DNA of 64,000 nucleotides from Thiemannella venezuelensis (GTDB taxonomy: Bacteria; Actinomycetota; Actinomycetes; Streptosporangiales; Streptosporangiaceae): assembly GCF_014203605.1 (NCBI RefSeq), contig NZ_JACHJJ010000002.1, positions 186,001-250,000 on the forward strand. The letters are read 5' to 3'. The notes under the pieces were generated by a model that saw only the letters and a list, made by a program, of their open reading frames with translations, did no database searches and was not told the DNA's origin. Shown here in pieces: positions 1-64,000 of this stretch. Made by a program: the position numbers and the translations under genes. Within the stretch, counting starts at the first letter, position 1. Every line of letters begins with the position of its first letter.

Positions 1-701
1 CCCGGCGGCAGGGCGGCCAGGGCGGCGCGGGTCCTGGCCTCGGTGTGGTCGAGGTAGTCGTCGATGCCCCGCGCGAGCCCGGCGGGGCCGTACTCGCCGA
101 GCATCGCCTCGATCCGGGCGGCGGCGACGGCGGTGCCCGCGATGAGCGCGCGCACGTCGCCCATGACCTTGTCCGGAGTGCGGCTGTTGGCCCGCAGGAT
201 CGCCTCGATCGCCGGTTCGATCCCCCGGGCGGTGGCCAGGCGGACCGGCGGGAGCTGGAGGCCCTCCAGGAAGACGTCGGTGGCCAGCGGGGCCATGCCG
301 CCCGCGGACAGGCCGCCGAGGTCGGAGACGTGGATCATCGTGGCGGTGAAGTAGGCGGGGGAGCCGCCGACGAAGACCGGCCGGTAGACCAGCAGGTCGT
401 TGGTGTGCACGCCGCCCCGGTAGGGGTCGTTGAGCACGAAGACGTCGCCGGGGCGCATGACGGCGGCCGGGATGTCCTTCAGCAGCTCCGGCAGGGCGAC
501 CTTGAGCGCCATGCTGTTCATGAGCGTGGTGGCCATCGACTGGGCGACCAGGCGGCCGGAGGCGTCGAGGACGGCCGCCGAGGCGTCCGAGCCCTCGACG
601 ATGAACGTCGAGTACGCCGACCGGACGACGACGATGCTGGCCTCCTCCGCCGCCACGACCAGCGCGTTCCGCAGCACCTCGGCGGTCAGCGCGTCGCTCA
701 T
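1..701 (-). CDS. Hydantoinase B/oxoprolinase family protein, 3' end beyond the window
   Basis: Partial gene: it starts at 701 and runs off the left edge, giving 233 N-terminal residues. The opening MSDALTAEVLRNALVVAAEE, the segment STFIVEGSDASAAVLDASGR and the motif DPYRGGVHTNDLLV are typical of the HyuB / 5-oxoprolinase beta-like family. Members pair with HyuA for ATP-dependent opening of hydantoin, 5-oxoproline or related lactam rings in the cytosol. The start codon overlaps the HyuA stop (ATGA), so the two are translationally coupled and probably form one complex. The substrate cannot be decided from sequence. The family call is firm; the C-terminal half is not visible. Confidence 0.9.
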   Translation of the reverse strand, partial: MSDALTAEVLRNALVVAAEEASIVVVRSAYSTFIVEGSDASAAVLDASGRLVAQSMATTLMNSMALKVALPELLKDIPAAVMRPGDVFVLNDPYRGGVHTNDLLVYRPVFVGGSPAYFTATMIHVSDLGGLSAGGMAPLATDVFLEGLQLPPVRLATARGIEPAIEAILRANSRTPDKVMGDVRALIAGTAVAAARIEAMLGEYGPAGLARGIDDYLDHTEARTRAALAALPP

Positions 702-2809
702 GCGTCCTCCCCGGCCAGGGCGCCCGGCCGGGGCGCGCGGACGCCGGCCCGCCCGGCCGCCGTGCGGACCGCGGTGAGCGTCACCGCCGTGTCCTCCCCC
801 AGGACGGCCCGCCACCCGGGCGGCACCACGATCGTGGACTCCGCGTCCTCCACGATCGCCGGGCCCTCGGCCTCCCGCAGGGAGGCCCTGGTGAACACCG
901 GCGTCTCGACGTACCCTCCGGCCTCGGTGAAGTAGGCCGCCCGCCGCGCGGCGGCCGGGGCGCCGCGCCCCGCCGTGCCCCCGCCCGCCGTGCCCCTGCC
1001 CGCAGTGCCCCCGCCCGCCGCGGGGACGGCGGGGCGGGGGGCGGCCTGGGTGACGCGGACGCGGTAGCCGACGACCTCGACCGGGCCCCGCTGGGCGATG
1101 CCGTACACCTGCTCGTACCTGGCGGAGAACCGCTCGGCGAGGTCGCCGGGGGAGCCGGTCCAGGGGACGGTGAGGTCGTGGGCCTGGCCGATGAAGCGGA
1201 CGTCGGCCGAGCGGTCCACCCGCACGCCGGGGGCGCCGAGCCGTACGCCCAGATCGGCGGCGGCCGCCTCGGCGAGCTCGGAGAACACCCGCTCGGGGTC
1301 GGCGTCCAGCGCGGAGCGCACGCGGTCGGCCGACAGGTCGCCGGCCAGCAGCCCGGCGGCCGAGGCGACGCCGCAGTGGGCCGGGACGACCACGGTGGAG
1401 ATGCCGAAGCGGGCGGCGACCCGGGCGGCGTGCATCGGGCCCGCACCGCCGAAGGCGACCATCGCGAAGCCGCGCGGGTCGATGCCGCGCTGGACGGTCA
1501 CCACGTGCACGGCCGAGCCCATCGAGGCGTTGGCGATCTCGTGGACGGCGTGCGCGGCCTCGGCCCGGGAGACGCCCAGCGGCCCGGCCAGGCGCAGGTC
1601 GATCGCCTTCTCGGCGAGCTCCCGGGCGAGCGGCATGGCGCCGCCAGCGAAGGACGCGGGGTCCAGGTAGCCGAGCACCAGGTCGGCGTCCGTCACGGTC
1701 GGCTCCTCGCCGCCCAGGCCGTAGCAGGCCGGGCCGGGCGCCGAACCCGCCGAGCGCGGGCCGACGCGCAGCGCGCCGGCCGGATCCACCCACGCGACGC
1801 TGCCGCCGCCGGCCCCGACCTCCGCCAGGTCGATGGCGGGCGTCTTGACCGGCACGCCGGTCCCGGCCCGGCGTCCGCCGAAGCTGCCCTTGCCGCCGAC
1901 GTGGAACTCGTGGGTGATCTCCGGCCTGCCGTTCCTGATCACGCAGGCCTTGGCCGTCGTGCCGCCCATGTCGAAGGAGATCGCGTCCGGGTGCCCGGAC
2001 GCGACGGCGGCCAGCACCCCGGCCGCCGGGCCGGACTCGATCGTCGCCACCGCCCGCCGCGCGGCCAGCTCGACCGGCATCACACCGCCGCCCGACTCCA
2101 TCACGCGGATCGGGGCGGTGATCCCGATCCCGGCCAGCCGGGCGGTCAGCCGCCGCAGGTAGCCCTCCATCACCGGCCCGACGTAGGCGGACATGATGGT
2201 GGTCGTCGCCCTCTCGTACTCGCGCAGTTCCGGCCAGACCTCGGAGGAGACCACCACGGTGGGGACCGTCCGGCGCAGGATGCCGGCGAGCCGCCGCTCG
2301 TGGGAGGGGTCGGCGTAGGAGTGCAGCAGGCAGACGGCGGCCGACGTGATGCCGCGCCGCGCGATCTCCGCGCCGACGCGGGCCGCCGCGTCCTCGTCCA
2401 GCGGCTCCAGCTCCTCGCCGGAGCAGGAGATCCGCCCGGGCACCTCGAAGCAGTCCTCGGCCGCGACCGGCGGCGGGGGAGGGTCGAAGCGCAGGTCGTA
2501 GCGGTCCTCCTCGACGCGGGCGTAGCGGCCGAGCGGGATCGCGGAGCGGAATCCGGCGGTGGTGACGTAGGCGACCCGGACGCCCCGGCGCTCCAGCACG
2601 GCGTTGGTCGCCAGGGTGGTGGCGTGCACGACCCCGGTCACCAGCGCGGGGTCGGTACGGCCCAGCGCGGCGACGACGCCCGCGACGATCCCCTCGGCCG
2701 GGTCGTCGTGGGTGCTCAGGCACTTGGCGACCCTGATCCCGCCGTCCGGCCCGCGCAGCACCACGTCCGTGAAGGTCCCGCCGACGTCGACGCCGACCGA
2801 GTAGCCCAC
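698..2809 (-). CDS. Hydantoinase A/oxoprolinase family protein
   Basis: 703 residues, the usual length for HyuA. It starts with GTG at 2809 behind a good GGGAGG ribosome site. The N-terminal ATPase motif GVDVGGTFTDVVL lies at residues 6-18. A second ASKHA-type nucleotide motif, SFDMGGTTAKACVI, sits in the middle, followed by VGAGGGSVAWVD and AFGGAGPMHAARVAARFG. These define the hydantoinase A/oxoprolinase ATPase subunit, which activates a cyclic amide for hydrolysis together with HyuB. A low-complexity Ala/Gly/Thr-rich linker around residues 595-625 comes from a degenerate repeat (about 960-1020). It is the first gene of the pair. A palindrome lies in its upstream region at 2865-2874. Confidence 0.92.
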   Translation of the reverse strand: MGYSVGVDVGGTFTDVVLRGPDGGIRVAKCLSTHDDPAEGIVAGVVAALGRTDPALVTGVVHATTLATNAVLERRGVRVAYVTTAGFRSAIPLGRYARVEEDRYDLRFDPPPPPVAAEDCFEVPGRISCSGEELEPLDEDAAARVGAEIARRGITSAAVCLLHSYADPSHERRLAGILRRTVPTVVVSSEVWPELREYERATTTIMSAYVGPVMEGYLRRLTARLAGIGITAPIRVMESGGGVMPVELAARRAVATIESGPAAGVLAAVASGHPDAISFDMGGTTAKACVIRNGRPEITHEFHVGGKGSFGGRRAGTGVPVKTPAIDLAEVGAGGGSVAWVDPAGALRVGPRSAGSAPGPACYGLGGEEPTVTDADLVLGYLDPASFAGGAMPLARELAEKAIDLRLAGPLGVSRAEAAHAVHEIANASMGSAVHVVTVQRGIDPRGFAMVAFGGAGPMHAARVAARFGISTVVVPAHCGVASAAGLLAGDLSADRVRSALDADPERVFSELAEAAAADLGVRLGAPGVRVDRSADVRFIGQAHDLTVPWTGSPGDLAERFSARYEQVYGIAQRGPVEVVGYRVRVTQAAPRPAVPAAGGGTAGRGTAGGGTAGRGAPAAARRAAYFTEAGGYVETPVFTRASLREAEGPAIVEDAESTIVVPPGWRAVLGEDTAVTLTAVRTAAGRAGVRAPRPGALAGEDA

Positions 2810-2864
2810 GAGACCTCCCCGCCCGCCGGTCCGCGGGTTCCCGGACCGCAGATTATTACCCTAC

Positions 2865-2874
2865 CAAGCGCTTG
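2865..2874. promoter_or_regulatory. Operator-like palindrome CAAGCGCTTG between divergent genes
   Basis: A perfect 10-bp palindrome in the AT-richer gap between HyuA (minus) and the pseudo-protease gene (plus). TetR-family operators often have cores of this kind, so it probably controls the hydantoinase pair, the plus-strand gene or both. No cognate regulator is in the window. Inference only. Confidence 0.4.
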
Positions 2875-2944
2875 TCTACATTTCCTTCTATTGACTTCAG
2901 CCGATAGGTTGCGACCCTTGACCTATCCCCTTCATGGAGTGACG

Positions 2945-4744
2945 ATGCGGCGGCTCGGAACGGTCCTTGCGCTCCTCGGCGGTGCGGCGCTCGCGCTCGC
3001 CGCGATGCCGGCTGCCCTGGCGCACGAACATCCCAGCGGGATCACCGACCTGGTGACCCCGGCGGTCGTCCGCGTCGAGGCGAAGGCCAAGGTCGACATC
3101 ACCCTGCTCGACCACATCGGCGCGCTGGTGCACGTCGAGCGGAGCTACGAGGTGCCGATCGGCAGCGGCACCGGGACCGTCGTCAACCCCGAGGGCGCCA
3201 TCGTCACCCTGACCCGGGTGGTGCAGACCGACAAGGACGTCGCGATCCACGCCGCGAACAAGATCTTCGCCGAGCACCACAAGGTGAAGATCCCCGACGA
3301 CTTCGAGCGGCACACCCTTGACGACAAGACCCTCAACCGGCACCTGCAGGAGTGCTACCCGCCGAAGAAGCCGACCGCGACCTGCATCATCGACGTCACC
3401 ACCGAGATCCGGGTCTTCCCCAACATCTCGCCGGCCGACGACGAGGGGTTCAGCGCGGAGGTCGTCCGTGCCGGGAGCCGGCCGGACAGCCCCGTCGTGC
3501 TGATGCCGACCGGGCGCGCCGACGGCAGCGCCGGCCTGCCCACCGCGCCGCTGGCCGCCAAGGTGCCCGACAAGGAGGGCTCGCCGGTCGCGGTGGCCGG
3601 GTTCACCGGGCGGCCGTCGGCGGACCTCAAGGAGAAGGTGGACATCGCCCACCTTCGGGCCGGGGGCGCCGGTGACGGCGGGCGGCAGTTCAAGGACCCC
3701 GAGGGCAAGGTCGACGAGCCGCCCAAGCTGGGCAAGCTGATCGACCAGGGGCTGCTCGGCGGACCGGTGATCGAGGACAAGGAGGGCAAGGTCGTCGGGC
3801 TGCTGGTGGGCGGAGGCGCCGAGGGCCGGATGATCGGCGTCCGGGAGATCACCAAGGCGCTGGCCGAGGCCGGGGTCACCCCGCGGCGCGGCCCGATCGA
3901 CGCCGCGTTCGAGCAGGCGCTGATCCGCTTCCACACCAAGTACTACGGCGACGCCGTCCCCGGCTTCCAGCGCGTCCTGGAGCTGTACCCCGGGCACACG
4001 GTGGCCGCGGCGCACCTGAAGACCTCCCAGGACAAGCGCGGCACCGCCGAGGACGAGGGGACCAGGCGCGCCGCGGCCGAATCCCCCGCCGGCGGGAAGG
4101 CGGGCCTGCCGCTCTGGCCGTTCCTGGTGGGCGGCGGCGTCCTGGTGGCGGCCGTGGTCGCCGGCGCGCTGCTGTACTGGCGGCGCGGCGCCCCGCCCGG
4201 CGGCGACGGGACCGCGGGGACCGGAGAGCGGGGACTCGGCACCGGCGAGAGGCCGTTCGGCACGGGTGAGCGGCCGTTCGGCACAGGGGAGAGAGGGTTC
4301 GGCACCGGAGAGGGGCCGTTCGGCACCGGAGACCGGGCCGCCTTCCCGGCCGGGGCCGCGGGGGGCACCGCCGGGAGCACCGGCCCCCGGACCGGCACGC
4401 CGCCCGCCGGGCCCCGCCGTCCCCCGATCGACGAGGAATCCGGCGCCACCGTGGTGGTCGGCCGGTCCTTCCCCCCGCTGCCGGTCGTCTCCCCGCCCGC
4501 CGGGCAGACCCCCGCCTCGGGCACGCCCGCCGCCTCCGGCCACCCGGCCGGTCCCGGCCAGGCTCCCGCGGCCGGGCAGCCCGTCCTGGTCGCCAGGAAC
4601 CCCGGCGCGAGGCCGGGCGACACCGCCGAGGGCACGACCGCGGGCGGCGCCGCGGTCAGCCAGAAGTACTGCACCGCCTGCGGGATGCGGCTCGGTCCCG
4701 CGCACCGCTTCTGCGGCTACTGCGGCCATCCGGCCGAGGCGTGA
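2945..4744 (+). CDS. Secreted trypsin-like pseudo-protease with TM segment and C-terminal zinc ribbon
   Basis: 599 residues. The ATG at 2945 is chosen because GGAG lies 5-8 nt upstream and a signal peptide follows (MRRLGTVLALLGGAALALAA, cleavage near ALA-HE). Residues about 40-310 resemble an HtrA/trypsin-like fold: the GSGTGTVV stretch and a final GGPVIEDKEGKVVGLLVGG. The catalytic positions are lost. The usual His (NHVV) is Arg91 (TLTRVV) and the usual GNSGGP is GLLGGP, with Leu271 in place of Ser. A TM helix lies at about 388-412. Six 7-residue GTGERxF-type repeats (4217-4342) and a Pro/Gly-rich linker follow, then a four-Cys zinc ribbon (C576, C579, C590, C593). The stop overlaps the kinase start (GTGA), so this is probably a sensor or scaffold for the kinase rather than an enzyme. 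Confidence 0.8.
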   Translation: MRRLGTVLALLGGAALALAAMPAALAHEHPSGITDLVTPAVVRVEAKAKVDITLLDHIGALVHVERSYEVPIGSGTGTVVNPEGAIVTLTRVVQTDKDVAIHAANKIFAEHHKVKIPDDFERHTLDDKTLNRHLQECYPPKKPTATCIIDVTTEIRVFPNISPADDEGFSAEVVRAGSRPDSPVVLMPTGRADGSAGLPTAPLAAKVPDKEGSPVAVAGFTGRPSADLKEKVDIAHLRAGGAGDGGRQFKDPEGKVDEPPKLGKLIDQGLLGGPVIEDKEGKVVGLLVGGGAEGRMIGVREITKALAEAGVTPRRGPIDAAFEQALIRFHTKYYGDAVPGFQRVLELYPGHTVAAAHLKTSQDKRGTAEDEGTRRAAAESPAGGKAGLPLWPFLVGGGVLVAAVVAGALLYWRRGAPPGGDGTAGTGERGLGTGERPFGTGERPFGTGERGFGTGEGPFGTGDRAAFPAGAAGGTAGSTGPRTGTPPAGPRRPPIDEESGATVVVGRSFPPLPVVSPPAGQTPASGTPAASGHPAGPGQAPAAGQPVLVARNPGARPGDTAEGTTAGGAAVSQKYCTACGMRLGPAHRFCGYCGHPAEA

Positions 4745-6312
4745 CGGCACCGGTGAACGAGAGATCCCTGATCGGCCGGGAAATCGCCGGGTACCACGTC
4801 GAGGACGTCATCGGCAAGGGCGGCATGGCCGTGGTCTACCTCGCGGTGGACTCCCGGCTCGGCCGCCGCGTGGCGCTGAAGGTCCTCAACCCGCTGCTGG
4901 GCGAGGACGACCGGTTCCGCCAGCGCTTCATCCTGGAGTCGCGGACGGTCGCCGGCATCGACCACCCCAACATCATCCCGATCTACGAGGCGGACGCCGC
5001 CGACGACGGCACCCTCTACATCGCGATGCGCTACGTCGACGGCCCCGACCTGCGCCGCCTCTTCTACGACCGGGGGCCGCTGCCGATCAGCCAGGTCAAC
5101 CGGATCGCGGCCCAGGTCGCCGCGGCGCTGGACACCTCGCACGCGCACGACCTGATCCACCGCGACGTCAAGCCCGCCAACATCCTGATCGCCGGGCACG
5201 CCGAGGGCGAGCACGTCTACCTCACCGACTTCGGCATCACCAAGCACCGCACCTCGATCTCCGGGCTGACCCAGACCGACCAGTTCATCGGCACCCCCCG
5301 CTACATGTCGCCCGAGCAGATCAACAAGGAGGTCATCGACGGCCGCTGCGACCAGTACGGCCTGGCCTGCGTGGTCTACGAGGCGCTGGCCGGGCGGCTG
5401 CCGTTCCAGCGGGACAACGAGATCGCGCTGCTCTGGGCGCACCTGGCCGAGCCGCCCACGCCGCTCAGCTCGCTCCGGCCCGAGCTCCCCGCGGAGGTCG
5501 ACGGCGTCATGATGCGGGCGCTGGCCAAGTCCCCCGAGCAGCGCTACGGCAGCTGCACCGAGTTCGTCGCCGAGCTCCGCGACGCGATCAGCGGCCAGTC
5601 CTACCGGCTCCAGGAGGGCGGCGGGACCCACCAGCTCTCCCGTCCCTACCAGACGGGGGAGGGCGGGCCCCTCACCCGGCCCGGAGCCGCACGGCCGCGC
5701 AGGCGGGGCGTCATCGCCGGCGCGGGGGCGGCGATCGCGCTGATCGTCGCGCTGGTGACGGTCCTCGCCCTGATCCTGCGGGGCGGGGGCGACGCGTGGG
5801 AGCCCTACCGGGGTTCGGCCGCGGTGCCCGTCGCCTTCGAGCATCCCGAGGGGTGGACCGCGCTCCAGCACGCCGACGCGTTCACGGTGGCGGCCCCCCG
5901 GGCGGAGGAGTTCCGGGCGCTGTTCAGCACCCCGGTCACCGCCGACTGGGCGGCCGTCAACGAGATCATCAAGACCGAGCCGGAGGAGGCCACCGGGGTC
6001 TACACGCAGACGCTGGACACGCTCGACCCGCGCGGCGGGGCGCAGCAGCTCCAGGAGACCCTGCAGTCCTCGCTGCCCGGCACGGTCAGCGTGTTCTCCC
6101 AGGTGGTGCAGGTCAGCGTCGCCGGCCAGCCCGGCGTGCGGCTGGAGGGGTCCATCGCCGACCCGCAGCGCGGCGGGCAGCTCGACTTCGTCGGCTACGC
6201 CGTGGAGCGGCCGGAGGAGCCCGCGCTCATGATCTATTTCTGCGCGCCCGGCGGCTGCGACGACTCGGTGGCCAACCGGCTCGTGCGGAGCGTGTCCTTC
6301 CCCTCCAAGTGA
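4741..6312 (+). CDS. PknB-type membrane serine/threonine protein kinase
   Basis: 523 residues with a GTG start overlapping the previous stop. The kinase domain covers residues about 18-280 with all key motifs: glycine loop GKGGMA (25-30), Lys47 in VALKV, Glu66, the HRDVKPANIL loop with Asp142, DFG Asp163, and activation loop GTPRYMSPEQ. A basic juxtamembrane stretch precedes one TM helix at about 320-348. The outside C-terminal domain of about 170 residues carries neither PASTA nor NHL repeats; it begins VPVAFEHPEGWTAL and resembles stand-alone secreted domains found on other actinomycete kinases. Phosphorylation of cytoplasmic targets is expected; the signal may come through the overlapping pseudo-protease. 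Confidence 0.93.
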   Translation: MTAPVNERSLIGREIAGYHVEDVIGKGGMAVVYLAVDSRLGRRVALKVLNPLLGEDDRFRQRFILESRTVAGIDHPNIIPIYEADAADDGTLYIAMRYVDGPDLRRLFYDRGPLPISQVNRIAAQVAAALDTSHAHDLIHRDVKPANILIAGHAEGEHVYLTDFGITKHRTSISGLTQTDQFIGTPRYMSPEQINKEVIDGRCDQYGLACVVYEALAGRLPFQRDNEIALLWAHLAEPPTPLSSLRPELPAEVDGVMMRALAKSPEQRYGSCTEFVAELRDAISGQSYRLQEGGGTHQLSRPYQTGEGGPLTRPGAARPRRRGVIAGAGAAIALIVALVTVLALILRGGGDAWEPYRGSAAVPVAFEHPEGWTALQHADAFTVAAPRAEEFRALFSTPVTADWAAVNEIIKTEPEEATGVYTQTLDTLDPRGGAQQLQETLQSSLPGTVSVFSQVVQVSVAGQPGVRLEGSIADPQRGGQLDFVGYAVERPEEPALMIYFCAPGGCDDSVANRLVRSVSFPSK

Positions 6313-6413
6313 TCTTCTCCATGGCCTGTCCGTCTGGTTGTGTGTACTTGTGATCCGCTTGTAAGCGACTTGTTTGGGCGTTTTGTCCTATATGCAAGGA
6401 GGGCGGGAGGGTC

Positions 6414-6419
6414 TACTCT
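6414..6419 (+). promoter_or_regulatory. Probable -10 box (TACTCT) of a leaderless promoter for the histidine kinase
   Basis: TACTCT is followed by 6 nt and then the ATG at 6426, so transcription should start at or next to the start codon. The same geometry occurs before the genes at 18378, 21968 and 57737. There is no Shine-Dalgarno at the right spacing. Confidence 0.45.
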
Positions 6420-6425
6420 CCCCGC

Positions 6426-7595
6426 ATGGTGGTTCCCCTCCCCGCCCTCCGGCACCTCCGCACGGTGCCGAGAGTCGATCTGGTGATCGGTGGCGCGATC
6501 ATCGCCCTCGGCACGCTCGAGGCCTTCACCGTCGCGGCCGAGTACGGCGCGGCCGAGACGCCCGAGCTGTGGTGGATCGGCCAGGCCCTCGTCACGGGCG
6601 TGCTGGTCTGGTTCCGCCGCACGTCGCCGGTGGCCGTCTTCATCCTCATGATCATCGCCCAGTACGCCTGGCACCGCCAGGGCTACGAGCACTGCCAGGT
6701 CTGGCAGCTGTTCTCCCTGCTGCTCGTCTTCCACACCGTCGGTGCCGAGCTGCCGTTCAAACCCGGCCTGGCCTGGGCCGCCACCGGCGTCCTCGTCTTC
6801 GACTCCGGCGCGGTCGACCACCGGTGGCTCCCGATGGAGGAGGTCGTCTTCCTGACCGTCGTCTTCGGCGCCGCCTACCTCACCGGTCTGGCCCTGCACG
6901 TCTACGCCTCCCGGGCCCGCCGCCTCGCCGAGCACGCCGTACGGCTGGAACGCGACAGGGAGCTCCGGACCGCCGAGGCCGTCGCCGAGGAGCGGGTCCG
7001 CATCGCCCGCGAACTGCACGACGTCGTCGCGCACAGCGTGAGCATGATGGTCATGCAGGCCGGGCTGGTGCGCCGCCGGGGCGGCGGGGACGAGAGCGCG
7101 CTGCTCGGCATCGAGCGCTCGGGCCGTGAGGCGGTCGAGGAACTGCGCGTCATGCTCGGCGCGCTGCGCATGCCGCTGGAGGAGTCCATCCCGCAGGCCG
7201 GGCTGAACCAGCTCGCCACCACGGTCTCCACGCTCGCCTCCTCGGGCCTGCGGGTCACGCTGGAGGTCGCGGGCGAGCCCGTACGGCTCCCGCCCGGCCT
7301 GGACCTGTCGGCCTACCGCATCGCGCAGGAGGCGCTCACCAACGCCGTCAAGCACGCGGGCGAGTCCGCCATCTCGGTCCGCGTCACCTACCACGCCGGC
7401 TCCGTGGAGCTGGAGGTCCTGGACGGCGGAGGCGCCCCGGGCGGCGCCCCGTCCGGCCTGTCGACCGGAAACGGCCTCATCGGCATGCGCGAGCGCGCCG
7501 AGTTGTTCGGCGGCTCCTTCGAGGCGGGCCCGCGCCCCGAAGGCGGCTTCCGGGTCCACGCACGCCTGCCCATCTCCCAGGAGGTTCTGGTATGA
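6426..7595 (+). CDS. NarL-family two-component sensor histidine kinase
   Basis: 389 residues. The N-terminal half has about five TM helices (residues 15-165). A coiled dimerisation segment rich in R/E follows, then a HisKA_3 motif ERVRIARELHDVVAHS with phospho-acceptor His198. The HATPase_c domain (about 280-385) shows the N-box AQEALTNAVKHAG and G-box segments around GNGLIGMRERAELFGG. No extracytoplasmic sensor domain is visible, so the stimulus is probably read in the membrane. The 3' end overlaps the response-regulator start (ATGA), giving a classic coupled pair. Ligand and target genes are not evident. Confidence 0.93.
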   Translation: MVVPLPALRHLRTVPRVDLVIGGAIIALGTLEAFTVAAEYGAAETPELWWIGQALVTGVLVWFRRTSPVAVFILMIIAQYAWHRQGYEHCQVWQLFSLLLVFHTVGAELPFKPGLAWAATGVLVFDSGAVDHRWLPMEEVVFLTVVFGAAYLTGLALHVYASRARRLAEHAVRLERDRELRTAEAVAEERVRIARELHDVVAHSVSMMVMQAGLVRRRGGGDESALLGIERSGREAVEELRVMLGALRMPLEESIPQAGLNQLATTVSTLASSGLRVTLEVAGEPVRLPPGLDLSAYRIAQEALTNAVKHAGESAISVRVTYHAGSVELEVLDGGGAPGGAPSGLSTGNGLIGMRERAELFGGSFEAGPRPEGGFRVHARLPISQEVLV

Positions 7596-8254
7596 CCGCC
7601 ATCCGCATCGTGATCGCCGACGACCAGGCGATGGTCCGCGCCGGACTGAAGCTCGTGGTGGAGAGCGAGCCCGGCATGGAGGTGGTGGGAGAGGCCCCGG
7701 ACGGGGTGGAGGCCGTCGCCGTGGCGCTCCGCACGCGCCCCGACATCGTGCTGATGGACATCTCCATGCCCCGCATGGACGGCCTCACCGCGGCCCGGCA
7801 GCTGCTCGACCAGCCGGACCCGCCCAAGGTGGTCATGCTCACCACCTTCGACACCGACGAGAACCTCTACGCCGCCCTGCGCGCCGGGACCAGCGGCTTC
7901 CTGCTCAAGGTCTCCCCGCCCGAGCAGCTCGTCGAGGCCATCCGCGTGGTGGTCGGCGGCGACGCCCTGCTGGACCCGGCGGTGACGACCCGTGTGATCG
8001 CCTCCTTCGCCGGCCGCCACGAGCCCTCGGCCCCGCCCCAGCTCGCCGAGCTGACCCCGCGCGAGCTGGAGGTCCTGCGCTTCCTGGCCCGCGGCCTGAC
8101 CAACGCGGAGATCGCACGCGAGCTCTTCGTGGGGGAGGCCACGGTCAAGACCCACGTGGCACGGGTGCTGATGAAGCTGCAGCTGCGCGACCGGGCCCAG
8201 GCGGTGGTGTTCGCCTACGAGTCGGGCGTGGTACGGCCGGGCGCGGCCGTCTGA
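7592..8254 (+). CDS. LuxR/NarL-family response regulator
   Basis: 220 residues. The receiver domain (4-120) has the acidic pair D10/D11, phospho-acceptor Asp56 in DIVLMDISMPRMDG, Thr84 and the later Lys in FLLKVSPP. The C-terminal LuxR-type HTH (about 150-212) is clear: LTPRELEVLRFLARGLTNAEIA and EATVKTHVARVLMKL. It is the cognate partner of the overlapping kinase. The 3' end lies inside the first copy of a 30-bp tandem duplication, so the last residues VVRPGAAV may be a recent addition. Confidence 0.95.
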   Translation: MTAIRIVIADDQAMVRAGLKLVVESEPGMEVVGEAPDGVEAVAVALRTRPDIVLMDISMPRMDGLTAARQLLDQPDPPKVVMLTTFDTDENLYAALRAGTSGFLLKVSPPEQLVEAIRVVVGGDALLDPAVTTRVIASFAGRHEPSAPPQLAELTPRELEVLRFLARGLTNAEIARELFVGEATVKTHVARVLMKLQLRDRAQAVVFAYESGVVRPGAAV

Positions 8255-8290
8255 CGGGTCGTACGGCCGGGCGCGGCCGTCTGACGGGCG
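8231..8290. repeat. 30-bp tandem duplication carrying a hairpin, across the response-regulator stop
   Basis: 8231-8260 and 8261-8290 are identical except for the last two bases. Each copy holds a 6-bp stem (ACGGCC/GGCCGT). The first copy contains the stop codon of the response regulator. It lies between convergent genes, so the doubled hairpin may act as a two-way terminator; there is no T-tract. Confidence 0.75.
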
Positions 8291-8382
8291 GTACGGCCGC
8301 TCGCCCCCGTGCCCCCGCCCGCCGGTACGGCGCGGCGGTTCGGGGCTTCCGGGAGCGGGCGGTGCGAGATCCACGGTGGTGC

Positions 8383-9075
8383 TCAGGCGGTGGTCTTCGC
8401 GGGTTCCTGCGCCGTCCGGGCGGCCGGGTAGTGGGAGATCCACTCCTCGCGGCTCATCTTGAGCATCTTGACGCCGAGGTAGCCCAGCGAGATCACCGGG
8501 ATGCCCCAGAAGACCACGGTCGCCGGGCCGTACGCCACTGCCATGGAGCCGGCGTAGCCGAGCGCGGTGACGAGCGGGACCCACCAGTGGGAGAACCCGG
8601 CCAGCCAGACGCCGATGGCCAGGACCGGCATGCCGAAGATGGCGAAGAAGATCCACGGCATCTGGAAGCCGAAGACGACGCCGGGCAGGTTGATCATCTC
8701 GTCCATGATGGCCGTGGCCCTGTCGGGGCTGTAGTTCTTCCCGAGCCACCACTCGACCGGGTCGGCCATGAGCAGGCCCGAGGTGTTGATGTAGCCGAGG
8801 ATGACGAGCGGGCCGGCGATGTGCCCGAACACTGTCGCGCGGCGCCGCATCACGTGCAGCAGGCCGAGGGCGGCCAGGGCCATCAGCAGATACGCCCAGT
8901 GGTAGAGCACCGACTGGACCTGGGCGAGGACGGGGTTGTCGCCGAAGCTGACCGCCTCGCGCTCGTCGCCCCAGGTGCCGGGGTCGATGACGACGGCGAT
9001 CGCCTGCAGGAGCGGGGCGACGATGAGCAGCACGCCGGAGGCGACGCGCCGGAAGTCGGCTGAGTCCTTGAACAT
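8383..9075 (-). CDS. Hypothetical polytopic membrane protein
   Basis: 230 residues with about six hydrophobic helices (roughly 12-30, 55-75, 85-105, 130-150, 152-172, 178-200). Conserved-looking loops include DPGTWGDEREAV and EWWLGKNYSPDRATAI. It resembles small actinomycete membrane proteins of unknown function, and no catalytic motif is visible. It is transcribed alone, convergent with the response regulator, and its ATG at 9075 follows a purine-rich AAGGAA site. I cannot assign a function. Confidence 0.7.
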   Translation of the reverse strand: MFKDSADFRRVASGVLLIVAPLLQAIAVVIDPGTWGDEREAVSFGDNPVLAQVQSVLYHWAYLLMALAALGLLHVMRRRATVFGHIAGPLVILGYINTSGLLMADPVEWWLGKNYSPDRATAIMDEMINLPGVVFGFQMPWIFFAIFGMPVLAIGVWLAGFSHWWVPLVTALGYAGSMAVAYGPATVVFWGIPVISLGYLGVKMLKMSREEWISHYPAARTAQEPAKTTA

Positions 9076-9380
9076 GAGGGGTTCCTTGCCTGTGCGGAGG
9101 CCTGAACTGGCCTTACGTAGAGGAAGGTAGCCAGCCGGACCGCATCCGGTCGTCCGCCGCCGGGCTGATCCGGCCTCCCCCTGCCGGGGTAAGGGACGTC
9201 ACCCGTGAGCTGCGACGCCCGCCGCCTCCCGGTCGCGAGAGGTCCGGCATGCGGACGGCGTCCGTGGTTTTTTCCGGTGGCCCTTCCGGAAGGCTCAGTG
9301 CGGCCGACTTCGTTGATCAGCCGATATTCATCCGGAAGCCTGACTTTCCTATTTTATTCACTGTTTGTGACGATTAATGA
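9076..9380. other. Intergenic region, AT-rich towards the insertion sequence
   Basis: No coding frame with a ribosome site was seen. Bases 9076-9290 are typical GC-rich spacer; 9290-9380 become clearly AT-rich (TATTTTATTCACTG and similar). This marks the left border of the lower-GC patch that continues to about 11580 and suggests foreign DNA on both sides of the insertion sequence. Confidence 0.6.
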
Positions 9381-10292
9381 GGCTTTTTCATCTCCGGGTG
9401 ATCTCGTAGTTCTGCAGGACGGCGATGGCCTTGCACAAGTGCCCGGCCTTGCCGGGACTGCAGCGGAGCCGCCGGAGGATGCGCCGGCTCTTGAGCTGGG
9501 CGTTGGCGCGCTCGCCGGGACCACGTAGCCGGGCGTGGGAGCGGTTGGCCTGCTTCTGCGAGACGGGCTTGTTCCGACCCTTGCAGGGCGTGGCGATCGG
9601 GCCTTCGGCGCCTTGGTAGCCCTTGCCGGCGAGGGTGAGGATGCCGGCCCGCTCCAGCGCGCGCAGGATGCCCCGGATGCGGGCGGCGGTCAGGTCGTGG
9701 ACCTTGCCCGGCAGGGCGCCGGAGGTCCACAGGATCGTCCCGTCCGGGGAGGCGATGACCTGCACGTTCATGCCGTGCACGCGGTGCTTGGCCGAGGAGT
9801 GCGGCCGGTCCGCCTTCACCCGGTCGGTGCGGATGAGCATGCCGTCCAGGACCAGGTAGTGCGGTCTCTCTTTCCCGGCCTTGCGCAGGGCCCGGTCGAG
9901 TTTCGGGGAACGGGTCGGCAGCAGGCGCACGGTCTCCTCCACGTAGCGCCAGGCGGTGGCCACCCGGACGCCGAACCCGGCGGCGATCTCGGCGAACGTC
10001 TCGCCCTCGCGCAGGTAGACAAGGACGAGCAGGGCCTGCTGGCCGGGGTTGAGCCGCCGCCGGGGGTGCCGATCGTCTTGCGGTGCCGTCGGATGATGCC
10101 GGCCGCGTAGGTCGGCGTTGGACGCGACAAATCGACCGCGGCGCGGTAGAACAGCACCTGAAGCTCCTGGCTGTGACGGTGATGGTTGTGGTGATCAACC
10201 CGTCTACCAGGAGCTTCTCTACGTCATCAGGCGAACGCCGTACCCGCCATCATGCTGTGACCGACATGCCTTCCGCTCGGGGATGAAAAAGG
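9381..10292. mobile_element. IS5-type insertion sequence with degenerate terminal inverted repeats
   Basis: About 0.9 kb. The left end reads GCTTTTTCATCTCCGG near 9382; the right end, reverse-complemented from about 10277-10292, reads CCTTTTTCATCCCCGAG. That is about 14 bp of inverted repeat with one or two mismatches. It contains one transposase gene on the minus strand that nearly fills the element, as in single-gene IS5-family elements. I could not identify a convincing target duplication. The right end lies only 4 bp before the next start codon. Confidence 0.75.
9388..10157 (-). pseudogene. IS5-family DDE transposase, split by a frameshift
   Basis: Two frames together give a normal-length transposase of about 256 residues. 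The N-terminal frame starts with GTG at 10157 behind AGGAG and reads MLFYRAAVDLSRPTPTYAAG up to HRKTIG. The rest lies in another frame: LNPGQQALLVLVYLREGETF, ATAWRYVEETV, DGMLI, VHDLTAARIRGIL, GKGYQGAEG, PGERANAQLKSRR. The frames meet at a C-rich stretch (10055-10070) where homologues read roughly IGTRWRRLNPG, so one base was probably lost. Programmed frameshifting is known in some IS5 groups but is less likely here because this type usually has one continuous ORF. Confidence 0.8.
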
Positions 10293-10295
10293 TTC

Positions 10296-10514
10296 ATGGC
10301 AGAGTGGCTGGATATGATCAATACCACTTCTCGTAGTGGCCTGGCGCTGCCTTGGAGGACTGGTGGCACGGACTCCTATGCCTATCTCCGAAAGATCAAC
10401 GGAAAATGGTTTGTGGTGCAATATTCGCGTTCCACTGGAGAACTCCTCACGGCCTTCATGCCCAATGCCAAGCAGCTCAACGCGATGCTGAGGATTCTGG
10501 GTAAACGCCGATGA
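10296..10514 (+). CDS. Small unknown protein directly behind the insertion sequence; possible toxin-tail remnant
   Basis: 72 residues from the ATG at 10296, or 66 from the ATG at 10314. The composition is lower in GC than its neighbours (AAT, TAT, AAA codons are common). The C-terminal part, INGKWFVVQYSRSTGELLTA followed by FMPNAKQLNAMLRILGKRR, resembles the ends of some nuclease toxin domains of polymorphic toxins, but this is only a pattern impression. The insertion sequence ends 4 bp upstream, and its terminal repeat supplies the only ribosome-site-like AAAAAGG. The original 5' part may therefore be lost. The stop overlaps the next gene (ATGA). Confidence 0.5.
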   Translation: MAEWLDMINTTSRSGLALPWRTGGTDSYAYLRKINGKWFVVQYSRSTGELLTAFMPNAKQLNAMLRILGKRR

Positions 10515-11275
10515 GTGAACTCTACTGTGAGCCGCCGCACCTGACGGTCGGAGTTTATGGGCGTGGCCCCGAGGCCGACACCTTCGCGGCACTGTGCTCG
10601 ATCATGCCGGAAGTCGGCGGCTCTCCGGTCGGCACCTTCGAGGTCGCACCGATCGATCTCTCGTTCGACTTGCTGTCTGATCTCGGAACGTCGAGGCGGG
10701 TGATCAAGGCATCCGGCGACAGGCTCAGGAATCTTCTGGCCGGAGAGGACGCGGATTTGCGGGTGGTGAAGGCAGCCTTCTCGCACAGGGCCTTTGGTCC
10801 GGTCGTCGTCGAATACATCCTCAAGTATGGGCCGGACAGGCATCCGGTCGGAGTGACGACGAGCGCTGGGACGCTGGGGATGCCGGATTGGACATGGTCG
10901 AAGTCCGACCGGAGGAAAGGTCGGTCGCTAGCCGCCTGGAGCGTCGAAGTCCTGCGGGCGGCCGCGGAGAGATGTAAGCCGCTATATGGAGCTGTGGGGG
11001 TGGAGTTTTCTCTCCCGACGCCGCAGCAGCTTGTGGTAGATCATGCACTTATGCCGACGGAGATGTACCTCTCCAGGAAACTGCTGGGTGGAGGCGCTGA
11101 GTCCGGGGCCGCTTTCCGGGGGTTGTTTCCGCAGACTTCACATTGGAGCGATGGGATGTTTGTCTCCGCGTGGGATCCATATGTAGACCAAGGGAATGGG
11201 CTTGGTTCGACCGATTCCATCGCTTCCGCTGTACAGCCGATGATCGCTGCCATGATAAGGCGATCCGGGAGATAG
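10511..11275 (+). CDS. Unknown protein, possible immunity protein of the upstream remnant
   Basis: 254 residues, coupled to the 72-residue gene by ATGA overlap. Lower-GC codon use than the core genes marks it as accessory. No signal peptide, TM helix or known enzymatic motif is visible. Features include VGVYGRGPEADTFAALC near the start and a central YGPDRHPVGVTTSAGTLGMP. A small toxin-like ORF followed by a mid-sized soluble protein is the usual order of a toxin-immunity pair, which is the best guess, but I do not recognise the family. Confidence 0.55.
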   Translation: MSELYCEPPHLTVGVYGRGPEADTFAALCSIMPEVGGSPVGTFEVAPIDLSFDLLSDLGTSRRVIKASGDRLRNLLAGEDADLRVVKAAFSHRAFGPVVVEYILKYGPDRHPVGVTTSAGTLGMPDWTWSKSDRRKGRSLAAWSVEVLRAAAERCKPLYGAVGVEFSLPTPQQLVVDHALMPTEMYLSRKLLGGGAESGAAFRGLFPQTSHWSDGMFVSAWDPYVDQGNGLGSTDSIASAVQPMIAAMIRRSGR

Positions 11276-11315
11276 CCTCTGTGTCGGAAAGGGCGGTTTT
11301 GGCGGAGGAGACCTC

Positions 11316-11579
11316 GTGTCGAAGGCGTTCTCTGGTATCTGGCGATCGAGCCCGCGGGGGATCCTATCAGCCCCGCCTTCGACCGCCGCTCACCGGCGGA
11401 TCGCGGTGCCCCGCGAGGAAGGTTTCCTGAAGGAACTGGAAAGCCTTGGTGAGACCGTCGAGGGGTGCGAACCGTTCGTCGAGGGAAAAGTGTGGCGGAG
11501 GGTCTCCGGGTCTGATGTCCTCATGTACTTCGAGGAGAGCGGTGGCCTCGGAGTCATGAGCATCGACGCGTTTTCGTGA
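11316..11579 (+). CDS. Small hypothetical protein, possibly a rearranged remnant
   Basis: 87 residues from GTG 11316, which has a strong GGAGGAG 5 nt upstream. The C-terminal half, EEGFLKELESLGETVEGCEP and the WRRVSGSDVLMYFEESGG segment, looks like real protein. The first 30 residues do not, while another frame over 11318-11405 reads more naturally (VEGVLWYLAIEPAGDPISPA). Either the gene is frameshifted near 11405 or it truly starts at the internal GTG 11407. It shares the lower-GC character of the patch. No function is suggested. Confidence 0.4.
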   Translation: MSKAFSGIWRSSPRGILSAPPSTAAHRRIAVPREEGFLKELESLGETVEGCEPFVEGKVWRRVSGSDVLMYFEESGGLGVMSIDAFS

Positions 11580-13312
<1,733 letters not shown>

Positions 13313-13349
13313 CCGGCCTCGGTCCGCCCGGCCGGTCGGGCCGGGTGGA

Positions 13350-14300
13350 TCAGGGGGTGACGGCCCGCCGGATGCCGGCGAGCGAGGCGGCCAGGAGCCG
13401 GTCGCGGCCGGTGGACTCCGCGTAGTCGGCGAGCGCCGCGCAGAGGAACACGGCCAGCACGCGCGCCGCCAGCTCGCGCTCGGGGCCGATCGGGCGCCCG
13501 TAGGCCGTGAGCAGTGCCGCACGGGATGTGCCGGAGAAACCCGCGTAGGCCAGCGAGAGGTCGACGGCCGGGTCGGCCAGGCAGATGTCCACCCAGTCGA
13601 TGACGCCGGTCGCCCGGCCGTCCGGGCCGACCAGCAGGTGCCGCAGGTGCAGGTCGCCGTGGACGACTGAGACCGGACCGGGCGGAGGACCCGCCTTCTC
13701 GCCCTCGGCCAGGAGCCGTTCGACGGCCGGATCCGGCGTCCGCAGACCACGCCGGGAGAGGGCGGCCAGCCGCTCGCGGGCCATCGGCGCCCGCACCCCG
13801 GGATCGCCCCGGCGCATCGGGTCGACGGGCAGCTCCGCGCCCGCCCCGGCGGCCAGGCGCGGGTCGTGCAGGGCCCGCAGGAAAGCGCCGAGACCGGAGG
13901 CGGCCCGCACCAGGCCGGCCTCGGAGAGATCGGCCTCGGCCAGCTCCCGGCCGGGGATCAGCTCCGCGCCCCAGAACGGCCACGGGTAGGAGCCGCCGGG
14001 ACGCCCGACGTGTGTGGGGACCGGAACCGCCAGCGGCAGCCCGGGTGCCAGCGCGGGCAGGGTCGCGATCTCCCGCCCGATGCCGGGCAGCACGACGGCG
14101 CGGCGCGGGAACCGGAACACCCACCGCCCGCCGACGAGGTGGACGGTGTTGTCCCAGCCGGTGGCGAGCGGCTCGACCGGCGCGTCGCGCAGGTCGGGGA
14201 ACTGCCCGCCCACCAGCGCCGCCGCCTCGGCGGTCCCGACGTCGTGCTCGGCCTCCCACTCCGCGCGGGGCGGCGCGCTCCCCGGACCGCTGCTCGTCAT
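13350..14300 (-). CDS. Aminoglycoside phosphotransferase (APH)-family kinase
   Basis: 316 residues from the ATG at 14300. That start is chosen because a -10-like TAGCAT lies 7 nt upstream (14308-14313) and would overlap the alternative ATG at 14309; the mRNA is probably leaderless. The APH fold is shown by GWDNTVHLVGGRWVFRFPR (nucleotide-binding strand and Lys-equivalent region), the catalytic loop VVHGDLHLRHLLV (catalytic Asp; the usual metal-binding Asn position is His) and GVIDWVDICLADPAVDLSLA. Family members phosphorylate aminoglycosides, macrolides, homoserine-like amines or sugars. Antibiotic resistance cannot be claimed from sequence. Convergent with gdhA. Confidence 0.85.
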   Translation of the reverse strand: MTSSGPGSAPPRAEWEAEHDVGTAEAAALVGGQFPDLRDAPVEPLATGWDNTVHLVGGRWVFRFPRRAVVLPGIGREIATLPALAPGLPLAVPVPTHVGRPGGSYPWPFWGAELIPGRELAEADLSEAGLVRAASGLGAFLRALHDPRLAAGAGAELPVDPMRRGDPGVRAPMARERLAALSRRGLRTPDPAVERLLAEGEKAGPPPGPVSVVHGDLHLRHLLVGPDGRATGVIDWVDICLADPAVDLSLAYAGFSGTSRAALLTAYGRPIGPERELAARVLAVFLCAALADYAESTGRDRLLAASLAGIRRAVTP

Positions 14301-14487
14301 GATCGCCATGCTAGCCCGGCGGGCGCACGCCGTACGGGGACCGGGACCGCGTCCGGGCGGAGTGGGAGGCGGCAGGGTGCCGGGCGGTCGCGGGCCGTCC
14401 GCGGGCGGGACGTGCCCGGCCGCGGGTGAGGAGACCGGCGGTCCGTCTCTCTGATCCCGGCGCGTCGCGTCCTCTCGGGAATCCCGG

Positions 14488-14542
14488 TTGACACCACTCT
14501 ATTCGTAGTACTATGTTCATACCACTCCAAATGGAGTACTAC
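14488..14542 (+). promoter_or_regulatory. Promoter with TTGACA -35 box and two nested operator palindromes
   Basis: TTGACA lies at 14488-14493 and a -10-like TACTAT or TATGTT at 14509-14517. GTAGTACT (14505-14512) is perfectly inverted as AGTACTAC (14535-14542). Inside this lies a second palindrome, ACTCC-4-GGAGT (14524-14537). The arrangement looks like a tightly repressed promoter for the reductase gene at 14565. No cognate regulator is adjacent. Confidence 0.55.
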
Positions 14543-14564
14543 AGGAAGAGTGAAAGAGGATCGC

Positions 14565-15134
14565 ATGCGAAAGCTCGTCTACTACATCGGCATGACCATC
14601 GACGGCTTCATCGCCGCCCCCGACGGCGGTGTGGACTTCTTCCCGGTGGGCAAGGACGTCCTGGACTTCATCGTCGAGGAGTATCCGGAGACGCTGCCCA
14701 CGCACGTCCGCGGGCAGCTCGGCGTCGACGCCGAGAACCGGAGCTTCGACACCGGCATCCAGGGGCGGGTCACCTACGAGCCCGCCCTGGAGATCGGGGT
14801 GACCAGCCCCTACGCCCACCTGCGCCAGTACGTGGTCTCGGAGAGCATCACCGAGAGCCCCGACCCGGCGGTCGAGATCGTCTCCGGCGACCCCCTGGCC
14901 AAGGTCCGCGAGCTCAAGGCGGAGGACGGCAAGGACATCTACCTGGCGGGCGGCGGCCGGCTCGCCGGGACCCTGCTGCCGGAGATCGACCGGCTGGTCG
15001 TCAAGCTCTACCCGGTCGTCGCCGGGGCCGGGATCCCGCTGTTCACCACCGGGTTCTCCCCGGTGGACTTCACGCTCGCCGGCACCCGCGTCCTCGACGG
15101 CGGCATGGTCGTGCTCACCTACGACAGGACGTGA
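14565..15134 (+). CDS. Dihydrofolate reductase-like (RibD C-terminal domain) protein
   Basis: 189 residues from the ATG at 14565, preferred over the in-frame GTG at 14550 because AGAGGA lies just before it. The RibD_C/DHFR-like fold is shown by LVYYIGMTIDGFIAAPDGGV at the start, the central DTGIQGRVTYEPAL, the NADPH-binding glycine stretch DIYLAGGGRLAGTLLPEIDR and the end FTTGFSPVDFTL. These stand-alone proteins probably reduce a small substrate with NADPH; the true substrate is unknown. A strong regulated-looking promoter precedes it and a hairpin terminator follows at 15149. Confidence 0.88.
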   Translation: MRKLVYYIGMTIDGFIAAPDGGVDFFPVGKDVLDFIVEEYPETLPTHVRGQLGVDAENRSFDTGIQGRVTYEPALEIGVTSPYAHLRQYVVSESITESPDPAVEIVSGDPLAKVRELKAEDGKDIYLAGGGRLAGTLLPEIDRLVVKLYPVVAGAGIPLFTTGFSPVDFTLAGTRVLDGGMVVLTYDRT

Positions 15135-15148
15135 TCCCGGGCGGAGGG

Positions 15149-15180
15149 CCGGGCCCCGGACCGAGAGGGACGGGGCCCGG
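15149..15180. terminator. Hairpin between convergent genes
   Basis: CCGGGCCCCG (15149-15158) pairs perfectly with CGGGGCCCGG (15171-15180) across a 12-nt loop, between the RibD-like gene and the anti-sigma gene that face each other. There is no T-tract, as is common in actinomycetes. Confidence 0.6.
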
Positions 15181-15289
15181 GATTCGCGCGACGCGGGGAC
15201 CGGGGCTCAGCCGGTGGGCGGCGGGTTTCAGGATCGCGCTCACCGGTTTGTGAAGGGGGCTTGAGCGGAGCCGGGGGTGACGGGCGTGG

Positions 15290-15748
15290 TCACGCGCATG
15301 GCTCCGCCGCCGGTGCCGGGTGGAGGTCGAGGGCGCACCACACGGTGCGCCCGAGGGTGCCGTGGTCGCGCACGCCCCAGCGCCCGCCGGACAGCTCGCG
15401 CACGATGGCCAGGCCGCGGCCCCCCTCCACGTCGTCCGGTACGGCGTCGCAGGCACGGGGGCGCGAGAGCGCCCCGCCCGGGTCCGTGACCTCGATGAGG
15501 AGGAGGTCCGCCATCCGGACGAGCATGAACAGCACCAGGTCGCACGCCCTGCCGCGGTCGGCGTGCACGGCCGCGTTGGTGACGAGCTCGGAGGTGGCCA
15601 GCCGCACGTTCTCGTAGGCCGGATGGTCGGACCCGAGCCATTCCCGCACGCAGGTGCGGGCCTGCGAAGCGGAGGCGGGATCGAGTCTCAGATAGGCCTC
15701 TCCGAGGATTTCGGATCCGACCTCTCCCGGGCTGATGACTGCGTTCAT
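15290..15748 (-). CDS. RsbW/SpoIIAB-type ATP-binding protein (anti-sigma-like HATPase)
   Basis: 152 residues from the ATG at 15748. A single GHKL ATPase domain: N-box VRLATSELVTNAAVHADRG, G1 region LIEVTDPGG, and G2 box DDVEGGRGLAIVRELSGGRW. These small kinases either bind a sigma factor or phosphorylate an anti-sigma antagonist. Divergent from an XRE/DUF5753 regulator with a DUF397 partner, the set matches the WhiJ-type loci of streptomycetes (DNA-binding protein, BldB/AbaA-like small protein, anti-sigma-like kinase), which influence development and antibiotic production. Confidence 0.88.
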   Translation of the reverse strand: MNAVISPGEVGSEILGEAYLRLDPASASQARTCVREWLGSDHPAYENVRLATSELVTNAAVHADRGRACDLVLFMLVRMADLLLIEVTDPGGALSRPRACDAVPDDVEGGRGLAIVRELSGGRWGVRDHGTLGRTVWCALDLHPAPAAEPCA

Positions 15749-15885
15749 GTTGGACCTGTCCGGCGGCGGGTTCGCGGATTCGTCTTCCGAGCATCGCACT
15801 CCTTGGATACCGTCTGTAGCGGAACGACCACGCTCATGGTCAACGGAATCCGTGAAATGGACTGTGAAACCGTAGGGGGCGTCCG

Positions 15886-16719
15886 GTGCCGAAACCCACC
15901 GAGCTCGATCCCAGTGTGTCGCCGATCGCCTTTTTCGGCTACGAGCTGCGGAGATACCGGCAGGAGGCCGGTCTGACCCAGTCGAAGCTGGCCAGCCGGG
16001 CCGGGTTCGCGCTGGGCACGATCTCGATGGCGGAGACCGGACGGCGGCCTCCGACGGAGGATTTCGCACGGCGCTGCGACGAGGCGTTGGGGGTGGACGG
16101 GGCGCTCATCAGGATCAAGGAGATGATCGACAACGTCTCCGCCCGCCTGCCCGCCTGGTTCCGCCCCTGGGCGGAGATAGAGCAGACCGCCGAAGTCCTC
16201 CGCACCTGGGAACCGCTCATCGTGCCGGGCCTGCTCCAGACCGAGGAGTACGCCCGGGCGCTCTTCAGCGGCGAGCCGCGCGTCTCGGCCGGGGGAGTGG
16301 AGCGGGACGTGGCCGCCCGGATGGAGCGCCAGCGCATCCTGGAACGGGAGGACCCGCCCATGCTCTGGGTCGTCCTCGACGAGGGTGTGCTCGGCCGGTG
16401 CATCGGCGGCGACGCCGTCATGGCGGCGCAGCTCGGCCGCCTCCTGGAGGCGGCCGAACTGCCGCACGTCACCGTCCAGGTGCTTCCCTTCGAGGCGGGC
16501 AGCACCGTCGGCCTGCTGGGCGGTTTCGTCATTGCACAGGTCCGGGGGCTTGCGAATACTGCCTACATGGAGTCGGCCGGCCAGGGCCAGGTGACCGACC
16601 GGCCCGACGACGTGGCGGACATCACCACGAAATACGAGGCGATCCGCGCGGAGGCGCTCCCTCAGCGGGCATCGCTGAAACTTGTGCGGGAGATGAGAGA
16701 CCGATGGATCGGGAACTGA
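15886..16719 (+). CDS. WhiJ-like XRE-family regulator with DUF5753
   Basis: 277 residues with a GTG start. The helix-turn-helix domain occupies residues about 15-72 (FFGYELRRYRQEAGLTQSKL, then ASRAGFALGTISMAETGRRP). The DUF5753 domain follows (about 95-270), with the characteristic WEPLIVPGLLQTEEYARALF and VTVQVLPFEAGSTVGLLGGF. The DUF397 partner starts 16 bp inside its 3' end. In the WhiJ model the DUF397 protein modulates DNA binding by the XRE protein. Divergent from the HATPase gene, so the 137-bp gap is the probable operator region. Confidence 0.93.
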   Translation: MPKPTELDPSVSPIAFFGYELRRYRQEAGLTQSKLASRAGFALGTISMAETGRRPPTEDFARRCDEALGVDGALIRIKEMIDNVSARLPAWFRPWAEIEQTAEVLRTWEPLIVPGLLQTEEYARALFSGEPRVSAGGVERDVAARMERQRILEREDPPMLWVVLDEGVLGRCIGGDAVMAAQLGRLLEAAELPHVTVQVLPFEAGSTVGLLGGFVIAQVRGLANTAYMESAGQGQVTDRPDDVADITTKYEAIRAEALPQRASLKLVREMRDRWIGN

Positions 16720-16907
16720 ACGAGGCATTCTGGGTGAAGTCGCCGTTCTCCGGCGGCAACGGCGGCAACTGTGTGGAGATCGCCAAACTGCCGGGCGGCA
16801 GGGTCGGCGTCCGCGACAGCAAGGATCGGTCTGGTCCGGCACTGGTGTTCACTCCGTCCGAGTGGACCGCCTTCACCCACTGGGTCCGTATGGACGACAC
16901 GGTCTGA
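16704..16907 (+). CDS. DUF397 (BldB/AbaA-like) small partner protein
   Basis: 67 residues from the ATG at 16704, overlapping the XRE gene by 16 bp in another frame. It shows the DUF397 signature: NEAFWVKSPFSGGNGGNCVE, then VGVRDSKDRSGPALVFTPSE and W-x-x-F. Genes of this family sit almost always next to DUF5753 regulators and act as their antagonists or co-factors. A 14-bp stem terminator follows at 16928. Confidence 0.93.
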   Translation: MDRELNEAFWVKSPFSGGNGGNCVEIAKLPGGRVGVRDSKDRSGPALVFTPSEWTAFTHWVRMDDTV

Positions 16908-16927
16908 ACGCGTGCCGTACGGCCCGT

Positions 16928-16960
16928 ACGGCCGCGCCCGCCGCACGCGGGCGCGGCCGT
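16928..16960. terminator. Strong hairpin between convergent genes
   Basis: A perfect 14-bp stem, 16928-16941 with 16947-16960, and a 5-nt loop CGCAC. It lies between the DUF397 gene and the convergent secreted-protein gene, so it can end both transcripts. Confidence 0.7.
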
Positions 16961-16987
16961 GCAGGAGCATCCGGCGGGTGGGACCGG

Positions 16988-17293
16988 TCAGCGGGTTTCC
17001 ACCCAGATGTCGACGATCTGGTGCGGGGTGATGCCGGTGACCGAGGCGGTTCCGGCGGGCTGCCACGGGCCGATGATGGGGATCAGGCCGACCTCCGGCA
17101 GGAAGTGGCGTTGGAGCACCCGGATCCGGTGCTCGCCCGTTCCGGTGGCGCAGTAGCTGGAGGCCTGCTGCCCGGAGACCTGGTAGCTGCAGTTCGTGGG
17201 CGCGGCCGAGGCGCCGGGGGCTGTCGCCGAGGCCAGCACCGTGGTCAGGAACGCGGCCGCCGATACGGCCGCCGCGCGTTTTCTCGCACTCAT
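16988..17293 (-). CDS. Small secreted protein of unknown function
   Basis: 101 residues with a clear signal peptide (MSARKRAAAVSAAAFLTTVL..., cleavage after ASA near residue 30). The mature part is about 70 residues with two cysteines (TNCSYQVSGQQASSYCATGT) likely to form a disulfide, then HRIRVLQRHFLPEVGLIPII. No enzymatic motif. A perfect 15-bp palindrome 72-86 bp upstream suggests regulated expression of this secreted product. Confidence 0.75.
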   Translation of the reverse strand: MSARKRAAAVSAAAFLTTVLASATAPGASAAPTNCSYQVSGQQASSYCATGTGEHRIRVLQRHFLPEVGLIPIIGPWQPAGTASVTGITPHQIVDIWVETR

Positions 17294-17364
17294 GCATGAC
17301 TCCTGAAGGCTGGGGACGTCGTGAGCATGCGGGCGGGGCCGCTGCAGCGGCCGGCGCTTATCTA

Positions 17365-17379
17365 TAGGAAACTTTCCTA
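17365..17379. promoter_or_regulatory. Perfect 15-bp operator-like palindrome TAGGAAACTTTCCTA
   Basis: Seven-base arms around a central C in an AT-rich island between the secreted-protein gene (minus) and the TIR-TPR remnant. It is well placed over the promoter of the secreted gene. Similar elements stand before secreted-protein genes in other actinomycetes as far as I recall, but the cognate regulator is not known to me. Confidence 0.5.
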
Positions 17380-17485
17380 AAAGAAAAGCTAGCCCCCGCC
17401 CGTCCCGGGGTCAACACTCCGGTGGACGATCTCCTGGGGCTCCAGCTCGGCGCGCACGGGCCGGATCAGGCGGGATCAGGCCGGA

Positions 17486-18194
17486 TCAGGGCGGATCCTC
17501 TTCGGAGGCTCGCTCCCCGCGCTGGTCAAGCCAGCCGAGGACCACGGCGGCGTCGCCGGGCGCGAGGTGCTCGGCGAGGACGCGCCGGAACTCCTGCTCA
17601 CCGAGGGCCTCGCGCTGGCGGCCGAGCCAGTACAGGTTGACGTCCGTCTCGGGCACCTGGAGCTCGGCGTGGACGACCAGGCTGAGAAGGAGGTACGGGA
17701 CGGCCTCGGCGGCCTGGCCCGTCTCGGCGTACAGCGCGCCGAGCTGGCCGTAGCCGGTCGCGAGGTTCGCGCGGTCGCCGAGCTCCTCGTCGATGTCCAG
17801 GGCCTTGCGGTACCACTCCAGCGCCCGGTCGTAGTCCCCGCGGTTCTCGGCGATCATGCCGATGAAGACGAGGACGCCGTGCCGCGCCTCCTGGATCGCC
17901 CGCTCGATCGTCTCGACGACGACGGCTCCCGGTGAGCGGAGCACCTCCTCGTAGGTGACGCGCAGCTCCGCCTCGCGGAGCCGGTCGGCGAGCCGGCGGA
18001 CCCATTCGAGGTCGGCGTCGGTGCAGGAGACGACGCGGGGCCACCGCCCCCCCGGAGGGTGTCCCGCTCGGCGGGGAGGCTTTCGCGGTGCGGCGCCCGG
18101 CGGGCCGGCCGCGCACCTGGACCCCGGCGAAGACGGCCGCGACGACGCCCGCGACGGCGCTGACCACGGCGACCGCCAGCTCCGCGATGTCCAT
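17486..18194 (-). pseudogene. Decayed TIR-TPR protein gene (frameshift plus internal deletion)
   Basis: The start at 18194 encodes a hydrophobic N-terminus (MDIAELAVAVVSAVAGVVAA). After a seven-C run on the plus strand (18047-18053) the frame is lost. With one base removed it continues CTDADLEWVRRLADRLREAE and YEEVLRSPGAVVVETIERAI, which is the first half of a TIR-like domain. After HGVLVF it jumps in frame to a TPR repeat (ENRGDYDRALEWYRKALDID and a second copy) without the TIR core. A 152-residue ORF from GTG 17944 could still be translated. I read this as a broken TIR-TPR effector; a sequencing error in the homopolymer would explain only the frameshift. Confidence 0.65.
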
Positions 18195-18377
18195 ATGATC
18201 AGATTACGGCGTGGAGCGTTCTGACGGCTCCCGGTCGTCGGAAGCGGTGAATCACCGGTAGGTCCGGGAAGCCGGGCCGCGGACTCCGCGAGGGTTCTCC
18301 GGCGGGGGCGCCGCGCCGCTCCGAGCCTTCACGGCCTCGTAAGATTTCGGCGTTTGCGCCGCGTCTACGCTTGCCCC

Positions 18378-18992
18378 GTGATCAGATCTCGTACGGCGGC
18401 CGCCCTCGCGACCGTCGCCCTGCTGTCGGCGGGATGCGCCGCCACCGGGAACGAAGCGGCCGGTCCGGCCCGGGGCGACGGGTCGCCGCCCGCGGATTCC
18501 GCGCCCGCTCCGGCCGCCACGCCCGCTCCCGCCACCGCGAGCGGTTCCGGCGAGCGGCCGGAACCGGCGGCCTCGAGGGCCCCCGTCCCGGAGGCGCTGG
18601 CGTTCACCGCGAAGACGCTGTCCGGCGAGACCTTCGAGGGGGCGAGCCTGGCGGGCAGACCGGTGGTCTTCTGGTTCTGGGCGCCGTGGTGCCCCAACTG
18701 CCGTTCGGAGGCGCCCGCCGTCAAGGCCGCGGCGGAGAAGTACGGCGACGTCGCCTTCGTCGGGGTCGCGAGCCTCGACACCGAGGCCGCGATGAAGGAG
18801 TTCGTCCGGAGCACCGGGACCGGGACCGTCACGCATCTCTCCGACGAGAAGGGCGCGGTGTGGACCAGGCTGGGGGTCAGCCGGCAGTCCACGTTCGTGT
18901 TCATGAAGCCGGACGGCTCGGCGGAGAAGGCCCCGGGCCCGATGGACTCGGGCGAGCTGAACGGGCACGTCGAGAAGCTGCGCGCCGGATAG
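18378..18992 (+). CDS. TlpA-like thioredoxin-fold lipoprotein
   Basis: 204 residues from GTG 18378, preferred over 18354 because TACGCT lies 6 nt upstream (leaderless promoter) and a lipoprotein signal follows at once (IRSRTAAALATVALLSAGC, lipobox LSAGC). An Ala/Pro-rich linker leads to a redoxin domain (about 75-204) with the active site FWFWAPWCPNCRSEAPAVKA (CPNC). It should act outside the membrane as a thiol-disulfide reductase or oxidase, receiving electrons from the CcdA-like protein encoded directly after it (1-bp overlap). Confidence 0.9.
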   Translation: MIRSRTAAALATVALLSAGCAATGNEAAGPARGDGSPPADSAPAPAATPAPATASGSGERPEPAASRAPVPEALAFTAKTLSGETFEGASLAGRPVVFWFWAPWCPNCRSEAPAVKAAAEKYGDVAFVGVASLDTEAAMKEFVRSTGTGTVTHLSDEKGAVWTRLGVSRQSTFVFMKPDGSAEKAPGPMDSGELNGHVEKLRAG

Positions 18993-19864
18993 TGCCCGCC
19001 GACCTGCCGCTCGCACTGGCGCTCGCCGCGGGCACGGTCGCGGCCTTCAACCCGTGCGGCTTCGCGATGCTCCCGGCGTACCTCACCATGCTGATCGTCG
19101 ACGACGGCGCCGGCGGCGGAACAGGCGGAGCCGTACGGCGCGGCCCGATGGCGCGGGCGGTACTGCTGTCGGCCGCGATGACCGCCGGATTCGTCACCGT
19201 CTTCGGCCTGTTCGGACTGGTCGTCACCCTGCTGGCCGTCTCCGTCGGGCGGTACCTGCCGTGGGTGACCGTCGTGATCGGGGCCGCTCTCGCCGGGCTG
19301 GGCCTGCGGCTGCTGAGCGGCAGGGAGTTCCTGGTGCGCGTGCCTGGGCTCGGCGGCGGCCGGGTGGCCGCCTCCCCGGTCGCGCTGTACGGCTACGGGC
19401 TGTCCTACGCGGTGGCCTCCCTGTCCTGCACCGCCGGGCCGTTCCTCGCGGTCACCTCGGCCTCCCTGACCGGCGGCGGCGTTCTGGGCGGCCTGGCCGT
19501 CTTCGCCGCCTACGCGGCCGGCATGGGTGCGGTCGTCACCCTGCTCTCGCTGGCCGTGGCGCTGGCGCACGGCGCGGCGGTCGCCCGGATGCGCCGCGTC
19601 CTGCCCCACGTGCCGCGGATCAGCGGAGGTCTCCTGCTGCCGGCCGGGCTGTACGTCGCCTACTACGGCTGGTACGAGCTCCGCGTTCTCGCGGGCTCGT
19701 CCGCCGACGATCCGATCGTGGGCGCGGTGACGGCCGTGCAGGGCGCGGTCGCCGCCGGGGTCGAGGCGCTCGGCGCGGGAGGGATCGCCGCCGTGCTCGC
19801 CGTTCTCGTCCTCGGCGCGGTGGCTCTGCGCCGGGTACGGCGGGGCGCCCGGCCCCGCCGGTGA
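18992..19864 (+). CDS. CcdA-family cytochrome c biogenesis/thiol-transport membrane protein
   Basis: 290 residues from GTG 18992, the last base of the upstream stop. About seven TM helices. The two reactive cysteines are in place: AAFNPCGFAMLPAYLTMLI in helix 1 and VASLSCTAGPFLAVTSASLT in helix 4. CcdA/DsbD-beta proteins carry reducing equivalents from cytoplasmic thioredoxin across the membrane to partners such as the adjacent TlpA-like lipoprotein. The pair may serve protein disulfide repair or haem and copper protein maturation. Confidence 0.9.
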   Translation: MPADLPLALALAAGTVAAFNPCGFAMLPAYLTMLIVDDGAGGGTGGAVRRGPMARAVLLSAAMTAGFVTVFGLFGLVVTLLAVSVGRYLPWVTVVIGAALAGLGLRLLSGREFLVRVPGLGGGRVAASPVALYGYGLSYAVASLSCTAGPFLAVTSASLTGGGVLGGLAVFAAYAAGMGAVVTLLSLAVALAHGAAVARMRRVLPHVPRISGGLLLPAGLYVAYYGWYELRVLAGSSADDPIVGAVTAVQGAVAAGVEALGAGGIAAVLAVLVLGAVALRRVRRGARPRR

Positions 19865-19903
19865 CGCCCGCCGACCGTGATCGGCCCGGCGGCGCCTGCC
19901 CGC

Positions 19904-20518
19904 TCAGCGCAGGGCCGCGAACCAGCGTCCCGCCTCCCGCCAGTGGTCGGCCGTGCCGAACCCGCCGGCCAGGGCCAGGCGGACGAGGTCGGTCACCGAG
20001 ACCGTGGCCCACCCGAACCAGCCGCCGACGGCGCCGTCGCGGCGGAGCCGTAACCGCTCGACGCGGCTCCGCGTGCCGGGCGCTTCGGCCTCGACGACGA
20101 CCCGGCCGCCGGGCCGCACCAGCTCCCGGATCCTGCGCAGCAGCGCCGCCGGGTCGCCGCCGATGCCGATGTTGCCGTCGGCGAGCAGCGCGGTCGCCCA
20201 GGCTCCGCCGCCGGGCACGTCGCCGAAGACGTCCCGCAGCAGGGCGAACCCTCCGGCCCGGCGGGTCAGGTGGACGGCGTGCGGGGTGACGTCGATGCCC
20301 AGGGCGGGAACGCCCCGCCGGGCGAGGGCGACGGTGAGCCGCCCCGGTCCCGAGCCGACGTCCAGCGTGGGACCGGAGCACCGGGACAGGATCGACTCGT
20401 CGCCGTCGATCGGCTCCATCCAGCGGGCCGCCTCCAGCGGCCTGCGGGTCCCGTCGACGTACTCGATCTCGGTCGCCGCTCCGGCGAGGGAGGCGGCGTA
20501 GAGCTCTCCCACCATCAC
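19904..20518 (-). CDS. Class I SAM-dependent methyltransferase
   Basis: 204 residues. The SAM-binding motif PTLDVGSGPGRLTVALARRG is followed by an acidic motif II (ALGIDVTPHAV), then ATALLADGNIGIGGDPAALL and GGRVVVEAEAPG. No TM helix. The start overlaps the upstream DUF2064 gene (ATGA), placing it third in a minus-strand operon with a GT2 and a DUF2064 protein. In comparable clusters this gene is present but its substrate is uncharacterised. Confidence 0.87.
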   Translation of the reverse strand: MMVGELYAASLAGAATEIEYVDGTRRPLEAARWMEPIDGDESILSRCSGPTLDVGSGPGRLTVALARRGVPALGIDVTPHAVHLTRRAGGFALLRDVFGDVPGGGAWATALLADGNIGIGGDPAALLRRIRELVRPGGRVVVEAEAPGTRSRVERLRLRRDGAVGGWFGWATVSVTDLVRLALAGGFGTADHWREAGRWFAALR

Positions 20519-21186
20519 GGGGCCCCCGCTCCCGTGACGGCGGCTCCGGGCCGGGCCCCGGCCCCGGTCACGGCCCGGAGCGCGGCGGCGAACCGGGAGC
20601 CGGGCGCCCCGGCCGCGATCCGGAGGGCGTCGTCCGCGGTGTCCACGTCGTCCAGCTCCGGCATGACCGCCACCGTCAGCCCGGCCCCGCGCAGGCGCGC
20701 GAGCTGGACGGCCCCCGTGTCCGGCCGGGACATGGGCACGCCGAGCAGCAGGGCGGGGTCGGGGCGGCGCAGGCCCAGCAGCCAGAAGCCGCCGTCGGCC
20801 GCCGGGCCGTACACCGCGTCACGGCCGTCCAGCGCGACGGCGGCGGCCCGCAGCAGGTCCGGGGAGACCTGTGGGGTGTCCATGCCGATCAGCACGGCGG
20901 GCTCCGGATGCAGCCGGAAGGCGTCGGAGAAGGCCGCGGCGAGCCGCTCGTCGAGGCCGGATCCGCGCTGAGGGATCACGGTGAACCCCTCGGGCAGCCA
21001 GGCCCCGGGGAGGCCGTCGAGGGCCAGGACCCGGTGCCGCACCGGGACGGCGACGACGGCGCGCAGGGTGTCCTCCAGCGCCGCGGCGGCCAGGCGCGCG
21101 GCCTGGCCGGGGGTGAACGGCGGGGTGAGACGGGTCTTGACCCGCCCCGCCACGGGCTCCTTGGCGATGACCACGATCTGCGTCAT
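20515..21186 (-). CDS. TIGR04282/DUF2064 glycosyltransferase-like protein
   Basis: 223 residues from the ATG at 21186. The opening VVIAKEPVAGRVKTRLTPPF is diagnostic of the DUF2064/TIGR04282 family (nucleotidyl- or glycosyltransferase-like fold, named from arsenosugar loci). The central IGMDTPQVSPDLLRAAAVAL and AVYGPAADGGFWLLGLRRPD fit too. The C-terminus is a low-complexity A/G tail. Overlaps both neighbours by 4 bp. The arsenosugar name should not be taken as function here, since no arsenic gene is nearby. Confidence 0.88.
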   Translation of the reverse strand: MTQIVVIAKEPVAGRVKTRLTPPFTPGQAARLAAAALEDTLRAVVAVPVRHRVLALDGLPGAWLPEGFTVIPQRGSGLDERLAAAFSDAFRLHPEPAVLIGMDTPQVSPDLLRAAAVALDGRDAVYGPAADGGFWLLGLRRPDPALLLGVPMSRPDTGAVQLARLRGAGLTVAVMPELDDVDTADDALRIAAGAPGSRFAAALRAVTGAGARPGAAVTGAGAP

Positions 21187-21875
21187 GCCGTCTCTCCCAC
21201 GGGCTCCTCCACGGGCTTTCCGGGGAGCCGTCCCATGACACGCCGCATGTCGCCGACGGCCCGCAGGGTCCCGCGCACCGTGCCGGTCACCTTGGACCGC
21301 CCGGCGCGGGGCAGGTAGTCCACCCGGGCCTCGCCGATCCGCCAGCCGGCCGCCGCGGCGCGCAGCACCGTCTCCAGCGGGTAGCCGAAGCGGCGGTCGG
21401 TCATCCCCAGCCCGAGGAGGCCGCCGCGCCTGGCCGCCCGCATCGGGCCGAGGTCGTGCAGCCGGGCACCGGTGCGCCGCCGCAGGCGCGCGGCCAGTAC
21501 GGCGTTGCCCGCCCGCGCGTGCACCGGCCAGGAGGCACCGGGCCGCGGGACGCGCCGGCCGAGCATCAGGTCGCTCCAGCCCGCCCGGACCGGGTCGGCG
21601 ACGAGCGGCAGCTGGCGGGGGTCGAGGGAGGCGTCGGCGTCCATGAAGCACACGATGTCGGCGGTGGCGGCCAGCAGTCCGGCGTGGCAGGCCGCGCCGA
21701 ACCCGCGCCGGGGCTCGGTGACCACCAGCGCGCCGAGTCCGGCGGCGACCTCGGCGGAGCGGTCGGTGGAGCCGTTGTCGACCACGATCGGGCGGTAGCC
21801 GTACGGCATGCGCCCGAGCACCCAGGCGAGCGCGGACTCCTCGTCGAGGCACGGAAGCACCACGTCGATCTTCAT
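21183..21875 (-). CDS. Family 2 glycosyltransferase
   Basis: 230 residues from the ATG at 21875; a -10-like TACCGT ends 7 nt before it, so the longer start at 21908 is unlikely. GT-A fold: IDVVLPCLDEESALAWVLGR, then VVDNGSTDRSAEVAAGLGA, RGFGAACHAGLLAATADIV and the metal-binding CFMDADASLDP. The C-terminal region resembles dolichyl- or polyprenyl-phosphate sugar synthases but lacks TM helices. First gene of the minus-strand operon, divergent from a polytopic membrane protein that could use a lipid-linked sugar. Confidence 0.9.
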   Translation of the reverse strand: MKIDVVLPCLDEESALAWVLGRMPYGYRPIVVDNGSTDRSAEVAAGLGALVVTEPRRGFGAACHAGLLAATADIVCFMDADASLDPRQLPLVADPVRAGWSDLMLGRRVPRPGASWPVHARAGNAVLAARLRRRTGARLHDLGPMRAARRGGLLGLGMTDRRFGYPLETVLRAAAAGWRIGEARVDYLPRAGRSKVTGTVRGTLRAVGDMRRVMGRLPGKPVEEPVGETA

Positions 21876-21882
21876 GGCTCCG

Positions 21883-21961
21883 ACGGTAGACCGGACGGCA
21901 CCGGACAACCCTTACGAAGTGATGACATGGTCGGGGGGAGTTCGCAGCTCCGACCTACGGT
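21883..21961. promoter_or_regulatory. Divergent leaderless promoters for the GT2 operon and the membrane protein gene
   Basis: On the minus strand TACCGT (21888-21883) precedes the ATG at 21875 by 7 nt. On the plus strand TACGGT (21956-21961) precedes the GTG at 21968 by 6 nt. Neither gene has a Shine-Dalgarno at normal distance. The 92-bp gap therefore drives both halves of the cluster. Confidence 0.5.
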
Positions 21962-21967
21962 GAGAAA

Positions 21968-23320
21968 GTGATCGAAAGCTCCCGGCCCCGGGCCGGAAGG
22001 ACGGCCGGCCGTCTCGCGCCGGCGGTCTGGGCGGTCCTGGTCGCCGCGGCCTTCGCGGCGGGCGCGGTCCTGCACGGCCTCGGGGTGCTCGCCATCGATC
22101 ACCTGCCGCCGCTGCACGGCCACTTCCGCGTGCCGCCGATCACGCTGCTGCCCGCCGCCGCCTTCGCGGCCGTGGCGGTCACGCTGCTGCCGTCCCTGGT
22201 CATGCGGCAGGGCTTCGGGCAGGCGCTGGCCGTCGCGTACGGCTGCGCGCTGGTGTGGACGGTGCTGCTGGCGGTCTCGGCCGACGGGCTCGCGGAGCCG
22301 TTCACCCATCCGGAGGAGTACCCGGCGGTGCTGCCCGCGGTGGGCGGCGACCCGCTGGGCTGGCTGGCCGGTTTCACCGGGCGCCTGCCGGAGTACCCGA
22401 CCCACGTGCGCGGGCACCCGCCGCTGCCGGTGCTCGTCGTGTGGGCGCTCGCCGCGGCCGGGCTCCCGGGGCCGCTGCCGGCGGCACTGCTGGCCGTCGC
22501 CACCGGCTGCTCCGCCTCGGTGGCGATCGCGCTGACCGTGCGGCGGCTGGCCGGGGAGGAGGCGGCCCGCCGGGCGCTGCCGTACCTGGCGCTCACCCCC
22601 GCCTCCGTCTGGATCGCCACCAGCATGGACGCCTTCTTCGCCGGGGTGGGGGCGTGGGGCGTCGCCCTGCTGGTCCTCGGCCGGAGCGGGGCGGCGCGGG
22701 CCGCCTGCGCGGGTGCCGGGGGCGTGCTGCTGGGTGCGCTGCCGTACCTCAGCTACGGGCTGGTCCCCTACCTGCTGATCCCGGTGGCAGCCGCGGCGGT
22801 GGTCCGGCCGCCGCGGGCCGCCGTGCTCGCGGTCCTGGCCGGGGCCGCCGCGGTGACGGCCGCGTTCGCCGCCGGGGGCTTCCTCTGGCCCGCCGGGGTG
22901 CTGGCCACCCACGCGGAATGGGCCGCCGATCCCGGCGCGGCCCGGCCGTACCTGTACTTCCTGGTGGCGAACCTGGCCGTGCTGGCGCTGCTGACCGGTC
23001 CCGCCGCCGCCACCGGCCTGGCACGGCTCGCGTCCCGCACGGCACCCTCCCGCACGGCACCCTCCCGCACGGCGCCGGAAGGTCCGGCGGCTCCGGGCCG
23101 GGCCGCCGCGCGCGGTGTGGGGGCCGTGGTGGCCGCGGCCCTGGTGGCGGTGCTCGCCCTGGACGCCAGCGGGGTGACCCGGGGCGAGGTGGAGCGCATC
23201 TGGGTGCCCTACGCGCTCTGGATCGGCCCGGCCGCGAGCCTGGCGGGCGGCCGCCGCCCGCTCGCGGCCCAGGCCGTCACCGGGCTGCTGCTGCAGGGAC
23301 TGGTCGTCTCGCCCTGGTGA
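21968..23320 (+). CDS. Polytopic membrane protein, probable GT-C-type glycosyltransferase
   Basis: 450 residues and about 10-11 TM helices. The large loop after helix 3 (PLGWLAGFTGRLPEYPTHVR, then GHPPLPVLVVWALA) and the overall pattern resemble lipid-phosphate-sugar-using GT-C enzymes of actinomycetes, but no catalytic Asp-rich motif is obvious. A 15-bp tandem repeat encodes RTAPS copies in a cytoplasmic loop (about 23034-23073). Its cluster (GT2, DUF2064, methyltransferase, epimerase) supports a role in making or exporting a cell-surface glycoconjugate. Confidence 0.7.
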   Translation: MIESSRPRAGRTAGRLAPAVWAVLVAAAFAAGAVLHGLGVLAIDHLPPLHGHFRVPPITLLPAAAFAAVAVTLLPSLVMRQGFGQALAVAYGCALVWTVLLAVSADGLAEPFTHPEEYPAVLPAVGGDPLGWLAGFTGRLPEYPTHVRGHPPLPVLVVWALAAAGLPGPLPAALLAVATGCSASVAIALTVRRLAGEEAARRALPYLALTPASVWIATSMDAFFAGVGAWGVALLVLGRSGAARAACAGAGGVLLGALPYLSYGLVPYLLIPVAAAAVVRPPRAAVLAVLAGAAAVTAAFAAGGFLWPAGVLATHAEWAADPGAARPYLYFLVANLAVLALLTGPAAATGLARLASRTAPSRTAPSRTAPEGPAAPGRAAARGVGAVVAAALVAVLALDASGVTRGEVERIWVPYALWIGPAASLAGGRRPLAAQAVTGLLLQGLVVSPW

Positions 23321-23333
23321 GTCCGCCCGGAGG

Positions 23334-24359
23334 TCATCCCAGCGGGGCGGTGGAGAACTCCCGCATCCCCTCGGCGAACCCGATGGAGGCGCGGAAGCCG
23401 AGCTCCTCACGGGCCCGCTCGGGCGAGGCCGTGATGTGCCGCACGTCGCCGAGCCGGTAGCCGCCCGTGACCACCGGGTCGGGACCGCCGCGCTCGGACG
23501 CCAGGGCGGCGGCCATCTCGCCGACGGTGTGCGGGACCCCGCTGGCCACGTTGTAGGCGACCAGCCGTCCCGGTTCCCGCGCGCTCGACGCCGGGCCCGC
23601 CGCCAGGTCCGCCGCCGCCAGGTTCGCCTCCGCGACGTCGCGGACGTGGACGAAGTCGCGCCGCTGCCGCCCGTCCTCGAACACCCGGGGCGCCGCGCCC
23701 CGCTCCAGCGCCGACCGGAAGATCGCGGCCACGCCCGCGTAGGGGGTGTCGCGGGGCATCCGGGGCCCGTACACGTTGTGGTAGCGCAGGGCGACGGCCG
23801 TACCGCCGGTCTCGCGCGCCCAGCCCGCCGCCAGATGCTCCTGGGCCAGTTTGGTGGTGGCGTAGGCGTTGCGCGGGTCGGGCGGGGCGTCCTCGCCGAT
23901 CGCCGCGGGGTCCAGCGCCGCGCCGCACCGGGGGCAGCGAGGCTCGAACCGCCCCCGTTCGAGATCCCGTACGGCGCGCGGACCCGGCCGGACCCGGCCG
24001 TGCTCGGCGCAGTCGTAGGCGCCCTCGCCGTAGACCACCATCGAGGAGGCCAGCACCAGGCGGCCGACGCCGTGCCGGGCCATCGCCGCCAGGAGCACCG
24101 CCGTGCCGTACACGTTGACCGACGCGTAGTCCGGCAGATCGGCCACGTCCGCGCCGAGCCCGACCTTGGCCGCCTGGTGGACGACCAGGTCCATCCCGCG
24201 CAGCGGCCCGTCGAGCGCACGTCCGTCGCGGACGTCCCCGGCGGTCACCCCCGGGGCGGCCCGCAGGTCGAGGCCGGTCACCTCGTGCCCGGCCCGGCGG
24301 AAGGCGTCGGCCGCGTGGCCGCCGATGAACCCGGCGGCACCGGTGATCAGCACTCTCAT
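23334..24359 (-). CDS. NAD-dependent sugar-nucleotide epimerase/dehydratase with Cys-containing insertion
   Basis: 341 residues. Extended SDR: NAD motif RVLITGAAGFIGGHAADAFR, catalytic LVLASSMVVYGEGAYDC, and active-site Tyr-Lys NAYATTKLAQEHLAAGWARE. After the Ser loop there is an insertion with C-x(n)-CPRCGAALDP that could bind zinc; this is typical of a subgroup annotated as dTDP-L-rhamnose 4-epimerase-like. A leaderless start is likely (TAGCGT 7 nt upstream). Convergent with the membrane protein; it probably supplies a sugar nucleotide for the cluster. Confidence 0.9.
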   Translation of the reverse strand: MRVLITGAAGFIGGHAADAFRRAGHEVTGLDLRAAPGVTAGDVRDGRALDGPLRGMDLVVHQAAKVGLGADVADLPDYASVNVYGTAVLLAAMARHGVGRLVLASSMVVYGEGAYDCAEHGRVRPGPRAVRDLERGRFEPRCPRCGAALDPAAIGEDAPPDPRNAYATTKLAQEHLAAGWARETGGTAVALRYHNVYGPRMPRDTPYAGVAAIFRSALERGAAPRVFEDGRQRRDFVHVRDVAEANLAAADLAAGPASSAREPGRLVAYNVASGVPHTVGEMAAALASERGGPDPVVTGGYRLGDVRHITASPERAREELGFRASIGFAEGMREFSTAPLG

Positions 24360-24839
24360 CGGGCCGACGCTAACCGGGGGACGGAACCGGGGGAAGGCCG
24401 GGCGCGGTGACGTTCGCAGGCCGTAAGGACTCGGCGGCCCCGCGGAGCGGAAGGCGAAACGTTCTCACGGCCGTGGACGATCGGAGGCAGTGGCCCGGGC
24501 GGCAGCGGGGACTTCAGGGCATGACCATTAGTTGATGTTCTTTTACCTCTTTTGGGAGTAGGCCGTAACCGGCGGGCCGAGTTCTCTCCGGGGTGGATTT
24601 CTTTGCATTAAGTGCCAAATTTCGGTCTGGTTGGTGCTCATGTGGGGCAAGGTTCTGTTTTTTCAGCTGAGAATCGGGGAGAGAGACCTAATCTGGGGAC
24701 AGGCGAAACCCGATCCGGGGAAGATAGGCCGTGGCGCCGTTCGTGGAGCGGCCGGTCGGCCTCCTGGAGGAGGTCCCAGCAGGCGCCTGCCCGCCGTCCC
24801 CGTCGTTCAGCGCCGTTTCCTTCCGAGGAGAGTTCCGAT
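24360..24839. other. Long intergenic region without a convincing gene
   Basis: 480 bp. The first 120 bp are GC-rich spacer with the epimerase promoter. 24520-24730 is clearly AT-richer, so it should carry the promoter and a long leader for the Cys-rich gene at 24840. A 67-codon ORF from 24640 lacks a ribosome site and looks accidental. I checked for TPP, c-di-AMP and T-box core motifs by eye and saw none. Confidence 0.5.
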
Positions 24840-25160
24840 ATGAGCGATCACCACAGCCGGTGCGGAGAGTGTGGCGGCGTGCGGCCGGCACAGGACACCG
24901 CCGAGTACACCCGCGAACGGCTGCTGCTGATCGCCAAGGTCGGATTCTGCGCCTGCCGCGCGGCGACCGCGGACGACGGCCGGGCTCCCGCCGCGCAGGG
25001 GCGCGCCGGAGCCGAGGCCGTCGGCGTCAAGGTCGCCGAGGCCCCGGCCGCCGAGTCGCGGTCCGGCGAGCTGAAGGTCGGCGAGCTGAGGATCGGTGAG
25101 CCGAAGGCCGGGCCCAGGGTCGCCGAGACCCAGCCCGTCGGCTCCCGCGTCGCCGGTTGA
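24840..25160 (+). CDS. Small cysteine-rich protein of unknown function
   Basis: 106 residues from the ATG at 24840, behind a strong GAGGAGA site. The N-terminal part holds five Cys: CGECGG near residue 8, then VGFCACRAATAD near 40, separated by a charged helix (DTAEYTRERLLLIAKV), as in a small zinc-binding hairpin. The C-terminal 60 residues are repetitive Ala/Glu/Val-rich sequence (AEAP, KVGELRIGEPKAG). No signal peptide. The long AT-rich leader and strong ribosome site suggest good expression. Family not recognised. Confidence 0.6.
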   Translation: MSDHHSRCGECGGVRPAQDTAEYTRERLLLIAKVGFCACRAATADDGRAPAAQGRAGAEAVGVKVAEAPAAESRSGELKVGELRIGEPKAGPRVAETQPVGSRVAG

Positions 25161-25369
25161 GCCCCACGCCCGGCGTCGCCGGTTGAGCGGTGCGGCACCC
25201 GCCCCCGTCCCGGGGCCGGGTGCCGCGCTCTGTCGTGCCCTGCCGGGCTCCCGCGCTCCCGCCTGCCGCCGGTGTCCCTGAGGCCCGTCGGACGGAAGGA
25301 AGTCGTGTGCCCAAAACGGGACAAGGTGTGTATATTTTCCTTCAGTGAGTCCCATCTGAAGGAGGATTT

Positions 25370-27460
25370 GTGGCCAGGGCGTTCCCCCGGGTGCTGTTCG
25401 ACGAGGCACACAACGAGTCGTGGACCATCCGGCGGGAGGTGGCCGAGGCGATCAATCCCGGCCACCCCGACGACAACAGCTACGCCCGCGCCGCCGAGCT
25501 CCTGCGCCGCCTCGGCCACACCGTCGCCGCGCACACCGGGGGCGCCGTCACCCCGGACGTGCTCGCCGGCGCCGACGCCTTCGTGATCGCCCACCCCTCG
25601 GCCGCCCGCTGGGAGCGCACCACCGGACTGGGCAGCCCGGTCTTCACCGGCGCCGAGCTCGACGCGATCGAGGCCCACGTCCGCGGCGGCGGCGGCCTGG
25701 TCGTCCTGGCCGAGTGCGAGCAGGACAAGTACGGCAGCAACCTCACCGAGCTGCTCGCCCGCTTCGGCGTCGGCGTCGAGCACGCCACCGTCCAGGACCC
25801 CAGGAACGCCCACAACGGCGTGGCCTCATGGATCCTCGGCGTCCCCGGCGGCGCCGGCGAGGAGGACCTCCTCGCCGGCGCGGGCCGCGCCTGCTTCTAC
25901 CGCGCCGGGGTGCTCACCGCCCCCGAGGACGCGACGGTCCTGTTCTCCACCTCGCCCACCGCCGACCCCGCCGGGGAGCCCCTCGCGGTGGCCGTACGGC
26001 ACGGCGCGGGCCGCGTCGTCGTGATCGCCGACTCCGACCTGTTCGGCGACGACTCGATCGCCGACTACGACCACGCCGCGCTCTGGGGCAACCTCGTCAC
26101 CTGGGCCTCCCGCATCCCCGCCCCGGACGCGGCGGAGGGTGCGGCGGACCCGTCGTCCAGGGCGGAGGCCCTGGCGACGTTCCGCGAGCTCAAGGACGCG
26201 GTCGAGCGGCTCAAGCCGCTGCAGGCCAAGGACGGCTCCATCGAGGGCGACCGGGACCGGGCCGTCGCGCTGATCTCCGAGATCGTCGGGCACGTCGCCG
26301 CCCTCGCCCCCCGCTTCCCGCACGACGAGGCCTACCTCGCCGCGGTCGTCGCCGACTTCCGCAAGTGGGTCGAGCAGGGCCTCGGCGTCCCCGACTTCCT
26401 CGACTCGCTCGACGCCTTCCACCCCGACACCCAGCGGGTCGACGGCCTGGAGCACCTCGTCGTCTTCCCGATGTACACCCAGAACGGCTCCACCTCCCGG
26501 CACGTCGAGGCCGTCTGGATCCGGACCGTCTGGCCGGAGTGGCTGGCCGAACTGGAGCGCACCCGCTACGACAACCCGATGTTCGTGCCGATCGCCTTCG
26601 AGGACTTCACCTCCGGCTACGACACCAACTCCGCGGTGCTCTTCCCCGAGACCGTCGCAGTCCGCCAGACCCCGGCCCGCTTCACCTGGGGCGGGATCTT
26701 CTGCGACCGCGAGGCCGCCCGCTTCCGCAAGGTCGGTCGCGCGGCCGCCGGCACCCTCAAGCTGGCGCTCCCGCCGGACGCCGCCCGCCTGCTGGAGTCC
26801 CAGGAGCTGGCCCAGGACACCTTCGTGCTCTGGGACCTGGTGCACGACCGCACGCACAGCCACGGCGACCTGCCGTTCGACCCGTTCATGATCAAGCAGC
26901 GCATGCCGTACTGGCTCTACTCCCTGGAGGAGCTGCGCTGCGACCTGACCGCGTACGGCGAGGCCGTGGAGCTGGAGAAGGAGGGAGTGCCGCACGCCCG
27001 CTACGTCCAGTACGCCATCCTGTTCGACCGGCTCTTCCGCTTCCCGATCACCGGTGACCGGGTCCGCAACTACGACGGCCTCGGCGGCCAGCTGCTCTTC
27101 GCCTACCTGCACCGCAACGACGTCGTCCGGTGGACCGACAACCGGCTCAGCGTCGACTGGTCCCGGCTCGCCGGCTGCGTCGCCGACCTGCGCGGCGAGG
27201 TGGAGAAGCTCTACCGCGACGGCATCGACCGCTCCAAGCTCGCCCACTGGCTCGCCGCCCACGAGCTCGTCGCCGCCTACGTCGAGCCGCACCCGGCCTC
27301 GGTCTGGGCGAAGGGCGTGGACGCGCTGCCCACCGAAGGCTTCCCGAAGGCCGTGGTGGACGCGGTGCTGCCCGACGAGTTCCCGCTGAGCATGTTCTAC
27401 GAGGCCCTGCGCCGTAAGCTCGGCGAGGTCGTCGACTCCACGAAGGGGATCCGAGCATGA
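25370..27460 (+). CDS. DUF6421 protein with an extra N-terminal GATase1-like domain
   Basis: 696 residues from GTG 25370 after GAAGGAGG. Residues about 260-696 are the full DUF6421 family (VFPMYTQNGSTSRHVEAVWI, DNPMFVPIAFEDFTSGYDTN, FTWGGIFCDREAARFRKVGR, LPDEFPLSMFYEALRRKLGE). It includes a His cluster H492-x3-H496-x-H498 followed by EELRCDLTAYGEAV, which could bind metal. The first 245 residues form a separate Rossmann-like/GATase1-like or DUF4350-like domain (VLFDEAHNESWTIRREVAEA, ADAFVIAHPS, GGGLVVLAECEQDKYGSNL, VVVIADSDLFGDDSIADYDH) that DUF6421 proteins I know from streptomycetes lack. First gene of a coupled operon with SDR and threonine aldolase. Reaction unknown. Confidence 0.85.
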   Translation: MARAFPRVLFDEAHNESWTIRREVAEAINPGHPDDNSYARAAELLRRLGHTVAAHTGGAVTPDVLAGADAFVIAHPSAARWERTTGLGSPVFTGAELDAIEAHVRGGGGLVVLAECEQDKYGSNLTELLARFGVGVEHATVQDPRNAHNGVASWILGVPGGAGEEDLLAGAGRACFYRAGVLTAPEDATVLFSTSPTADPAGEPLAVAVRHGAGRVVVIADSDLFGDDSIADYDHAALWGNLVTWASRIPAPDAAEGAADPSSRAEALATFRELKDAVERLKPLQAKDGSIEGDRDRAVALISEIVGHVAALAPRFPHDEAYLAAVVADFRKWVEQGLGVPDFLDSLDAFHPDTQRVDGLEHLVVFPMYTQNGSTSRHVEAVWIRTVWPEWLAELERTRYDNPMFVPIAFEDFTSGYDTNSAVLFPETVAVRQTPARFTWGGIFCDREAARFRKVGRAAAGTLKLALPPDAARLLESQELAQDTFVLWDLVHDRTHSHGDLPFDPFMIKQRMPYWLYSLEELRCDLTAYGEAVELEKEGVPHARYVQYAILFDRLFRFPITGDRVRNYDGLGGQLLFAYLHRNDVVRWTDNRLSVDWSRLAGCVADLRGEVEKLYRDGIDRSKLAHWLAAHELVAAYVEPHPASVWAKGVDALPTEGFPKAVVDAVLPDEFPLSMFYEALRRKLGEVVDSTKGIRA

Positions 27461-28095
27461 TCATTGTTGTCGCCGGCGCGGCCGGCCCCGCGGGCCAGGC
27501 GGTCGTCCGCCGCTTCACGGACAAGGGACACACCGTCATCGGCGTCGACAAGTCCGGCGCCGACGGCGCGCTCGCCGTCGACCTGCTCGACTTCGACGCC
27601 GTGAAGAAGCTGGCCGCCGACGTCCGGGCCGAGCACGGCCGCGTGGACGGCCTGGTCCACCTGGTCGGTGGCTGGCGCGGCTCCAAGACCTTCGCCGAGA
27701 CGAAGCTGGAGGACTGGGCGCTCCTGCACGACCTGCTGGTCCGCACCCTCCAGCACGTCACGCTCGCCTTCGAGCCCCTGCTCACGGCGAGCGGGCGCGG
27801 GCGCTTCGCCATCGTCTCCGCCAAGGCCGCCGAGAGGCCCACCCAGGGCAACGCGGCCTACGGCGCCGCCAAGGCCGCCGCCGAGGCCTGGACCCTCGCC
27901 TTCGCCGACGCCCTGCAGGGCACCGGCGCCACCGCGAACATCCTGGTCGTCAAGGCCCTCGTGCACGAGGCCATGCGCGCGGCGGACCCCGAGAAGACGT
28001 TCCCCGGCTTCACCGACGTCGACGACCTCGCCGCGGCGGTCGAGGGCCTGTGGGACACCGACGCCAACGGCACCAGAACGGACCTCACGCAGTGA
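27457..28095 (+). CDS. SDR family NAD(P)-dependent oxidoreductase
   Basis: 212 residues, coupled to DUF6421 by ATGA. Short-chain dehydrogenase: IIVVAGAAGPAGQAVVRRFT (cofactor motif, GAAGPAG), VDGLVHLVGG in the NAG position, and active-site region FAIVSAKAAERPTQGNAAYG followed by AAKAAAEAW (Tyr-x3-Lys as YGAAK). It is a little shorter than typical SDRs. Its place between DUF6421 and threonine aldolase is conserved in actinomycetes as far as I recall, which implies a three-step pathway on an amino-acid-like substrate. Confidence 0.9.
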   Translation: MIIVVAGAAGPAGQAVVRRFTDKGHTVIGVDKSGADGALAVDLLDFDAVKKLAADVRAEHGRVDGLVHLVGGWRGSKTFAETKLEDWALLHDLLVRTLQHVTLAFEPLLTASGRGRFAIVSAKAAERPTQGNAAYGAAKAAAEAWTLAFADALQGTGATANILVVKALVHEAMRAADPEKTFPGFTDVDDLAAAVEGLWDTDANGTRTDLTQ

Positions 28096-29201
28096 CCGAC
28101 GCAGTGAACGGTGCCGCGGACGCCGCGGGCACCGGCACGACCGACGCCGTCCGCAGGCACGATCCGGCGGTGAAGGGCTTCGCCAGCGACAACTACGCCG
28201 GGGTCCACCCGGAGGTCCTCGCCGCGGTCGCGCTCGCCAACGGCGGACACCAGACCGCCTACGGCGACGACGTCTACACCGAGGCGCTCCAGGAGGTCTT
28301 CCGCAGGCACTTCGGCCCGGCCGCCGAGGCCTGGCCGGTGTTCAACGGCACCGGCGCCAACGTGGTCGCGCTGCGCGCGATGACCGCCCACTGGGAGGCC
28401 GTGGTCTGCGCCGAGTCGGCGCACATCCACACCGATGAGGGCGGTGCGCCGGAGCGCACGGCCGGGCTCAAACTGCTGCCCGTGGCGACCCCCGACGGCA
28501 AGCTCACCCCCGAGCTGATCGACCGGCAGGCGTGGGGCTTCGGCGACGAGCACCGCGCCCAGCCCAGGGTCGTCTCGATCACGCAGACCACCGAGCTGGG
28601 CACGCTCTACACGCCGGAGGAGGTCAGGGCGATCTGCGAGCACGCCCACGGCCTGGGCATGCTCGTCCACCTCGACGGCGCCCGGGCCGCCAACGCCGCC
28701 GCCGCGCTGGACGTGCCGCTGCGCGCGTTCACCACCGACGCGGGCGTGGACGTGATGTCCTTCGGCGGCACCAAGGCCGGGCTGATGTTCGGCGAGGCGG
28801 TCGTCGTGCTCGACCCCGGGGCCGTGCGCGGCCTGCGCTACCTGCGCAAGAGCGCGATGCAGCTCGCCTCCAAGATGCGCTTCGTCTCGGTGCAGTTCGA
28901 GGCGCTGCTCGCCGGCGACCTGTGGCTGCGCAACGCCCGCAACGCCAACGCGATGGCGCTGCGGCTGGCCGAGGCCGTCCGGGACATCCCGGGTGTGGAG
29001 ATTCCGCGCCCGGTGCAGGCCAACGCGGTCTTCGCGGTCCTGCCGCGGGACGTCACCGAGCGGCTGCAGAAGCGCTTCCGCTTCTACACCTGGAACGAGG
29101 CCACCGGCGAGGTCCGCTGGATGACCGCGTTCGACACCACCGAGGCCGACGTCGACGCCTTCGCCGCCGCCGTCGCCGAGGAGATAGCATTCCCGGTATG
29201 A
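28092..29201 (+). CDS. Low-specificity L-threonine aldolase family protein
   Basis: 369 residues from GTG 28092, which overlaps the SDR stop. Fold-type I PLP enzyme of the beta-eliminating lyase group: VKGFASDNYAGVHPEVLAAV, AWPVFNGTGANVVALRAMT, MLVHLDGARAANAAAALDVP, and PLP-lysine K228 in VMSFGGTKAGLMFGEAVV. It would cleave threonine or another beta-hydroxy amino acid to glycine and an aldehyde. The stop overlaps the ATG of a 17-residue tryptophan leader peptide, so the aldolase operon and trpS may share a transcript. Confidence 0.93.
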   Translation: MTDAVNGAADAAGTGTTDAVRRHDPAVKGFASDNYAGVHPEVLAAVALANGGHQTAYGDDVYTEALQEVFRRHFGPAAEAWPVFNGTGANVVALRAMTAHWEAVVCAESAHIHTDEGGAPERTAGLKLLPVATPDGKLTPELIDRQAWGFGDEHRAQPRVVSITQTTELGTLYTPEEVRAICEHAHGLGMLVHLDGARAANAAAALDVPLRAFTTDAGVDVMSFGGTKAGLMFGEAVVVLDPGAVRGLRYLRKSAMQLASKMRFVSVQFEALLAGDLWLRNARNANAMALRLAEAVRDIPGVEIPRPVQANAVFAVLPRDVTERLQKRFRFYTWNEATGEVRWMTAFDTTEADVDAFAAAVAEEIAFPV

Positions 29202-29251
29202 AGCTCCGCAGCCCGGGTCTGTGGCGGGCCGCCTTACGGCGGACCCGCTAG
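29198..29251 (+). CDS. Tryptophan leader peptide of trpS
   Basis: 17 residues, MKLRSPGLWRAALRRTR, with the single Trp codon (29222-29224) placed just before a hairpin and a TTA codon at 29234-29236 in its loop. The ATG overlaps the aldolase stop (ATGA). TTA is very rare in such genomes and in streptomycetes needs the bldA tRNA. A stop codon, terminator hairpin and trpS follow. Ribosome-mediated attenuation of an auxiliary trpS is described in Streptomyces, which supports the reading. Confidence 0.65.
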   Translation: MKLRSPGLWRAALRRTR

Positions 29252-29300
29252 CCAGCCCAGCCTGCGCACAGAGAACGGCCGCCGTCCACCGGCGGCCGTT
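29224..29300 (+). promoter_or_regulatory. Ribosome-mediated transcription attenuator for trpS
   Basis: Hairpin 1: 29224-29233 pairs with 29238-29248 (one bulged A) and starts on the Trp codon. Terminator: an 11-bp perfect stem, 29274-29284 with 29290-29300, followed by TCGTCTT. The 3' arm of hairpin 1 (ACGGCGG, 29236-29242) is also exactly complementary to CCGCCGT (29279-29285) in the terminator 5' arm. A ribosome stalled at the Trp codon would free this antiterminator, so low charged tRNA-Trp should turn trpS on. Confidence 0.6.
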
Positions 29301-29355
29301 TCGTCTTCCCACGGCCGGCGGTCCGGCGGTCCCTTCCACCGAGAAAGGGACAGAA

Positions 29356-30414
29356 ATGACATCGACCCCCGTCCAGCCCCCGGTGCGGGCCCAGGCCCCG
29401 GCTCCGGCCCGGATGCCGGCTCCGGCGGCGGCCCCGGTGGCCGCGCCGGCGCCCAGGCGCGTCTTCTCCGCCTTCCAGGCGAGCGGCCGCCTCACCCTCG
29501 GCAACTACCTCGGCGCGATCCTGCCCGCCGTACGCCTCCAGGACGAAGCCGCCTGCGTCTACGCCGTCGCCGACCTGCACGCCCTGACCGTCAGGCACGA
29601 CCCCGCGCACCTGCGCGCCCGTACCCGCGAGGTGGCGACCCTGCTCCTGGCCTCCGGGCTGGACCGCTCCCCGCTCTACCTCCAGTCGCGGGTTCCCGCC
29701 CACACCGAGCTGTCGTACCTGATGGAGAGCACGGCCCACGACGGCGAGATGCGCAGGATGATCCAGTTCAAGGAGAAGTCGGCGGCCCAGGAGGAGGTAC
29801 GGCTCTCGCTGCTGACCTATCCCGCGCTGATGGCCGCCGACATCCTGCTCCACCGGGCGGACCTGGTCCCGGTGGGGGAGGACCAGCGCCAGCACCTCGA
29901 GCTCACCCGTGACCTGGCGCTCCGCTTCAACCGCCGGTACGGCGAGACCTTCGTCGTCCCCGAGGCCGTCCACCCCGAGACCGCCGCCCGGGTCATGGAC
30001 CTGGCCGTACCCACCGCGAAGATGAGCAAGTCCGCCGTCTCGGAGGCGGGGACAGTCTACCTGCTCGACCCGCCCGCCGACATCCGGCGCAAGATCATGA
30101 GGGCGGTGACCGACTCCGGGAGCGGGGTCCGCCACGATCCGGCGGCCAAGCCGGGGGTCTCCAACCTGCTCGTGATCCTCGCGGCCTGCTCGGGCCGGCC
30201 CGTCGCGTCGCTCTCCTACGGCTCGTACGGCGCCCTGAAGAAGGACACCGCCGAGGCGGTCATCGAGGCGCTGACCCCGGTCCGGGAGCGCTTCGCGGTC
30301 CTCTCCGCCGACCCGGCGGAACTGGACCGGCTCCTCGCCGCCGCGGCGGCCCGGGTGATCGAGGAGACCTCCGGCCTGATGGCCGCCGCCCGCCGGGCCA
30401 TCGGCCTGGGTTGA
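29356..30414 (+). CDS. trpS: Tryptophanyl-tRNA synthetase, probably the inducible auxiliary form (EC 6.1.1.2)
   Basis: 352 residues from the ATG at 29356 (AAAGGG upstream). Class I synthetase: the HIGH-region equivalent is ASGRLTLGNYLGAI, followed by VADLHALTV, VPVGEDQRQHLELTRDLALR and KMSKS in VPTAKMSKSAVSEAG. A Pro/Ala-rich 33-residue N-terminal extension precedes the catalytic domain. It charges tRNA-Trp in the cytosol. Control by the attenuator and a position outside any translation cluster suggest a second, stress- or antibiotic-responsive copy rather than the housekeeping one; the other copy would be elsewhere in the genome. Confidence 0.93.
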   Translation: MTSTPVQPPVRAQAPAPARMPAPAAAPVAAPAPRRVFSAFQASGRLTLGNYLGAILPAVRLQDEAACVYAVADLHALTVRHDPAHLRARTREVATLLLASGLDRSPLYLQSRVPAHTELSYLMESTAHDGEMRRMIQFKEKSAAQEEVRLSLLTYPALMAADILLHRADLVPVGEDQRQHLELTRDLALRFNRRYGETFVVPEAVHPETAARVMDLAVPTAKMSKSAVSEAGTVYLLDPPADIRRKIMRAVTDSGSGVRHDPAAKPGVSNLLVILAACSGRPVASLSYGSYGALKKDTAEAVIEALTPVRERFAVLSADPAELDRLLAAAAARVIEETSGLMAAARRAIGLG

Positions 30415-30474
30415 GGCCTCCACGGTCCAGGCCTCCACGGTCCAGGCCTCCACGGTCCAGGCCTCCACGGTCCG
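30415..30474. repeat. Four tandem copies of a 15-bp unit after trpS
   Basis: The unit GGCCTCCACGGTCCA is repeated exactly four times (last base G in the fourth), starting at the first base after the trpS stop. Slippage-type repeat between convergent genes; no spacers, so not CRISPR. Confidence 0.85.
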
Positions 30475-30556
30475 TCCCCGGAGGGGCCCGGCCCTCGCGC
30501 ACGACCCGGCGGGGAGTCGCGGGGGCCGCGGCCCCGTCCGGGGCGCGGACCGGTGC

Positions 30557-30853
30557 CTACTTGTGGCCGGTCTCGTTCTCGTACTGGGTGAGCTGCTGTT
30601 CCAGCGCCTTCATCAGCTCGAACACCTGGCTCGGCGGAATGCGGATCCGGCTGACGATGCGGGTGGGCACGCTGACGAAGTGCTGACCCGAGGACGGGTC
30701 GTTGGCGAGCTGGGGCGGCCGTGTGATCACCGCGAAGTCCAGGACGAAGCCATCCTGGGTGTGCCACACCGAAGCGAAATTGGCGTACTGCCCCATCTCG
30801 ACCTCGGCGGAGATGCTCACCTCCAGGCGGTTCTCCGGCTCGTCGTTCACCAT
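30557..30853 (-). CDS. DUF3467 family protein
   Basis: 98 residues. The family signature is clear: NDEPENRLEVSISAEVEMGQ, YANFASVWHTQDGFVLDFAV, then SVPTRIVSRIRIPPSQVFEL and LEQQLTQYENETG. These small soluble proteins occur widely and have no assigned function. Single gene between convergent trpS and the DUF305 gene upstream on the same strand (73-bp gap). Confidence 0.93.
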   Translation of the reverse strand: MVNDEPENRLEVSISAEVEMGQYANFASVWHTQDGFVLDFAVITRPPQLANDPSSGQHFVSVPTRIVSRIRIPPSQVFELMKALEQQLTQYENETGHK

Positions 30854-30926
30854 TCAGCCTCCTCCGGCCAGGTCGGCTCCGTGCTGCCCTGACCGGGATC
30901 CGGCCGCGCAGGGGGACGCACCGGCG

Positions 30927-31589
30927 CTATTCACGTATGGAAGGCAGCGGTTTGGCGCCCCGCTGCCTGAGCATGTCGGTCATCAACTTGATCTCGCCGC
31001 TCTGGGTGTTGACGATGTGCCGGGCCATGGTGGCCACCTCGTCGCGGTCGGACAGCTTCAGCAGGGCCTCCGCCATCTGCACTCCGCCCTCGTGGTGGCG
31101 GATCATGAGCTGGAGGAAGAGGATCTCCTGCTCCTTCCCGGCGGCCCCGCGGAGCCTGCCGAGCTCCTCCTCGCCGGCCATGCCCGGCATCGCACCCGTT
31201 GCGGCGGACGGCGTCGCCGCCGTGCCGCCGTGGCCGTGACCGGCCATCCAGGCCATTGCCGGGCGTTCGCTCGACTGGTCGAGCTCCCACTGCTGCAGCC
31301 AGCCCATGAACATGCCGCGCTGGGCGGTCTGGGTGACGATGACGTCGTAGGCGAGCAGTCTGAGCGCGTCGTCCGTGCTGCCGTCCCTGGCGGTGAACGA
31401 CATCTCCACGGCCTGGGCGTGGTGGACGGCCATGTCGCGGGCGAACCCGGCCTCGGCGGAGGCGTCGGTCGGCTCACCGCTCCGGCCGAGGACCAGCACC
31501 AGGACGGCGGCCGCGGCCAGGCAGGCCAGAAGCACGCCGAGCACCATGCGCCGCCGGGGGCTCGGAGACGTCTCCGCGGAATTTTCCAT
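30927..31589 (-). CDS. DUF305 membrane-anchored ferritin-like protein
   Basis: 220 residues. One N-terminal TM helix (residues about 15-35) anchors an outside domain of the DUF305 family. Two characteristic motif sets are present: FARDMAVHHAQAVEMSFTAR and ILFLQLMIRHHEGGVQMAEA, whose His/Glu residues can bind metal. A His/Gly/Met-rich insertion (MAWMAGHGHGG, AMPGMAGEEEL) also looks metal-binding. DUF305 proteins are often linked to copper or oxidative stress. Divergent from a DUF3105 gene, a common pairing that suggests a shared extracytoplasmic role. Confidence 0.9.
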   Translation of the reverse strand: MENSAETSPSPRRRMVLGVLLACLAAAAVLVLVLGRSGEPTDASAEAGFARDMAVHHAQAVEMSFTARDGSTDDALRLLAYDVIVTQTAQRGMFMGWLQQWELDQSSERPAMAWMAGHGHGGTAATPSAATGAMPGMAGEEELGRLRGAAGKEQEILFLQLMIRHHEGGVQMAEALLKLSDRDEVATMARHIVNTQSGEIKLMTDMLRQRGAKPLPSIRE

Positions 31590-31710
31590 GACCAGTCAAG
31601 CGTACTCACCCTGGAGAACACCGCGTTATCACGTACCAGCCGTCCCTTATTCTCCCTATACGCCGGGAGGGCATAAGGTGACCCGGAGTTGTGCGCCGGG
31701 TGGAGGAACG

Positions 31711-32406
31711 ATGTCGAAGGACAAGACGCAGGCAAGGCGGGACCACCTCGCCAAGATGCGTGCTCAGCAGAAGGCCAAGGAGCGCAAGACCGCGCTGCTG
31801 ATGTGGGGCGTCGGAGGGGCCGTCATCGTCCTGCTCGTCGGGCTGGTCGGCTTCTACATGGTCAATCAGGCCGAGGAGACCTCGCTGGACGCCGTCACCA
31901 GCGCCAAGTACCCCGGCAGCGAGCATGTGCAGACCAAGGTGGCCTACAAGGAGAGCCCGCCGATGGGCGGACCGCACCACCCGGCGTGGCAGAACTGCGG
32001 GATCTACGACGCTCCGATCAACAACGAGAACGCCGTGCACTCGATGGAGCACGGCGCCGTGTGGATCACCTACCAGCCGGATCTGCCCAAGGAGCAGGTG
32101 GACACCCTGAAGGAGCTGGCCTCCAAGGACTTCATGCTCCTGAGCCCGTACCCCGGCCTGCCCGCCAAGGTCGTGGCCAGCTCCTGGAACAAGCAGCTCA
32201 AGCTGAACAGCGCCGACGACCCGCGTCTGCCGAAGTTCATCCAGAAGTACAAGCAGGGCGCCGAGACGCCCGAGCTCGGCGCGACCTGCGACAGCGACAT
32301 CACCACGACGACCTCGGAGAACCCGATCCCGGAGGCCAGCCCGACGCCGGCCCCGAGCGGCAGTCCGTCCACGGAGCCCGAGGCCTCCCCGTCGCCCAGC
32401 TCCTGA
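31711..32406 (+). CDS. DUF3105 membrane-anchored protein
   Basis: 231 residues from the ATG at 31711 with GGAGG upstream. A basic N-terminus, then one TM helix ([20 protein letters not shown], about 30-50). The outside DUF3105 domain is recognisable: [40 protein letters not shown], and [17 protein letters not shown]. Conserved His, Cys and Met residues make metal binding plausible. The tail is Pro/Ser/Thr-rich. Partner of the divergent DUF305 gene. Confidence 0.92.
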
Positions 32407-32433
32407 CGCCCCGGATCCCGGGAACAGGACCCA

Positions 32434-32471
32434 CCGGCCGGTACGGCTCCCGCGGGAGCCGTACCGGCCGG
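32434..32471. terminator. 38-bp perfect palindrome, two-way terminator
   Basis: 19-base arms (32434-32452 and 32453-32471) are exact reverse complements with no loop bases left over. It lies between the convergent DUF3105 and ald genes and can terminate both strands. Confidence 0.8.
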
Positions 32472-32478
32472 CGCGTTC

Positions 32479-33594
32479 TCAGGCCAGGACCTGCTCCAAC
32501 CGGATCGCCTCCAGCCCGTGCGCCTCGGCCACGGGCCGGTTCGTCAGGTGCCCCTCGTGCGTGTTGAGGCCCAGGGCCAGGGCGGGATCGGCGCGCAGCG
32601 CCTCGCGCCAGCCCAGGTCGGCGATGGCCAGGGCGTAGGGCAGGGTCACGTTGGTCAGCGCGTAGGTCGAGGTGTGCGGGACCGCGCCCGGCATGTTGGC
32701 CACGCAGTAGAAGACCGAGTCGTGGACCCGGTAGGTCGGCTCGGCGTGCGTGGTCGGGCGGGAGTCCTCGAAGCAGCCGCCCTGGTCGATGGAGATGTCC
32801 ACCAGCACCGAGCCCGGCCGCATCCTGCTGACCAGGTCGTTGCTGACCAGTTTGGGAGCCTTCGCGCCGGGCACCAGCACCGCGCCGATGACCAGGTCGG
32901 CGTTGAGGACCGCGCGCTCGACCTCGTAGGTGTTCGACGCGACGGTCTGGCAGTGCCCCCGGTAGACGACGTCGGCCTGGCGGAGCCGGTCGATGTTCCG
33001 GTCCAGGAGCACCACCTCGGCGTGCATGCCCAGCGCGATGACCGCGGCGTTCATCCCGGAGACCCCGGCGCCGATCACCACCACGTTGGCCGCGTGCACG
33101 CCCGAGACGCCGCCCATCAGCACCCCGCGCCCCCCGCCCTGCCGCATCAGGTGGTAGGCGCCCACCTGCGGGGCGAGCCGCCCGGCCACCTCCGACATCG
33201 GGGCCAGCAGCGGCAGGAAGCCGTCCGGGGTCTGCACGGTCTCGTAGGCGACGCCGGTGACGCCGGAGTCGAGCATGGCCCGGGTGCACGCCTCGGAGGC
33301 GGCCAGGTGCAGGTAGGTGAAGAGCACCTGCCCCTTGCGCATCCGGTGGTACTCCTCGGCGACGGGCTCCTTGACCTTCAGGACGAGGTCGCCCTCCGCC
33401 CACACGTCGTCGGCGCCCTCCAGGATGGTCGCACCCACGCTCTCGAAGTCGGAGTCGGGGATCGAGGACCCGGCGCCGGCGCCCCTCTCGACGAAGACCC
33501 GGTGCCCGTGCCGGACGAACTCGTGGGCCCCGGCGGGAGTGAGGGCCACGCGGTACTCGTGGTTCTTGACCTCGCGGGGAACTGCGATCTTCAC
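32479..33594 (-). CDS. ald: Alanine dehydrogenase (EC 1.4.1.1)
   Basis: 371 residues, full length. It interconverts L-alanine and pyruvate with NAD and ammonium in the cytosol. Family motifs: [20 protein letters not shown], Lys in [13 protein letters not shown], catalytic-His region [15 protein letters not shown], the quinone-oxidoreductase-like stretch [23 protein letters not shown] motif [20 protein letters not shown], and [20 protein letters not shown]. Transcribed alone. Confidence 0.97.
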
Positions 33595-33816
33595 GACCCC
33601 TCCATGAATTCGCGCCTGTCGTCCTCTTCACTCTGCGTTCCCGGGAAAGGGGCCGCCATGCGCAACCTGCAAAGAGTCGATCGCCTGTGATTACATTCTG
33701 TTAACTTCAGCTCCTGAACGTGTTCACCCGGATGGATTTGACCGGTTGATTACACGCTCTTTGCGTAGATCGGTAGGCTCACCGCAGCAGACGCGAGGAA
33801 CGCTGGGACACAGGAA

Positions 33817-34977
33817 ATGACGATGGAGACGCACGCGGGTCCGGGTGGGCCGCCCGGGCCTCAAGGACCTCCACCGAACCCGCCCTACGGCCCCCCGCCG
33901 GGGCCCGGCGGCCCTGCGCCGAACCCGCCCCACGGTCCTCCCCGGGGACCGGGAGGCCAGGGGCCCGCGGGCCCGCAGGGCTCCGGGGCGCCGCAGCCCG
34001 CCGGGCCGCCCGGCGAGCCCAGGGCCAGCCGGGCCACCACCGTCACACTGATCGTCGCGCTGGTGCTCGTGGTGCTGGTCACCGGGGTGCTCGGCACCAT
34101 CGCGGTGCTCATGACGCGCAACCCCGACGTGCCGCTCGGCGCCCCGCCGCCCCGCCGGCTGGCCGTGCCCATCCACTTCGCCCCGGTCACCGCGGCGCAG
34201 CCGGGAGCCTGCGCGTCCTCCACGGGCTATCCCGACGACACCGGGCAGACCTGTTACACGGTCGCCGCCGGGATCGAGGTCACCGCCGTGCGGAAGATCG
34301 AGGCGGTCCGGGAGAGCGGCGGCTCGTACTCCGTCCGGATCGTCTTCGCACCCGCGTTCCGCGACCAGATCGGCAGCGTGACGGAGGAGGCGGACGGCCA
34401 GCAGCTCGCGATCGTGGTGGGCGGCAAGGTCGTGGCGGCCCCCCGCGTCGACGAGGTGATCACCGAGGACACCCTGCGGATCTCCGGCTCCCTGACGAAG
34501 GAGCAGGCCGAGGCCATGGTCGCCCGGCTCCTGGGCGCCGGCTCGGCGTCCCCCGCGGGACCCTCCACGACGCCCGGCGCGGAGACCTCCGCGGTGCCCT
34601 CCGGCGTGCCTTCCACGGTGCCCAGCACGGTGCCGGGCGCGGACACCGGCGCCCCCCGGCCGGGGGCCTCGACCCCGCCGGCCACGGGCGCGCCGTCCGG
34701 CTCCGCCGCCCCCTCGTCCCCCGCGACGGCCCCGGCCACCGCCCCCGCGGCGAACCGCACGGCGAACCCGGCGGCGACCAGGACGAACCCCGCCGCCGGC
34801 CCCACGTCGAGCGGCCGTCCGTCGTCCGGGAGCGACGCGCACCCCCGTTACCGGGACTGCAGGGAAGCGGTGCGCAACGGCTACGGCCCCTACTACAAGG
34901 AGATCCACGAGGAGTACGCCTGGTACGTCGACAAGGACCGGGACGGGGTCGCCTGCGACCTCGACGACCTGCGCTGA
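33817..34977 (+). CDS. Membrane-anchored SecD-head-like domain protein with C-terminal excalibur motif
   Basis: 386 residues. A Pro/Gly-rich cytoplasmic N-terminus (1-70) precedes one TM helix (about 74-100). The outside domain (about 105-245) resembles the SecDF periplasmic head found in SecD-like lipoproteins (TCYTVAAGIEVTAVRKIEAV and QLAIVVGGKVVAAPRVDEVI, then LTKEQAEAMVARLL). A long Ala/Pro/Ser/Thr linker (about 245-345) leads to an excalibur calcium-binding motif with two Cys (YRDCREAVRNG, then YVDKDRDGVACDLDD). I have not seen this domain pair described. A role in wall-side calcium-dependent binding is a guess. Confidence 0.75.
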   Translation: MTMETHAGPGGPPGPQGPPPNPPYGPPPGPGGPAPNPPHGPPRGPGGQGPAGPQGSGAPQPAGPPGEPRASRATTVTLIVALVLVVLVTGVLGTIAVLMTRNPDVPLGAPPPRRLAVPIHFAPVTAAQPGACASSTGYPDDTGQTCYTVAAGIEVTAVRKIEAVRESGGSYSVRIVFAPAFRDQIGSVTEEADGQQLAIVVGGKVVAAPRVDEVITEDTLRISGSLTKEQAEAMVARLLGAGSASPAGPSTTPGAETSAVPSGVPSTVPSTVPGADTGAPRPGASTPPATGAPSGSAAPSSPATAPATAPAANRTANPAATRTNPAAGPTSSGRPSSGSDAHPRYRDCREAVRNGYGPYYKEIHEEYAWYVDKDRDGVACDLDDLR

Positions 34978-35025
34978 CAGCGCCCGGGCGTCCGCCGTAC
35001 GGTCCCGGCCCGGAGCGCCGGCGGT

Positions 35026-36402
35026 TCAGGCGATGAGCCGCTCGACGGCGTCGATGCCGAAGTACACCAGGAAGACCAGCGCGACCACCCAGAGCAGCCA
35101 GGGGAGCCGCCGGGCCCGGCCGGTCGCCGCCTGGACGACCGTGTAGGCGATCACGCCCGCGCCGACCCCGTTGGTGATGCTGTAGGTGAACGGCATCAGC
35201 ACGATCGTGAGGAACGCCGGGATCGCCATGGTCAGGTCGTCCCAGGGGACGTTCTTGGCCTGCGTCATCATCAGCGCGCCCACCAGCACCAGCGCGGGCG
35301 CCGCCGCGGCGGCCGGGACGACCGTCGCGACCGGCGTGAACAGCAGCGTCAGTGTGAACAGCCCGCCGGTGACCAGGGCGGCCAGACCGGTCCTGGCCCC
35401 CTCGCCGACCCCGGCCGCCGACTCCACGAAGACCGTGCCCGCCGAGGCGCTGGAGAGCCCGCCGATCGCCCCGGCCACCCCGTCGACGGTCAGGATCGCG
35501 CCCAGCCGCGGGACCCGGCCCTGCTCGTCCACCAGCCCCGCCTCGTCGCTGACGCCGATGATGGTGCCCATCGCGTCGAAGAACCCCGACAGCACGAGAG
35601 TGAACAGCACGACCGTCGCGGTCACCGCCCCCGCCCTGGCGAACCCGCCGAACAGGTCGACCTGGCCGATCAGCCCGAAATCCGGCGCCGCCACCAGCGC
35701 GTCCGGCACGCGCGGGACCACCACGCCCCAGGACGCCGGGTCGATCGCCGCGACCGAGTTCACCACCACCGCCAGCACGGCCGTGACCGCTATGCCGATC
35801 AGGATGGCCGCCGGGGTCCTGCGCACGTACAGGACGATCATCAGCAGCAGCCCGAGGCAGAACAACGCGACCGGCCAGCCCGACAGGTGCCCGGTCGTGC
35901 CCAGTTGCACGGGCGTGCCCTCGCCCCGCGCCACGAACCCCGCGTCCACGAGGCCGATCAGCGCGATGAAGGCGCCGATCCCCACGCTGATCGCGTGCTT
36001 GAGCGCGAGCGGGATGGCGTTCATGATCAGTTGCCGGAGCCCGGAGACGGCCAGCAGCACGATCACCAGGCCCTCCAGCACGACCAGCCCCATGGCCTGC
36101 GCCCAGGTCATGTGCGGCGCGGCCTGGTAGGCGACCACCGCGTTCAGCCCCAGCCCCGCCGCGAGGCCGAACGGCGCGTTGCCCGCCACCGCCATGAGGA
36201 CCGTGCCGACCGCCGCCGCCAGGATGGTGGCCGTGGTGAGCTGCGGCACCGACAGCTTCGCCCCGGTGACGTCGGTGGCCCCGCCCAGGATGATCGGATT
36301 GAGCAGGATGATGTAGGCCATCGCCATGAACGTGGTCAGGCCGCCCCGCACCTCCCGGCCGACGGTCGTGCCCCGCGCCGACAGCTCGAAGAACCGGTCC
36401 AC
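35026..36402 (-). CDS. NCS2-family purine permease (AzgA-like)
   Basis: 458 residues and 12-14 TM helices. AzgA/NCS2 signatures: RGGLTTFMAMAYIILLNPII, NAPFGLAAGLGLNAVVAY, FFDAMGTIIGVSDEAGLVDE, and GLSSASAGTVFVESAAGVGE near helix 10. It should import a purine base such as xanthine, hypoxanthine, adenine or guanine with protons. It lies 35 bp behind the molybdenum hydroxylase gene on the same strand, a sensible purine-salvage or purine-breakdown pair. Confidence 0.92.
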   Translation of the reverse strand: MDRFFELSARGTTVGREVRGGLTTFMAMAYIILLNPIILGGATDVTGAKLSVPQLTTATILAAAVGTVLMAVAGNAPFGLAAGLGLNAVVAYQAAPHMTWAQAMGLVVLEGLVIVLLAVSGLRQLIMNAIPLALKHAISVGIGAFIALIGLVDAGFVARGEGTPVQLGTTGHLSGWPVALFCLGLLLMIVLYVRRTPAAILIGIAVTAVLAVVVNSVAAIDPASWGVVVPRVPDALVAAPDFGLIGQVDLFGGFARAGAVTATVVLFTLVLSGFFDAMGTIIGVSDEAGLVDEQGRVPRLGAILTVDGVAGAIGGLSSASAGTVFVESAAGVGEGARTGLAALVTGGLFTLTLLFTPVATVVPAAAAAPALVLVGALMMTQAKNVPWDDLTMAIPAFLTIVLMPFTYSITNGVGAGVIAYTVVQAATGRARRLPWLLWVVALVFLVYFGIDAVERLIA

Positions 36403-36437
36403 GGATCCCCCTCTCGCACGTGGGGGATGATCGCCTC

Positions 36438-38660
36438 CTACCCGCTCAGCGCGATGTCATGGGGGCGGATCGGCACCCGGGGCAGCTCCAGCCCCGTCGC
36501 GGCCCGTACCGCGGCCGCCACCGCGGGGGTGGACGAGAGCGTGGGCGGCTCGCCCGCGCCGCGCAGGCCGTACGGCGCGTGCGGGTCGGGGTTCTCCAGG
36601 ATCGAGACCTTCATCGGCGGCATGTCCAGGACGGTCGGGATCAGGTAGTCGGTGAACGACGGGTTGCGCACCCTGCCGTCCGAGACGACGACCTCCTCCA
36701 TCAGCGCCAGTCCCAGCCCCTGCGCCGAGCCGCCGTGGATCTGGCCCTCCAGCGCGACCGGGTTCAGGATCCTCCCGACGTCCTGCACCGCCGCCAGCTC
36801 CACCACCTTGACCAGGCCGAGCTCGGTGTCCACGTCCACCACCGCCCGGTGCACGCACAGCGCGAGCTGGGTGTGCGAGTCGCCCTGCCCGGTCACCGGA
36901 TCCATCGGGAAGGTCGGCCGGTGCCGGTAGACCCGGGTCTCCTCGACCGGGCCGCTCCGCTCCAGGGCCTCCGCCAGCGTCGCCCCGGCGGCCCGCAGCG
37001 CGTCCAGCCGCTCCCGCACCGCCTCGCACGCGGCCCGGACCGCGCCGCCGGTGACGTACGACTGCCGGGAGGCCGAGGAGGAGCCCGCCGAGCCCACCGC
37101 CGTGTCGGCCGCGGCCACCGTCACCCGCTCGATCCCCAGCTCCGTCCGGGCGATCTGCTCCTGGACGGTCACCAGCCCCTGCCCGACCTCGGCCGCCGCG
37201 GTGTGCACGAGCACGTGCGGCTCGCCGCCGAGCAGCTCCACCCGGACCCGGGCGGTGGAGTAGTCGTCGAAGCCCTCGGAGAAGCAGATGTTCTTGATGC
37301 CCACGCCGTACCCGACGCCGCGCCGCACGCCTTCGCCGCGGGTGGCCTGCGAGACGCCGCCGGGCATGTCCAGCAGGCCGCCGGAGGCCTCGGGCGGGAG
37401 CGGCATCGCGGCGAGCTCGCGGAGCATGTCCGCCAGCGGGGCGGGGGAGTCGATCACCTGCCCGTTGGCCAGCCGCGACCCCTGGGAGACGGCGTTGCGG
37501 ACCCTGATCTCCACCGGGTCCAGGCCGCAGGCGGCGGCGAGCCTGTCCATCTGCGACTCGTAGGCGAAGCACGCCTGCACCGCGCCGAAGCCGCGCATCG
37601 CGCCGCACGGCGGGTTGTTGGTGTAGACGCCGTAGGCGTCGACGCGGACGTTCGGGACCACGTACGGCCCCACGCCCAGCGAGGCGGCGTTGCCGACCAC
37701 GGCCGGGGAGGTGGAGCAGTAGGCCCCGCCGTCCAGCAGGATCTCCGCGCGGACGTAGACCAGCCTCCCGTCGCGGGTCGCGCCGTGCTCGTAGCGCATC
37801 CGGGCCGGGTGCCGGTGCACGTGCCCGAAGAACGACTCCTCCCGGCCGTAGACGATCTTCACCGGGCGGCCGGTGCGCAACGCCAGCATGCACGCGTGCA
37901 CCTGCATGGACAGGTCCTCGCGGGCGCCGAACGCGCCGCCCACCCCGGCCAGCGTCAGCCGTACCTTCTCCGCGGGCAGCCCGAGGCACGGCGCGATCTG
38001 GTCGCGGTCCACGTGCAGCCACTGGGTGGCGACGAACAGGTCCACCCCGCCGTCCTCGGCCGGTACGGCCAGGCCCGACTCCGGCCCGAGGAAGGCCTGG
38101 TCCTGCATGCCGACCTCGTACTCCCCGGTGACCACGACGGGGGCCTCGAGGGCCGCGGGGCCGAGGCCCACCCGGACCGGCTGGTGGCGCAGCACGTTGC
38201 CGGAGCCGTGGACCGCGGGGCAGTCCGGGTCGAAGGCCGCCCGGCGCGGATCGGTCACCGCCTCGCGGACCTCGTAGTCCACGACGACGGCCCGTGCCGC
38301 CCGGCGGGCCCGCTCGGGATGGTCGGCGGCGACCAGCGCGACCGGCTCGCCCTGGTAGCGGACCTGGTCCACGGCGAGCACCGGCTGGTCCCTGCGCTCC
38401 AGGCCGTAGAACTTCTCGCCCGGCACGTCCTCGTGGGTGAGCACGGCGAACACGCCGGGCATCGCCAGCGCGGGGCCGATGTCGATCGAGCGGATCCACG
38501 CCGACGGGTGCGGGCTGCGCAGGGTCACGCCCCAGATCATGTCGGCGAGGTACAGGTCGGAGGAGTAGGCGAACTCGCCCGTCACCTTCAGCGTCCCGTC
38601 GGGACGCGGCGCGCTCTCCCCGACGCCCCGGCTGCTGCGCCGTGTCTCGGTTCCGCTCAT
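36438..38660 (-). CDS. Xanthine dehydrogenase-type molybdenum-binding subunit
   Basis: 740 residues, the normal length of a separate Mo subunit. Opening GVGESAPRPDGTLKVTGEFA; Moco-binding segments TLAGVGGAFGAREDLSMQVH, CGAMRGFGAVQACFAYESQM, AAAEVGQGLVTVQEQIARTE and the final YGLRGAGEPPTLSSTPAVAA with catalytic Glu. The neighbouring purine permease suggests xanthine or hypoxanthine oxidation. FAD and 2Fe-2S subunits, which the reaction needs, are not on either side: the 562-bp region upstream holds no such gene. They must be encoded elsewhere, or an operon has been split. Confidence 0.92.
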   Translation of the reverse strand: MSGTETRRSSRGVGESAPRPDGTLKVTGEFAYSSDLYLADMIWGVTLRSPHPSAWIRSIDIGPALAMPGVFAVLTHEDVPGEKFYGLERRDQPVLAVDQVRYQGEPVALVAADHPERARRAARAVVVDYEVREAVTDPRRAAFDPDCPAVHGSGNVLRHQPVRVGLGPAALEAPVVVTGEYEVGMQDQAFLGPESGLAVPAEDGGVDLFVATQWLHVDRDQIAPCLGLPAEKVRLTLAGVGGAFGAREDLSMQVHACMLALRTGRPVKIVYGREESFFGHVHRHPARMRYEHGATRDGRLVYVRAEILLDGGAYCSTSPAVVGNAASLGVGPYVVPNVRVDAYGVYTNNPPCGAMRGFGAVQACFAYESQMDRLAAACGLDPVEIRVRNAVSQGSRLANGQVIDSPAPLADMLRELAAMPLPPEASGGLLDMPGGVSQATRGEGVRRGVGYGVGIKNICFSEGFDDYSTARVRVELLGGEPHVLVHTAAAEVGQGLVTVQEQIARTELGIERVTVAAADTAVGSAGSSSASRQSYVTGGAVRAACEAVRERLDALRAAGATLAEALERSGPVEETRVYRHRPTFPMDPVTGQGDSHTQLALCVHRAVVDVDTELGLVKVVELAAVQDVGRILNPVALEGQIHGGSAQGLGLALMEEVVVSDGRVRNPSFTDYLIPTVLDMPPMKVSILENPDPHAPYGLRGAGEPPTLSSTPAVAAAVRAATGLELPRVPIRPHDIALSG

Positions 38661-39222
38661 CCGGCCAGTACATCAAGCCGGTCGGGGAGGCGCCACGGCG
38701 CACGCCGCGGAACGCGGGACCCGGTGCACGGCGGCCGGGCGTCCCGGCGTCATGAACGCCGGCGTGCGGAGAAGGTTTTCCCGGCGGGTGGGCGGCGAAT
38801 TCGGTCACTTTTGCGAAAAGGCTGTGACGGATTATCGCCTGCTCTGCCCCTGTGGATTAAGAATGGCTGTGAGATGAGAGTGGGCTCTCAGGGGAGCCGG
38901 GCCGGCCCGGCCGTCCGGCAGGAGGGCCGATCTCTTTTTCGCCGCCGGTCCAGAATAATAATTGGTCGTGCTTTCCCGGGCTTATCCGCTCGTCCGCGGC
39001 GGCGGGCGGGCGAAGGCGCCCGGCCCGTCCCGCCCGGTCTCCGGGCGGGGTGCGGGCGCTCCATGCCGCCTCGCTCCGCCGGAGCGAGGCCCCGAGCGCC
39101 CGGACCTCTGCGTTCACACAGCTCGCAGTGGGAGCCGTCGTGCGGCGGGCGCCGGGATCCTCTGCTCGTCACGGTGCCGGGGGACCGGTGGCGCATGCCG
39201 CGGGGGTGGGCCGGAACCCGGC
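38661..39222. other. Non-coding region with hairpins downstream of the secreted peptide gene
   Basis: 562 bp without a gene I can support. It carries the promoter region of the Mo-hydroxylase gene, an AT-rich stretch (38800-38970) and two hairpins: GGCTC-6-GAGCC near 38882-38898 and a 10-bp perfect stem at 39068-39090 with a 3-nt loop, which may end the peptide transcript arriving from 39223. Confidence 0.5.
39068..39090 (-). terminator. Hairpin downstream of the secreted peptide gene
   Basis: GCCTCGCTCC pairs perfectly with GGAGCGAGGC around a GCC loop, 133 bp past the peptide stop codon. No T-tract. Probable terminator. Confidence 0.45.
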
Positions 39223-39369
39223 TTACCAGGGGCCGTTCCAGGCGGAATGCTGAACAGTGGACCCAGAAGGGGCAGACGAATCGGCGGTGGCGGTCGTAGC
39301 ATTGGCCGTGACGGCCACTGCGGCCGTAAACATAACGGCGAGGGCAGACAAGGCGAGACGTCGGCGCAC
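39223..39369 (-). CDS. 48-residue secreted pro-peptide, candidate signalling peptide
   Basis: Too short for usual ORF calling. GTG start at 39369 with AGGAG exactly 6 nt upstream; stop TAA at 39223. Residues 1-29 are a textbook Sec signal: MRRR, the hydrophobic stretch LALSALAVMFTAAVAVTA, then NATTATA with an A-x-A cleavage site. The predicted released peptide is residues 30-48, DSSAPSGSTVQHSAWNGPW. Codon third positions are less GC-rich than in neighbours. Divergent from an XRE-TPR regulator across 54 bp. Pro-peptide genes beside HTH-TPR receptors are the hallmark of RRNPP quorum sensing (PlcR/PapR, NprR/NprX) in Firmicutes. The gene looks real; the signalling role is inference. Confidence 0.72.
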   Translation of the reverse strand: MRRRLALSALAVMFTAAVAVTANATTATADSSAPSGSTVQHSAWNGPW

Positions 39370-39423
39370 GGGAGACTCCTGTCGTGGGTTCTGCTATCTA
39401 GTCAATATCTTTCAAGGAGTAAC
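39370..39423. promoter_or_regulatory. 54-bp divergent promoter of the peptide/regulator pair
   Basis: An AT-rich island (CTATCTAGTCAATATC at 39393-39408) between the two ribosome sites. Both promoters must overlap here, with -10-like TATCTA on the plus strand and TAGATA or GATATT on the minus strand. The regulator binding here could control both genes at once. Confidence 0.5.
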
Positions 39424-40716
39424 GTGGCCGGTCAAGACTTAGTCGGGCAGCGCATCAAAACCGTCCGCCGCCAGCGCGGACTCTCTCAGGCACAGCTGGC
39501 TCATCCCGAACTCTCCGACAGCTACGTCTCGCTCATTGAGAGTGGCAAACGTACACCAACTCCGGCGGTTCTGGAGTTGCTGGCCCAGAAGCTCGACTGC
39601 TCTCTCACCTATCTGGTGAACGGCGTGACGGCCGAGCAGATGCGGGAGATCGAGCTCAACATGAGCTACGCGCAGCTGGCGCTGGACAACGGAGAGGTGG
39701 CCGAGGCCCGCACCCGCTACGCGGAGCTGCTCGCCGACGGCGGGCTCGCCGGCCTGCCGAAGGTCAGGCAGGACGCCGAGTACGGGCTGGCACTGGCGAC
39801 CGAGGGATCCGGCGACCTGGAGGGCGCCCTCGCCCTGCTGTACGGCCTGAGCCGGAACGGGGCGGCGGACATGACGCCCGAGCGGCACGTCGCCGTGGCC
39901 GTGGCGCTCTGCCGGTGCCACCGCGAGCAGGGCGACCTGACGCGGGCGGTGGAGGTGGCCGAGCGGATCCTGGGCGGCGCGGTGCGCCCGGCCTGGACCG
40001 AGGAGCTGCTCGCGCTGGCCTCGCAGCTCCTGACCGCCTACATCGAGCGCGGCGACCTCCTGCGCGCCCAGAACTTCACCGCCGAGCTGCTGGCCGCCGC
40101 CGAACTGCTCGGCACACCGCACGCACTGACCCTCGCACACTGGGGAGCGGGGATCGTCGCGGTGGAATCCGGGCGTGGCGAGGAGGCGGTCGCGCACATC
40201 GAGCGGGCCGTCACCATCCAGTCGGAGTTCGGCGACGCCGGCCGTCTGTGGCGGCTGCGCGGAGACTACGCGCAGCTCATGCTGATGGTGCGGCCCGCCG
40301 AGGCCCAGGCCTGGCGCGACCTGCTGCTCCGGGTGGAGGTCGAGCTCGCGGAGAGCCCGGTCACCCGGACGGCGAGGATGCGCTGCGCCATCAACCTCGC
40401 CCACGCCGAGCTGCTGCTGGGTCAGCCGGACCGGGCGGTGCAGCACATCCGCACGGTGTGCGACATGCTGGACGGGGTGTCGAAGGACCTCCAGACCAAG
40501 GTCCGGCTCCTGGCCGGTCAGACCATGGCCGAGCTGGGCAGGCACGACGAGGCGCTGCTCGAGCTGGCGACGGCGGCGCGGCTGCTGGACGAGGTGCCCG
40601 CCACCCGGCTGACCGCCCACTCCTGGCTGACCGCCGCGGAGATCCTGGAGCGGATCGACGAGCCCGAGCGCAGCGTGGCCGCCTACCACCGGGCGCTGGC
40701 CTGCGTCGGCCTGTAG
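39424..40716 (+). CDS. XRE-HTH/TPR transcriptional regulator, candidate peptide receptor
   Basis: 430 residues from GTG 39424 (AGGAG 4 nt upstream). XRE HTH at residues about 6-62: LVGQRIKTVRRQRGLSQAQL, then LSDSYVSLIESGKRTPTPAV. The remaining 365 residues are TPR-like helical pairs (AQLALDNGEVAEARTRYAEL, ALATEGSGDLEGALALLYGL, QLLTAYIERGDLLRAQNFTA, AELGRHDEALLELATAARLL, RIDEPERSVAAYHRALA), giving 9-10 repeats as in RRNPP peptide receptors. Leu6 is a TTA codon (39439-39441), which in streptomycetes makes a gene dependent on bldA. The HTH-coding part has lower GC3 than the TPR part. copC follows 83 bp downstream on the same strand. Confidence 0.85.
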   Translation: MAGQDLVGQRIKTVRRQRGLSQAQLAHPELSDSYVSLIESGKRTPTPAVLELLAQKLDCSLTYLVNGVTAEQMREIELNMSYAQLALDNGEVAEARTRYAELLADGGLAGLPKVRQDAEYGLALATEGSGDLEGALALLYGLSRNGAADMTPERHVAVAVALCRCHREQGDLTRAVEVAERILGGAVRPAWTEELLALASQLLTAYIERGDLLRAQNFTAELLAAAELLGTPHALTLAHWGAGIVAVESGRGEEAVAHIERAVTIQSEFGDAGRLWRLRGDYAQLMLMVRPAEAQAWRDLLLRVEVELAESPVTRTARMRCAINLAHAELLLGQPDRAVQHIRTVCDMLDGVSKDLQTKVRLLAGQTMAELGRHDEALLELATAARLLDEVPATRLTAHSWLTAAEILERIDEPERSVAAYHRALACVGL

Positions 40717-40799
40717 GGCGCGGGCGGCGGTGCGGCCCGGCCGCAATGCCGGGAGACGGGGCGGGACCGGGCCACGGCCTCGGTAGCCTTGGGGTTGCC

Positions 40800-41429
40800 A
40801 TGAAGACTTCCCCTTTCGCGGCCGCCTTCGTGCTGCTCGCCGCCCTCGTCCTCGGTACGGCCCCCGCCTCGCCTGCCTTCGCCCACGACACGCTCAAGAG
40901 CAGCGACCCCGCCAAGGGGGAGAAGGTCGAGAGCCTGGAGGAGGTGAAGCTGACGTTCAGCGCCGGGGTGCGCTTCCCCAACGTGGTCCTGCGCGCCGGG
41001 GACGGCACGCCGTACCACGACGGCAAGCCGGCCGCCGACGGCGCGGTGGTGCGGCAGAAGGTCAAGGCGGGCCTCCCCCCGGGCGAGTACGTCATCGCCT
41101 ACCGGGTGGTCTCCTCCGACGGCCACCCGATCGAGGGCGAGATCCCGTTCACCCTGGCCGGGGACCCGGCGCCGAGCGCCACCTCGTCCGGGAGCGCCAC
41201 CCCGGACGAGAGCCCCGCACCGGAGGGCTCCGGCACCACCGCCCCGTCGGCCGCTGCTCCGTCGGCCACCGCCCCGTCGACCACGGTGCCGCTCACCCCG
41301 GCGGCGGACACGGCGGGAGCGGAGGGCTCCGGCGGCGGGGTGCCCGGCTGGGCCTGGCTCGTGGTCGGCGGCCTGACCGGCGTCGGCATCGGGATGTTCT
41401 TCAGCATGCGCAACAAGAAGCAGCCATGA
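40800..41429 (+). CDS. copC: CopC-domain copper-binding protein, membrane anchored
   Basis: 209 residues from the ATG at 40800. A signal peptide ends at AFA before His1 of the mature protein (AHDTLKSSDPAKGEKVESLE). His at the mature N-terminus and the later SSDGHPIEGEIPFTLAG are the copper ligands region of CopC. A Ser/Thr/Pro linker leads to a C-terminal TM helix (WAWLVVGGLTGVGIGMFFS). It should bind Cu(II) outside and hand it to the overlapping CopD-like membrane protein. A -10-like TAGCCT 10 nt before the start suggests its own promoter. Confidence 0.93.
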   Translation: MKTSPFAAAFVLLAALVLGTAPASPAFAHDTLKSSDPAKGEKVESLEEVKLTFSAGVRFPNVVLRAGDGTPYHDGKPAADGAVVRQKVKAGLPPGEYVIAYRVVSSDGHPIEGEIPFTLAGDPAPSATSSGSATPDESPAPEGSGTTAPSAAAPSATAPSTTVPLTPAADTAGAEGSGGGVPGWAWLVVGGLTGVGIGMFFSMRNKKQP

Positions 41430-43600
41430 GCGCCGCGGAGAAGGGCCGGAGCGACCGGACCGCCAAGCCGCCGCGGAGCGGCGCCGGCCGGACCGGAGCA
41501 GGACAGGGCAGACCGGGGCAGGGCAGACCGGGGCAGGGCAGGCCCGGACAGGGCGGATCCCGGCAGGGCGGGAACGAGCCGGCGGTCGCCGGCCCCGCGC
41601 GGGACGGGACCGCCCGGACGGTGCGGCTGGCGCTGGCCGTGGCCGCCGCCGCCGTCGCCGCCCTGGTGGCCGCGATGGTCGCGACCGGCGCCGCGAGCCC
41701 CCGGATCATCCCCGGCCTGTCCGACGAGGGCGCGCTCACCCGCTGGGGGCTGCCGCTGGCCAAGCTCACGATGGACGCGGCCGGCGTGCTCACCGTGGGC
41801 GCGCTGCTGGCCGCCGCGGTCTTCCTCCCCAGCGACAAGGGCCTGCTCGGCAAGGCCGCCCTGGCCTATGTCAGGGCCGCCTCCTGGCTCGCCCTCGTCT
41901 GGGCGGGCGCCGCGGTCGCCACGATGGTCTTCAGCCTGTCCGACGCGCTCGGCCTGCCCGTCGCCGACGTGCTCGGCGGAGACGAGCTCACCAGCTTCGC
42001 CGGCCAGGTCTCCCAGGGCATCGCGCTCACCCTGGTCGTGCTGTTCTCGCTGGCGCTCGCGCTGTTCGCCCGGGGGGCGATCACCGCGGGGGCGGCCGGC
42101 GGCCTGCTCGTGCTCGCCCTGGCGACCCTGCTCCCGCCCGCGCTGACCGGCCACTCGGCCTCCTCTCCCAACCACGACCTGGCCACCACCGGCGTCGCCG
42201 TGCACCTGGTGGTCCTCGCGCTCTGGGTGGGCGGGCTCGCCGTGCTCTGCGCCCACGCGCTGCGCGGGCAGGCGCAGCTGGAGGTCGCCGCCGCCCGGTT
42301 CTCCTCCATGGCGCTGTGGTGCTTCGTCGGCGTCGGCCTGTCCGGCCTGTTCAGCGTGGTGGCCCGGCTGACCTCGGCCGCCGAGCTGTTCACCTCCGCG
42401 TACGGCCTGCTGCTGCTGGCCAAGACCGCCGCGTTCGCGCTGCTCGGCGCGGCCGGCTGGTGGCACCGGAGGCGGACCCTGCCCGCGCTGGCCTCGGGCG
42501 GGAGCGGGGCGTTCGTGCGCTTCGCCTCCGGCGAGATCCTCATCATGTTCGCGGCCGTCGGGCTGGCCGTCGCGCTCTCCCGCACCGCACCGCCCCCCGC
42601 GGTCCTCCCGGTCGACCGGGCCTTCGAACTGCTCGGCTACTCCATGCCGCCGGAGATCTCCCTGGCCAACCTGGCCTCCCTGTGGTGGTTCGACCTGTTC
42701 TCCGGCACGCTGGTCGCCCTGCTCGCCGGTCTCTACCTCGCGGGCGTGCTCCGGCTCGCCAGGCGGGGCGACTCCTGGCCGTGGGGCCGTACGCTCGCGT
42801 GGTTCACCGGCGTGCTGATCCTGCTGGTCGCCACCCAGAGCGGTGTCGCCCGCTACGCCAAGGTGCTGTTCAGCGTGCACATGGCCGAGCACATGACGCT
42901 GTCCATGCTGGTCCCGATCTTCCTGGTGCTCGGCGCCCCCGTCACCCTGGCGCTGCGCGCGCTCCGGCCGGCCGCCCGCCGGGGGGACCGGGGCCCCCGC
43001 GAGTGGCTGACCGTGATCCTGCACAGCGGGTTCGTGCGCTTCGTCGGCCACCCGGCGATCGCCACCGCCGTCTTCGTCGTCTCCACCTACGCCCTCTACT
43101 TCACCCCGCTGTTCACCTCCGCGATGGAGGAGCACCTGGGCCACATCGCGATGACGGTGCACTTCCTGCTCAGCGGCTGCCTGTTCTTCTGGGTGATCAT
43201 CGGGGTGGATCCGGCGCCGCACCGGCTCCCGCACGTGGCACGGCTGATCCTGCTGTTCGTCACCATGCCCTTCCACGCGTTCTTCGGGATCGCGCTGATG
43301 AACATGGGCACCGTGCTCGCCGCCGACTGGTACGACCAGCTCGGCCGTACCTGGGGCGCCTCCTCCCTCGCCGACCAGCAGGACGGCGGGGCCATCGCCT
43401 GGGGCTTCGGGGAGATCCCGACGCTGATCGTGCTGATCGCGCTGGCCTTCCAGTGGTGGCGCGACGACGACCGCCGGGCCCGGCGCGCCGACCGCAGGGC
43501 CGACGCCGCCGCGGCGCGCACCGGCGGCAGCGGCGACGCCGAGCTCGACGCGTACAACGACTACCTCGCCAAGCTCGACAGGCGCGATCGCGGGGAGTAG
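41426..43600 (+). CDS. CopD-CtaG fusion membrane protein for copper handling
   Basis: 724 residues starting in an ATGA overlap with copC. A disordered N-terminus has GRPGQ repeats from a 15-bp DNA repeat (41507-41555). The CopD domain (about 65-390) includes LTGHSASSPNHDLATTGVAV and HLVVLALWVGGLAVL. The caa3_CtaG domain (about 400-690) includes LFSVHMAEHMTLSMLVPIFL, VGHPAIATAVFVVSTYALYF, EHLGHIAMTVHFLLSGCLFF and MPFHAFFGIALMNMGTVLAA, rich in likely copper-binding His/Met. Such fusions with CopC import copper and deliver it to cytochrome oxidase or other cuproenzymes. Confidence 0.93.
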   Translation: MSAAEKGRSDRTAKPPRSGAGRTGAGQGRPGQGRPGQGRPGQGGSRQGGNEPAVAGPARDGTARTVRLALAVAAAAVAALVAAMVATGAASPRIIPGLSDEGALTRWGLPLAKLTMDAAGVLTVGALLAAAVFLPSDKGLLGKAALAYVRAASWLALVWAGAAVATMVFSLSDALGLPVADVLGGDELTSFAGQVSQGIALTLVVLFSLALALFARGAITAGAAGGLLVLALATLLPPALTGHSASSPNHDLATTGVAVHLVVLALWVGGLAVLCAHALRGQAQLEVAAARFSSMALWCFVGVGLSGLFSVVARLTSAAELFTSAYGLLLLAKTAAFALLGAAGWWHRRRTLPALASGGSGAFVRFASGEILIMFAAVGLAVALSRTAPPPAVLPVDRAFELLGYSMPPEISLANLASLWWFDLFSGTLVALLAGLYLAGVLRLARRGDSWPWGRTLAWFTGVLILLVATQSGVARYAKVLFSVHMAEHMTLSMLVPIFLVLGAPVTLALRALRPAARRGDRGPREWLTVILHSGFVRFVGHPAIATAVFVVSTYALYFTPLFTSAMEEHLGHIAMTVHFLLSGCLFFWVIIGVDPAPHRLPHVARLILLFVTMPFHAFFGIALMNMGTVLAADWYDQLGRTWGASSLADQQDGGAIAWGFGEIPTLIVLIALAFQWWRDDDRRARRADRRADAAAARTGGSGDAELDAYNDYLAKLDRRDRGE

Positions 43601-43778
43601 CGCGACGGACACGGACCTCTATCCTTCGTGCGCCGCCCCGGCCGCCTGCCGGTAACCTTGCAGACAGGGGTTGGGGCATCGCCGCAGCGGGTGCAGTGCT
43701 GGACCTGTCACGCGCCACGCTCATCCATGTGCTCGGCCGGGGGGCCGGCCGCCACATGTGCACCAGGAAGGTTGAGGA

Positions 43779-44192
43779 GTGTCCGAAGAACTTCGCATGC
43801 GCGAGGGACGGAGCCTCGCGCAGGCTCTCGAGGAACACCTCGTCGACTGGTCGGAGCGCACCGGGATCGCGGTCGAGACCTGGGCGCTACCGACCCATGA
43901 CGCCCCTCCGCGGATCGCGCGGGCCGTCCTGGCCACACTGGGAGAGGCGCTGTCCAACGTGGAGCGGCACAGCGGGGCCGCCCTCGTCTCGGTCGCCGTC
44001 ACCCTCGGCCCCGGCGGCCTGCGCATGACGGTGAGCGACCACGGCGAGGGCTTCGACGGCCCGGCGACGGGCCGGGGCGTCACCGCCATGCGGGACCACC
44101 TGAGGGGGGTCGGCGGCACGCTCACCGTCAACGGGGTCCCGGGCGAGGGCACCACCGTGACCGCGGTGGTGCCCCGCCGCAGACGCGGTTAG
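43779..44192 (+). CDS. Orphan histidine-kinase-like ATPase domain protein
   Basis: 137 residues from GTG 43779; AGGAAGG lies 7 nt upstream. Only the HATPase_c part of a NarL-type kinase is present: N-box LATLGEALSNVERHSGAALV, G1 MTVSDHGEGFDGP, G2 GRGVTAMRDHLRGVGGTLTV. There is no HisKA/His phospho-acceptor domain, no TM helix and no neighbouring response regulator. Stand-alone proteins of this kind are common in actinomycetes and may act as regulatory ATPases. Confidence 0.87.
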   Translation: MSEELRMREGRSLAQALEEHLVDWSERTGIAVETWALPTHDAPPRIARAVLATLGEALSNVERHSGAALVSVAVTLGPGGLRMTVSDHGEGFDGPATGRGVTAMRDHLRGVGGTLTVNGVPGEGTTVTAVVPRRRRG

Positions 44193-44211
44193 CCGTCCCC
44201 GGGCCGGGGGA

Positions 44212-44229
44212 GGCCCCTGATCCGGGGCC
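44212..44229. terminator. Hairpin between convergent HATPase and map genes
   Basis: GGCCCC (44212-44217) pairs with GGGGCC (44224-44229) over a 6-nt loop, 20 bp past the HATPase stop. Modest stem, no T-tract. Confidence 0.45.
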
Positions 44230-44235
44230 GGAGGC

Positions 44236-45084
44236 TCAGGGGAGGGTCAGGATCTCGTGACCGGTGTCGGTGACGAGGACGGTGTGCTCGAACTGGGCGG
44301 TCCGCTTGCGGTCCCTGGTCACCGCGGTCCAGCCGTCGGGCCAGATGTCGTAGTCGATGGTGCCGAGCGTCAGCATGGGTTCGATGGTGAACGTCATGCC
44401 GGGCTCCAGGGTGACCGACAGCGACGGGTCGTCGTAGTGCGGGACGATCAGGCCGGAGTGGAAGGTCGTGCCGATGCCGTGGCCGGTGAAGTCGCGCACG
44501 ACGCCGTAGCCGAACCGCTTGGCGTAGGCCTCGATGATCCGGCCGACCACGTTGAGCTGGCGGCCGGGGGCGACGGCCCTGATGGCCCGGTCGGTGGCCT
44601 CGCGGGTGCGCTCGACCAGCAGGCGGGACTCCTCGTCCACCTCGCCCACCAGGAAGGTGGCGTCGGTGTCGCCGTGCACGCCGCCGATGAAGGCGGTGAT
44701 GTCGACGTTGACGATGTCGCCGTCGCGCAGCACGGTGTCGTCCGGGATGCCGTGGCAGATCACCTCGTTGATGGAGGTGCACAGGGACTTGGGGTAGCCG
44801 CGGTAGCCGAGGGTGCTGGGGTAGGCGCCGTGGTCGAGGAGGAACTCGTGGCCGATCCGGTCGAGCTCGTCGGTGGTGACGCCCGGCGCGACGTGCCTGC
44901 CGACCTCCTGCAGCGCCTGCCCGGCGAGCCTGCCCGCGATCCGCATCCGCTCGATGATCTCGGGGGTCTTGACGTCGGGCTCACCGGTCTTCGGGGTTTT
45001 CTTCCCGACGTACTCCGGCCGCTGGATGTGGGCGGGGACCTTGCGCATGGGCGAGACCCGCCCGGGCTGGAGCACTGTCGTCAT
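44236..45084 (-). CDS. map: Type I methionine aminopeptidase (EC 3.4.11.18)
   Basis: 282 residues from the ATG at 45084; a -10-like TAGACT lies 8 nt upstream, so the transcript may be leaderless. It removes the initiator Met in the cytosol. Metal ligands are all visible: [20 protein letters not shown] (two Asp), [12 protein letters not shown] (His), [12 protein letters not shown] (Glu), [12 protein letters not shown] (Glu). An N-terminal extension of about 40 residues ([15 protein letters not shown]) is typical of the actinobacterial longer form. Divergent from a small conserved gene. Confidence 0.97.
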
Positions 45085-45129
45085 GGTTGCAAAGTCTAGT
45101 TGCGGTTTCCACCGGGCAGGATTGTCCAC

Positions 45130-45309
45130 ATGGGTGATCAGTGGTGGTTCTGCCTGAAGCACATGGCGGTCGAGCCGGAGAAGGGCTGCCCGAACAAGGA
45201 CAGGATGGGTCCCTACGAGACCAGTGAGGCCGCGGCCGACGCGCTGAGGACCGCGGCCGACCGCAACAAGCGGTGGAAGGAAGGCGACCGGGACTGGGAC
45301 GGAGACTGA
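45130..45309 (+). CDS. Small conserved actinomycete protein with Cys pair
   Basis: 59 residues from the ATG at 45130: [20 protein letters not shown], then [20 protein letters not shown]. The C-x2-H...C pattern could bind a metal. Small proteins with this start (W-W-x-C-x3-H and G-C-x-N-K-x-R-x-GPY) are found beside map in many actinomycetes as I recall; function unknown. It is divergent from map with a 45-bp gap. Confidence 0.8.
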
Positions 45310-45402
45310 CGTCCGCAGGAGCGTCGCCGTCCCGGCGGCGCCCCGGGGCGGAGGGCCCCGCGGTTCCCCGAGAACCCCCGGGGCCCCCGGCCAGGGCGAG
45401 GG

Positions 45403-45464
45403 CTCCCGGGTTCCCCGCCCGGCGGGGACGGGTCCGGGGGCCGTCTCCCGGGTTCCCCGCCCGG
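45403..45464. repeat. Two direct copies of a 20-bp GC-rich sequence
   Basis: CTCCCGGGTTCCCCGCCCGG occurs at 45403-45422 and again at 45445-45464, in the spacer between two convergent genes. Each copy contains the short palindrome CCCGGG. No function seen. Confidence 0.75.
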
Positions 45465-45477
45465 AGGCGGACGGTCC

Positions 45478-46137
45478 CTAGCCGCCGACGACCGCGTAGG
45501 CGCGCACCGGGAAGGTGCCCAGTCCCGCCAGCAGCGGCGGGGCGGCGTGGAAGCGGAAGCCGGTGTCGGGGAGCGCGGCCAGGCCGGTCAGGTGCTCCAC
45601 GATCGGGATGCCCGCCCCGAGCAGCAGCGTGTGTGCGGGGCGGGGCCCGCGCGGCGGGGTGTCGTCGATGTTCAGGCTGTCGATCCCGACCAGCGCCGGT
45701 CCCCGGTCCGCGAGCCACTGCGCCGCCTCGGGTTCGAGGTAGGGGTGGTCGCGGAAGTACGCCTCGGTGCCGAAGTGCCGGTCCCAGCCGGTCTGCACGA
45801 GCACGGCCCTGCCCCGCACGTCCAGGCCGTCCAGCAGGCCGGTGCCGACCGAGCGCAGGCCCTCGGCCCGCACCACCAGGCCGGGCAGGTCGGCGATCGC
45901 CTCCAGCGGCACCCCGGACAGGTCGGGGCCGTCGGGATAGCGGTGGTACGGCGTGTCGAGGTAGGTGCCGGTGTTGGCGACCAGCTCGACGCTGCCGATG
46001 TGGAACTCGGTGCCCGGCGCGTAGACCTCGCGCGAGCCCTCCCGGCTCAGGTGCACGCCGAGCCGGGGCCCGGGGATCCCCGGATAGGTGACCATGCCCT
46101 CGGTGATCGGGTGGCTCAGCTCGACCAGTCGCCTCAC
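45478..46137 (-). CDS. Cyclase/kynurenine formamidase-like family protein
   Basis: 219 residues with GTG start. Family motifs: LVELSHPITEGMVTYPGIPG at the start, metal-binding region VELVANTGTYLDTPYHRYPD (Asp and His; the first His of the usual HTGTHxD motif is Asn) and VGIDSLNIDDTPPRGPRPAH, then LLLGAGIPIVEHLTGLAAL. Members hydrolyse N-formylkynurenine, isatin or other cyclic amides using a divalent metal; the exact substrate is open. The start overlaps the stop of the upstream CBU_0592 gene. Confidence 0.87.
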   Translation of the reverse strand: MRRLVELSHPITEGMVTYPGIPGPRLGVHLSREGSREVYAPGTEFHIGSVELVANTGTYLDTPYHRYPDGPDLSGVPLEAIADLPGLVVRAEGLRSVGTGLLDGLDVRGRAVLVQTGWDRHFGTEAYFRDHPYLEPEAAQWLADRGPALVGIDSLNIDDTPPRGPRPAHTLLLGAGIPIVEHLTGLAALPDTGFRFHAAPPLLAGLGTFPVRAYAVVGG

Positions 46138-46403
46138 GGGGCGCTCACCGCCTTCTTCTTCGACCGGGCCGTGAGCATCCTGGCGACGGCGGCCACGCCG
46201 ATCGCGGCCCAGACGACGTTGAGGATGGCCGAGGGCCAGGCCGCGTGGTAGGCCGTGTTGACCAGCAGGGCGATCGAGCCGAAGAGGTTGATCGCCTGGT
46301 ACGGCATGCCGTCCCCGGCCATCCGGGAGGCCGAGACCATGGCGTAGCCGTACAGCATGGCCGCGGCTCCGGCCCAGCCGATCAGGTTGACGAGAAGGGG
46401 CAC
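46134..46403 (-). CDS. CBU_0592-family small membrane protein
   Basis: 89 residues, three TM helices: LLVNLIGWAGAAAMLYGYAM, the middle NLFGSIALLVNTAYHAAWPS and ILNVVWAAIGVAAVARM. The pattern (PYQAINLFGS, N-x-x-W-x-x-I-G) fits the CBU_0592 family of unknown function. GTG start at 46403. Couples to the cyclase gene by a 4-bp overlap; divergent from a LysR regulator likely to control both. Confidence 0.88.
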   Translation of the reverse strand: MPLLVNLIGWAGAAAMLYGYAMVSASRMAGDGMPYQAINLFGSIALLVNTAYHAAWPSAILNVVWAAIGVAAVARMLTARSKKKAVSAP

Positions 46404-46481
46404 GGGGTCACGCCCCGAGGGAAGAGGTGCTCATGCGTCCCATGATTCCCAGGGGGTTATCTGAAGGGCAAGTTAAGGTTT

Positions 46482-46498
46482 CTTACCTGCCGCGTAAG
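46482..46498. promoter_or_regulatory. LysR-type box CTTAC-7-GTAAG
   Basis: An inverted repeat that contains a T-N11-A core, the usual LysR target, 9 bp before the LysR start and in the gap to the divergent membrane protein/cyclase operon. Confidence 0.5.
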
Positions 46499-46507
46499 CT
46501 GAGCTGC

Positions 46508-47548
46508 ATGGAGATCGACCCCCGCCGCCTGCGGGTGCTGCACGAGGTCGCCCGCCGCGGCGGCGTCGTGCGCGCCGCGGAGGCCATGCACCTGACCGCC
46601 TCCGCGGTCTCCCAGCAGCTCGCCCTGCTGGAGAGGGAGGTCGGGCTGGCGCTCATCGACCGCTCGCAGCGCAAGGCCTCCCTCACCCCGGCCGGGCAGG
46701 TGCTCGCCGGGTACGCGGAGCGGATCGAGGAGGAACTCGCCGAGGCCCGGCGGGAGCTGACCCGCTTCACCGGGCGCCTGTCCGGGCCGGTGTCCGTGGC
46801 GGCCTTCCCGACCGTCATCCGCCATCTGCTGGTGCCCGCCCTGGACATCCTGGCCGAGCGGCATCCGCGGATCGCCCCCCGCATCGTCGAGCTGTACGGC
46901 CCGCCCGCGCTGCGGGAACTCCGGCTCGGCGGGGTGGACCTGGTCGTCACCGAGCACGACGCGGACGATCCGGGCCCCGCTCAGCCGTCCCTGCACTCCC
47001 ACCGGGTCTACGTGGACGAGTACCGGATCGTGGCCCCGCCGGGCTGGGCCGAGGTCCCGGACGACGTGGCGGAGCTGGGCGGCGTCCCCTGGGTGGCCGG
47101 CCACCCCGACCAGGCCTGCGGCCGCGCACTGGAGCGGCTGGCGGCGCTGCACGGCTTCACCCCGCGGCGGGTCCACGTGATCGAGGAGTTCCCGCCCACC
47201 CTGGCGCTGGTCGCCGCGGGCCACGGCGTGGCGATCGTGCCCTCCCTGGCGCTGCTGGAGGTCCCGGCGGGGGAGGCGGTGGTCACCGGCATCCCCGGGG
47301 TCGGCGCGCGCAGGATCGACGCGGTGACCCGCGTCAGCCGTACCCGCTCGGGGGAGCCCGACCCGGTGCAGGCCGTGGTCATCGCGGCCCTGCGCGAGGC
47401 CGCCGACGGCCTCGCCGCCCGGCTCGGGGAGCACTGGACGCCGCGGTGGCGCGCCTCTCCCGCGCCCGGACCGGAGCCGGACGGCACGCGGGCGGAGCCG
47501 GTGCCCGGGCGCGGGACCGGTGACCCCGGGCAGGGCCGGCCGCAGTAG
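46508..47548 (+). CDS. LysR-family transcriptional regulator
   Basis: 346 residues from the ATG at 46508. Winged HTH at residues 1-60 (RLRVLHEVARRGGVVRAAEA, LTASAVSQQLALLEREVG), then a periplasmic-binding-protein-like effector domain (about 88-300: GPVSVAAFPTVIRHLLVPAL, GVDLVVTEHDADDPG, LVAAGHGVAIVPSLALLEVP). The last 40 residues are low-complexity Pro/Gly. Divergent from the CBU_0592/cyclase operon with a LysR box between them, so that operon is the likely target. Confidence 0.92.
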   Translation: MEIDPRRLRVLHEVARRGGVVRAAEAMHLTASAVSQQLALLEREVGLALIDRSQRKASLTPAGQVLAGYAERIEEELAEARRELTRFTGRLSGPVSVAAFPTVIRHLLVPALDILAERHPRIAPRIVELYGPPALRELRLGGVDLVVTEHDADDPGPAQPSLHSHRVYVDEYRIVAPPGWAEVPDDVAELGGVPWVAGHPDQACGRALERLAALHGFTPRRVHVIEEFPPTLALVAAGHGVAIVPSLALLEVPAGEAVVTGIPGVGARRIDAVTRVSRTRSGEPDPVQAVVIAALREAADGLAARLGEHWTPRWRASPAPGPEPDGTRAEPVPGRGTGDPGQGRPQ

Positions 47549-47619
47549 GGCCGGTCGGGACAGGGAAGGGCGGGCGGGGCCGGTCGGGGCAAGGCAGGGA
47601 CGGGTGGTCCCGGGCGGCG

Positions 47620-48198
47620 TCAGTCGGGGAGGCGGGGACCGCTGAGGCGCTCCAGCAGGCGGGCGAGGCGGTCGCGCAGGCCGGGGCGGCGGGAGGGCTC
47701 GCCCGCGGCCATGCTCACCAGGTGCTGGGCGCCGTCGAAGGAGAGCGGGGCCCGGGCCGGGACCGCCAGGGCGTCGTGGGCCAGGTCCTCCAGCTCGGGG
47801 TCGCCGCCGTCCAGGGCGAGGATCGTCGCCCCGGTGCGGCGGGCGTCGCTCACCCGCTCCAGCAGGGTCTCCGGCGCCCGCTCCTCCGCCACCACGAACA
47901 GCGTCTCGCCCCGCTGCGCCCGTTCGATCCGCTCCAGCCCCACCCGCAGGTGGGCGGGGGCGTCCGCGGCCGGGGCCCAGCGGACCAGCGTGGGGGCGAG
48001 CTGCGGCAGGCCGGACAGCCGGGCCTCGTCGCCCAGGTGCGCGGCCAGGTGCCAGGGCTCCTCCGCGGGGGTGCCGACCACCAGCAGCCCGCCCGGGGAG
48101 CGGGTCGCGCGCAGCGCGAGGCCCAGCTCGCGGGTGCGCTCGACCCAGGAGGTCGATCCCAGGACCTCGCGCAGAAATGCCACCGACCCAGCGTCCAT
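47620..48198 (-). CDS. Conserved actinomycete hypothetical protein
   Basis: 192 residues, soluble, no TM or signal. Segments such as SVAFLREVLGSTSWVERTRE, GGLLVVGTPAEEPWHLAAHL and TGATILALDGGDPELEDLAH resemble a Rossmann-like fold; the VVAEERAPETLLERVSDARR part may be a helix linker. I recall similar unnamed proteins in Streptosporangiales and streptomycetes but no function. Convergent with LysR, divergent from npdG. Confidence 0.72.
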   Translation of the reverse strand: MDAGSVAFLREVLGSTSWVERTRELGLALRATRSPGGLLVVGTPAEEPWHLAAHLGDEARLSGLPQLAPTLVRWAPAADAPAHLRVGLERIERAQRGETLFVVAEERAPETLLERVSDARRTGATILALDGGDPELEDLAHDALAVPARAPLSFDGAQHLVSMAAGEPSRRPGLRDRLARLLERLSGPRLPD

Positions 48199-48361
48199 GG
48201 GTGCAATCGTGCCTCAGGGACCCTGGGACTGTCTGCGGAACCCAGCTCTGGCATGATCTGGGCTGGAGCGTGCGGGCGGCGGGCCCGGGGAGAGCCCCGG
48301 GAGGGCGCGACCGCGCGAGCGGCCCGGCACACAGCGGGGCGAGAGCGATGAGGAGCGATGA

Positions 48362-49036
48362 GTGAGCACTGACCTTCCGGACGTGAGCGGGATCTCCGTC
48401 GGCATCCTGGGCGGCACCGGCGACCAGGGCAAGGGGCTGGCCAGGCGGTTCGCCATCGCGGGGCACACCGTGCTGATCGGGTCGCGCAACGAGGAGCGGG
48501 CCCGGGAGGCGGCCGGGAGCCTGTCCGGGCTGGCCGGGCCGGTGCGGGGCGCCGGCAACGCGGCCGTGGCCGCCGAGGCCGACGTGGTGGTCGTGGCGGT
48601 GCCGTGGGACGGCCACAGGGCCACCCTGGAGTCCCTCCGCGCCGAGCTCGACGGGAAGATCGTCGTCGACTGCGTCAACCCGCTCGGCTTCGACAAGCAG
48701 GGCGCCTACGCGCTGCCCGTCGAGGAGGGCAGCGCGGCCCAGCAGGCCGCCGCCGTCCTGACCGGCAGCCGCGTGGTCGGCGCCTTCCACCACGTCTCGG
48801 CCGTGCTGCTGCTGGACCCCGAGGTCGACGAGGTCGACCTGGACGTGCTCGTGCTGGGCGACGACCGCGAGGCCACCGACACCGTCCAGGCGCTGGCGAA
48901 CCGGATCGCCGGAGTCCGCGGCGTGTACGGCGGCCGCCTGCGCAACGCCCACCAGGTCGAGGCCCTCACCGCCAACCTGATCTCCATCAACCGCCGCTAC
49001 AAGGCGCACGCCGGCTTCCGCGTCACCGACGTCTGA
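48362..49036 (+). CDS. npdG: NADPH-dependent F420 reductase
   Basis: 224 residues with GTG start. The NADP-binding motif SVGILGGTGDQGKGLARRFA and IGSRNEERAREAAGSLS (basic residues for the NADP phosphate) are characteristic of F420:NADP oxidoreductase, as are DCVNPLGFDKQGAYALPVEE and GAFHHVSAVLLLDPEVDEVD. It transfers hydride between NADPH and cofactor F420 in the cytosol. Its presence shows the organism uses F420, as mycobacteria and many actinomycetes do. Confidence 0.95.
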   Translation: MSTDLPDVSGISVGILGGTGDQGKGLARRFAIAGHTVLIGSRNEERAREAAGSLSGLAGPVRGAGNAAVAAEADVVVVAVPWDGHRATLESLRAELDGKIVVDCVNPLGFDKQGAYALPVEEGSAAQQAAAVLTGSRVVGAFHHVSAVLLLDPEVDEVDLDVLVLGDDREATDTVQALANRIAGVRGVYGGRLRNAHQVEALTANLISINRRYKAHAGFRVTDV

Positions 49037-49140
49037 CCGCGCCGCCCGCGACGGGAGGGCGCCCCGTCCCGGCGGACGGGCGCAGCCGGGCCGTGATCCG
49101 TGGAGATGCCTTCCGGATCACGATGAGCCCTGCCGGGACG

Positions 49141-50664
49141 CTAGAGGATCAGGGCCGGCAGGGGGCGGGCGGAGCCGCTGCCGTCGTAGTCGTGCCAGGC
49201 GGCGGCGAGCCGGTTCACGGCGTCGGTCAGCTCCTCCTCGGGGAACAGGAACGGCAGCCGGACGAAGTCCCCGTGCCCGCCGAGCGGGTCGAACGCCCGC
49301 CCCGGCGGGATCGCGACCCGGTGGCGGAGGGCCACCTGGGCGAAGGCGTCGGCGTCGCCGTGCGGGAGCCGTACCCAGACGGTCTGGCCGCCCAGCGCGG
49401 GCTCCACGCTCCAGGAGGGCAGCGCGCGGGCCAGCTCGGCCAGGAGGTGGTCGTGGCGGCGGCGCAGCACCGCGGCGCGCTCGCGGCGCAGCTCGCCGGA
49501 ACGGGCCAGCAGGCGGGCGGCGGCGAACTGGGAGAGCACGTCGCCGCCGAGGTCGTGCACGGCCCGGAGCCGCGCGAGCCGGGAGACCACCGGTTCGGCG
49601 GCGCGGACCCAGCCGACCCGCAGGCCGCCCCAGACGATCTTGCTGAGCGAGCCGATCGTGATGATCTGCTCGCCCGGGTGGAAGGAGCAGAGCGGGGGCG
49701 GCGGCTCGCCGGAGAAGCAGAGCTCGGCCGGGACCTCGTCGTCGATGAGCGGCACGTCGTACTCGGCGGCGAGCCCGGCCAGGCGGCGCCGGACCAGGGA
49801 GGGCATGACCGAGCCCGTCGGGTTCTGCCCGGTCGGGACCAGGTAGGCGAGGGCGGGCCGGGCGGCCAGCGCCGCGCCGAACCCGGCCGGACCGGGCCCC
49901 GCCGCGCCGGCTTCTCCGGGGCGGGCTTCTTGAGGGCCGTGTTCCGCGGTGCCGCGTTCCTGAGGGCCGGACTCCGGCATGACGGCGGCCGTGCGGAACC
50001 GGGCGGCCGCCTCCCGGAAGGTCTCCAGAGCGCCGGGATAGGTGACGGGCTCGGTCAGCACGGTGTCGCCGGGGGAGAGGAACACCGCGGCCAGCAGCGT
50101 CAGCGCCTGCTGCGCGCCGTTGGTGACGAGGATCTCCCCGGGGGAGGTGGGGACGCCGCGCGCCCGGTAGTAGGCGGCGAGCGCCTCGCGCAGCGCCGGG
50201 TGCCCGGCCGGGTGGTAGCCGATGTCGTGGCGGACGGCCGCCAGCTCCGCCGCGGCCTGCGCGTAGGCCTCGATCAGGGCGGGCGGCGGCTCGTCCGGGG
50301 CGACGCAGGACAGCAGGGCGACGCCGTCCGGCAGGCCCAGCAGATGCTGGTGCAGGGGGTTGACCGCCATGCCCGCGGACGCCCGGGTGGCGGGCACGGC
50401 GGCCGGTGAGACCCGGGTGCCGCTGCCCTGCCTGCGGGTCACCTTGCCCTCCTGCTGGAGCTGGTCGTAGGCCGCGACCACGGTGCCCCGGCCGACCGCG
50501 AGCCTGCGGGCCAGGGTGCGCTCGGGCGGGAGCGGGCTACCGGGTGGCAGCTCGCCGTCGTCGATCAGCGCGCGGAGCCGTACGGCCAGCAGCAGGTAGA
50601 GCGGGCCCCTGCCGGAGGACCACCTGCCGAGCCGCGCGGTGAGCTCGTCTAAATTGGATCGCAT
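49141..50664 (-). CDS. MocR/PdxR-type regulator (GntR HTH plus aminotransferase-like domain)
   Basis: 507 residues from the ATG at 50664, preferred because the longer start at 50706 would run through the operator. GntR winged helix at about 12-80 (LYLLLAVRLRALIDDGELPP, LARRLAVGRGTVVAAYDQLQ). The class I aminotransferase-like domain includes ILVTNGAQQALTLLAAVFLS, LAYLVPTGQNPTGSVMPS, IDDEVPAELCFSG and PLP-lysine region IITIGSLSKIVWGGLRVGWV. A variable Gly/Ala-rich insert lies at about 245-275. MocR proteins sense PLP or its adducts. The divergent trans-sulfuration gene is the likely target. Confidence 0.93.
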   Translation of the reverse strand: MRSNLDELTARLGRWSSGRGPLYLLLAVRLRALIDDGELPPGSPLPPERTLARRLAVGRGTVVAAYDQLQQEGKVTRRQGSGTRVSPAAVPATRASAGMAVNPLHQHLLGLPDGVALLSCVAPDEPPPALIEAYAQAAAELAAVRHDIGYHPAGHPALREALAAYYRARGVPTSPGEILVTNGAQQALTLLAAVFLSPGDTVLTEPVTYPGALETFREAAARFRTAAVMPESGPQERGTAEHGPQEARPGEAGAAGPGPAGFGAALAARPALAYLVPTGQNPTGSVMPSLVRRRLAGLAAEYDVPLIDDEVPAELCFSGEPPPPLCSFHPGEQIITIGSLSKIVWGGLRVGWVRAAEPVVSRLARLRAVHDLGGDVLSQFAAARLLARSGELRRERAAVLRRRHDHLLAELARALPSWSVEPALGGQTVWVRLPHGDADAFAQVALRHRVAIPPGRAFDPLGGHGDFVRLPFLFPEEELTDAVNRLAAAWHDYDGSGSARPLPALIL

Positions 50665-50667
50665 GAT

Positions 50668-50691
50668 GAGCCAATCTTGCCTGATTGGCTC
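50668..50691. promoter_or_regulatory. Operator palindrome between the MocR regulator and the trans-sulfuration gene
   Basis: GAGCCAATC (50668-50676) is exactly inverted as GATTGGCTC (50683-50691) around TTGCCT. It lies 3 bp upstream of the regulator start codon and 35 bp before the divergent enzyme gene, an ideal place for autoregulation and target control. Confidence 0.65.
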
Positions 50692-50726
50692 TGACGGACA
50701 AGCCATTGAACGGACATCGTTGACAT

Positions 50727-51899
50727 ATGACTGAACTGCGCCCGGAGACCCGTACCGTCCACCTGCCCCAGCCGCCGCTGAACGGCAGCCGCCCGATCGC
50801 GGTGCCGCTCTACCAGACCTCCGGCTTCGTGTTCGACGACCCGGCCGTCTTCGCCGACGGCATGAACCGCCCCGACGGGGCGTTCGTCTACGGCCGCCTG
50901 TCCAACCCCACGGTCCGCGCCCTGGAGGAGGCCGTGGCCGGGCTGGAGGGCGGCGCCGGCGCCGTGGCCACCGGCTCGGGCATGGGCGCGATCAACGCCG
51001 TGTTCCTCGGCCTGCTCCAGCCCGGCGACCACCTGATCGCCCAGAAGGCCCTCTACGGCGGCACCGCTGCGGTGATCAACGACCTGGTGGCGCGGTTCGG
51101 CATGGAGGTGACCTACGTCCCCGAGGACGACCCGGAGGCGCTGCGCGCGGCGGTCCGGCCGTCCACGAAGCTGGTCTACCTGGAGACGATCGCCAACCCG
51201 GTGACGCAGGTGGCCGACCTGCCGGGGATGTGCGCCGCGGCCCGCGAGGCCGGGCTCGTCTCGGTGGTGGACAACACCTTCGCCTCGCCGGTCCTGTGCC
51301 GCCCGATCGAGCACGGCGCCGACGTCGTGGTCCACTCCACGACCAAGTACCTCAGCGGCCACGCCGACGTGCTCGGCGGCATCGCGGTCTTCGCCGACGA
51401 CGGGCTCTACCGGAAGGTGTGGAAGTTCTCCACCCACCTGGGCGCGACCGCCGATCCGTTCGCCGCCTGGCTCACCCTGCGCGGCATCCAGACGCTGCCG
51501 CTGCGCATGGAACGCCACTGCGCCAACGCCCGCGAGCTGGCCGTCCGCCTGGACGCCCACCCGGCGGTGGCGGCCGTGCACTGGCCGGGCCTGCCCACCC
51601 ACCCCTCGTACGCGCTGGCGGCCAAGCTGCTGCCGGACTTCGGCGGGGTCTTCTCCTTCGACCTGGTCGGCGGGCGCGCGGCCGGGGAGAGGTTCATGAG
51701 CTCGGTACGGCTGGCGCTGCTGGCCCCCTCGCTCGGCGGCGTGGAGACGCTGATCATGCAGCCGTCGACCACCTCCCACAAGTCGCTGACCGCCGAGGAG
51801 CTCGTCCGGCACGGGATCGAGGAGGGGACCGTCCGGGTGGCGGTCGGCATCGAGCACGTCGAGGACCTCTGGGCGGACTTCGCCCAGGCGCTCGCCTGA
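50727..51899 (+). CDS. Trans-sulfuration PLP enzyme (cystathionine gamma-synthase/lyase family)
   Basis: 390 residues. Cys/Met-metabolism PLP family: PIAVPLYQTSGFVFDDPAVF, FVYGRLSNPTVRALEEAVAG, GAGAVATGSGMGAINAVFLG, VVDNTFASPVLCRPIEHGAD, and PLP-lysine K207 in VVHSTTKYLSGHADVLGG, with SLGGVETLIMQPSTTSHKSL near the end. Which reaction (gamma-synthase, gamma-lyase, methionine gamma-lyase or O-acetylhomoserine sulfhydrylase) cannot be fixed. Divergent from its probable PLP-sensing regulator. Confidence 0.93.
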   Translation: MTELRPETRTVHLPQPPLNGSRPIAVPLYQTSGFVFDDPAVFADGMNRPDGAFVYGRLSNPTVRALEEAVAGLEGGAGAVATGSGMGAINAVFLGLLQPGDHLIAQKALYGGTAAVINDLVARFGMEVTYVPEDDPEALRAAVRPSTKLVYLETIANPVTQVADLPGMCAAAREAGLVSVVDNTFASPVLCRPIEHGADVVVHSTTKYLSGHADVLGGIAVFADDGLYRKVWKFSTHLGATADPFAAWLTLRGIQTLPLRMERHCANARELAVRLDAHPAVAAVHWPGLPTHPSYALAAKLLPDFGGVFSFDLVGGRAAGERFMSSVRLALLAPSLGGVETLIMQPSTTSHKSLTAEELVRHGIEEGTVRVAVGIEHVEDLWADFAQALA

Positions 51900-52045
51900 C
51901 GCCCGGCCGGTCCCCGGATCCCGGCCCGGCCCGGCCCGGCCCGGGACGGCACGCGCCGGGGCGTTCCCGGCGGCACCGGTCGTCCGGCGCGCGTGCCGGT
52001 GCGGTTTCATGGGTCTCCGGATCATCTGCGCGAGAGGGGACGTAC

Positions 52046-52972
52046 GTGAGGGTCGGGGATGTCGAGCGGGCGGCCGAGCGGATCGCCGGGCACGCCCGCC
52101 GTACTCCGGTGCTGGAGATGTCGCCGGGGCTGTTCCTGAAGCTGGAGACGGCGCAGCACTCCGGGTCGTTCAAGGTCCGGGGCGGGTTCAACCGCGCGCT
52201 GGCCGCGCGGGAGGCCGGGGCGCTGCCCGAGGCCGGCCTGATCGCCGCCAGCGGCGGCAACCACGGCCTGGCGGTGGCCTATGCCGCGCGGGCGCTCGGC
52301 GTCCGGGCGGAGATCTTCGTGCCCACGGTGTCGAGCCCGGTGAAGGTCGCCGGGCTGCGGGCGCTGGGCGCGGAGGTGACCCAGACCGGCGAGATCTACG
52401 CCGAGGCGTACGAGGCGTCGGCCAAGCGGGCCGCGGCGACCGGCGCGCTGGAGGTCCACGCCTACGACCACCCCGACGTGGTCGCCGGGCAGGGCACGGT
52501 GGGGCTGGAGGTGCTGGAGCAGACCGGGGGAGTGGACACGGTCCTGGTCGCGGTCGGCGGCGGCGGGCTGGTCGCCGGGATCACCGCCGCCGTCGCGGGC
52601 CGGGCGCGGGTGGTGGCCGTGGAGCCGGAGCTGATCCCCACCCTGAACCGGGCGCTGGCCGCCGGAGGCCCGGTCCAGGTGGAGGTGAGCGGGGTGGGCG
52701 CGGACGCCCTGGGCGCCAGCCGGATCGGCCGGATCGCCTACGAGGTGACCAGCGCCGCGGGGGTGGGGAGCCTGCTCGTGCCCGACGAGGCGATCATCGA
52801 GGCCCGGCAGGAGCTCTGGCGCTCCTGCCGCCTCGCGGCCGAGCCCGCCGGGGCCGCGGCCTTCGCCGCCCTGCACTCCGGCGCCTACGTCCCGGCCCCG
52901 GGGGAGCGGGTGGCCGTCATCGTCTGCGGGGCCAACACCGACCCGGCCACCCTGGGGAAGCGGGCCGGCTGA
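52046..52972 (+). CDS. Threonine/serine dehydratase family PLP enzyme
   Basis: 308 residues from GTG 52046 (GAGGGGA upstream). Fold-type II: PLP-lysine in AQHSGSFKVRGGFNRALA, phosphate-contact loop IAASGGNHGLAVAYAARALG, GVDTVLVAVGGGGLVAGITA and the late AVIVCGANTDPATL. No C-terminal ACT domain, so it belongs to the short catabolic-type or serine-racemase-like group. It deaminates threonine or serine to an oxo-acid. It follows the trans-sulfuration gene on the same strand after 146 bp, making a shared amino-acid theme. Confidence 0.92.
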   Translation: MRVGDVERAAERIAGHARRTPVLEMSPGLFLKLETAQHSGSFKVRGGFNRALAAREAGALPEAGLIAASGGNHGLAVAYAARALGVRAEIFVPTVSSPVKVAGLRALGAEVTQTGEIYAEAYEASAKRAAATGALEVHAYDHPDVVAGQGTVGLEVLEQTGGVDTVLVAVGGGGLVAGITAAVAGRARVVAVEPELIPTLNRALAAGGPVQVEVSGVGADALGASRIGRIAYEVTSAAGVGSLLVPDEAIIEARQELWRSCRLAAEPAGAAAFAALHSGAYVPAPGERVAVIVCGANTDPATLGKRAG

Positions 52973-52974
52973 GG

Positions 52975-53012
52975 GCGGCGGGCCGCCGGACCGGGGTCCG
53001 GCGGCCCGCCGC
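52975..53012. terminator. Strong 17-bp-stem hairpin between convergent genes
   Basis: 52975-52991 pairs perfectly with 52996-53012 around a CGGG loop, 2 bp after the dehydratase stop and 8 bp before the panB stop. Serves both directions. Confidence 0.8.
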
Positions 53013-53020
53013 GCGAGAGG

Positions 53021-53866
53021 TCAGTGGTAGCTGTGCTCGGGGGCGGGGAAGGCCCCGCCGGACACCTCGTCGGCGAAGGCGCGCACCGCCCGGTCCATCT
53101 CCTCGGCCAGGTTGGAGTACTTCTTGACGAACTTGGCCGGGCGCTCGGTGAGGCCCATGAGGTCCTGCCAGACGAGGACCTGGGCGTCGGTCGACGGGCC
53201 CGCGCCGATGCCGATCGTGGGAATCGACAGGGAGGTCGTGACCCGCTCGGCGAGGTCGGCCGGGACGCACTCCAGGACGACGGAGAAGGCGCCGGCCGCC
53301 TCCAGGTCCTTGGCGTCGGCCATCAGCTCGTCACCGGACTGGCCGCGGCCCTGCACCCGGTAGCCGCCGAAGGCGTTGACCGACTGCGGGGTCAGGCCGA
53401 GGTGGGCCATGACCGGGATGCCGGCCGAGACGAGGGCCTCGACCTGCGGGAGCACCCGGCGCCCGCCCTCCAGCTTGACCGCGTGGGCGCCCGCCTCCTT
53501 CATGAACCGCACGGCCGTCTCCAGGGCCTGCTGGGGAGAGGCCTGGTAGGAGCCGAAGGGCAGGTCGGCCACGACCAGAGCGCGGGAGGAGCCCCGCACC
53601 ACGGCCGCGGTCAGCGGCATGAGGTCGTCGACGGAGACCGGCAGCGTCGAGTCGTATCCGTAGACCACCATGGCCGCCGAGTCGCCGACGAGCAGGACCG
53701 GGATGCCGGCCTCGTCGAAGACCCTGGCGGTCATCGCGTCGTACGCGGTGACCATCGGCCACCTCTCGCCCCGCTCCTTGGCGGCGGCGATGTCGCGTAC
53801 GGTGATCCTTCGCCCTGCCTGGCCGCCGTAGAGAGCGGTCGGCCGACCGGTGACGGAAGAGGACAT
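53021..53866 (-). CDS. panB: 3-methyl-2-oxobutanoate hydroxymethyltransferase (EC 2.1.2.11)
   Basis: 281 residues from the ATG at 53866. First enzyme of pantothenate synthesis; adds a one-carbon unit from methylene-tetrahydrofolate to 2-oxoisovalerate. Metal-binding Asp residues lie in [20 protein letters not shown] and [60 protein letters not shown] and the catalytic Glu in [17 protein letters not shown] are all present. Full family length. Confidence 0.97.
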
Positions 53867-54025
53867 GGGAACCCTCCAGAGTCTCGAGGCGCCCCTGTGG
53901 CGTCCCCGGACGTTTCCGATGATGACATGCGTTCGCTTGGTTAAACACCCCCCGCTCCCGAGGTAATCCGGTGGCGGAGCGGTCGGTGCCGTACGCCACA
54001 ATGCGGGGGGAGGTAAGCAACGAAA

Positions 54026-55222
54026 ATGGCCATCGAACCTTACCGTCGGTTGCTGGCACTGCCGGGCGTGCGGACGCTGCTCCTGGTCGGCCTGCTCGCG
54101 AGGGTCCCGTCCACCGCCGTGAACATGACGCTCACGCTGCACGTGGCGGAGACCCTGGACCTGGGTTTCACGCAGGTGGGTCTGATCGTGCTGGCCGCCA
54201 CGGTCGGCACGGCCGTCGGGTCGCCGCTGTCCGGGCGGTTCGTCGACCGGTACGGCCTGCGCCCCGTGCTGCTGGCGACCACCGCCGCCCAGGCGGTCTT
54301 CTGGGCGACGGCGTGGGCGATGCCGTTCCCGGTCCTCCTCGTCTGCTCCGCGGCGGCGGGCCTGCTGGCCCTCCCGGTGTTCAGCGTGATCCGCCAGTGC
54401 CTGGCCGCGCTGCTCCCGGTGGAGCAGCGCCGGACCGGCTTCTCCCTCGACTCGATGCTGGTCGAGGTGTCCTACATGACGGGGCCCGCACTCGGCGTGG
54501 CCGGCATGACGACGCTCGGCAGCGCGTGGACGATGGGCTTCCTCGCGGCCGGCCTGGTCGGCTCCGGGTCGGCGCTCATCCTGCTGAACCCGCCCACCCG
54601 CTCCGCCGAGGAGATGGAGACGGCCGGGGAGAAGGTCCCCCGGCGCCAGTGGCTCACCCCGGGCCTGGTCACCCTGCTCGGCACCGCCGCGGCGGCCACC
54701 TTCGTGCTGACCGCCACCGAGCTCTCGCTGGTCGCGGTGATGAAGAACGCGGGCGACACGGCATGGACCGGCCTGGCCATCGGCATCTGGTGCGTCTACT
54801 CGCTGATCGGCGGCTTCGTGTACGGCGGGCTGCCGCGCGGGCTCTCGCCGCTGGTCCTGATCGGGGCGATGGGCCTGCTCACCATCCCCGTCGGGCTGAT
54901 CGACGGCGACTGGTGGTGGCTGGTGCTGGCGCTGGTCCCCGCCGGGGTGCTGTGCGCCCCCGGTCTCTCCTCCACGGTCGAGGCCCTGAGCCGCCGGGTC
55001 CCCGCCGGAGCGCGGGGCGAGGCCATGGGGCTGCACGGCACGGCGCTCCTGATCGGTGGCGCGGCCTCCGCGCCGATCGCAGGGGCGGTCATCGACGGCC
55101 CCGGCCCCGGCTGGGCGTTCGCCGTCGCGGGGCTGGTGGGCGTGGTGATGGTACTGATCGCCCTGCCGTTCTGGCGCAGGGCCGCCTCCCCGGTCGGGAA
55201 GTCCGAGCCGGTCGCGGTCTGA
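54026..55222 (+). CDS. Major facilitator superfamily transporter
   Basis: 398 residues and 12 predicted TM helices. MFS signature in the loop between helices 2 and 3: [21 protein letters not shown] central loop ([19 protein letters not shown]-like, about 190-210) separates the two six-helix halves. It resembles drug- or sugar-efflux members of actinomycetes. No regulator is adjacent; panB is divergent. Confidence 0.88.
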
Positions 55223-55280
55223 GGCCGTACGGGGCCGGGTCCCCGGACCGGGCGGGCGGCCGGTGAACGCCCGATTAATA

Positions 55281-55350
55281 CGAAACGGCACCGTTGCGTA
55301 TCGAAACAGATAGCGATACGCTTGCGTTGCGAAACTTTGTCGTATCGAAA
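55281..55350. promoter_or_regulatory. Operator array upstream of the DHA2 transporter
   Basis: GCGTATCG (55296-55303) is exactly inverted as CGATACGC (55314-55321) with 10 bp between. The half-site CGAAA(C/A) recurs at 55281, 55302, 55330 and 55346. The AT-rich block lies directly before the transporter gene and is the likely target of the TetR regulator at 56933. Confidence 0.6.
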
Positions 55351-55362
55351 AACGGGGTTCCC

Positions 55363-56925
55363 ATGAATGAGCGGCTCGGCCACCCGCGGCGGTGGCAGAT
55401 CCTGGGAGTGCTGGTCTTCAGCCTCCTGGCGGTCGTCCTCGACAACACCATCCTCAACGTCGCGCTGAAGACGATCGCCGACCCCCGGGAAGGGCTGGGC
55501 GCGACCCAGGGGCAGCTGGAGTGGGCGATCAACTCCTACACGCTCGTCTTCGCCGGGCTGCTGTTCACCTTCGGGGTGATCGGAGACCGGACCGGGCGCA
55601 AGCGCATGCTGATGATCGGCATGGTCCTGTTCGGCCTGGCCTCGCTGGCCAGCGCCTACGCCCAGGATCCGGCCCAGCTGATCGTGGCCCGGGCGTTCAT
55701 GGGGATCGGCGGCGCCGCGATCATGCCGGCCACCCTGGCGATCATCTCCAACGTCTTCCCGCCGCAGGAGCGCGGCAAGGCGATCGGCGTCTGGGCCGGC
55801 GGCGTCGGCCTGGCCGTGGCGATCGGCCCCATCACCGGGGGCCTGCTCCTGGAGCACTTCTGGTGGGGGTCGGTCTTCCTGGTCAACCTGCCGATCGTGG
55901 CGGTCAGCATGGTGCTCATCGGCCTGGTCGTGCCCGAGTCGCGCGACCCCAGGCCGTCCAAGCTCGACCCGGTCGGCGTGATCCTGTCCATCGTGGGCCT
56001 GGTCGCCCTCACCTACGGCATCATCCGCGGCGGAGAGCTGGCCACGGTCGCCAGCGTCGAGGTGCTCGCCCCGGTGATCCTGGGCCTGGCCGTGCTGGCC
56101 GCCTTCGTCTGGTACGAGCGCCGCATCGACCACCCGGCCTTCGACGTCACCTACTTCCGCGACCCCCGCTTCTCCACCGCGATCGGCCTGATCGGGATCG
56201 TGTTCTTCGCGATGATGGGCGCGATGTTCTTCCTGGTCTTCTACCTGCAGATCGTGCTGGGCTTCACCCCGCTGCAGGCCGGGGCGCTGATGATCCCGTT
56301 CGCCGTGGCGCAGCTCGTCTTCGCCCCCCTCAGCCAGCAGGTGACCGCCCGCTTCGGCGCCAGGCTGACCGCCACGGTGAGCATGGTCGTCGTGGCCGCC
56401 GCCCTCGCCGCCTACGCGCTGATGGACCGCGACACCCCGATCCTGGTGTTCGAGATCGTCTTCTTCGTCCAGGGCGCGGCGATGGCCAACCTCATGCCGC
56501 CCGCCACCACCGCGATCATGGAGGCGCTGCCCCGTGAGAAGGCGGGCGTCGGCTCGGCCATGAGCAACACCGTCCGCCAGGTGGCCGGCGCGCTCGGCGT
56601 GGCCCTGCTCGGCTCGCTGCTCTCGGCGAACTACCGCGACGGGATCACCCCGGCCCTGGCCGGCCTGCCGGAGGAGCTGCGGCACACGGCGGCCGAATCC
56701 CTGCCCGCCACCACGGCCCTCGCCGAGAGGCTCGGCGAGCGCGGTACCGCGCTGGTCGAGCCCGCCATGCGGGCCTTCCTCGACGGCATGCACGTCACCG
56801 CCCTGGTCGCGGCGGGCATCGCCCTCGCCGGAGCCCTGATGGTCATGCGCTGGCTGCCCGGCAAGCACGCTCCCGCGGTCGCGGCCGCGGAGCGGGGGCC
56901 GGAGAAGGAACCGGCGGTAGTGTAG
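55363..56925 (+). CDS. DHA2-type (EmrB/QacA) multidrug MFS transporter
   Basis: 520 residues from the ATG at 55363 and 14 TM helices. Family motifs: [20 protein letters not shown] (motif D1), [20 protein letters not shown] (motif A), and [20 protein letters not shown] with [13 protein letters not shown] (motif C region). Expels hydrophobic or cationic drugs by proton antiport. A TetR regulator follows 7 bp downstream, so the two probably form one autoregulated unit controlled by the operator array. Confidence 0.94.
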
Positions 56926-56932
56926 GCACGCT

Positions 56933-57550
56933 ATGACGACCAGGGACGAGACACGGCCGGCGCGCCCCGCGGGCCGGCCCCGCAGCGAGAAGGCGGAGAA
57001 GGCGATCATCGAGGCGACCCTCGACCTGATCAGCGAGAGCGCGAGCATCTCCGACCTCTCGATCGAGGCGATCGCCGCCCGGGCGGGTGTGGGCAAGACC
57101 ACGATCTACCGGCGCTGGTCCAACAAGGAGGACCTGGTCGTCGACGCCCTCGCCGTGCTCAAGTCCCCGCTGCCCCCGCTGGCGGGCCGGTCGGTCCGCG
57201 AAGACCTGATCACCTGCATGGAGGTCATGCGCCGGGAGGCCGGCGACGTGCGCGGCCGGTGCGTGATGAACATCGCGATGAACGAGAACGACCGGCACCC
57301 CCGCCTGGTGGAGCGCGTCCGCCAGGCGACGCTCCAGCCGCGCCAGGAGGCGCTGCGGGCGATGCTCCAGCGGGGTGTCGAGACCGGCGAGCTCCGGGCC
57401 GACCTCGACGTCGCGATCGCGACGGCGATGGTGGTCGGCACCGTGATGTGGTACGTCAAGTCGGCGGGACCCGGTGAGGCCGGGGCGGACTCCGGGACCC
57501 TCGCCGAACGCCTCGCCGACCACATCCTGGCCGGTCTCTCCGACCGCTGA
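56933..57550 (+). CDS. TetR-family regulator of the adjacent transporter
   Basis: 205 residues. HTH at about 20-68: KAIIEATLDLISESASISDL, SIEAIAARAGVGKTTIYRRW, SNKEDLVVDALAV. The C-terminal ligand domain carries REDLITCMEVMRREAGDVRG and later VMWYVKSAGPG. It lies 7 bp behind the DHA2 transporter and should repress it by binding the array at 55281-55350, with release on drug binding. Confidence 0.92.
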   Translation: MTTRDETRPARPAGRPRSEKAEKAIIEATLDLISESASISDLSIEAIAARAGVGKTTIYRRWSNKEDLVVDALAVLKSPLPPLAGRSVREDLITCMEVMRREAGDVRGRCVMNIAMNENDRHPRLVERVRQATLQPRQEALRAMLQRGVETGELRADLDVAIATAMVVGTVMWYVKSAGPGEAGADSGTLAERLADHILAGLSDR

Positions 57551-57712
57551 TCCGTCCCGGGACCGGCGCGGGCGGCATTCCTCCGCGGGCGCGGGCGCGC
57601 AGGGCGCGGTCTCCGGACCGCGCCCTGCGGCTTTCCCCGCCGGGGATCCGCCGGGGATCCCGTCCGGCCGGACCCGAGGCGCCGCGGGGGAAAACCCCTC
57701 TAGGAAAAACAT

Positions 57713-57729
57713 GAACATTGTTCTACTCT
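57713..57729 (+). promoter_or_regulatory. Leaderless promoter with GAACATTGTTC palindrome for the beta-helix operon
   Basis: The perfect palindrome GAACATTGTTC (57713-57723) abuts a -10-like TACTCT (57724-57729), which is 7 nt from the ATG at 57737. A repressor bound here would block the promoter; the TetR protein encoded at the end of the operon is the natural candidate. Confidence 0.55.
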
Positions 57730-57736
57730 CGCGGGC

Positions 57737-59746
57737 ATGCGTCCGTTGCGCAGGGCCGCGACCGCCGTCGCGCTGACCCTCGGCCTCCTGCTGCCCGCCA
57801 CCGCCGCCCTCGCCCACGAGGAGCGCCCGGTCACCTTCCCCGACGGCACGGGCAGCGTCCCGCAGCGCCGTACCTCCGAACCCGACCTGCTCGTCTGCAA
57901 GACCGACCGGGCGGACTTCGAGAAGCGGATCGCCGGCTTCCCCGCCGACCTGAGACGGCGCAACCTGGAGCTGTTCGAGCGCTGCCGGGAGAAGGGATAC
58001 CGGCACCTGCAGGAGGCCGTCGACCGGGTCGACCGGGCGGGGATGAACATCGCCATCCTGCCCGGCGTCTACCTGGAGGAGCCCAGCCAGCCCGAACCCG
58101 CGGGGAAGTGCGCGAACCTGGACGCCCGCTGGTCGGACTGGGGCTACCAGATCCTCTCCTTCGAGCAGCAGAAGCAGTGCCCGCACAACCAGAACCTGGT
58201 CGCCGTCCTCGGCGTCGAGGACCTGCAGATCGAGGGCACCGGCGCGGGCCCGCTGGATGTGATCATCGACGCGCAGTACAAGAAGCTGAACGCCATCCGC
58301 GCCGACATGACCGACGGGATCTACTTCCGCAACTTCACCGCCCAGCGGACCACGTTCAACTCGCTGTACATCCTGGCCACCGACGGGTTCGTCATCGACG
58401 GCATGCTCACCCGGTGGAACGACGAGTACGGCTTCCTCACCTTCGCCAGCGACCACGGCCTCTACACCGACTGCGAGTCCTACGGCAACGGCGACTCCGG
58501 CATCTACCCGGGCAGCGCCTCCGACATCAACGACGGCCGCGGCCACGACGTGCCGCGCTACTCGATCGAGATCCGGCGCTGCAAGAGCCACCACAACATG
58601 GTCGGCTACTCCGGTACGGCGGGCGACTCGGTCTACGCCCACGACAACGAGTTCTACGAGAACATGGGCGGCGCCTCGATGGACAGCGCCTTCGCCGGGC
58701 ACCCGGGCCTGCCGCAGAACCACGCGAAGTTCGAGCGGAACAAGATCTACGACAACAACCAGGACTACTACCGGCACGTCGCCGACGGCACCTGCGCCAA
58801 GCCCCCGGCCGAGCGCGGCTACGAGCGGGGCGTCGTCTGCCCGCAGATCGGAATGCCCCCGGGCACCGGGATCATCACCGCGGGCGGCAACTGGAACGTC
58901 TTCCGGGACAACTGGATCTGGGGCCACGACAAGGCCGCCTTCAACCTGCTGGCCGTACCCGCCTTCATCCGGGGGGAGGAGGCGTGGGACAAGCAGTTCG
59001 ACACCTCCCACCACAACCTCTACGAGGGCAACCGGCTCGGGGTCTCTCCCACCGGGGAGGCCCGCCCCAACGGCGCGGGCGTCTCCTGGGACGGCCAGGG
59101 CACCGGCAACTGCTGGCAGCGCGACATCGGCCCCTCCACCCCCTGGGCGCTGCCCGCCTGCGGCTCGGCCGGACCGTCCCGGGTCCTCAGCGAGCCGGTG
59201 AAGATCGCCAAGAACTACCTGTGCAACGACTACAGCATCAGGGACCGGCGGCTCCCGGCTGGCTGCGACTGGTACGGCTCGACCGGCCTGGCCCGCGTCG
59301 AGGTCCAGCTCGCCCTGGCCACGTCCCTGGTGCTCGGGCTGGTGGCGGTCCTGCTCCGGCGCCGCAGGCTCCCCTCGCGCGCCGGGCTGGCGGTCACGCT
59401 CACCGGACTGGCGGGCCTGGTCCTGGACGTCTTCGGGGCGGCCTACGAGTACACCGTGCTGCCCGCCGCCGCCCTGGCGCTGATGGGCGCGTGGTGGATC
59501 GGGGCCGGGCGGCTCGCGGGGCTCGCCGGGCGCAGGGTGTTCGGCTGGTTCACGGTCGTCCTCGGCGTCCTCGCCCTGGCCGACGCGTTCGACAAGGCGG
59601 TCATGATGATCCCGCTGCTCCCGGTCGGCCCCGGCTGGATCCGCGGCCTGCTCACCGGCGTCTGGACGCTCTGGGCGGTCGTCCTGCTCGCCCCGCGGCC
59701 CCGCCGTACGGCTCCCGCCGGGGTTGCGCAGGAGGCGCACGCGTGA
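57737..59746 (+). CDS. Secreted right-handed beta-helix protein with C-terminal membrane domain
   Basis: 669 residues. Signal peptide (ATAVALTLGLLLPATAALA). Residues about 80-480 are a parallel beta-helix of the pectate-lyase/NosD type: GMNIAILPGVYLEE, NSLYILATDGFVIDGMLTRW, GLYTDCESYGNGDSGIYPGS, SIEIRRCKSHHNMVGYSGTA, and FERNKIYDNNQDYYRHVADG. Many Cys pairs suggest disulfides. The last 140 residues hold about four TM helices. NosD-type beta-helices help load copper into nitrous oxide reductase; with the cupredoxin-like lipoprotein next door, a metal-handling role is possible. Coupled to the next gene by GTGA. Confidence 0.8.
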   Translation: MRPLRRAATAVALTLGLLLPATAALAHEERPVTFPDGTGSVPQRRTSEPDLLVCKTDRADFEKRIAGFPADLRRRNLELFERCREKGYRHLQEAVDRVDRAGMNIAILPGVYLEEPSQPEPAGKCANLDARWSDWGYQILSFEQQKQCPHNQNLVAVLGVEDLQIEGTGAGPLDVIIDAQYKKLNAIRADMTDGIYFRNFTAQRTTFNSLYILATDGFVIDGMLTRWNDEYGFLTFASDHGLYTDCESYGNGDSGIYPGSASDINDGRGHDVPRYSIEIRRCKSHHNMVGYSGTAGDSVYAHDNEFYENMGGASMDSAFAGHPGLPQNHAKFERNKIYDNNQDYYRHVADGTCAKPPAERGYERGVVCPQIGMPPGTGIITAGGNWNVFRDNWIWGHDKAAFNLLAVPAFIRGEEAWDKQFDTSHHNLYEGNRLGVSPTGEARPNGAGVSWDGQGTGNCWQRDIGPSTPWALPACGSAGPSRVLSEPVKIAKNYLCNDYSIRDRRLPAGCDWYGSTGLARVEVQLALATSLVLGLVAVLLRRRRLPSRAGLAVTLTGLAGLVLDVFGAAYEYTVLPAAALALMGAWWIGAGRLAGLAGRRVFGWFTVVLGVLALADAFDKAVMMIPLLPVGPGWIRGLLTGVWTLWAVVLLAPRPRRTAPAGVAQEAHA

Positions 59747-60150
59747 GGCCCTCGCTCAGGGCGTCGGCGCTGGCGGGCGCCTGCCTGCTGCTGGCCGCGT
59801 GCAACGTCTCCACCGGCCACCACGCCCCCGGCACCGACCACGGCGTGGCCACCGCGCCTCCGGCCTACGACACCTACGGCGCTCCCAAGGGCCCGACGAT
59901 CGAGATCACGATCACCGGGGGGAGGGCCACCCCCGCCCCCGGCCGCGTCGAGGTCGTCAAGGGGCACGCGGTCCGCCTGGTCGTCACCTCCGACACCGCC
60001 GACGAGCTCCACGTGCACGGCTTCGACCTGACCCGCGCCCTGGAACCGGGGACGCCGGCCACCGTCGACTTCATCGCCGACCGCACCGGCCTGTTCGAGG
60101 TCGAGACCCACGACTCCGGGCTGGTCCTGACCCAGCTCGCCGTACGATGA
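59743..60150 (+). CDS. Cupredoxin-like lipoprotein
   Basis: 135 residues from GTG 59743, overlapping the beta-helix stop. Lipoprotein signal RPSLRASALAGACLLLAAC with lipobox LLAAC. The mature part (about 50-135) has a cupredoxin fold pattern: IEITITGGRATPAPGRVEVV, VRLVVTSDTADELHVHGFDL, and GLFEVETHDSGLVLTQLAV. His in ELHVHG and ETHDSG are possible metal ligands, but the full blue-copper Cys-His-Met set is absent. It should sit on the outer face of the membrane beside the beta-helix protein. Confidence 0.83.
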   Translation: MRPSLRASALAGACLLLAACNVSTGHHAPGTDHGVATAPPAYDTYGAPKGPTIEITITGGRATPAPGRVEVVKGHAVRLVVTSDTADELHVHGFDLTRALEPGTPATVDFIADRTGLFEVETHDSGLVLTQLAVR

Positions 60151-61553
60151 CCCTCCCGGCGGCGGAAGTCCTCGCGCACGGCGTGGGGGACCGGCACGAC
60201 CTGCCGATCCCGCTGTTCTACGCCTTCGCCGGGGCCTTCGCGGCGCTGTTCGCCTCGTTCCTGGGGCTCGCCCTGCTCTGGGCGGACTCCCGGTTCAGGG
60301 GCGGCGCGGCGGGGCGGCCGGTGCGGCTCCCCGAGGGTCCGCGGACCCGCTGGACCCTGCGGATCCTCGGCCTGGCCGGGACCGCCTTCACCGCTGCGTG
60401 GATGGTCCTGGGCCCCGACGACCCGGAGCGGAACCCGGCCGCCCACCTGGTCTACGTGGTCCTCTGGGTCGGGCTCGTCCCGGCGTCGCTGCTGTTCGGC
60501 CCGGTCTGGAAGCTGCTCAACCCGCTGCGCACGATCCATCTGCTCGTGAGCGGCCGGGGCGGCGGCCGCAGCGGCGGCACCCGCGACGACCCCGGGGCCC
60601 GCGGCCCCGCCCCCTTCGGCTACTGGCCGGCCGCGCTCGGCCTGGCCGCCTTCACCTGGATGGAGCTGGTCTCCCCGGAACCGGCCTCGACGACCACCCT
60701 GCTGGTCTTCTTCGCCCTGTACGGCGCGGCGCATGTGACGGGGGCCTTCGTCTACGGCCCGGTCTGGTTCGACCGGGCCGACGCCTTCGAGGTCTACTCC
60801 GCCCTGATCGGCAGGCTGGCCCCGCTGGGCCGCAGGGACGACGGCAGGCTCGTGCTGCGCAACCCCTTCGACGGGCTCGACGCCCTGCGCCCCGCCCGCG
60901 GCCTGGTCGCCACCGTGTGCGTGCTGCTCGGCTCGACCGGCTACGACGGCTTCTCCGGCTCCCCGTGGTGGGTGGAGACCCTGCAGACCGGGCCGCTGGG
61001 CCGTACCGCCACCGGCACCCTCGGCCTGCTCGCCGCGATCCTCCTGGTGGCGCTGCTGTTCGGAGCGTGCGCCGGCGCGGCAGGGCTGATCGGGGGCGCC
61101 CGTACGGCGGGCGCGGCAGGAGCGGCCGGAGCAAGCGGAGCGGCGGGGACGATCAGAGCGGCGGGGACGGCCGGGGGAGCCGTACCCGCCGGGGCGCCCG
61201 CCGTACCGGCCGGGACCGGGACGGCCCCGAGGTTCGCCCACTCGCTGGTCCCGATCGCGGTCGGCTACCTGGTCGCGCACTACTTCTCCCTCCTCGTCAT
61301 CGAGGGGCAGCAGGCGGCGATCCTCTCCCTCGGCCTGGACCGGACCGTGGACGCCGAGGCCGTCGGCCCCGGCGTGATCGCCTCCGTCCAGGTCCTGGCC
61401 ATCGTGGGCGGCCACGTCGCGGGCGTCGTCGCCGCCCACGACCGCTCCGTCCGGCTCTTCGCCCCGGCGAGGGCGGTCGCCGGGCAGATCCCGCTGCTGG
61501 TCCTGATGATCTGCTACACCGTCGGCGGGCTCACCCTCCTGTTCGCGGCATGA
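60147..61553 (+). CDS. Polytopic membrane protein of the beta-helix operon
   Basis: 468 residues from the ATG at 60147 (ATGA overlap) and about 10 TM helices. It opens LAHGVGDRHDLPIPLFYAFA, with His residues before helix 1. Later helices include LVYVVLWVGLVPASLLFGPV followed by WKLLNPLRTIH, and VPIAVGYLVAHYFSLLVIEG. A Gly/Ala-rich cytoplasmic loop (about 310-350) varies. I do not recognise a named family. The fixed order beta-helix, cupredoxin-like lipoprotein and this protein suggests a membrane complex, perhaps moving or inserting a metal. Confidence 0.7.
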   Translation: MTLPAAEVLAHGVGDRHDLPIPLFYAFAGAFAALFASFLGLALLWADSRFRGGAAGRPVRLPEGPRTRWTLRILGLAGTAFTAAWMVLGPDDPERNPAAHLVYVVLWVGLVPASLLFGPVWKLLNPLRTIHLLVSGRGGGRSGGTRDDPGARGPAPFGYWPAALGLAAFTWMELVSPEPASTTTLLVFFALYGAAHVTGAFVYGPVWFDRADAFEVYSALIGRLAPLGRRDDGRLVLRNPFDGLDALRPARGLVATVCVLLGSTGYDGFSGSPWWVETLQTGPLGRTATGTLGLLAAILLVALLFGACAGAAGLIGGARTAGAAGAAGASGAAGTIRAAGTAGGAVPAGAPAVPAGTGTAPRFAHSLVPIAVGYLVAHYFSLLVIEGQQAAILSLGLDRTVDAEAVGPGVIASVQVLAIVGGHVAGVVAAHDRSVRLFAPARAVAGQIPLLVLMICYTVGGLTLLFAA

Positions 61554-62128
61554 TGGAGGCCGTGGGATCCTCCGTACGACGAAGCCCGGTCCAGCAGCGC
61601 AGCGTGGAACGGGTGAACCAGATGCTCGACGCGGCCGCCGCCCTGCTCGACGAGGGCGGCTACGACGCACTGAGCACCCGCGCCGTGGCGGTCCGCGCCG
61701 AGGTGCCGATCGGCTCGATCTACCACTTCTTCCGCGACAAGCGCGGCCTGGCCGACGCCCTGGCCCGGCGCAACCTGGAGAGCTTCCTCGCCGGGATCGA
61801 CCGGCGGCTGGACGGCGCGACGCACTGGCAGGCCATCGTCGACCTGGTCGTCGACGAGTACGTCGAGATGAAGCGCACGGTCCCCGGCTTCGCGGTCGTG
61901 GACTTCCACGGCAACCGCGTGGTCGCCGAGTCCCTGGCCGCCCACCTCGCCCAGCGCATCGCCCCGGTCGACGCCGACGCCCTGACCCGCCCGCTCCTGG
62001 TCGCCGTCGAGGCCGCCGACGCCCTCCTCAAACTCGCCTTCCGCGAGTCACCGGAGGGCGACCCCTACTACGTCACCGAGACCAAGGAACTCCTCCGCGC
62101 CTACCTCGGCCGTGCCCTGCCCCACTGA
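61550..62128 (+). CDS. TetR-family regulator at the end of the beta-helix operon
   Basis: 192 residues; start ATG 61550 (or 61553) overlapping the previous stop. HTH at about 20-66: MLDAAAALLDEGGYDALSTR, AVAVRAEVPIGSIYHFFRDK. The C-terminal part has VDLVVDEYVEMKRTVPGFAV and RPLLVAVEAADALLKLAFRE. Co-transcription suggests it controls its own operon, with the GAACATTGTTC palindrome at 57713 as the first candidate site. Confidence 0.9.
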   Translation: MMEAVGSSVRRSPVQQRSVERVNQMLDAAAALLDEGGYDALSTRAVAVRAEVPIGSIYHFFRDKRGLADALARRNLESFLAGIDRRLDGATHWQAIVDLVVDEYVEMKRTVPGFAVVDFHGNRVVAESLAAHLAQRIAPVDADALTRPLLVAVEAADALLKLAFRESPEGDPYYVTETKELLRAYLGRALPH

Positions 62129-62191
62129 GTGCGGGGCCCGGCCGCCGGTGACGGGGCGGCAGCGCGACCGCCTTCCCGGATGCCTTCCGGC

Positions 62192-63307
62192 TCAGGCCAC
62201 GAGCAGGCGGAGGCCGAGATCTGCCGCGTCGAGGCCGGCGAGACCGCTGTTGCGCTCGGCCCACCGGCCGGAGCCGAGGTCGTCGCCGAGGCTCCGTACC
62301 GCCCGCTGCTCGGCCTCCGGCCCGACCCTCGTCCACACCGACATCGCACGGCGCACGTGATCCTCCAGATACGCCGCCGGTCGGCGCCAGTACGCCTCGA
62401 ACAGGCCGTCGGCGCAGTCCCACGGGATGGGCACCGGCTCGGCGCGGGCGCCGATCGCGTCGGCCATCCCGGCGAGCGAGGGAAATTCCGCGAGGACGGT
62501 GGCGAACTCGGGCAGGTAGTCGCGGGTGAGCCAGAAGCGGTCCCGCCATCCGGGTTCGTCGGTGTCGAACGTGAGCACCACCACGCGGTGGGCCACGCGC
62601 CGCATCTCGCGCAGCCCCGCCATCGGGTCCCCCCAGTGGTGAACGGTGGAGACGGCCATCGCGACGTCGAAGGAGCGGTCCTCGAACGGCAGGCTCTCCG
62701 CGGCGGCGGCCACGCACGGCGCCGAGCCGGCAGGCCGCTGCCCCCGCATGACCGCCGACGGCTCCACCGCGGTCACGTCGCGATCGGCAGGCTCGTAGGA
62801 GCCGGTGCCGGCCCCGACGTTCAGCACCGTCCGCGCGTCCCCGAGCGCGTCCCAGATCTGCGCGGCGATCCGCGGCTCGGTACGCCGTGTCGCGGTGTAA
62901 GCGCCGCCGATCGCGTCGTACAGCCGTGCGCCGAGCATCTCCAGTTGCTCCTCCGGCGTCACTTCCAGTCCCTTCGCCCGTGCCGCAAGCTCCCTGTCGA
63001 TGGCCGCCACCATGGCGTCAGCGCGATCACGCCGCTCCAGCAGCAGGCCGCGCAGCCGGCGCAGGTGCGCGACCGCGTCGGTGGACGGGTCGCCGACCAG
63101 TTCCGCGACCTCCCGCAGCCCGAAGCCCAACCGCCGGTAGGCCAGCACCTCCCGCAGCCGCTCCACGTCGCCCGCCGAATAGGCCCGGTACCCGGCCGCC
63201 GTCCGCGCCGACGGCCGGACGAGTCCGATCCCGTCATAGTGATGCAGCGTGCGGACGCTCACGCCGGCCAGCCCGGCCACGTGCCCCACGGTCCAGTGAT
63301 CCTCCAC
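62192..63307 (-). CDS. MerR-family regulator fused to a class I methyltransferase domain
   Basis: 371 residues from GTG 63307. This start is chosen because a MerR-type promoter ends 7 nt before it; the longer ORF start at 63352 lies inside that promoter. Residues 1-115 are a MerR HTH plus dimerisation helix (TVGHVAGLAGVSVRTLHHYD, GYRAYSAGDVERLREVLAYR). At about 125 (TPEEQLEMLG) it passes directly to a complete methyltransferase-like domain: DAIGGAYTATRRTEPRIAAQ, VLNVGAGTGSYEPADRDVTA (SAM motif), FDVAMAVSTVHHWGDPMAGL. The MerR protein may sense SAM or a methylation substrate through this domain. Convergent with the TetR gene. Confidence 0.8.
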   Translation of the reverse strand: MEDHWTVGHVAGLAGVSVRTLHHYDGIGLVRPSARTAAGYRAYSAGDVERLREVLAYRRLGFGLREVAELVGDPSTDAVAHLRRLRGLLLERRDRADAMVAAIDRELAARAKGLEVTPEEQLEMLGARLYDAIGGAYTATRRTEPRIAAQIWDALGDARTVLNVGAGTGSYEPADRDVTAVEPSAVMRGQRPAGSAPCVAAAAESLPFEDRSFDVAMAVSTVHHWGDPMAGLREMRRVAHRVVVLTFDTDEPGWRDRFWLTRDYLPEFATVLAEFPSLAGMADAIGARAEPVPIPWDCADGLFEAYWRRPAAYLEDHVRRAMSVWTRVGPEAEQRAVRSLGDDLGSGRWAERNSGLAGLDAADLGLRLLVA

Positions 63308-63314
63308 GGAACCG

Positions 63315-63345
63315 ACTATGCCGCCTGACGCCACGTGAGGGTCAA
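63315..63345 (-). promoter_or_regulatory. MerR-type promoter with 19-bp spacer and dyad
   Basis: On the minus strand: -35 TTGACC (63345-63340), 19-bp spacer, -10 CATAGT (63320-63315). Inside the spacer the dyad CCTGACG-CCA-CGTGAGG (63324-63340, plus-strand reading) has one mismatch. Long 19-bp spacers with a central dyad are the mark of MerR-activated promoters. The transcript would start at the GTG at 63307, so it is leaderless and autoregulated. Confidence 0.7.
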
Positions 63346-63442
63346 GACTCACTCACGGCGGCAAGGCTTGAGCTCGCGGCCAAGGTGCAGGTGAGCCCGC
63401 CGTATCGGAACGGCGTCCCTCCTGCCCGGTGACCTCCGGCCG

Positions 63443-64000
63443 TCAGCGGCGGCGGGGGCCGACGAGGACGGCGGGGTCGAAGACGATCTCGTACGGCTCG
63501 ACGAGGGAGAGCAGCTCCCCGGCCCGCGCGGCGGCGATCTTGACGGACTCGCCCTCCTCGGCGGCGAACACCTCCACCAGGGGCATCACGCCCTCGCCGT
63601 GCAGCTCCACCCGCATGAACACCGGGACCCCGGCCGCGGCGTAGGACGCGGGCTTGACGAGGTAGTCGCGCTTGCGGTTGCTGGGACTGACGATCTCGAC
63701 GGCCATGAGGACGTCGCCGGAGTCCAGCACGACCTCGTTGGCGATGATGGGCTCCGCCCACCCGACCACGACGTCCGGGATGAACCCCTCCTCGCGGACC
63801 CGGACGTTCGCCGCCTCCACCACCTCGACGTCGTCCGGGGCGGCGTCGTCGAGGATGCGCACCAGCCGCTTCGCGCAGAGCGCGTGGCCGGAGGCGGGGG
63901 CAGGACTCACGACGAAACTCCCGTCGATGAGCTCGATGCGCTCCTCGGTCTCGGGAAGCGCCAGCCAGTCCTCGACGGTGTAGGGCCCGTGCTGCGAAGG
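63443..64000 (-). CDS. Uma2-family (DUF820) PD-(D/E)XK nuclease-like protein, 5' end beyond the window
   Basis: Partial: 185 C-terminal residues, running off the right edge. The visible start YTVEDWLALPETEERIELID followed by GSFVVSPAPASGHALCAKRL is the typical Uma2 N-terminal region, so only a few residues are missing. The nuclease-like core is present: EEGFIPDVVVGWAEP (Asp), VLMAVEIVSPSNRKRDYLVK (Glu-x-x-Ser, Lys), YAAAGVPVFMRVEL. Uma2 proteins are abundant in actinomycetes, with unclear biological role. An internal GTG at 63910 is not the true start. Confidence 0.9.
   Translation of the reverse strand, partial: PSQHGPYTVEDWLALPETEERIELIDGSFVVSPAPASGHALCAKRLVRILDDAAPDDVEVVEAANVRVREEGFIPDVVVGWAEPIIANEVVLDSGDVLMAVEIVSPSNRKRDYLVKPASYAAAGVPVFMRVELHGEGVMPLVEVFAAEEGESVKIAAARAGELLSLVEPYEIVFDPAVLVGPRRR

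Follow-up and report, generated by a model that had tools for sequence, protein, structure and literature searches.

A candidate exported-peptide gene divergent from an HTH-TPR regulator gene recurs across actinomycetes

A 64,000-nucleotide stretch of the Thiemannella venezuelensis genome (contig NZ_JACHJJ010000002.1, positions 186,001 to 250,000; here, the window) carries a small gene for a predicted secreted peptide, divergent from the gene of a regulator with an XRE-type HTH domain and TPRs. We found that this gene pair is conserved among relatives, that its members stay together in more than one arrangement, and that certain residues of the regulator differ with the type of peptide beside it. 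We consider it probable that the two genes make up a peptide signaling system of the PlcR-PapR kind, in which an exported peptide pheromone would return to the cell, bind a cytoplasmic receptor, and thereby act on regulation.

The gene pair in the window

The peptide precursor gene lies at positions 39223 to 39369 on the minus strand and has 48 codons plus a stop, with a GTG start. Its product, MRRRLALSALAVMFTAAVAVTANATTATADSSAPSGSTVQHSAWNGPW (48 residues, read from the minus-strand ORF 39369-39223), has three arginines, then a hydrophobic stretch, an AxA-like site (TATA), and a 19-residue tail; the signal peptide was judged by composition and the cleavage site was placed by eye. The codons of the predicted exported tail, DSSAPSGSTVQHSAWNGPW, occupy 39226 to 39282 (minus strand), and the last five residues, WNGPW, match the pattern WxxPx-stop. 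An AGGAG ribosome-binding site is found six bases 5' of the GTG (39376 to 39380, minus strand), and most relatives of the gene have a GGAG-like sequence at the equivalent place. The genome has a single copy of the peptide gene, whose reading frame is unbroken among the close relatives of the window.

The gene of the regulator, also called the receptor below, encodes 430 residues and runs from a GTG start at 39424 to the end of its stop codon at 40716 on the plus strand, with an AAGGAG ribosome-binding site at 39414 to 39419 (plus strand). Its start was set at 39424, where the homologues begin; a longer mechanical ORF begins at 38962. The divergent intergenic region (39370 to 39423) contains the two ribosome-binding sites; promoters that overlap, and an operator, presumably lie there as well. 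It measures 54 bp in the window, and the corresponding gap is 47 to 63 bp across 79 homologous loci. The first-pass annotation had described a 48-codon signal-peptide gene with an AGGAG site and a 19-residue tail, 54 bp from an XRE-HTH and TPR regulator and divergent to it, and this description is borne out by the coordinates and by the HTH_3 and TPR matches.

Domain search placed the HTH, which is nearly invariant in the family, at residues 11 to 64 (39454 to 39615, plus strand; HTH_3, E 5.7e-11), with matches to several TPR families downstream of it. In the AF2 model (mean pLDDT 89.7, pTM 0.80), the HTH is followed by a predicted TPR superhelix of about nine helix pairs at residues 70 to 430 (39631 to 40713, plus strand). 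The first-pass proposal depended on a TPR groove fold, and it came through this prediction; an N-terminal XRE-type HTH followed by a TPR superhelix is also a feature typical of RRNPP(A) transcription factors. The modeled fold allows peptide binding, with which it is compatible and of which it is no proof on its own. The nearly invariant HTH beside a fast-changing TPR part suggests, from sequence comparison, a conserved DNA target and a drifting peptide specificity. Synonymous-site conservation in the first 75 codons of the receptor gene pointed to no operator, and neither operator nor regulon was found. In 79 loci, the synonymous codon choice at receptor codons 16 to 30 is more mixed than is usual in these genomes, and an overlap of the peptide promoter with the start of the receptor coding sequence may be the reason. 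A paralogue in the same genome (G000:C26:73116-74420, L002) also has HTH and TPR parts, with 32% identity to the receptor, and no divergent peptide ORF was seen beside it.

Several neighboring genes in the window were named by eye. CopC- and CopD-like genes lie downstream of the receptor (40800 to 43600, plus strand), and upstream the minus strand carries a xanthine-dehydrogenase-like gene (36438 to 38660), with a homologue in the flanks of 41 of the 80 homologous loci described below, and a nucleobase-permease-like gene (35026 to 36402). In an Actinomadura-like related group (L143, L145), a hydroxyisourate-hydrolase-like ORF is divergent from the receptor; with the two minus-strand genes, this makes purine catabolism a recurrent theme near the receptor.

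Conservation of the peptide gene

From a scan of genome contigs we took the best 80 of 118 receptor relatives, nearly all Streptosporangiaceae by title. A strict criterion was applied to them, namely, a divergent ORF of 35 to 65 residues, starting 30 to 80 bp from the regulator, with K or R near its start and a hydrophobic core. Such an ORF is present at 79 of the 80 loci, compared to 36 of 8,000 sequences made by dinucleotide shuffling of these upstream regions and none of the 80 loci on the other strand; the exception, without a divergent signal-peptide ORF, is L075. An adjacent small propeptide gene with a predicted export signal, as seen at these 79 loci, is a feature typical of RRNPP(A) systems. 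The first-pass annotation had proposed to look beside each homologous regulator for a short divergent ORF with a signal peptide and a variable C terminus, and had named the lack of a neighboring peptide ORF or of a conserved frame as signs against the pair. All but one of the 80 regulators have the neighbor, and the frame is conserved.

Over eight groups of relatives, dN/dS was 0.33 to 0.66 in the signal part and 0.62 to 1.22 in the tail, the pattern expected for a precursor with a quickly changing tail. A control set of 33 other HTH-TPR loci gave one match to the strict criterion (L149, itself with a peptide ending in Cys-Cys [CC]); as this set mixes paralogues with lineages already seen without a peptide, it is partly circular, and the shuffles are our main control. 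Part of the co-occurrence reflects common descent, because the neighborhood is conserved anyway in shared genera, with the CopD-like gene (name by eye) downstream of the receptor in 78 of the 80 loci.

Peptide endings and spread of the pair

At 64 of the 80 loci the peptide has CC directly at the stop codon, which was seen in none of 8,000 shuffles. The window and its 15 closest loci (L006 to L020) have no CC; instead, WxxPx-stop is found in 14 of the 16 aligned members (exceptions, L015 and L016). A FastTree phylogeny of 107 receptors places the window within a 17-row set (support, 99) nested inside CC-bearing rows, and we thus read the W/P ending as derived in the clade of the window. The W/P-rich C terminus asked about at first pass therefore holds for this clade, but not for most relatives, which end in CC. 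CC-ending signal-peptide ORFs are scarce elsewhere: in 575,628 bases of loci, ten were off the expected place. Nine of them are the expected ORF counted from an earlier start codon, and the tenth (L047) adjoins a second receptor copy and is divergent from it. In the 64-kb window there is no CC-ending signal-peptide ORF. In variant peptides of L230 and L166, residues follow the CC. The Spongiactinospora locus L047 (1352 and 1359) carries two receptors in tandem, and the second has a divergent CC peptide to itself.

The pair had been expected in Streptosporangiales; it occurs there, but it is not confined to that order and is broader than supposed. CC peptides adjoin related regulators in eight family codes and lie downstream in several loci without a divergent copy. 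In these breadth searches, four candidates were scored per genome phylum-wide, and 8 and 11 in class searches; with so few scored, absent matches mean little. In family f21, the receptor is present in 21 of the 22 genomes of its order, with a divergent CC peptide at 20 of the 21 loci, the remaining locus having only 235 bases upstream. A nifH test for Frankia in this family gave no match over the cutoff in 9 of 9 genomes. Divergent CC peptides also occur in f22 (L120), f11 (L137, L138), f16 (L141, L178), and f29 (L142), and beside a more remote receptor of f1 genus g37 (L149). In f20 genus g56 (probably Streptomyces), receptors scoring 347 to 439 bits were found in 7 of 26 genomes, and three of the seven have a divergent CC peptide (L229, L232, L233). 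Where none is divergent, a CC peptide is found downstream in f28 (L280, L282, L284, L303), f16 (L278, L279), and f20 (L231), as well as in two of five Streptomyces plasmid loci examined (L205, L206); the L205 peptide is annotated as hypothetical protein WP_008741297.1. A further CC peptide lies downstream at four or more f21 loci. Joint function is likely for partners that remain neighbors through such changes of arrangement.

The second f21 CC ORF (..GGSDFCC, ..GGSLYCC) at L132, L133, L136, and L187 is downstream of the receptor, about 1.6 kb from the receptor start. No peptide was found at L075, L163 to L165, L222 to L224, L228, L281, L283, and L299, nor at L204, L207, L208, L234, L243, L248, L255, L285 to L295, and L298; L235 has a signal-like ORF without CC. 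The loci L139 and L203 offered less than 400 bases upstream for the peptide search.

Fifteen more remote receptors outside the class of the window came from a phylum-wide search (396 genomes, four candidates each) and a follow-up in one class (27 genomes). At 11 of these 15 loci there is a divergent ORF of 25 to 33 residues with a signal-like stretch and a tail (NWPKH, GWPRH, NWPHH, GYPWPK, SFPWGGT), compared to 7 of 3,000 shuffles, under a criterion fixed after the first example had been seen and with start codons that are guesses. The endings are WPKH, FPWPK, and similar.

A Streptomyces-like genus has further HTH-TPR regulators of a remote kind (110 to 141 bits) from which a small secreted ORF is divergent (L239, L240, L241, L244, L245, L246). 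These ORFs read ..ANAGPARA followed by a variable tail, unlike the CC type, and may be a further peptide family. At L242, a co-directional signal-peptide ORF ending ..ASIEWP lies upstream of a remote HTH-TPR gene.

Receptor residues that follow peptide type

Three sites in the receptor separate CC-type receptors from that of the window: residue 201 in helix 4A (40024 to 40026, plus strand), T in the former and Q in the window; residues 237 to 241 in helix 5A (40132 to 40146, plus strand), A...WN and L...WG, respectively; and residue 274 in helix 6A (40243 to 40245, plus strand), mostly N and R, respectively. Across families, W240 does not vary among CC-type receptors, and T201, A/S237, and N241 hardly vary; N241 is found in 45 of 47 rows, among which one receptor appears twice. 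None of 13 W/P-clade rows has N241, the usual residues there being Q201, L237, and R274; the clade of the window lost the CC ending and the receptor signature together. In the AF2 model these residues sit on the first helices of TPR pairs 4 to 6, and in TPR proteins it is the first helices that line the groove. Ten of the 14 columns that switch between CC and W/P receptors are in A helices, which also hold the larger share of residues, and we claim no significance for this count. Across the whole family, conservation of A and B helices showed no clear difference (entropy, 1.71 versus 1.80).

We scored CC peptides within 1 kb of 146 nonredundant receptors with at least 0.9 kb on both sides. N241 and a CC peptide were both present in 93, N241 without CC in 10 (of 103 N241 receptors), CC without N241 in 7, and neither in 36. 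Counted by the signature residues T201, A/S237, W240, and N241, a CC peptide accompanies 89 of 92 receptors with all four, 9 of 16 with three, 2 of 11 with two, and 0 of 27 with one or none; the rows are related to one another, and some of these data had served to choose the signature, so the counts are a description and not a P value.

A finer match was noticed between receptor residue 241 and peptide position -3, the residue before CC. Of 110 receptor-CC peptide pairs, 103 have N241, and 1 of these has His at -3, compared to 5 of the 7 that lack N241; the three E241 receptors, from three distant lineages, all have ..HCC peptides. For His at -3, residue 241 tops the 430 receptor columns (Fisher P = 1.0e-6; next best, 2.8e-4), in a post hoc comparison on the same data in which the link was noticed. 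A tree-aware test gave four of five independent pairs in favor (sign test, P = 0.125), five pairs being too few for this test to reach significance, and in a mutual-information scan with coarse residue classes (57 pairs; peptide positions -3, -4, and -5) column 241 ranked 52nd for -3. Within Acrocarpospora, L063 has E241 and AFHCC and its relatives have N241 and AFMCC, YIYCC, or YIFCC; judging by these sequences, the change is recent. A contact between residue 241 and position -3 is possible, and the matched changes in both partners suggest that peptide and receptor touch. The related group L255 and L285 to L295 has E241 receptors and no CC peptide within 1 kb; since every E241 receptor for which a peptide was found has one of the ..HCC type, these receptors may have an orphan peptide gene elsewhere.

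Proposed mechanism and alternatives

In the signaling reading, the product of the small gene would be a precursor, exported by means of its signal peptide. The tail would be trimmed, and the short C-terminal tail, or its last residues, would be the signal. An oligopeptide importer would bring the short peptide back into the cell, for which the 15 SBP_bac_5 proteins over the cutoff in this genome indicate capacity only. The peptide would then seat in the inner groove of the TPRs, with its C terminus near residues 201-241-274, and alter DNA binding by the nearly invariant HTH, first at the shared 54-bp promoter region and then at other targets; the receptor would in this way report on neighboring cells. 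Of the RRNPP-like signaling pair put forward at first pass, the gene pair, its conservation, its association across arrangements, and the receptor residues specific to peptide type have been substantiated, and the model has the fold looked for, whereas the signaling role itself is still one that we infer.

It is rather unlikely that the peptide is the ligand of the receptor without being a cell-cell signal, the receptor sensing precursor or tail within the cell that made it, which could serve, for instance, to monitor secretion capacity or stress. Such self-sensing would be simple, since both genes share one promoter region, and it would do without the release and uptake that signaling has to assume. 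However, dN/dS indicates stronger constraint on the signal part than on the tail, and the charged start, hydrophobic core, and AxA-like end are kept over very remote loci. We give little credence to the idea that the exported peptide is an end product, such as a metal or thiol binder, an antimicrobial, or the precursor of a modified peptide, with the HTH-TPR protein controlling its gene without binding it. The Cys-Cys end would suit metal or thiol chemistry, and the CopD-like gene accompanies the Streptosporangiaceae loci, but f21 has other neighbors (an aminotransferase and an EamA-like transporter), the stretches that were read revealed no modification enzyme, the receptor residues track the peptide type, and the clade of the window dropped Cys-Cys yet kept the pair. 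That the frame is open across a promoter region by chance has a negligible probability, for although it is short and unannotated at the locus in one named chromosome-sized record (itself almost without annotation), the shuffle counts, dN/dS, the scarcity of CC ORFs elsewhere, the remote loci, and the receptor signature contradict it.

On the signaling reading, soil actinomycetes would use small-peptide talk of a kind so far described in Bacillus and its kin, and the presence, in many families of antibiotic producers, of a cytoplasmic receptor paired with a gene-encoded peptide would offer a new handle on development and metabolism. A peptide signal is thought to enter Streptomyces through BldK, and the CC and WxxPx peptides would be a candidate class for old peptide-signal observations such as this. 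The peptides are short, can be synthesized, and can be tested by addition to cultures, and the residue-level covariation points to precise mutants. More speculatively, and with doubt on our part, Actinomycetota may share an old peptide language that spans the phylum and is peculiar to it, made of HTH-TPR receptors and exported peptides that end in Cys-Cys (most Actinomycetes families seen), WxxPx (the clade of the window), or bare WPKH/FPWPK (other classes). Cys-Cys could then serve as a redox gate: a vicinal disulfide would stay closed outside the cell until, once the peptide is taken up, cellular thiols open it, and binding would thus be reserved for imported peptide. Signaling in Actinomycetota is usually described, as in one published account (PMC10075063), through enzyme-made small molecules.

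Comparison with known peptide-signaling systems

The first-pass annotation knew of no characterized actinomycete case with this layout, and we found no HTH-TPR/peptide pair in Actinomycetota in literature titles and abstract openings, a scope with bioRxiv and most subscription journals outside it. PlcR-PapR of the Bacillus cereus group shares the XRE-type HTH followed by TPRs and a small exported propeptide gene adjoining. Profile A2 matches PlcR over the HTH and first TPRs (positions 2 to 182, E 1.4e-11), which makes it the best match other than engineered TPR proteins, four of which rank above it; in Foldseek, the PlcR-PapR7-DNA complex ranks fifth (E 8.6e-7), behind LGN chains. PlcR is shorter (280 to 293 residues in the chains listed), compared to about nine TPR pairs in the receptor of the window. 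The gene of PapR lies downstream, and its active form is a short peptide from the C terminus, whereas the system described here has a divergent or convergent peptide gene and Cys-Cys or WxxPx endings.

NprR-NprX and Rap-Phr of Bacillus share a nine-repeat-like TPR superhelix and differ in phylum and peptide endings. VIA-align matched NprR (5dbk; Z 23.4, rmsd 6.2, 348 aligned), NprR-NprX (4gpk; Z 20.5), and Rap-CSF (4gyo; Z 23.0); as eukaryotic TPR proteins score equally or higher (up to Z 25.8), these matches speak for the fold only. Rgg-SHP and ComR-ComS of Streptococcus and AimR-AimP of phages combine a cytoplasmic HTH and repeat receptor with an adjacent short exported peptide, and the system of the window may work alike. 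The ComR HTH is among the sequence matches of the profile, and we know of no sequence kinship between the peptides of these three systems and those found here. HTH and TPR are both very common. The likeness seen here is one of architecture and sequence profile, and by this analogy the pair of the window appears to work like an RRNPP system, whose testable architectural features it has.
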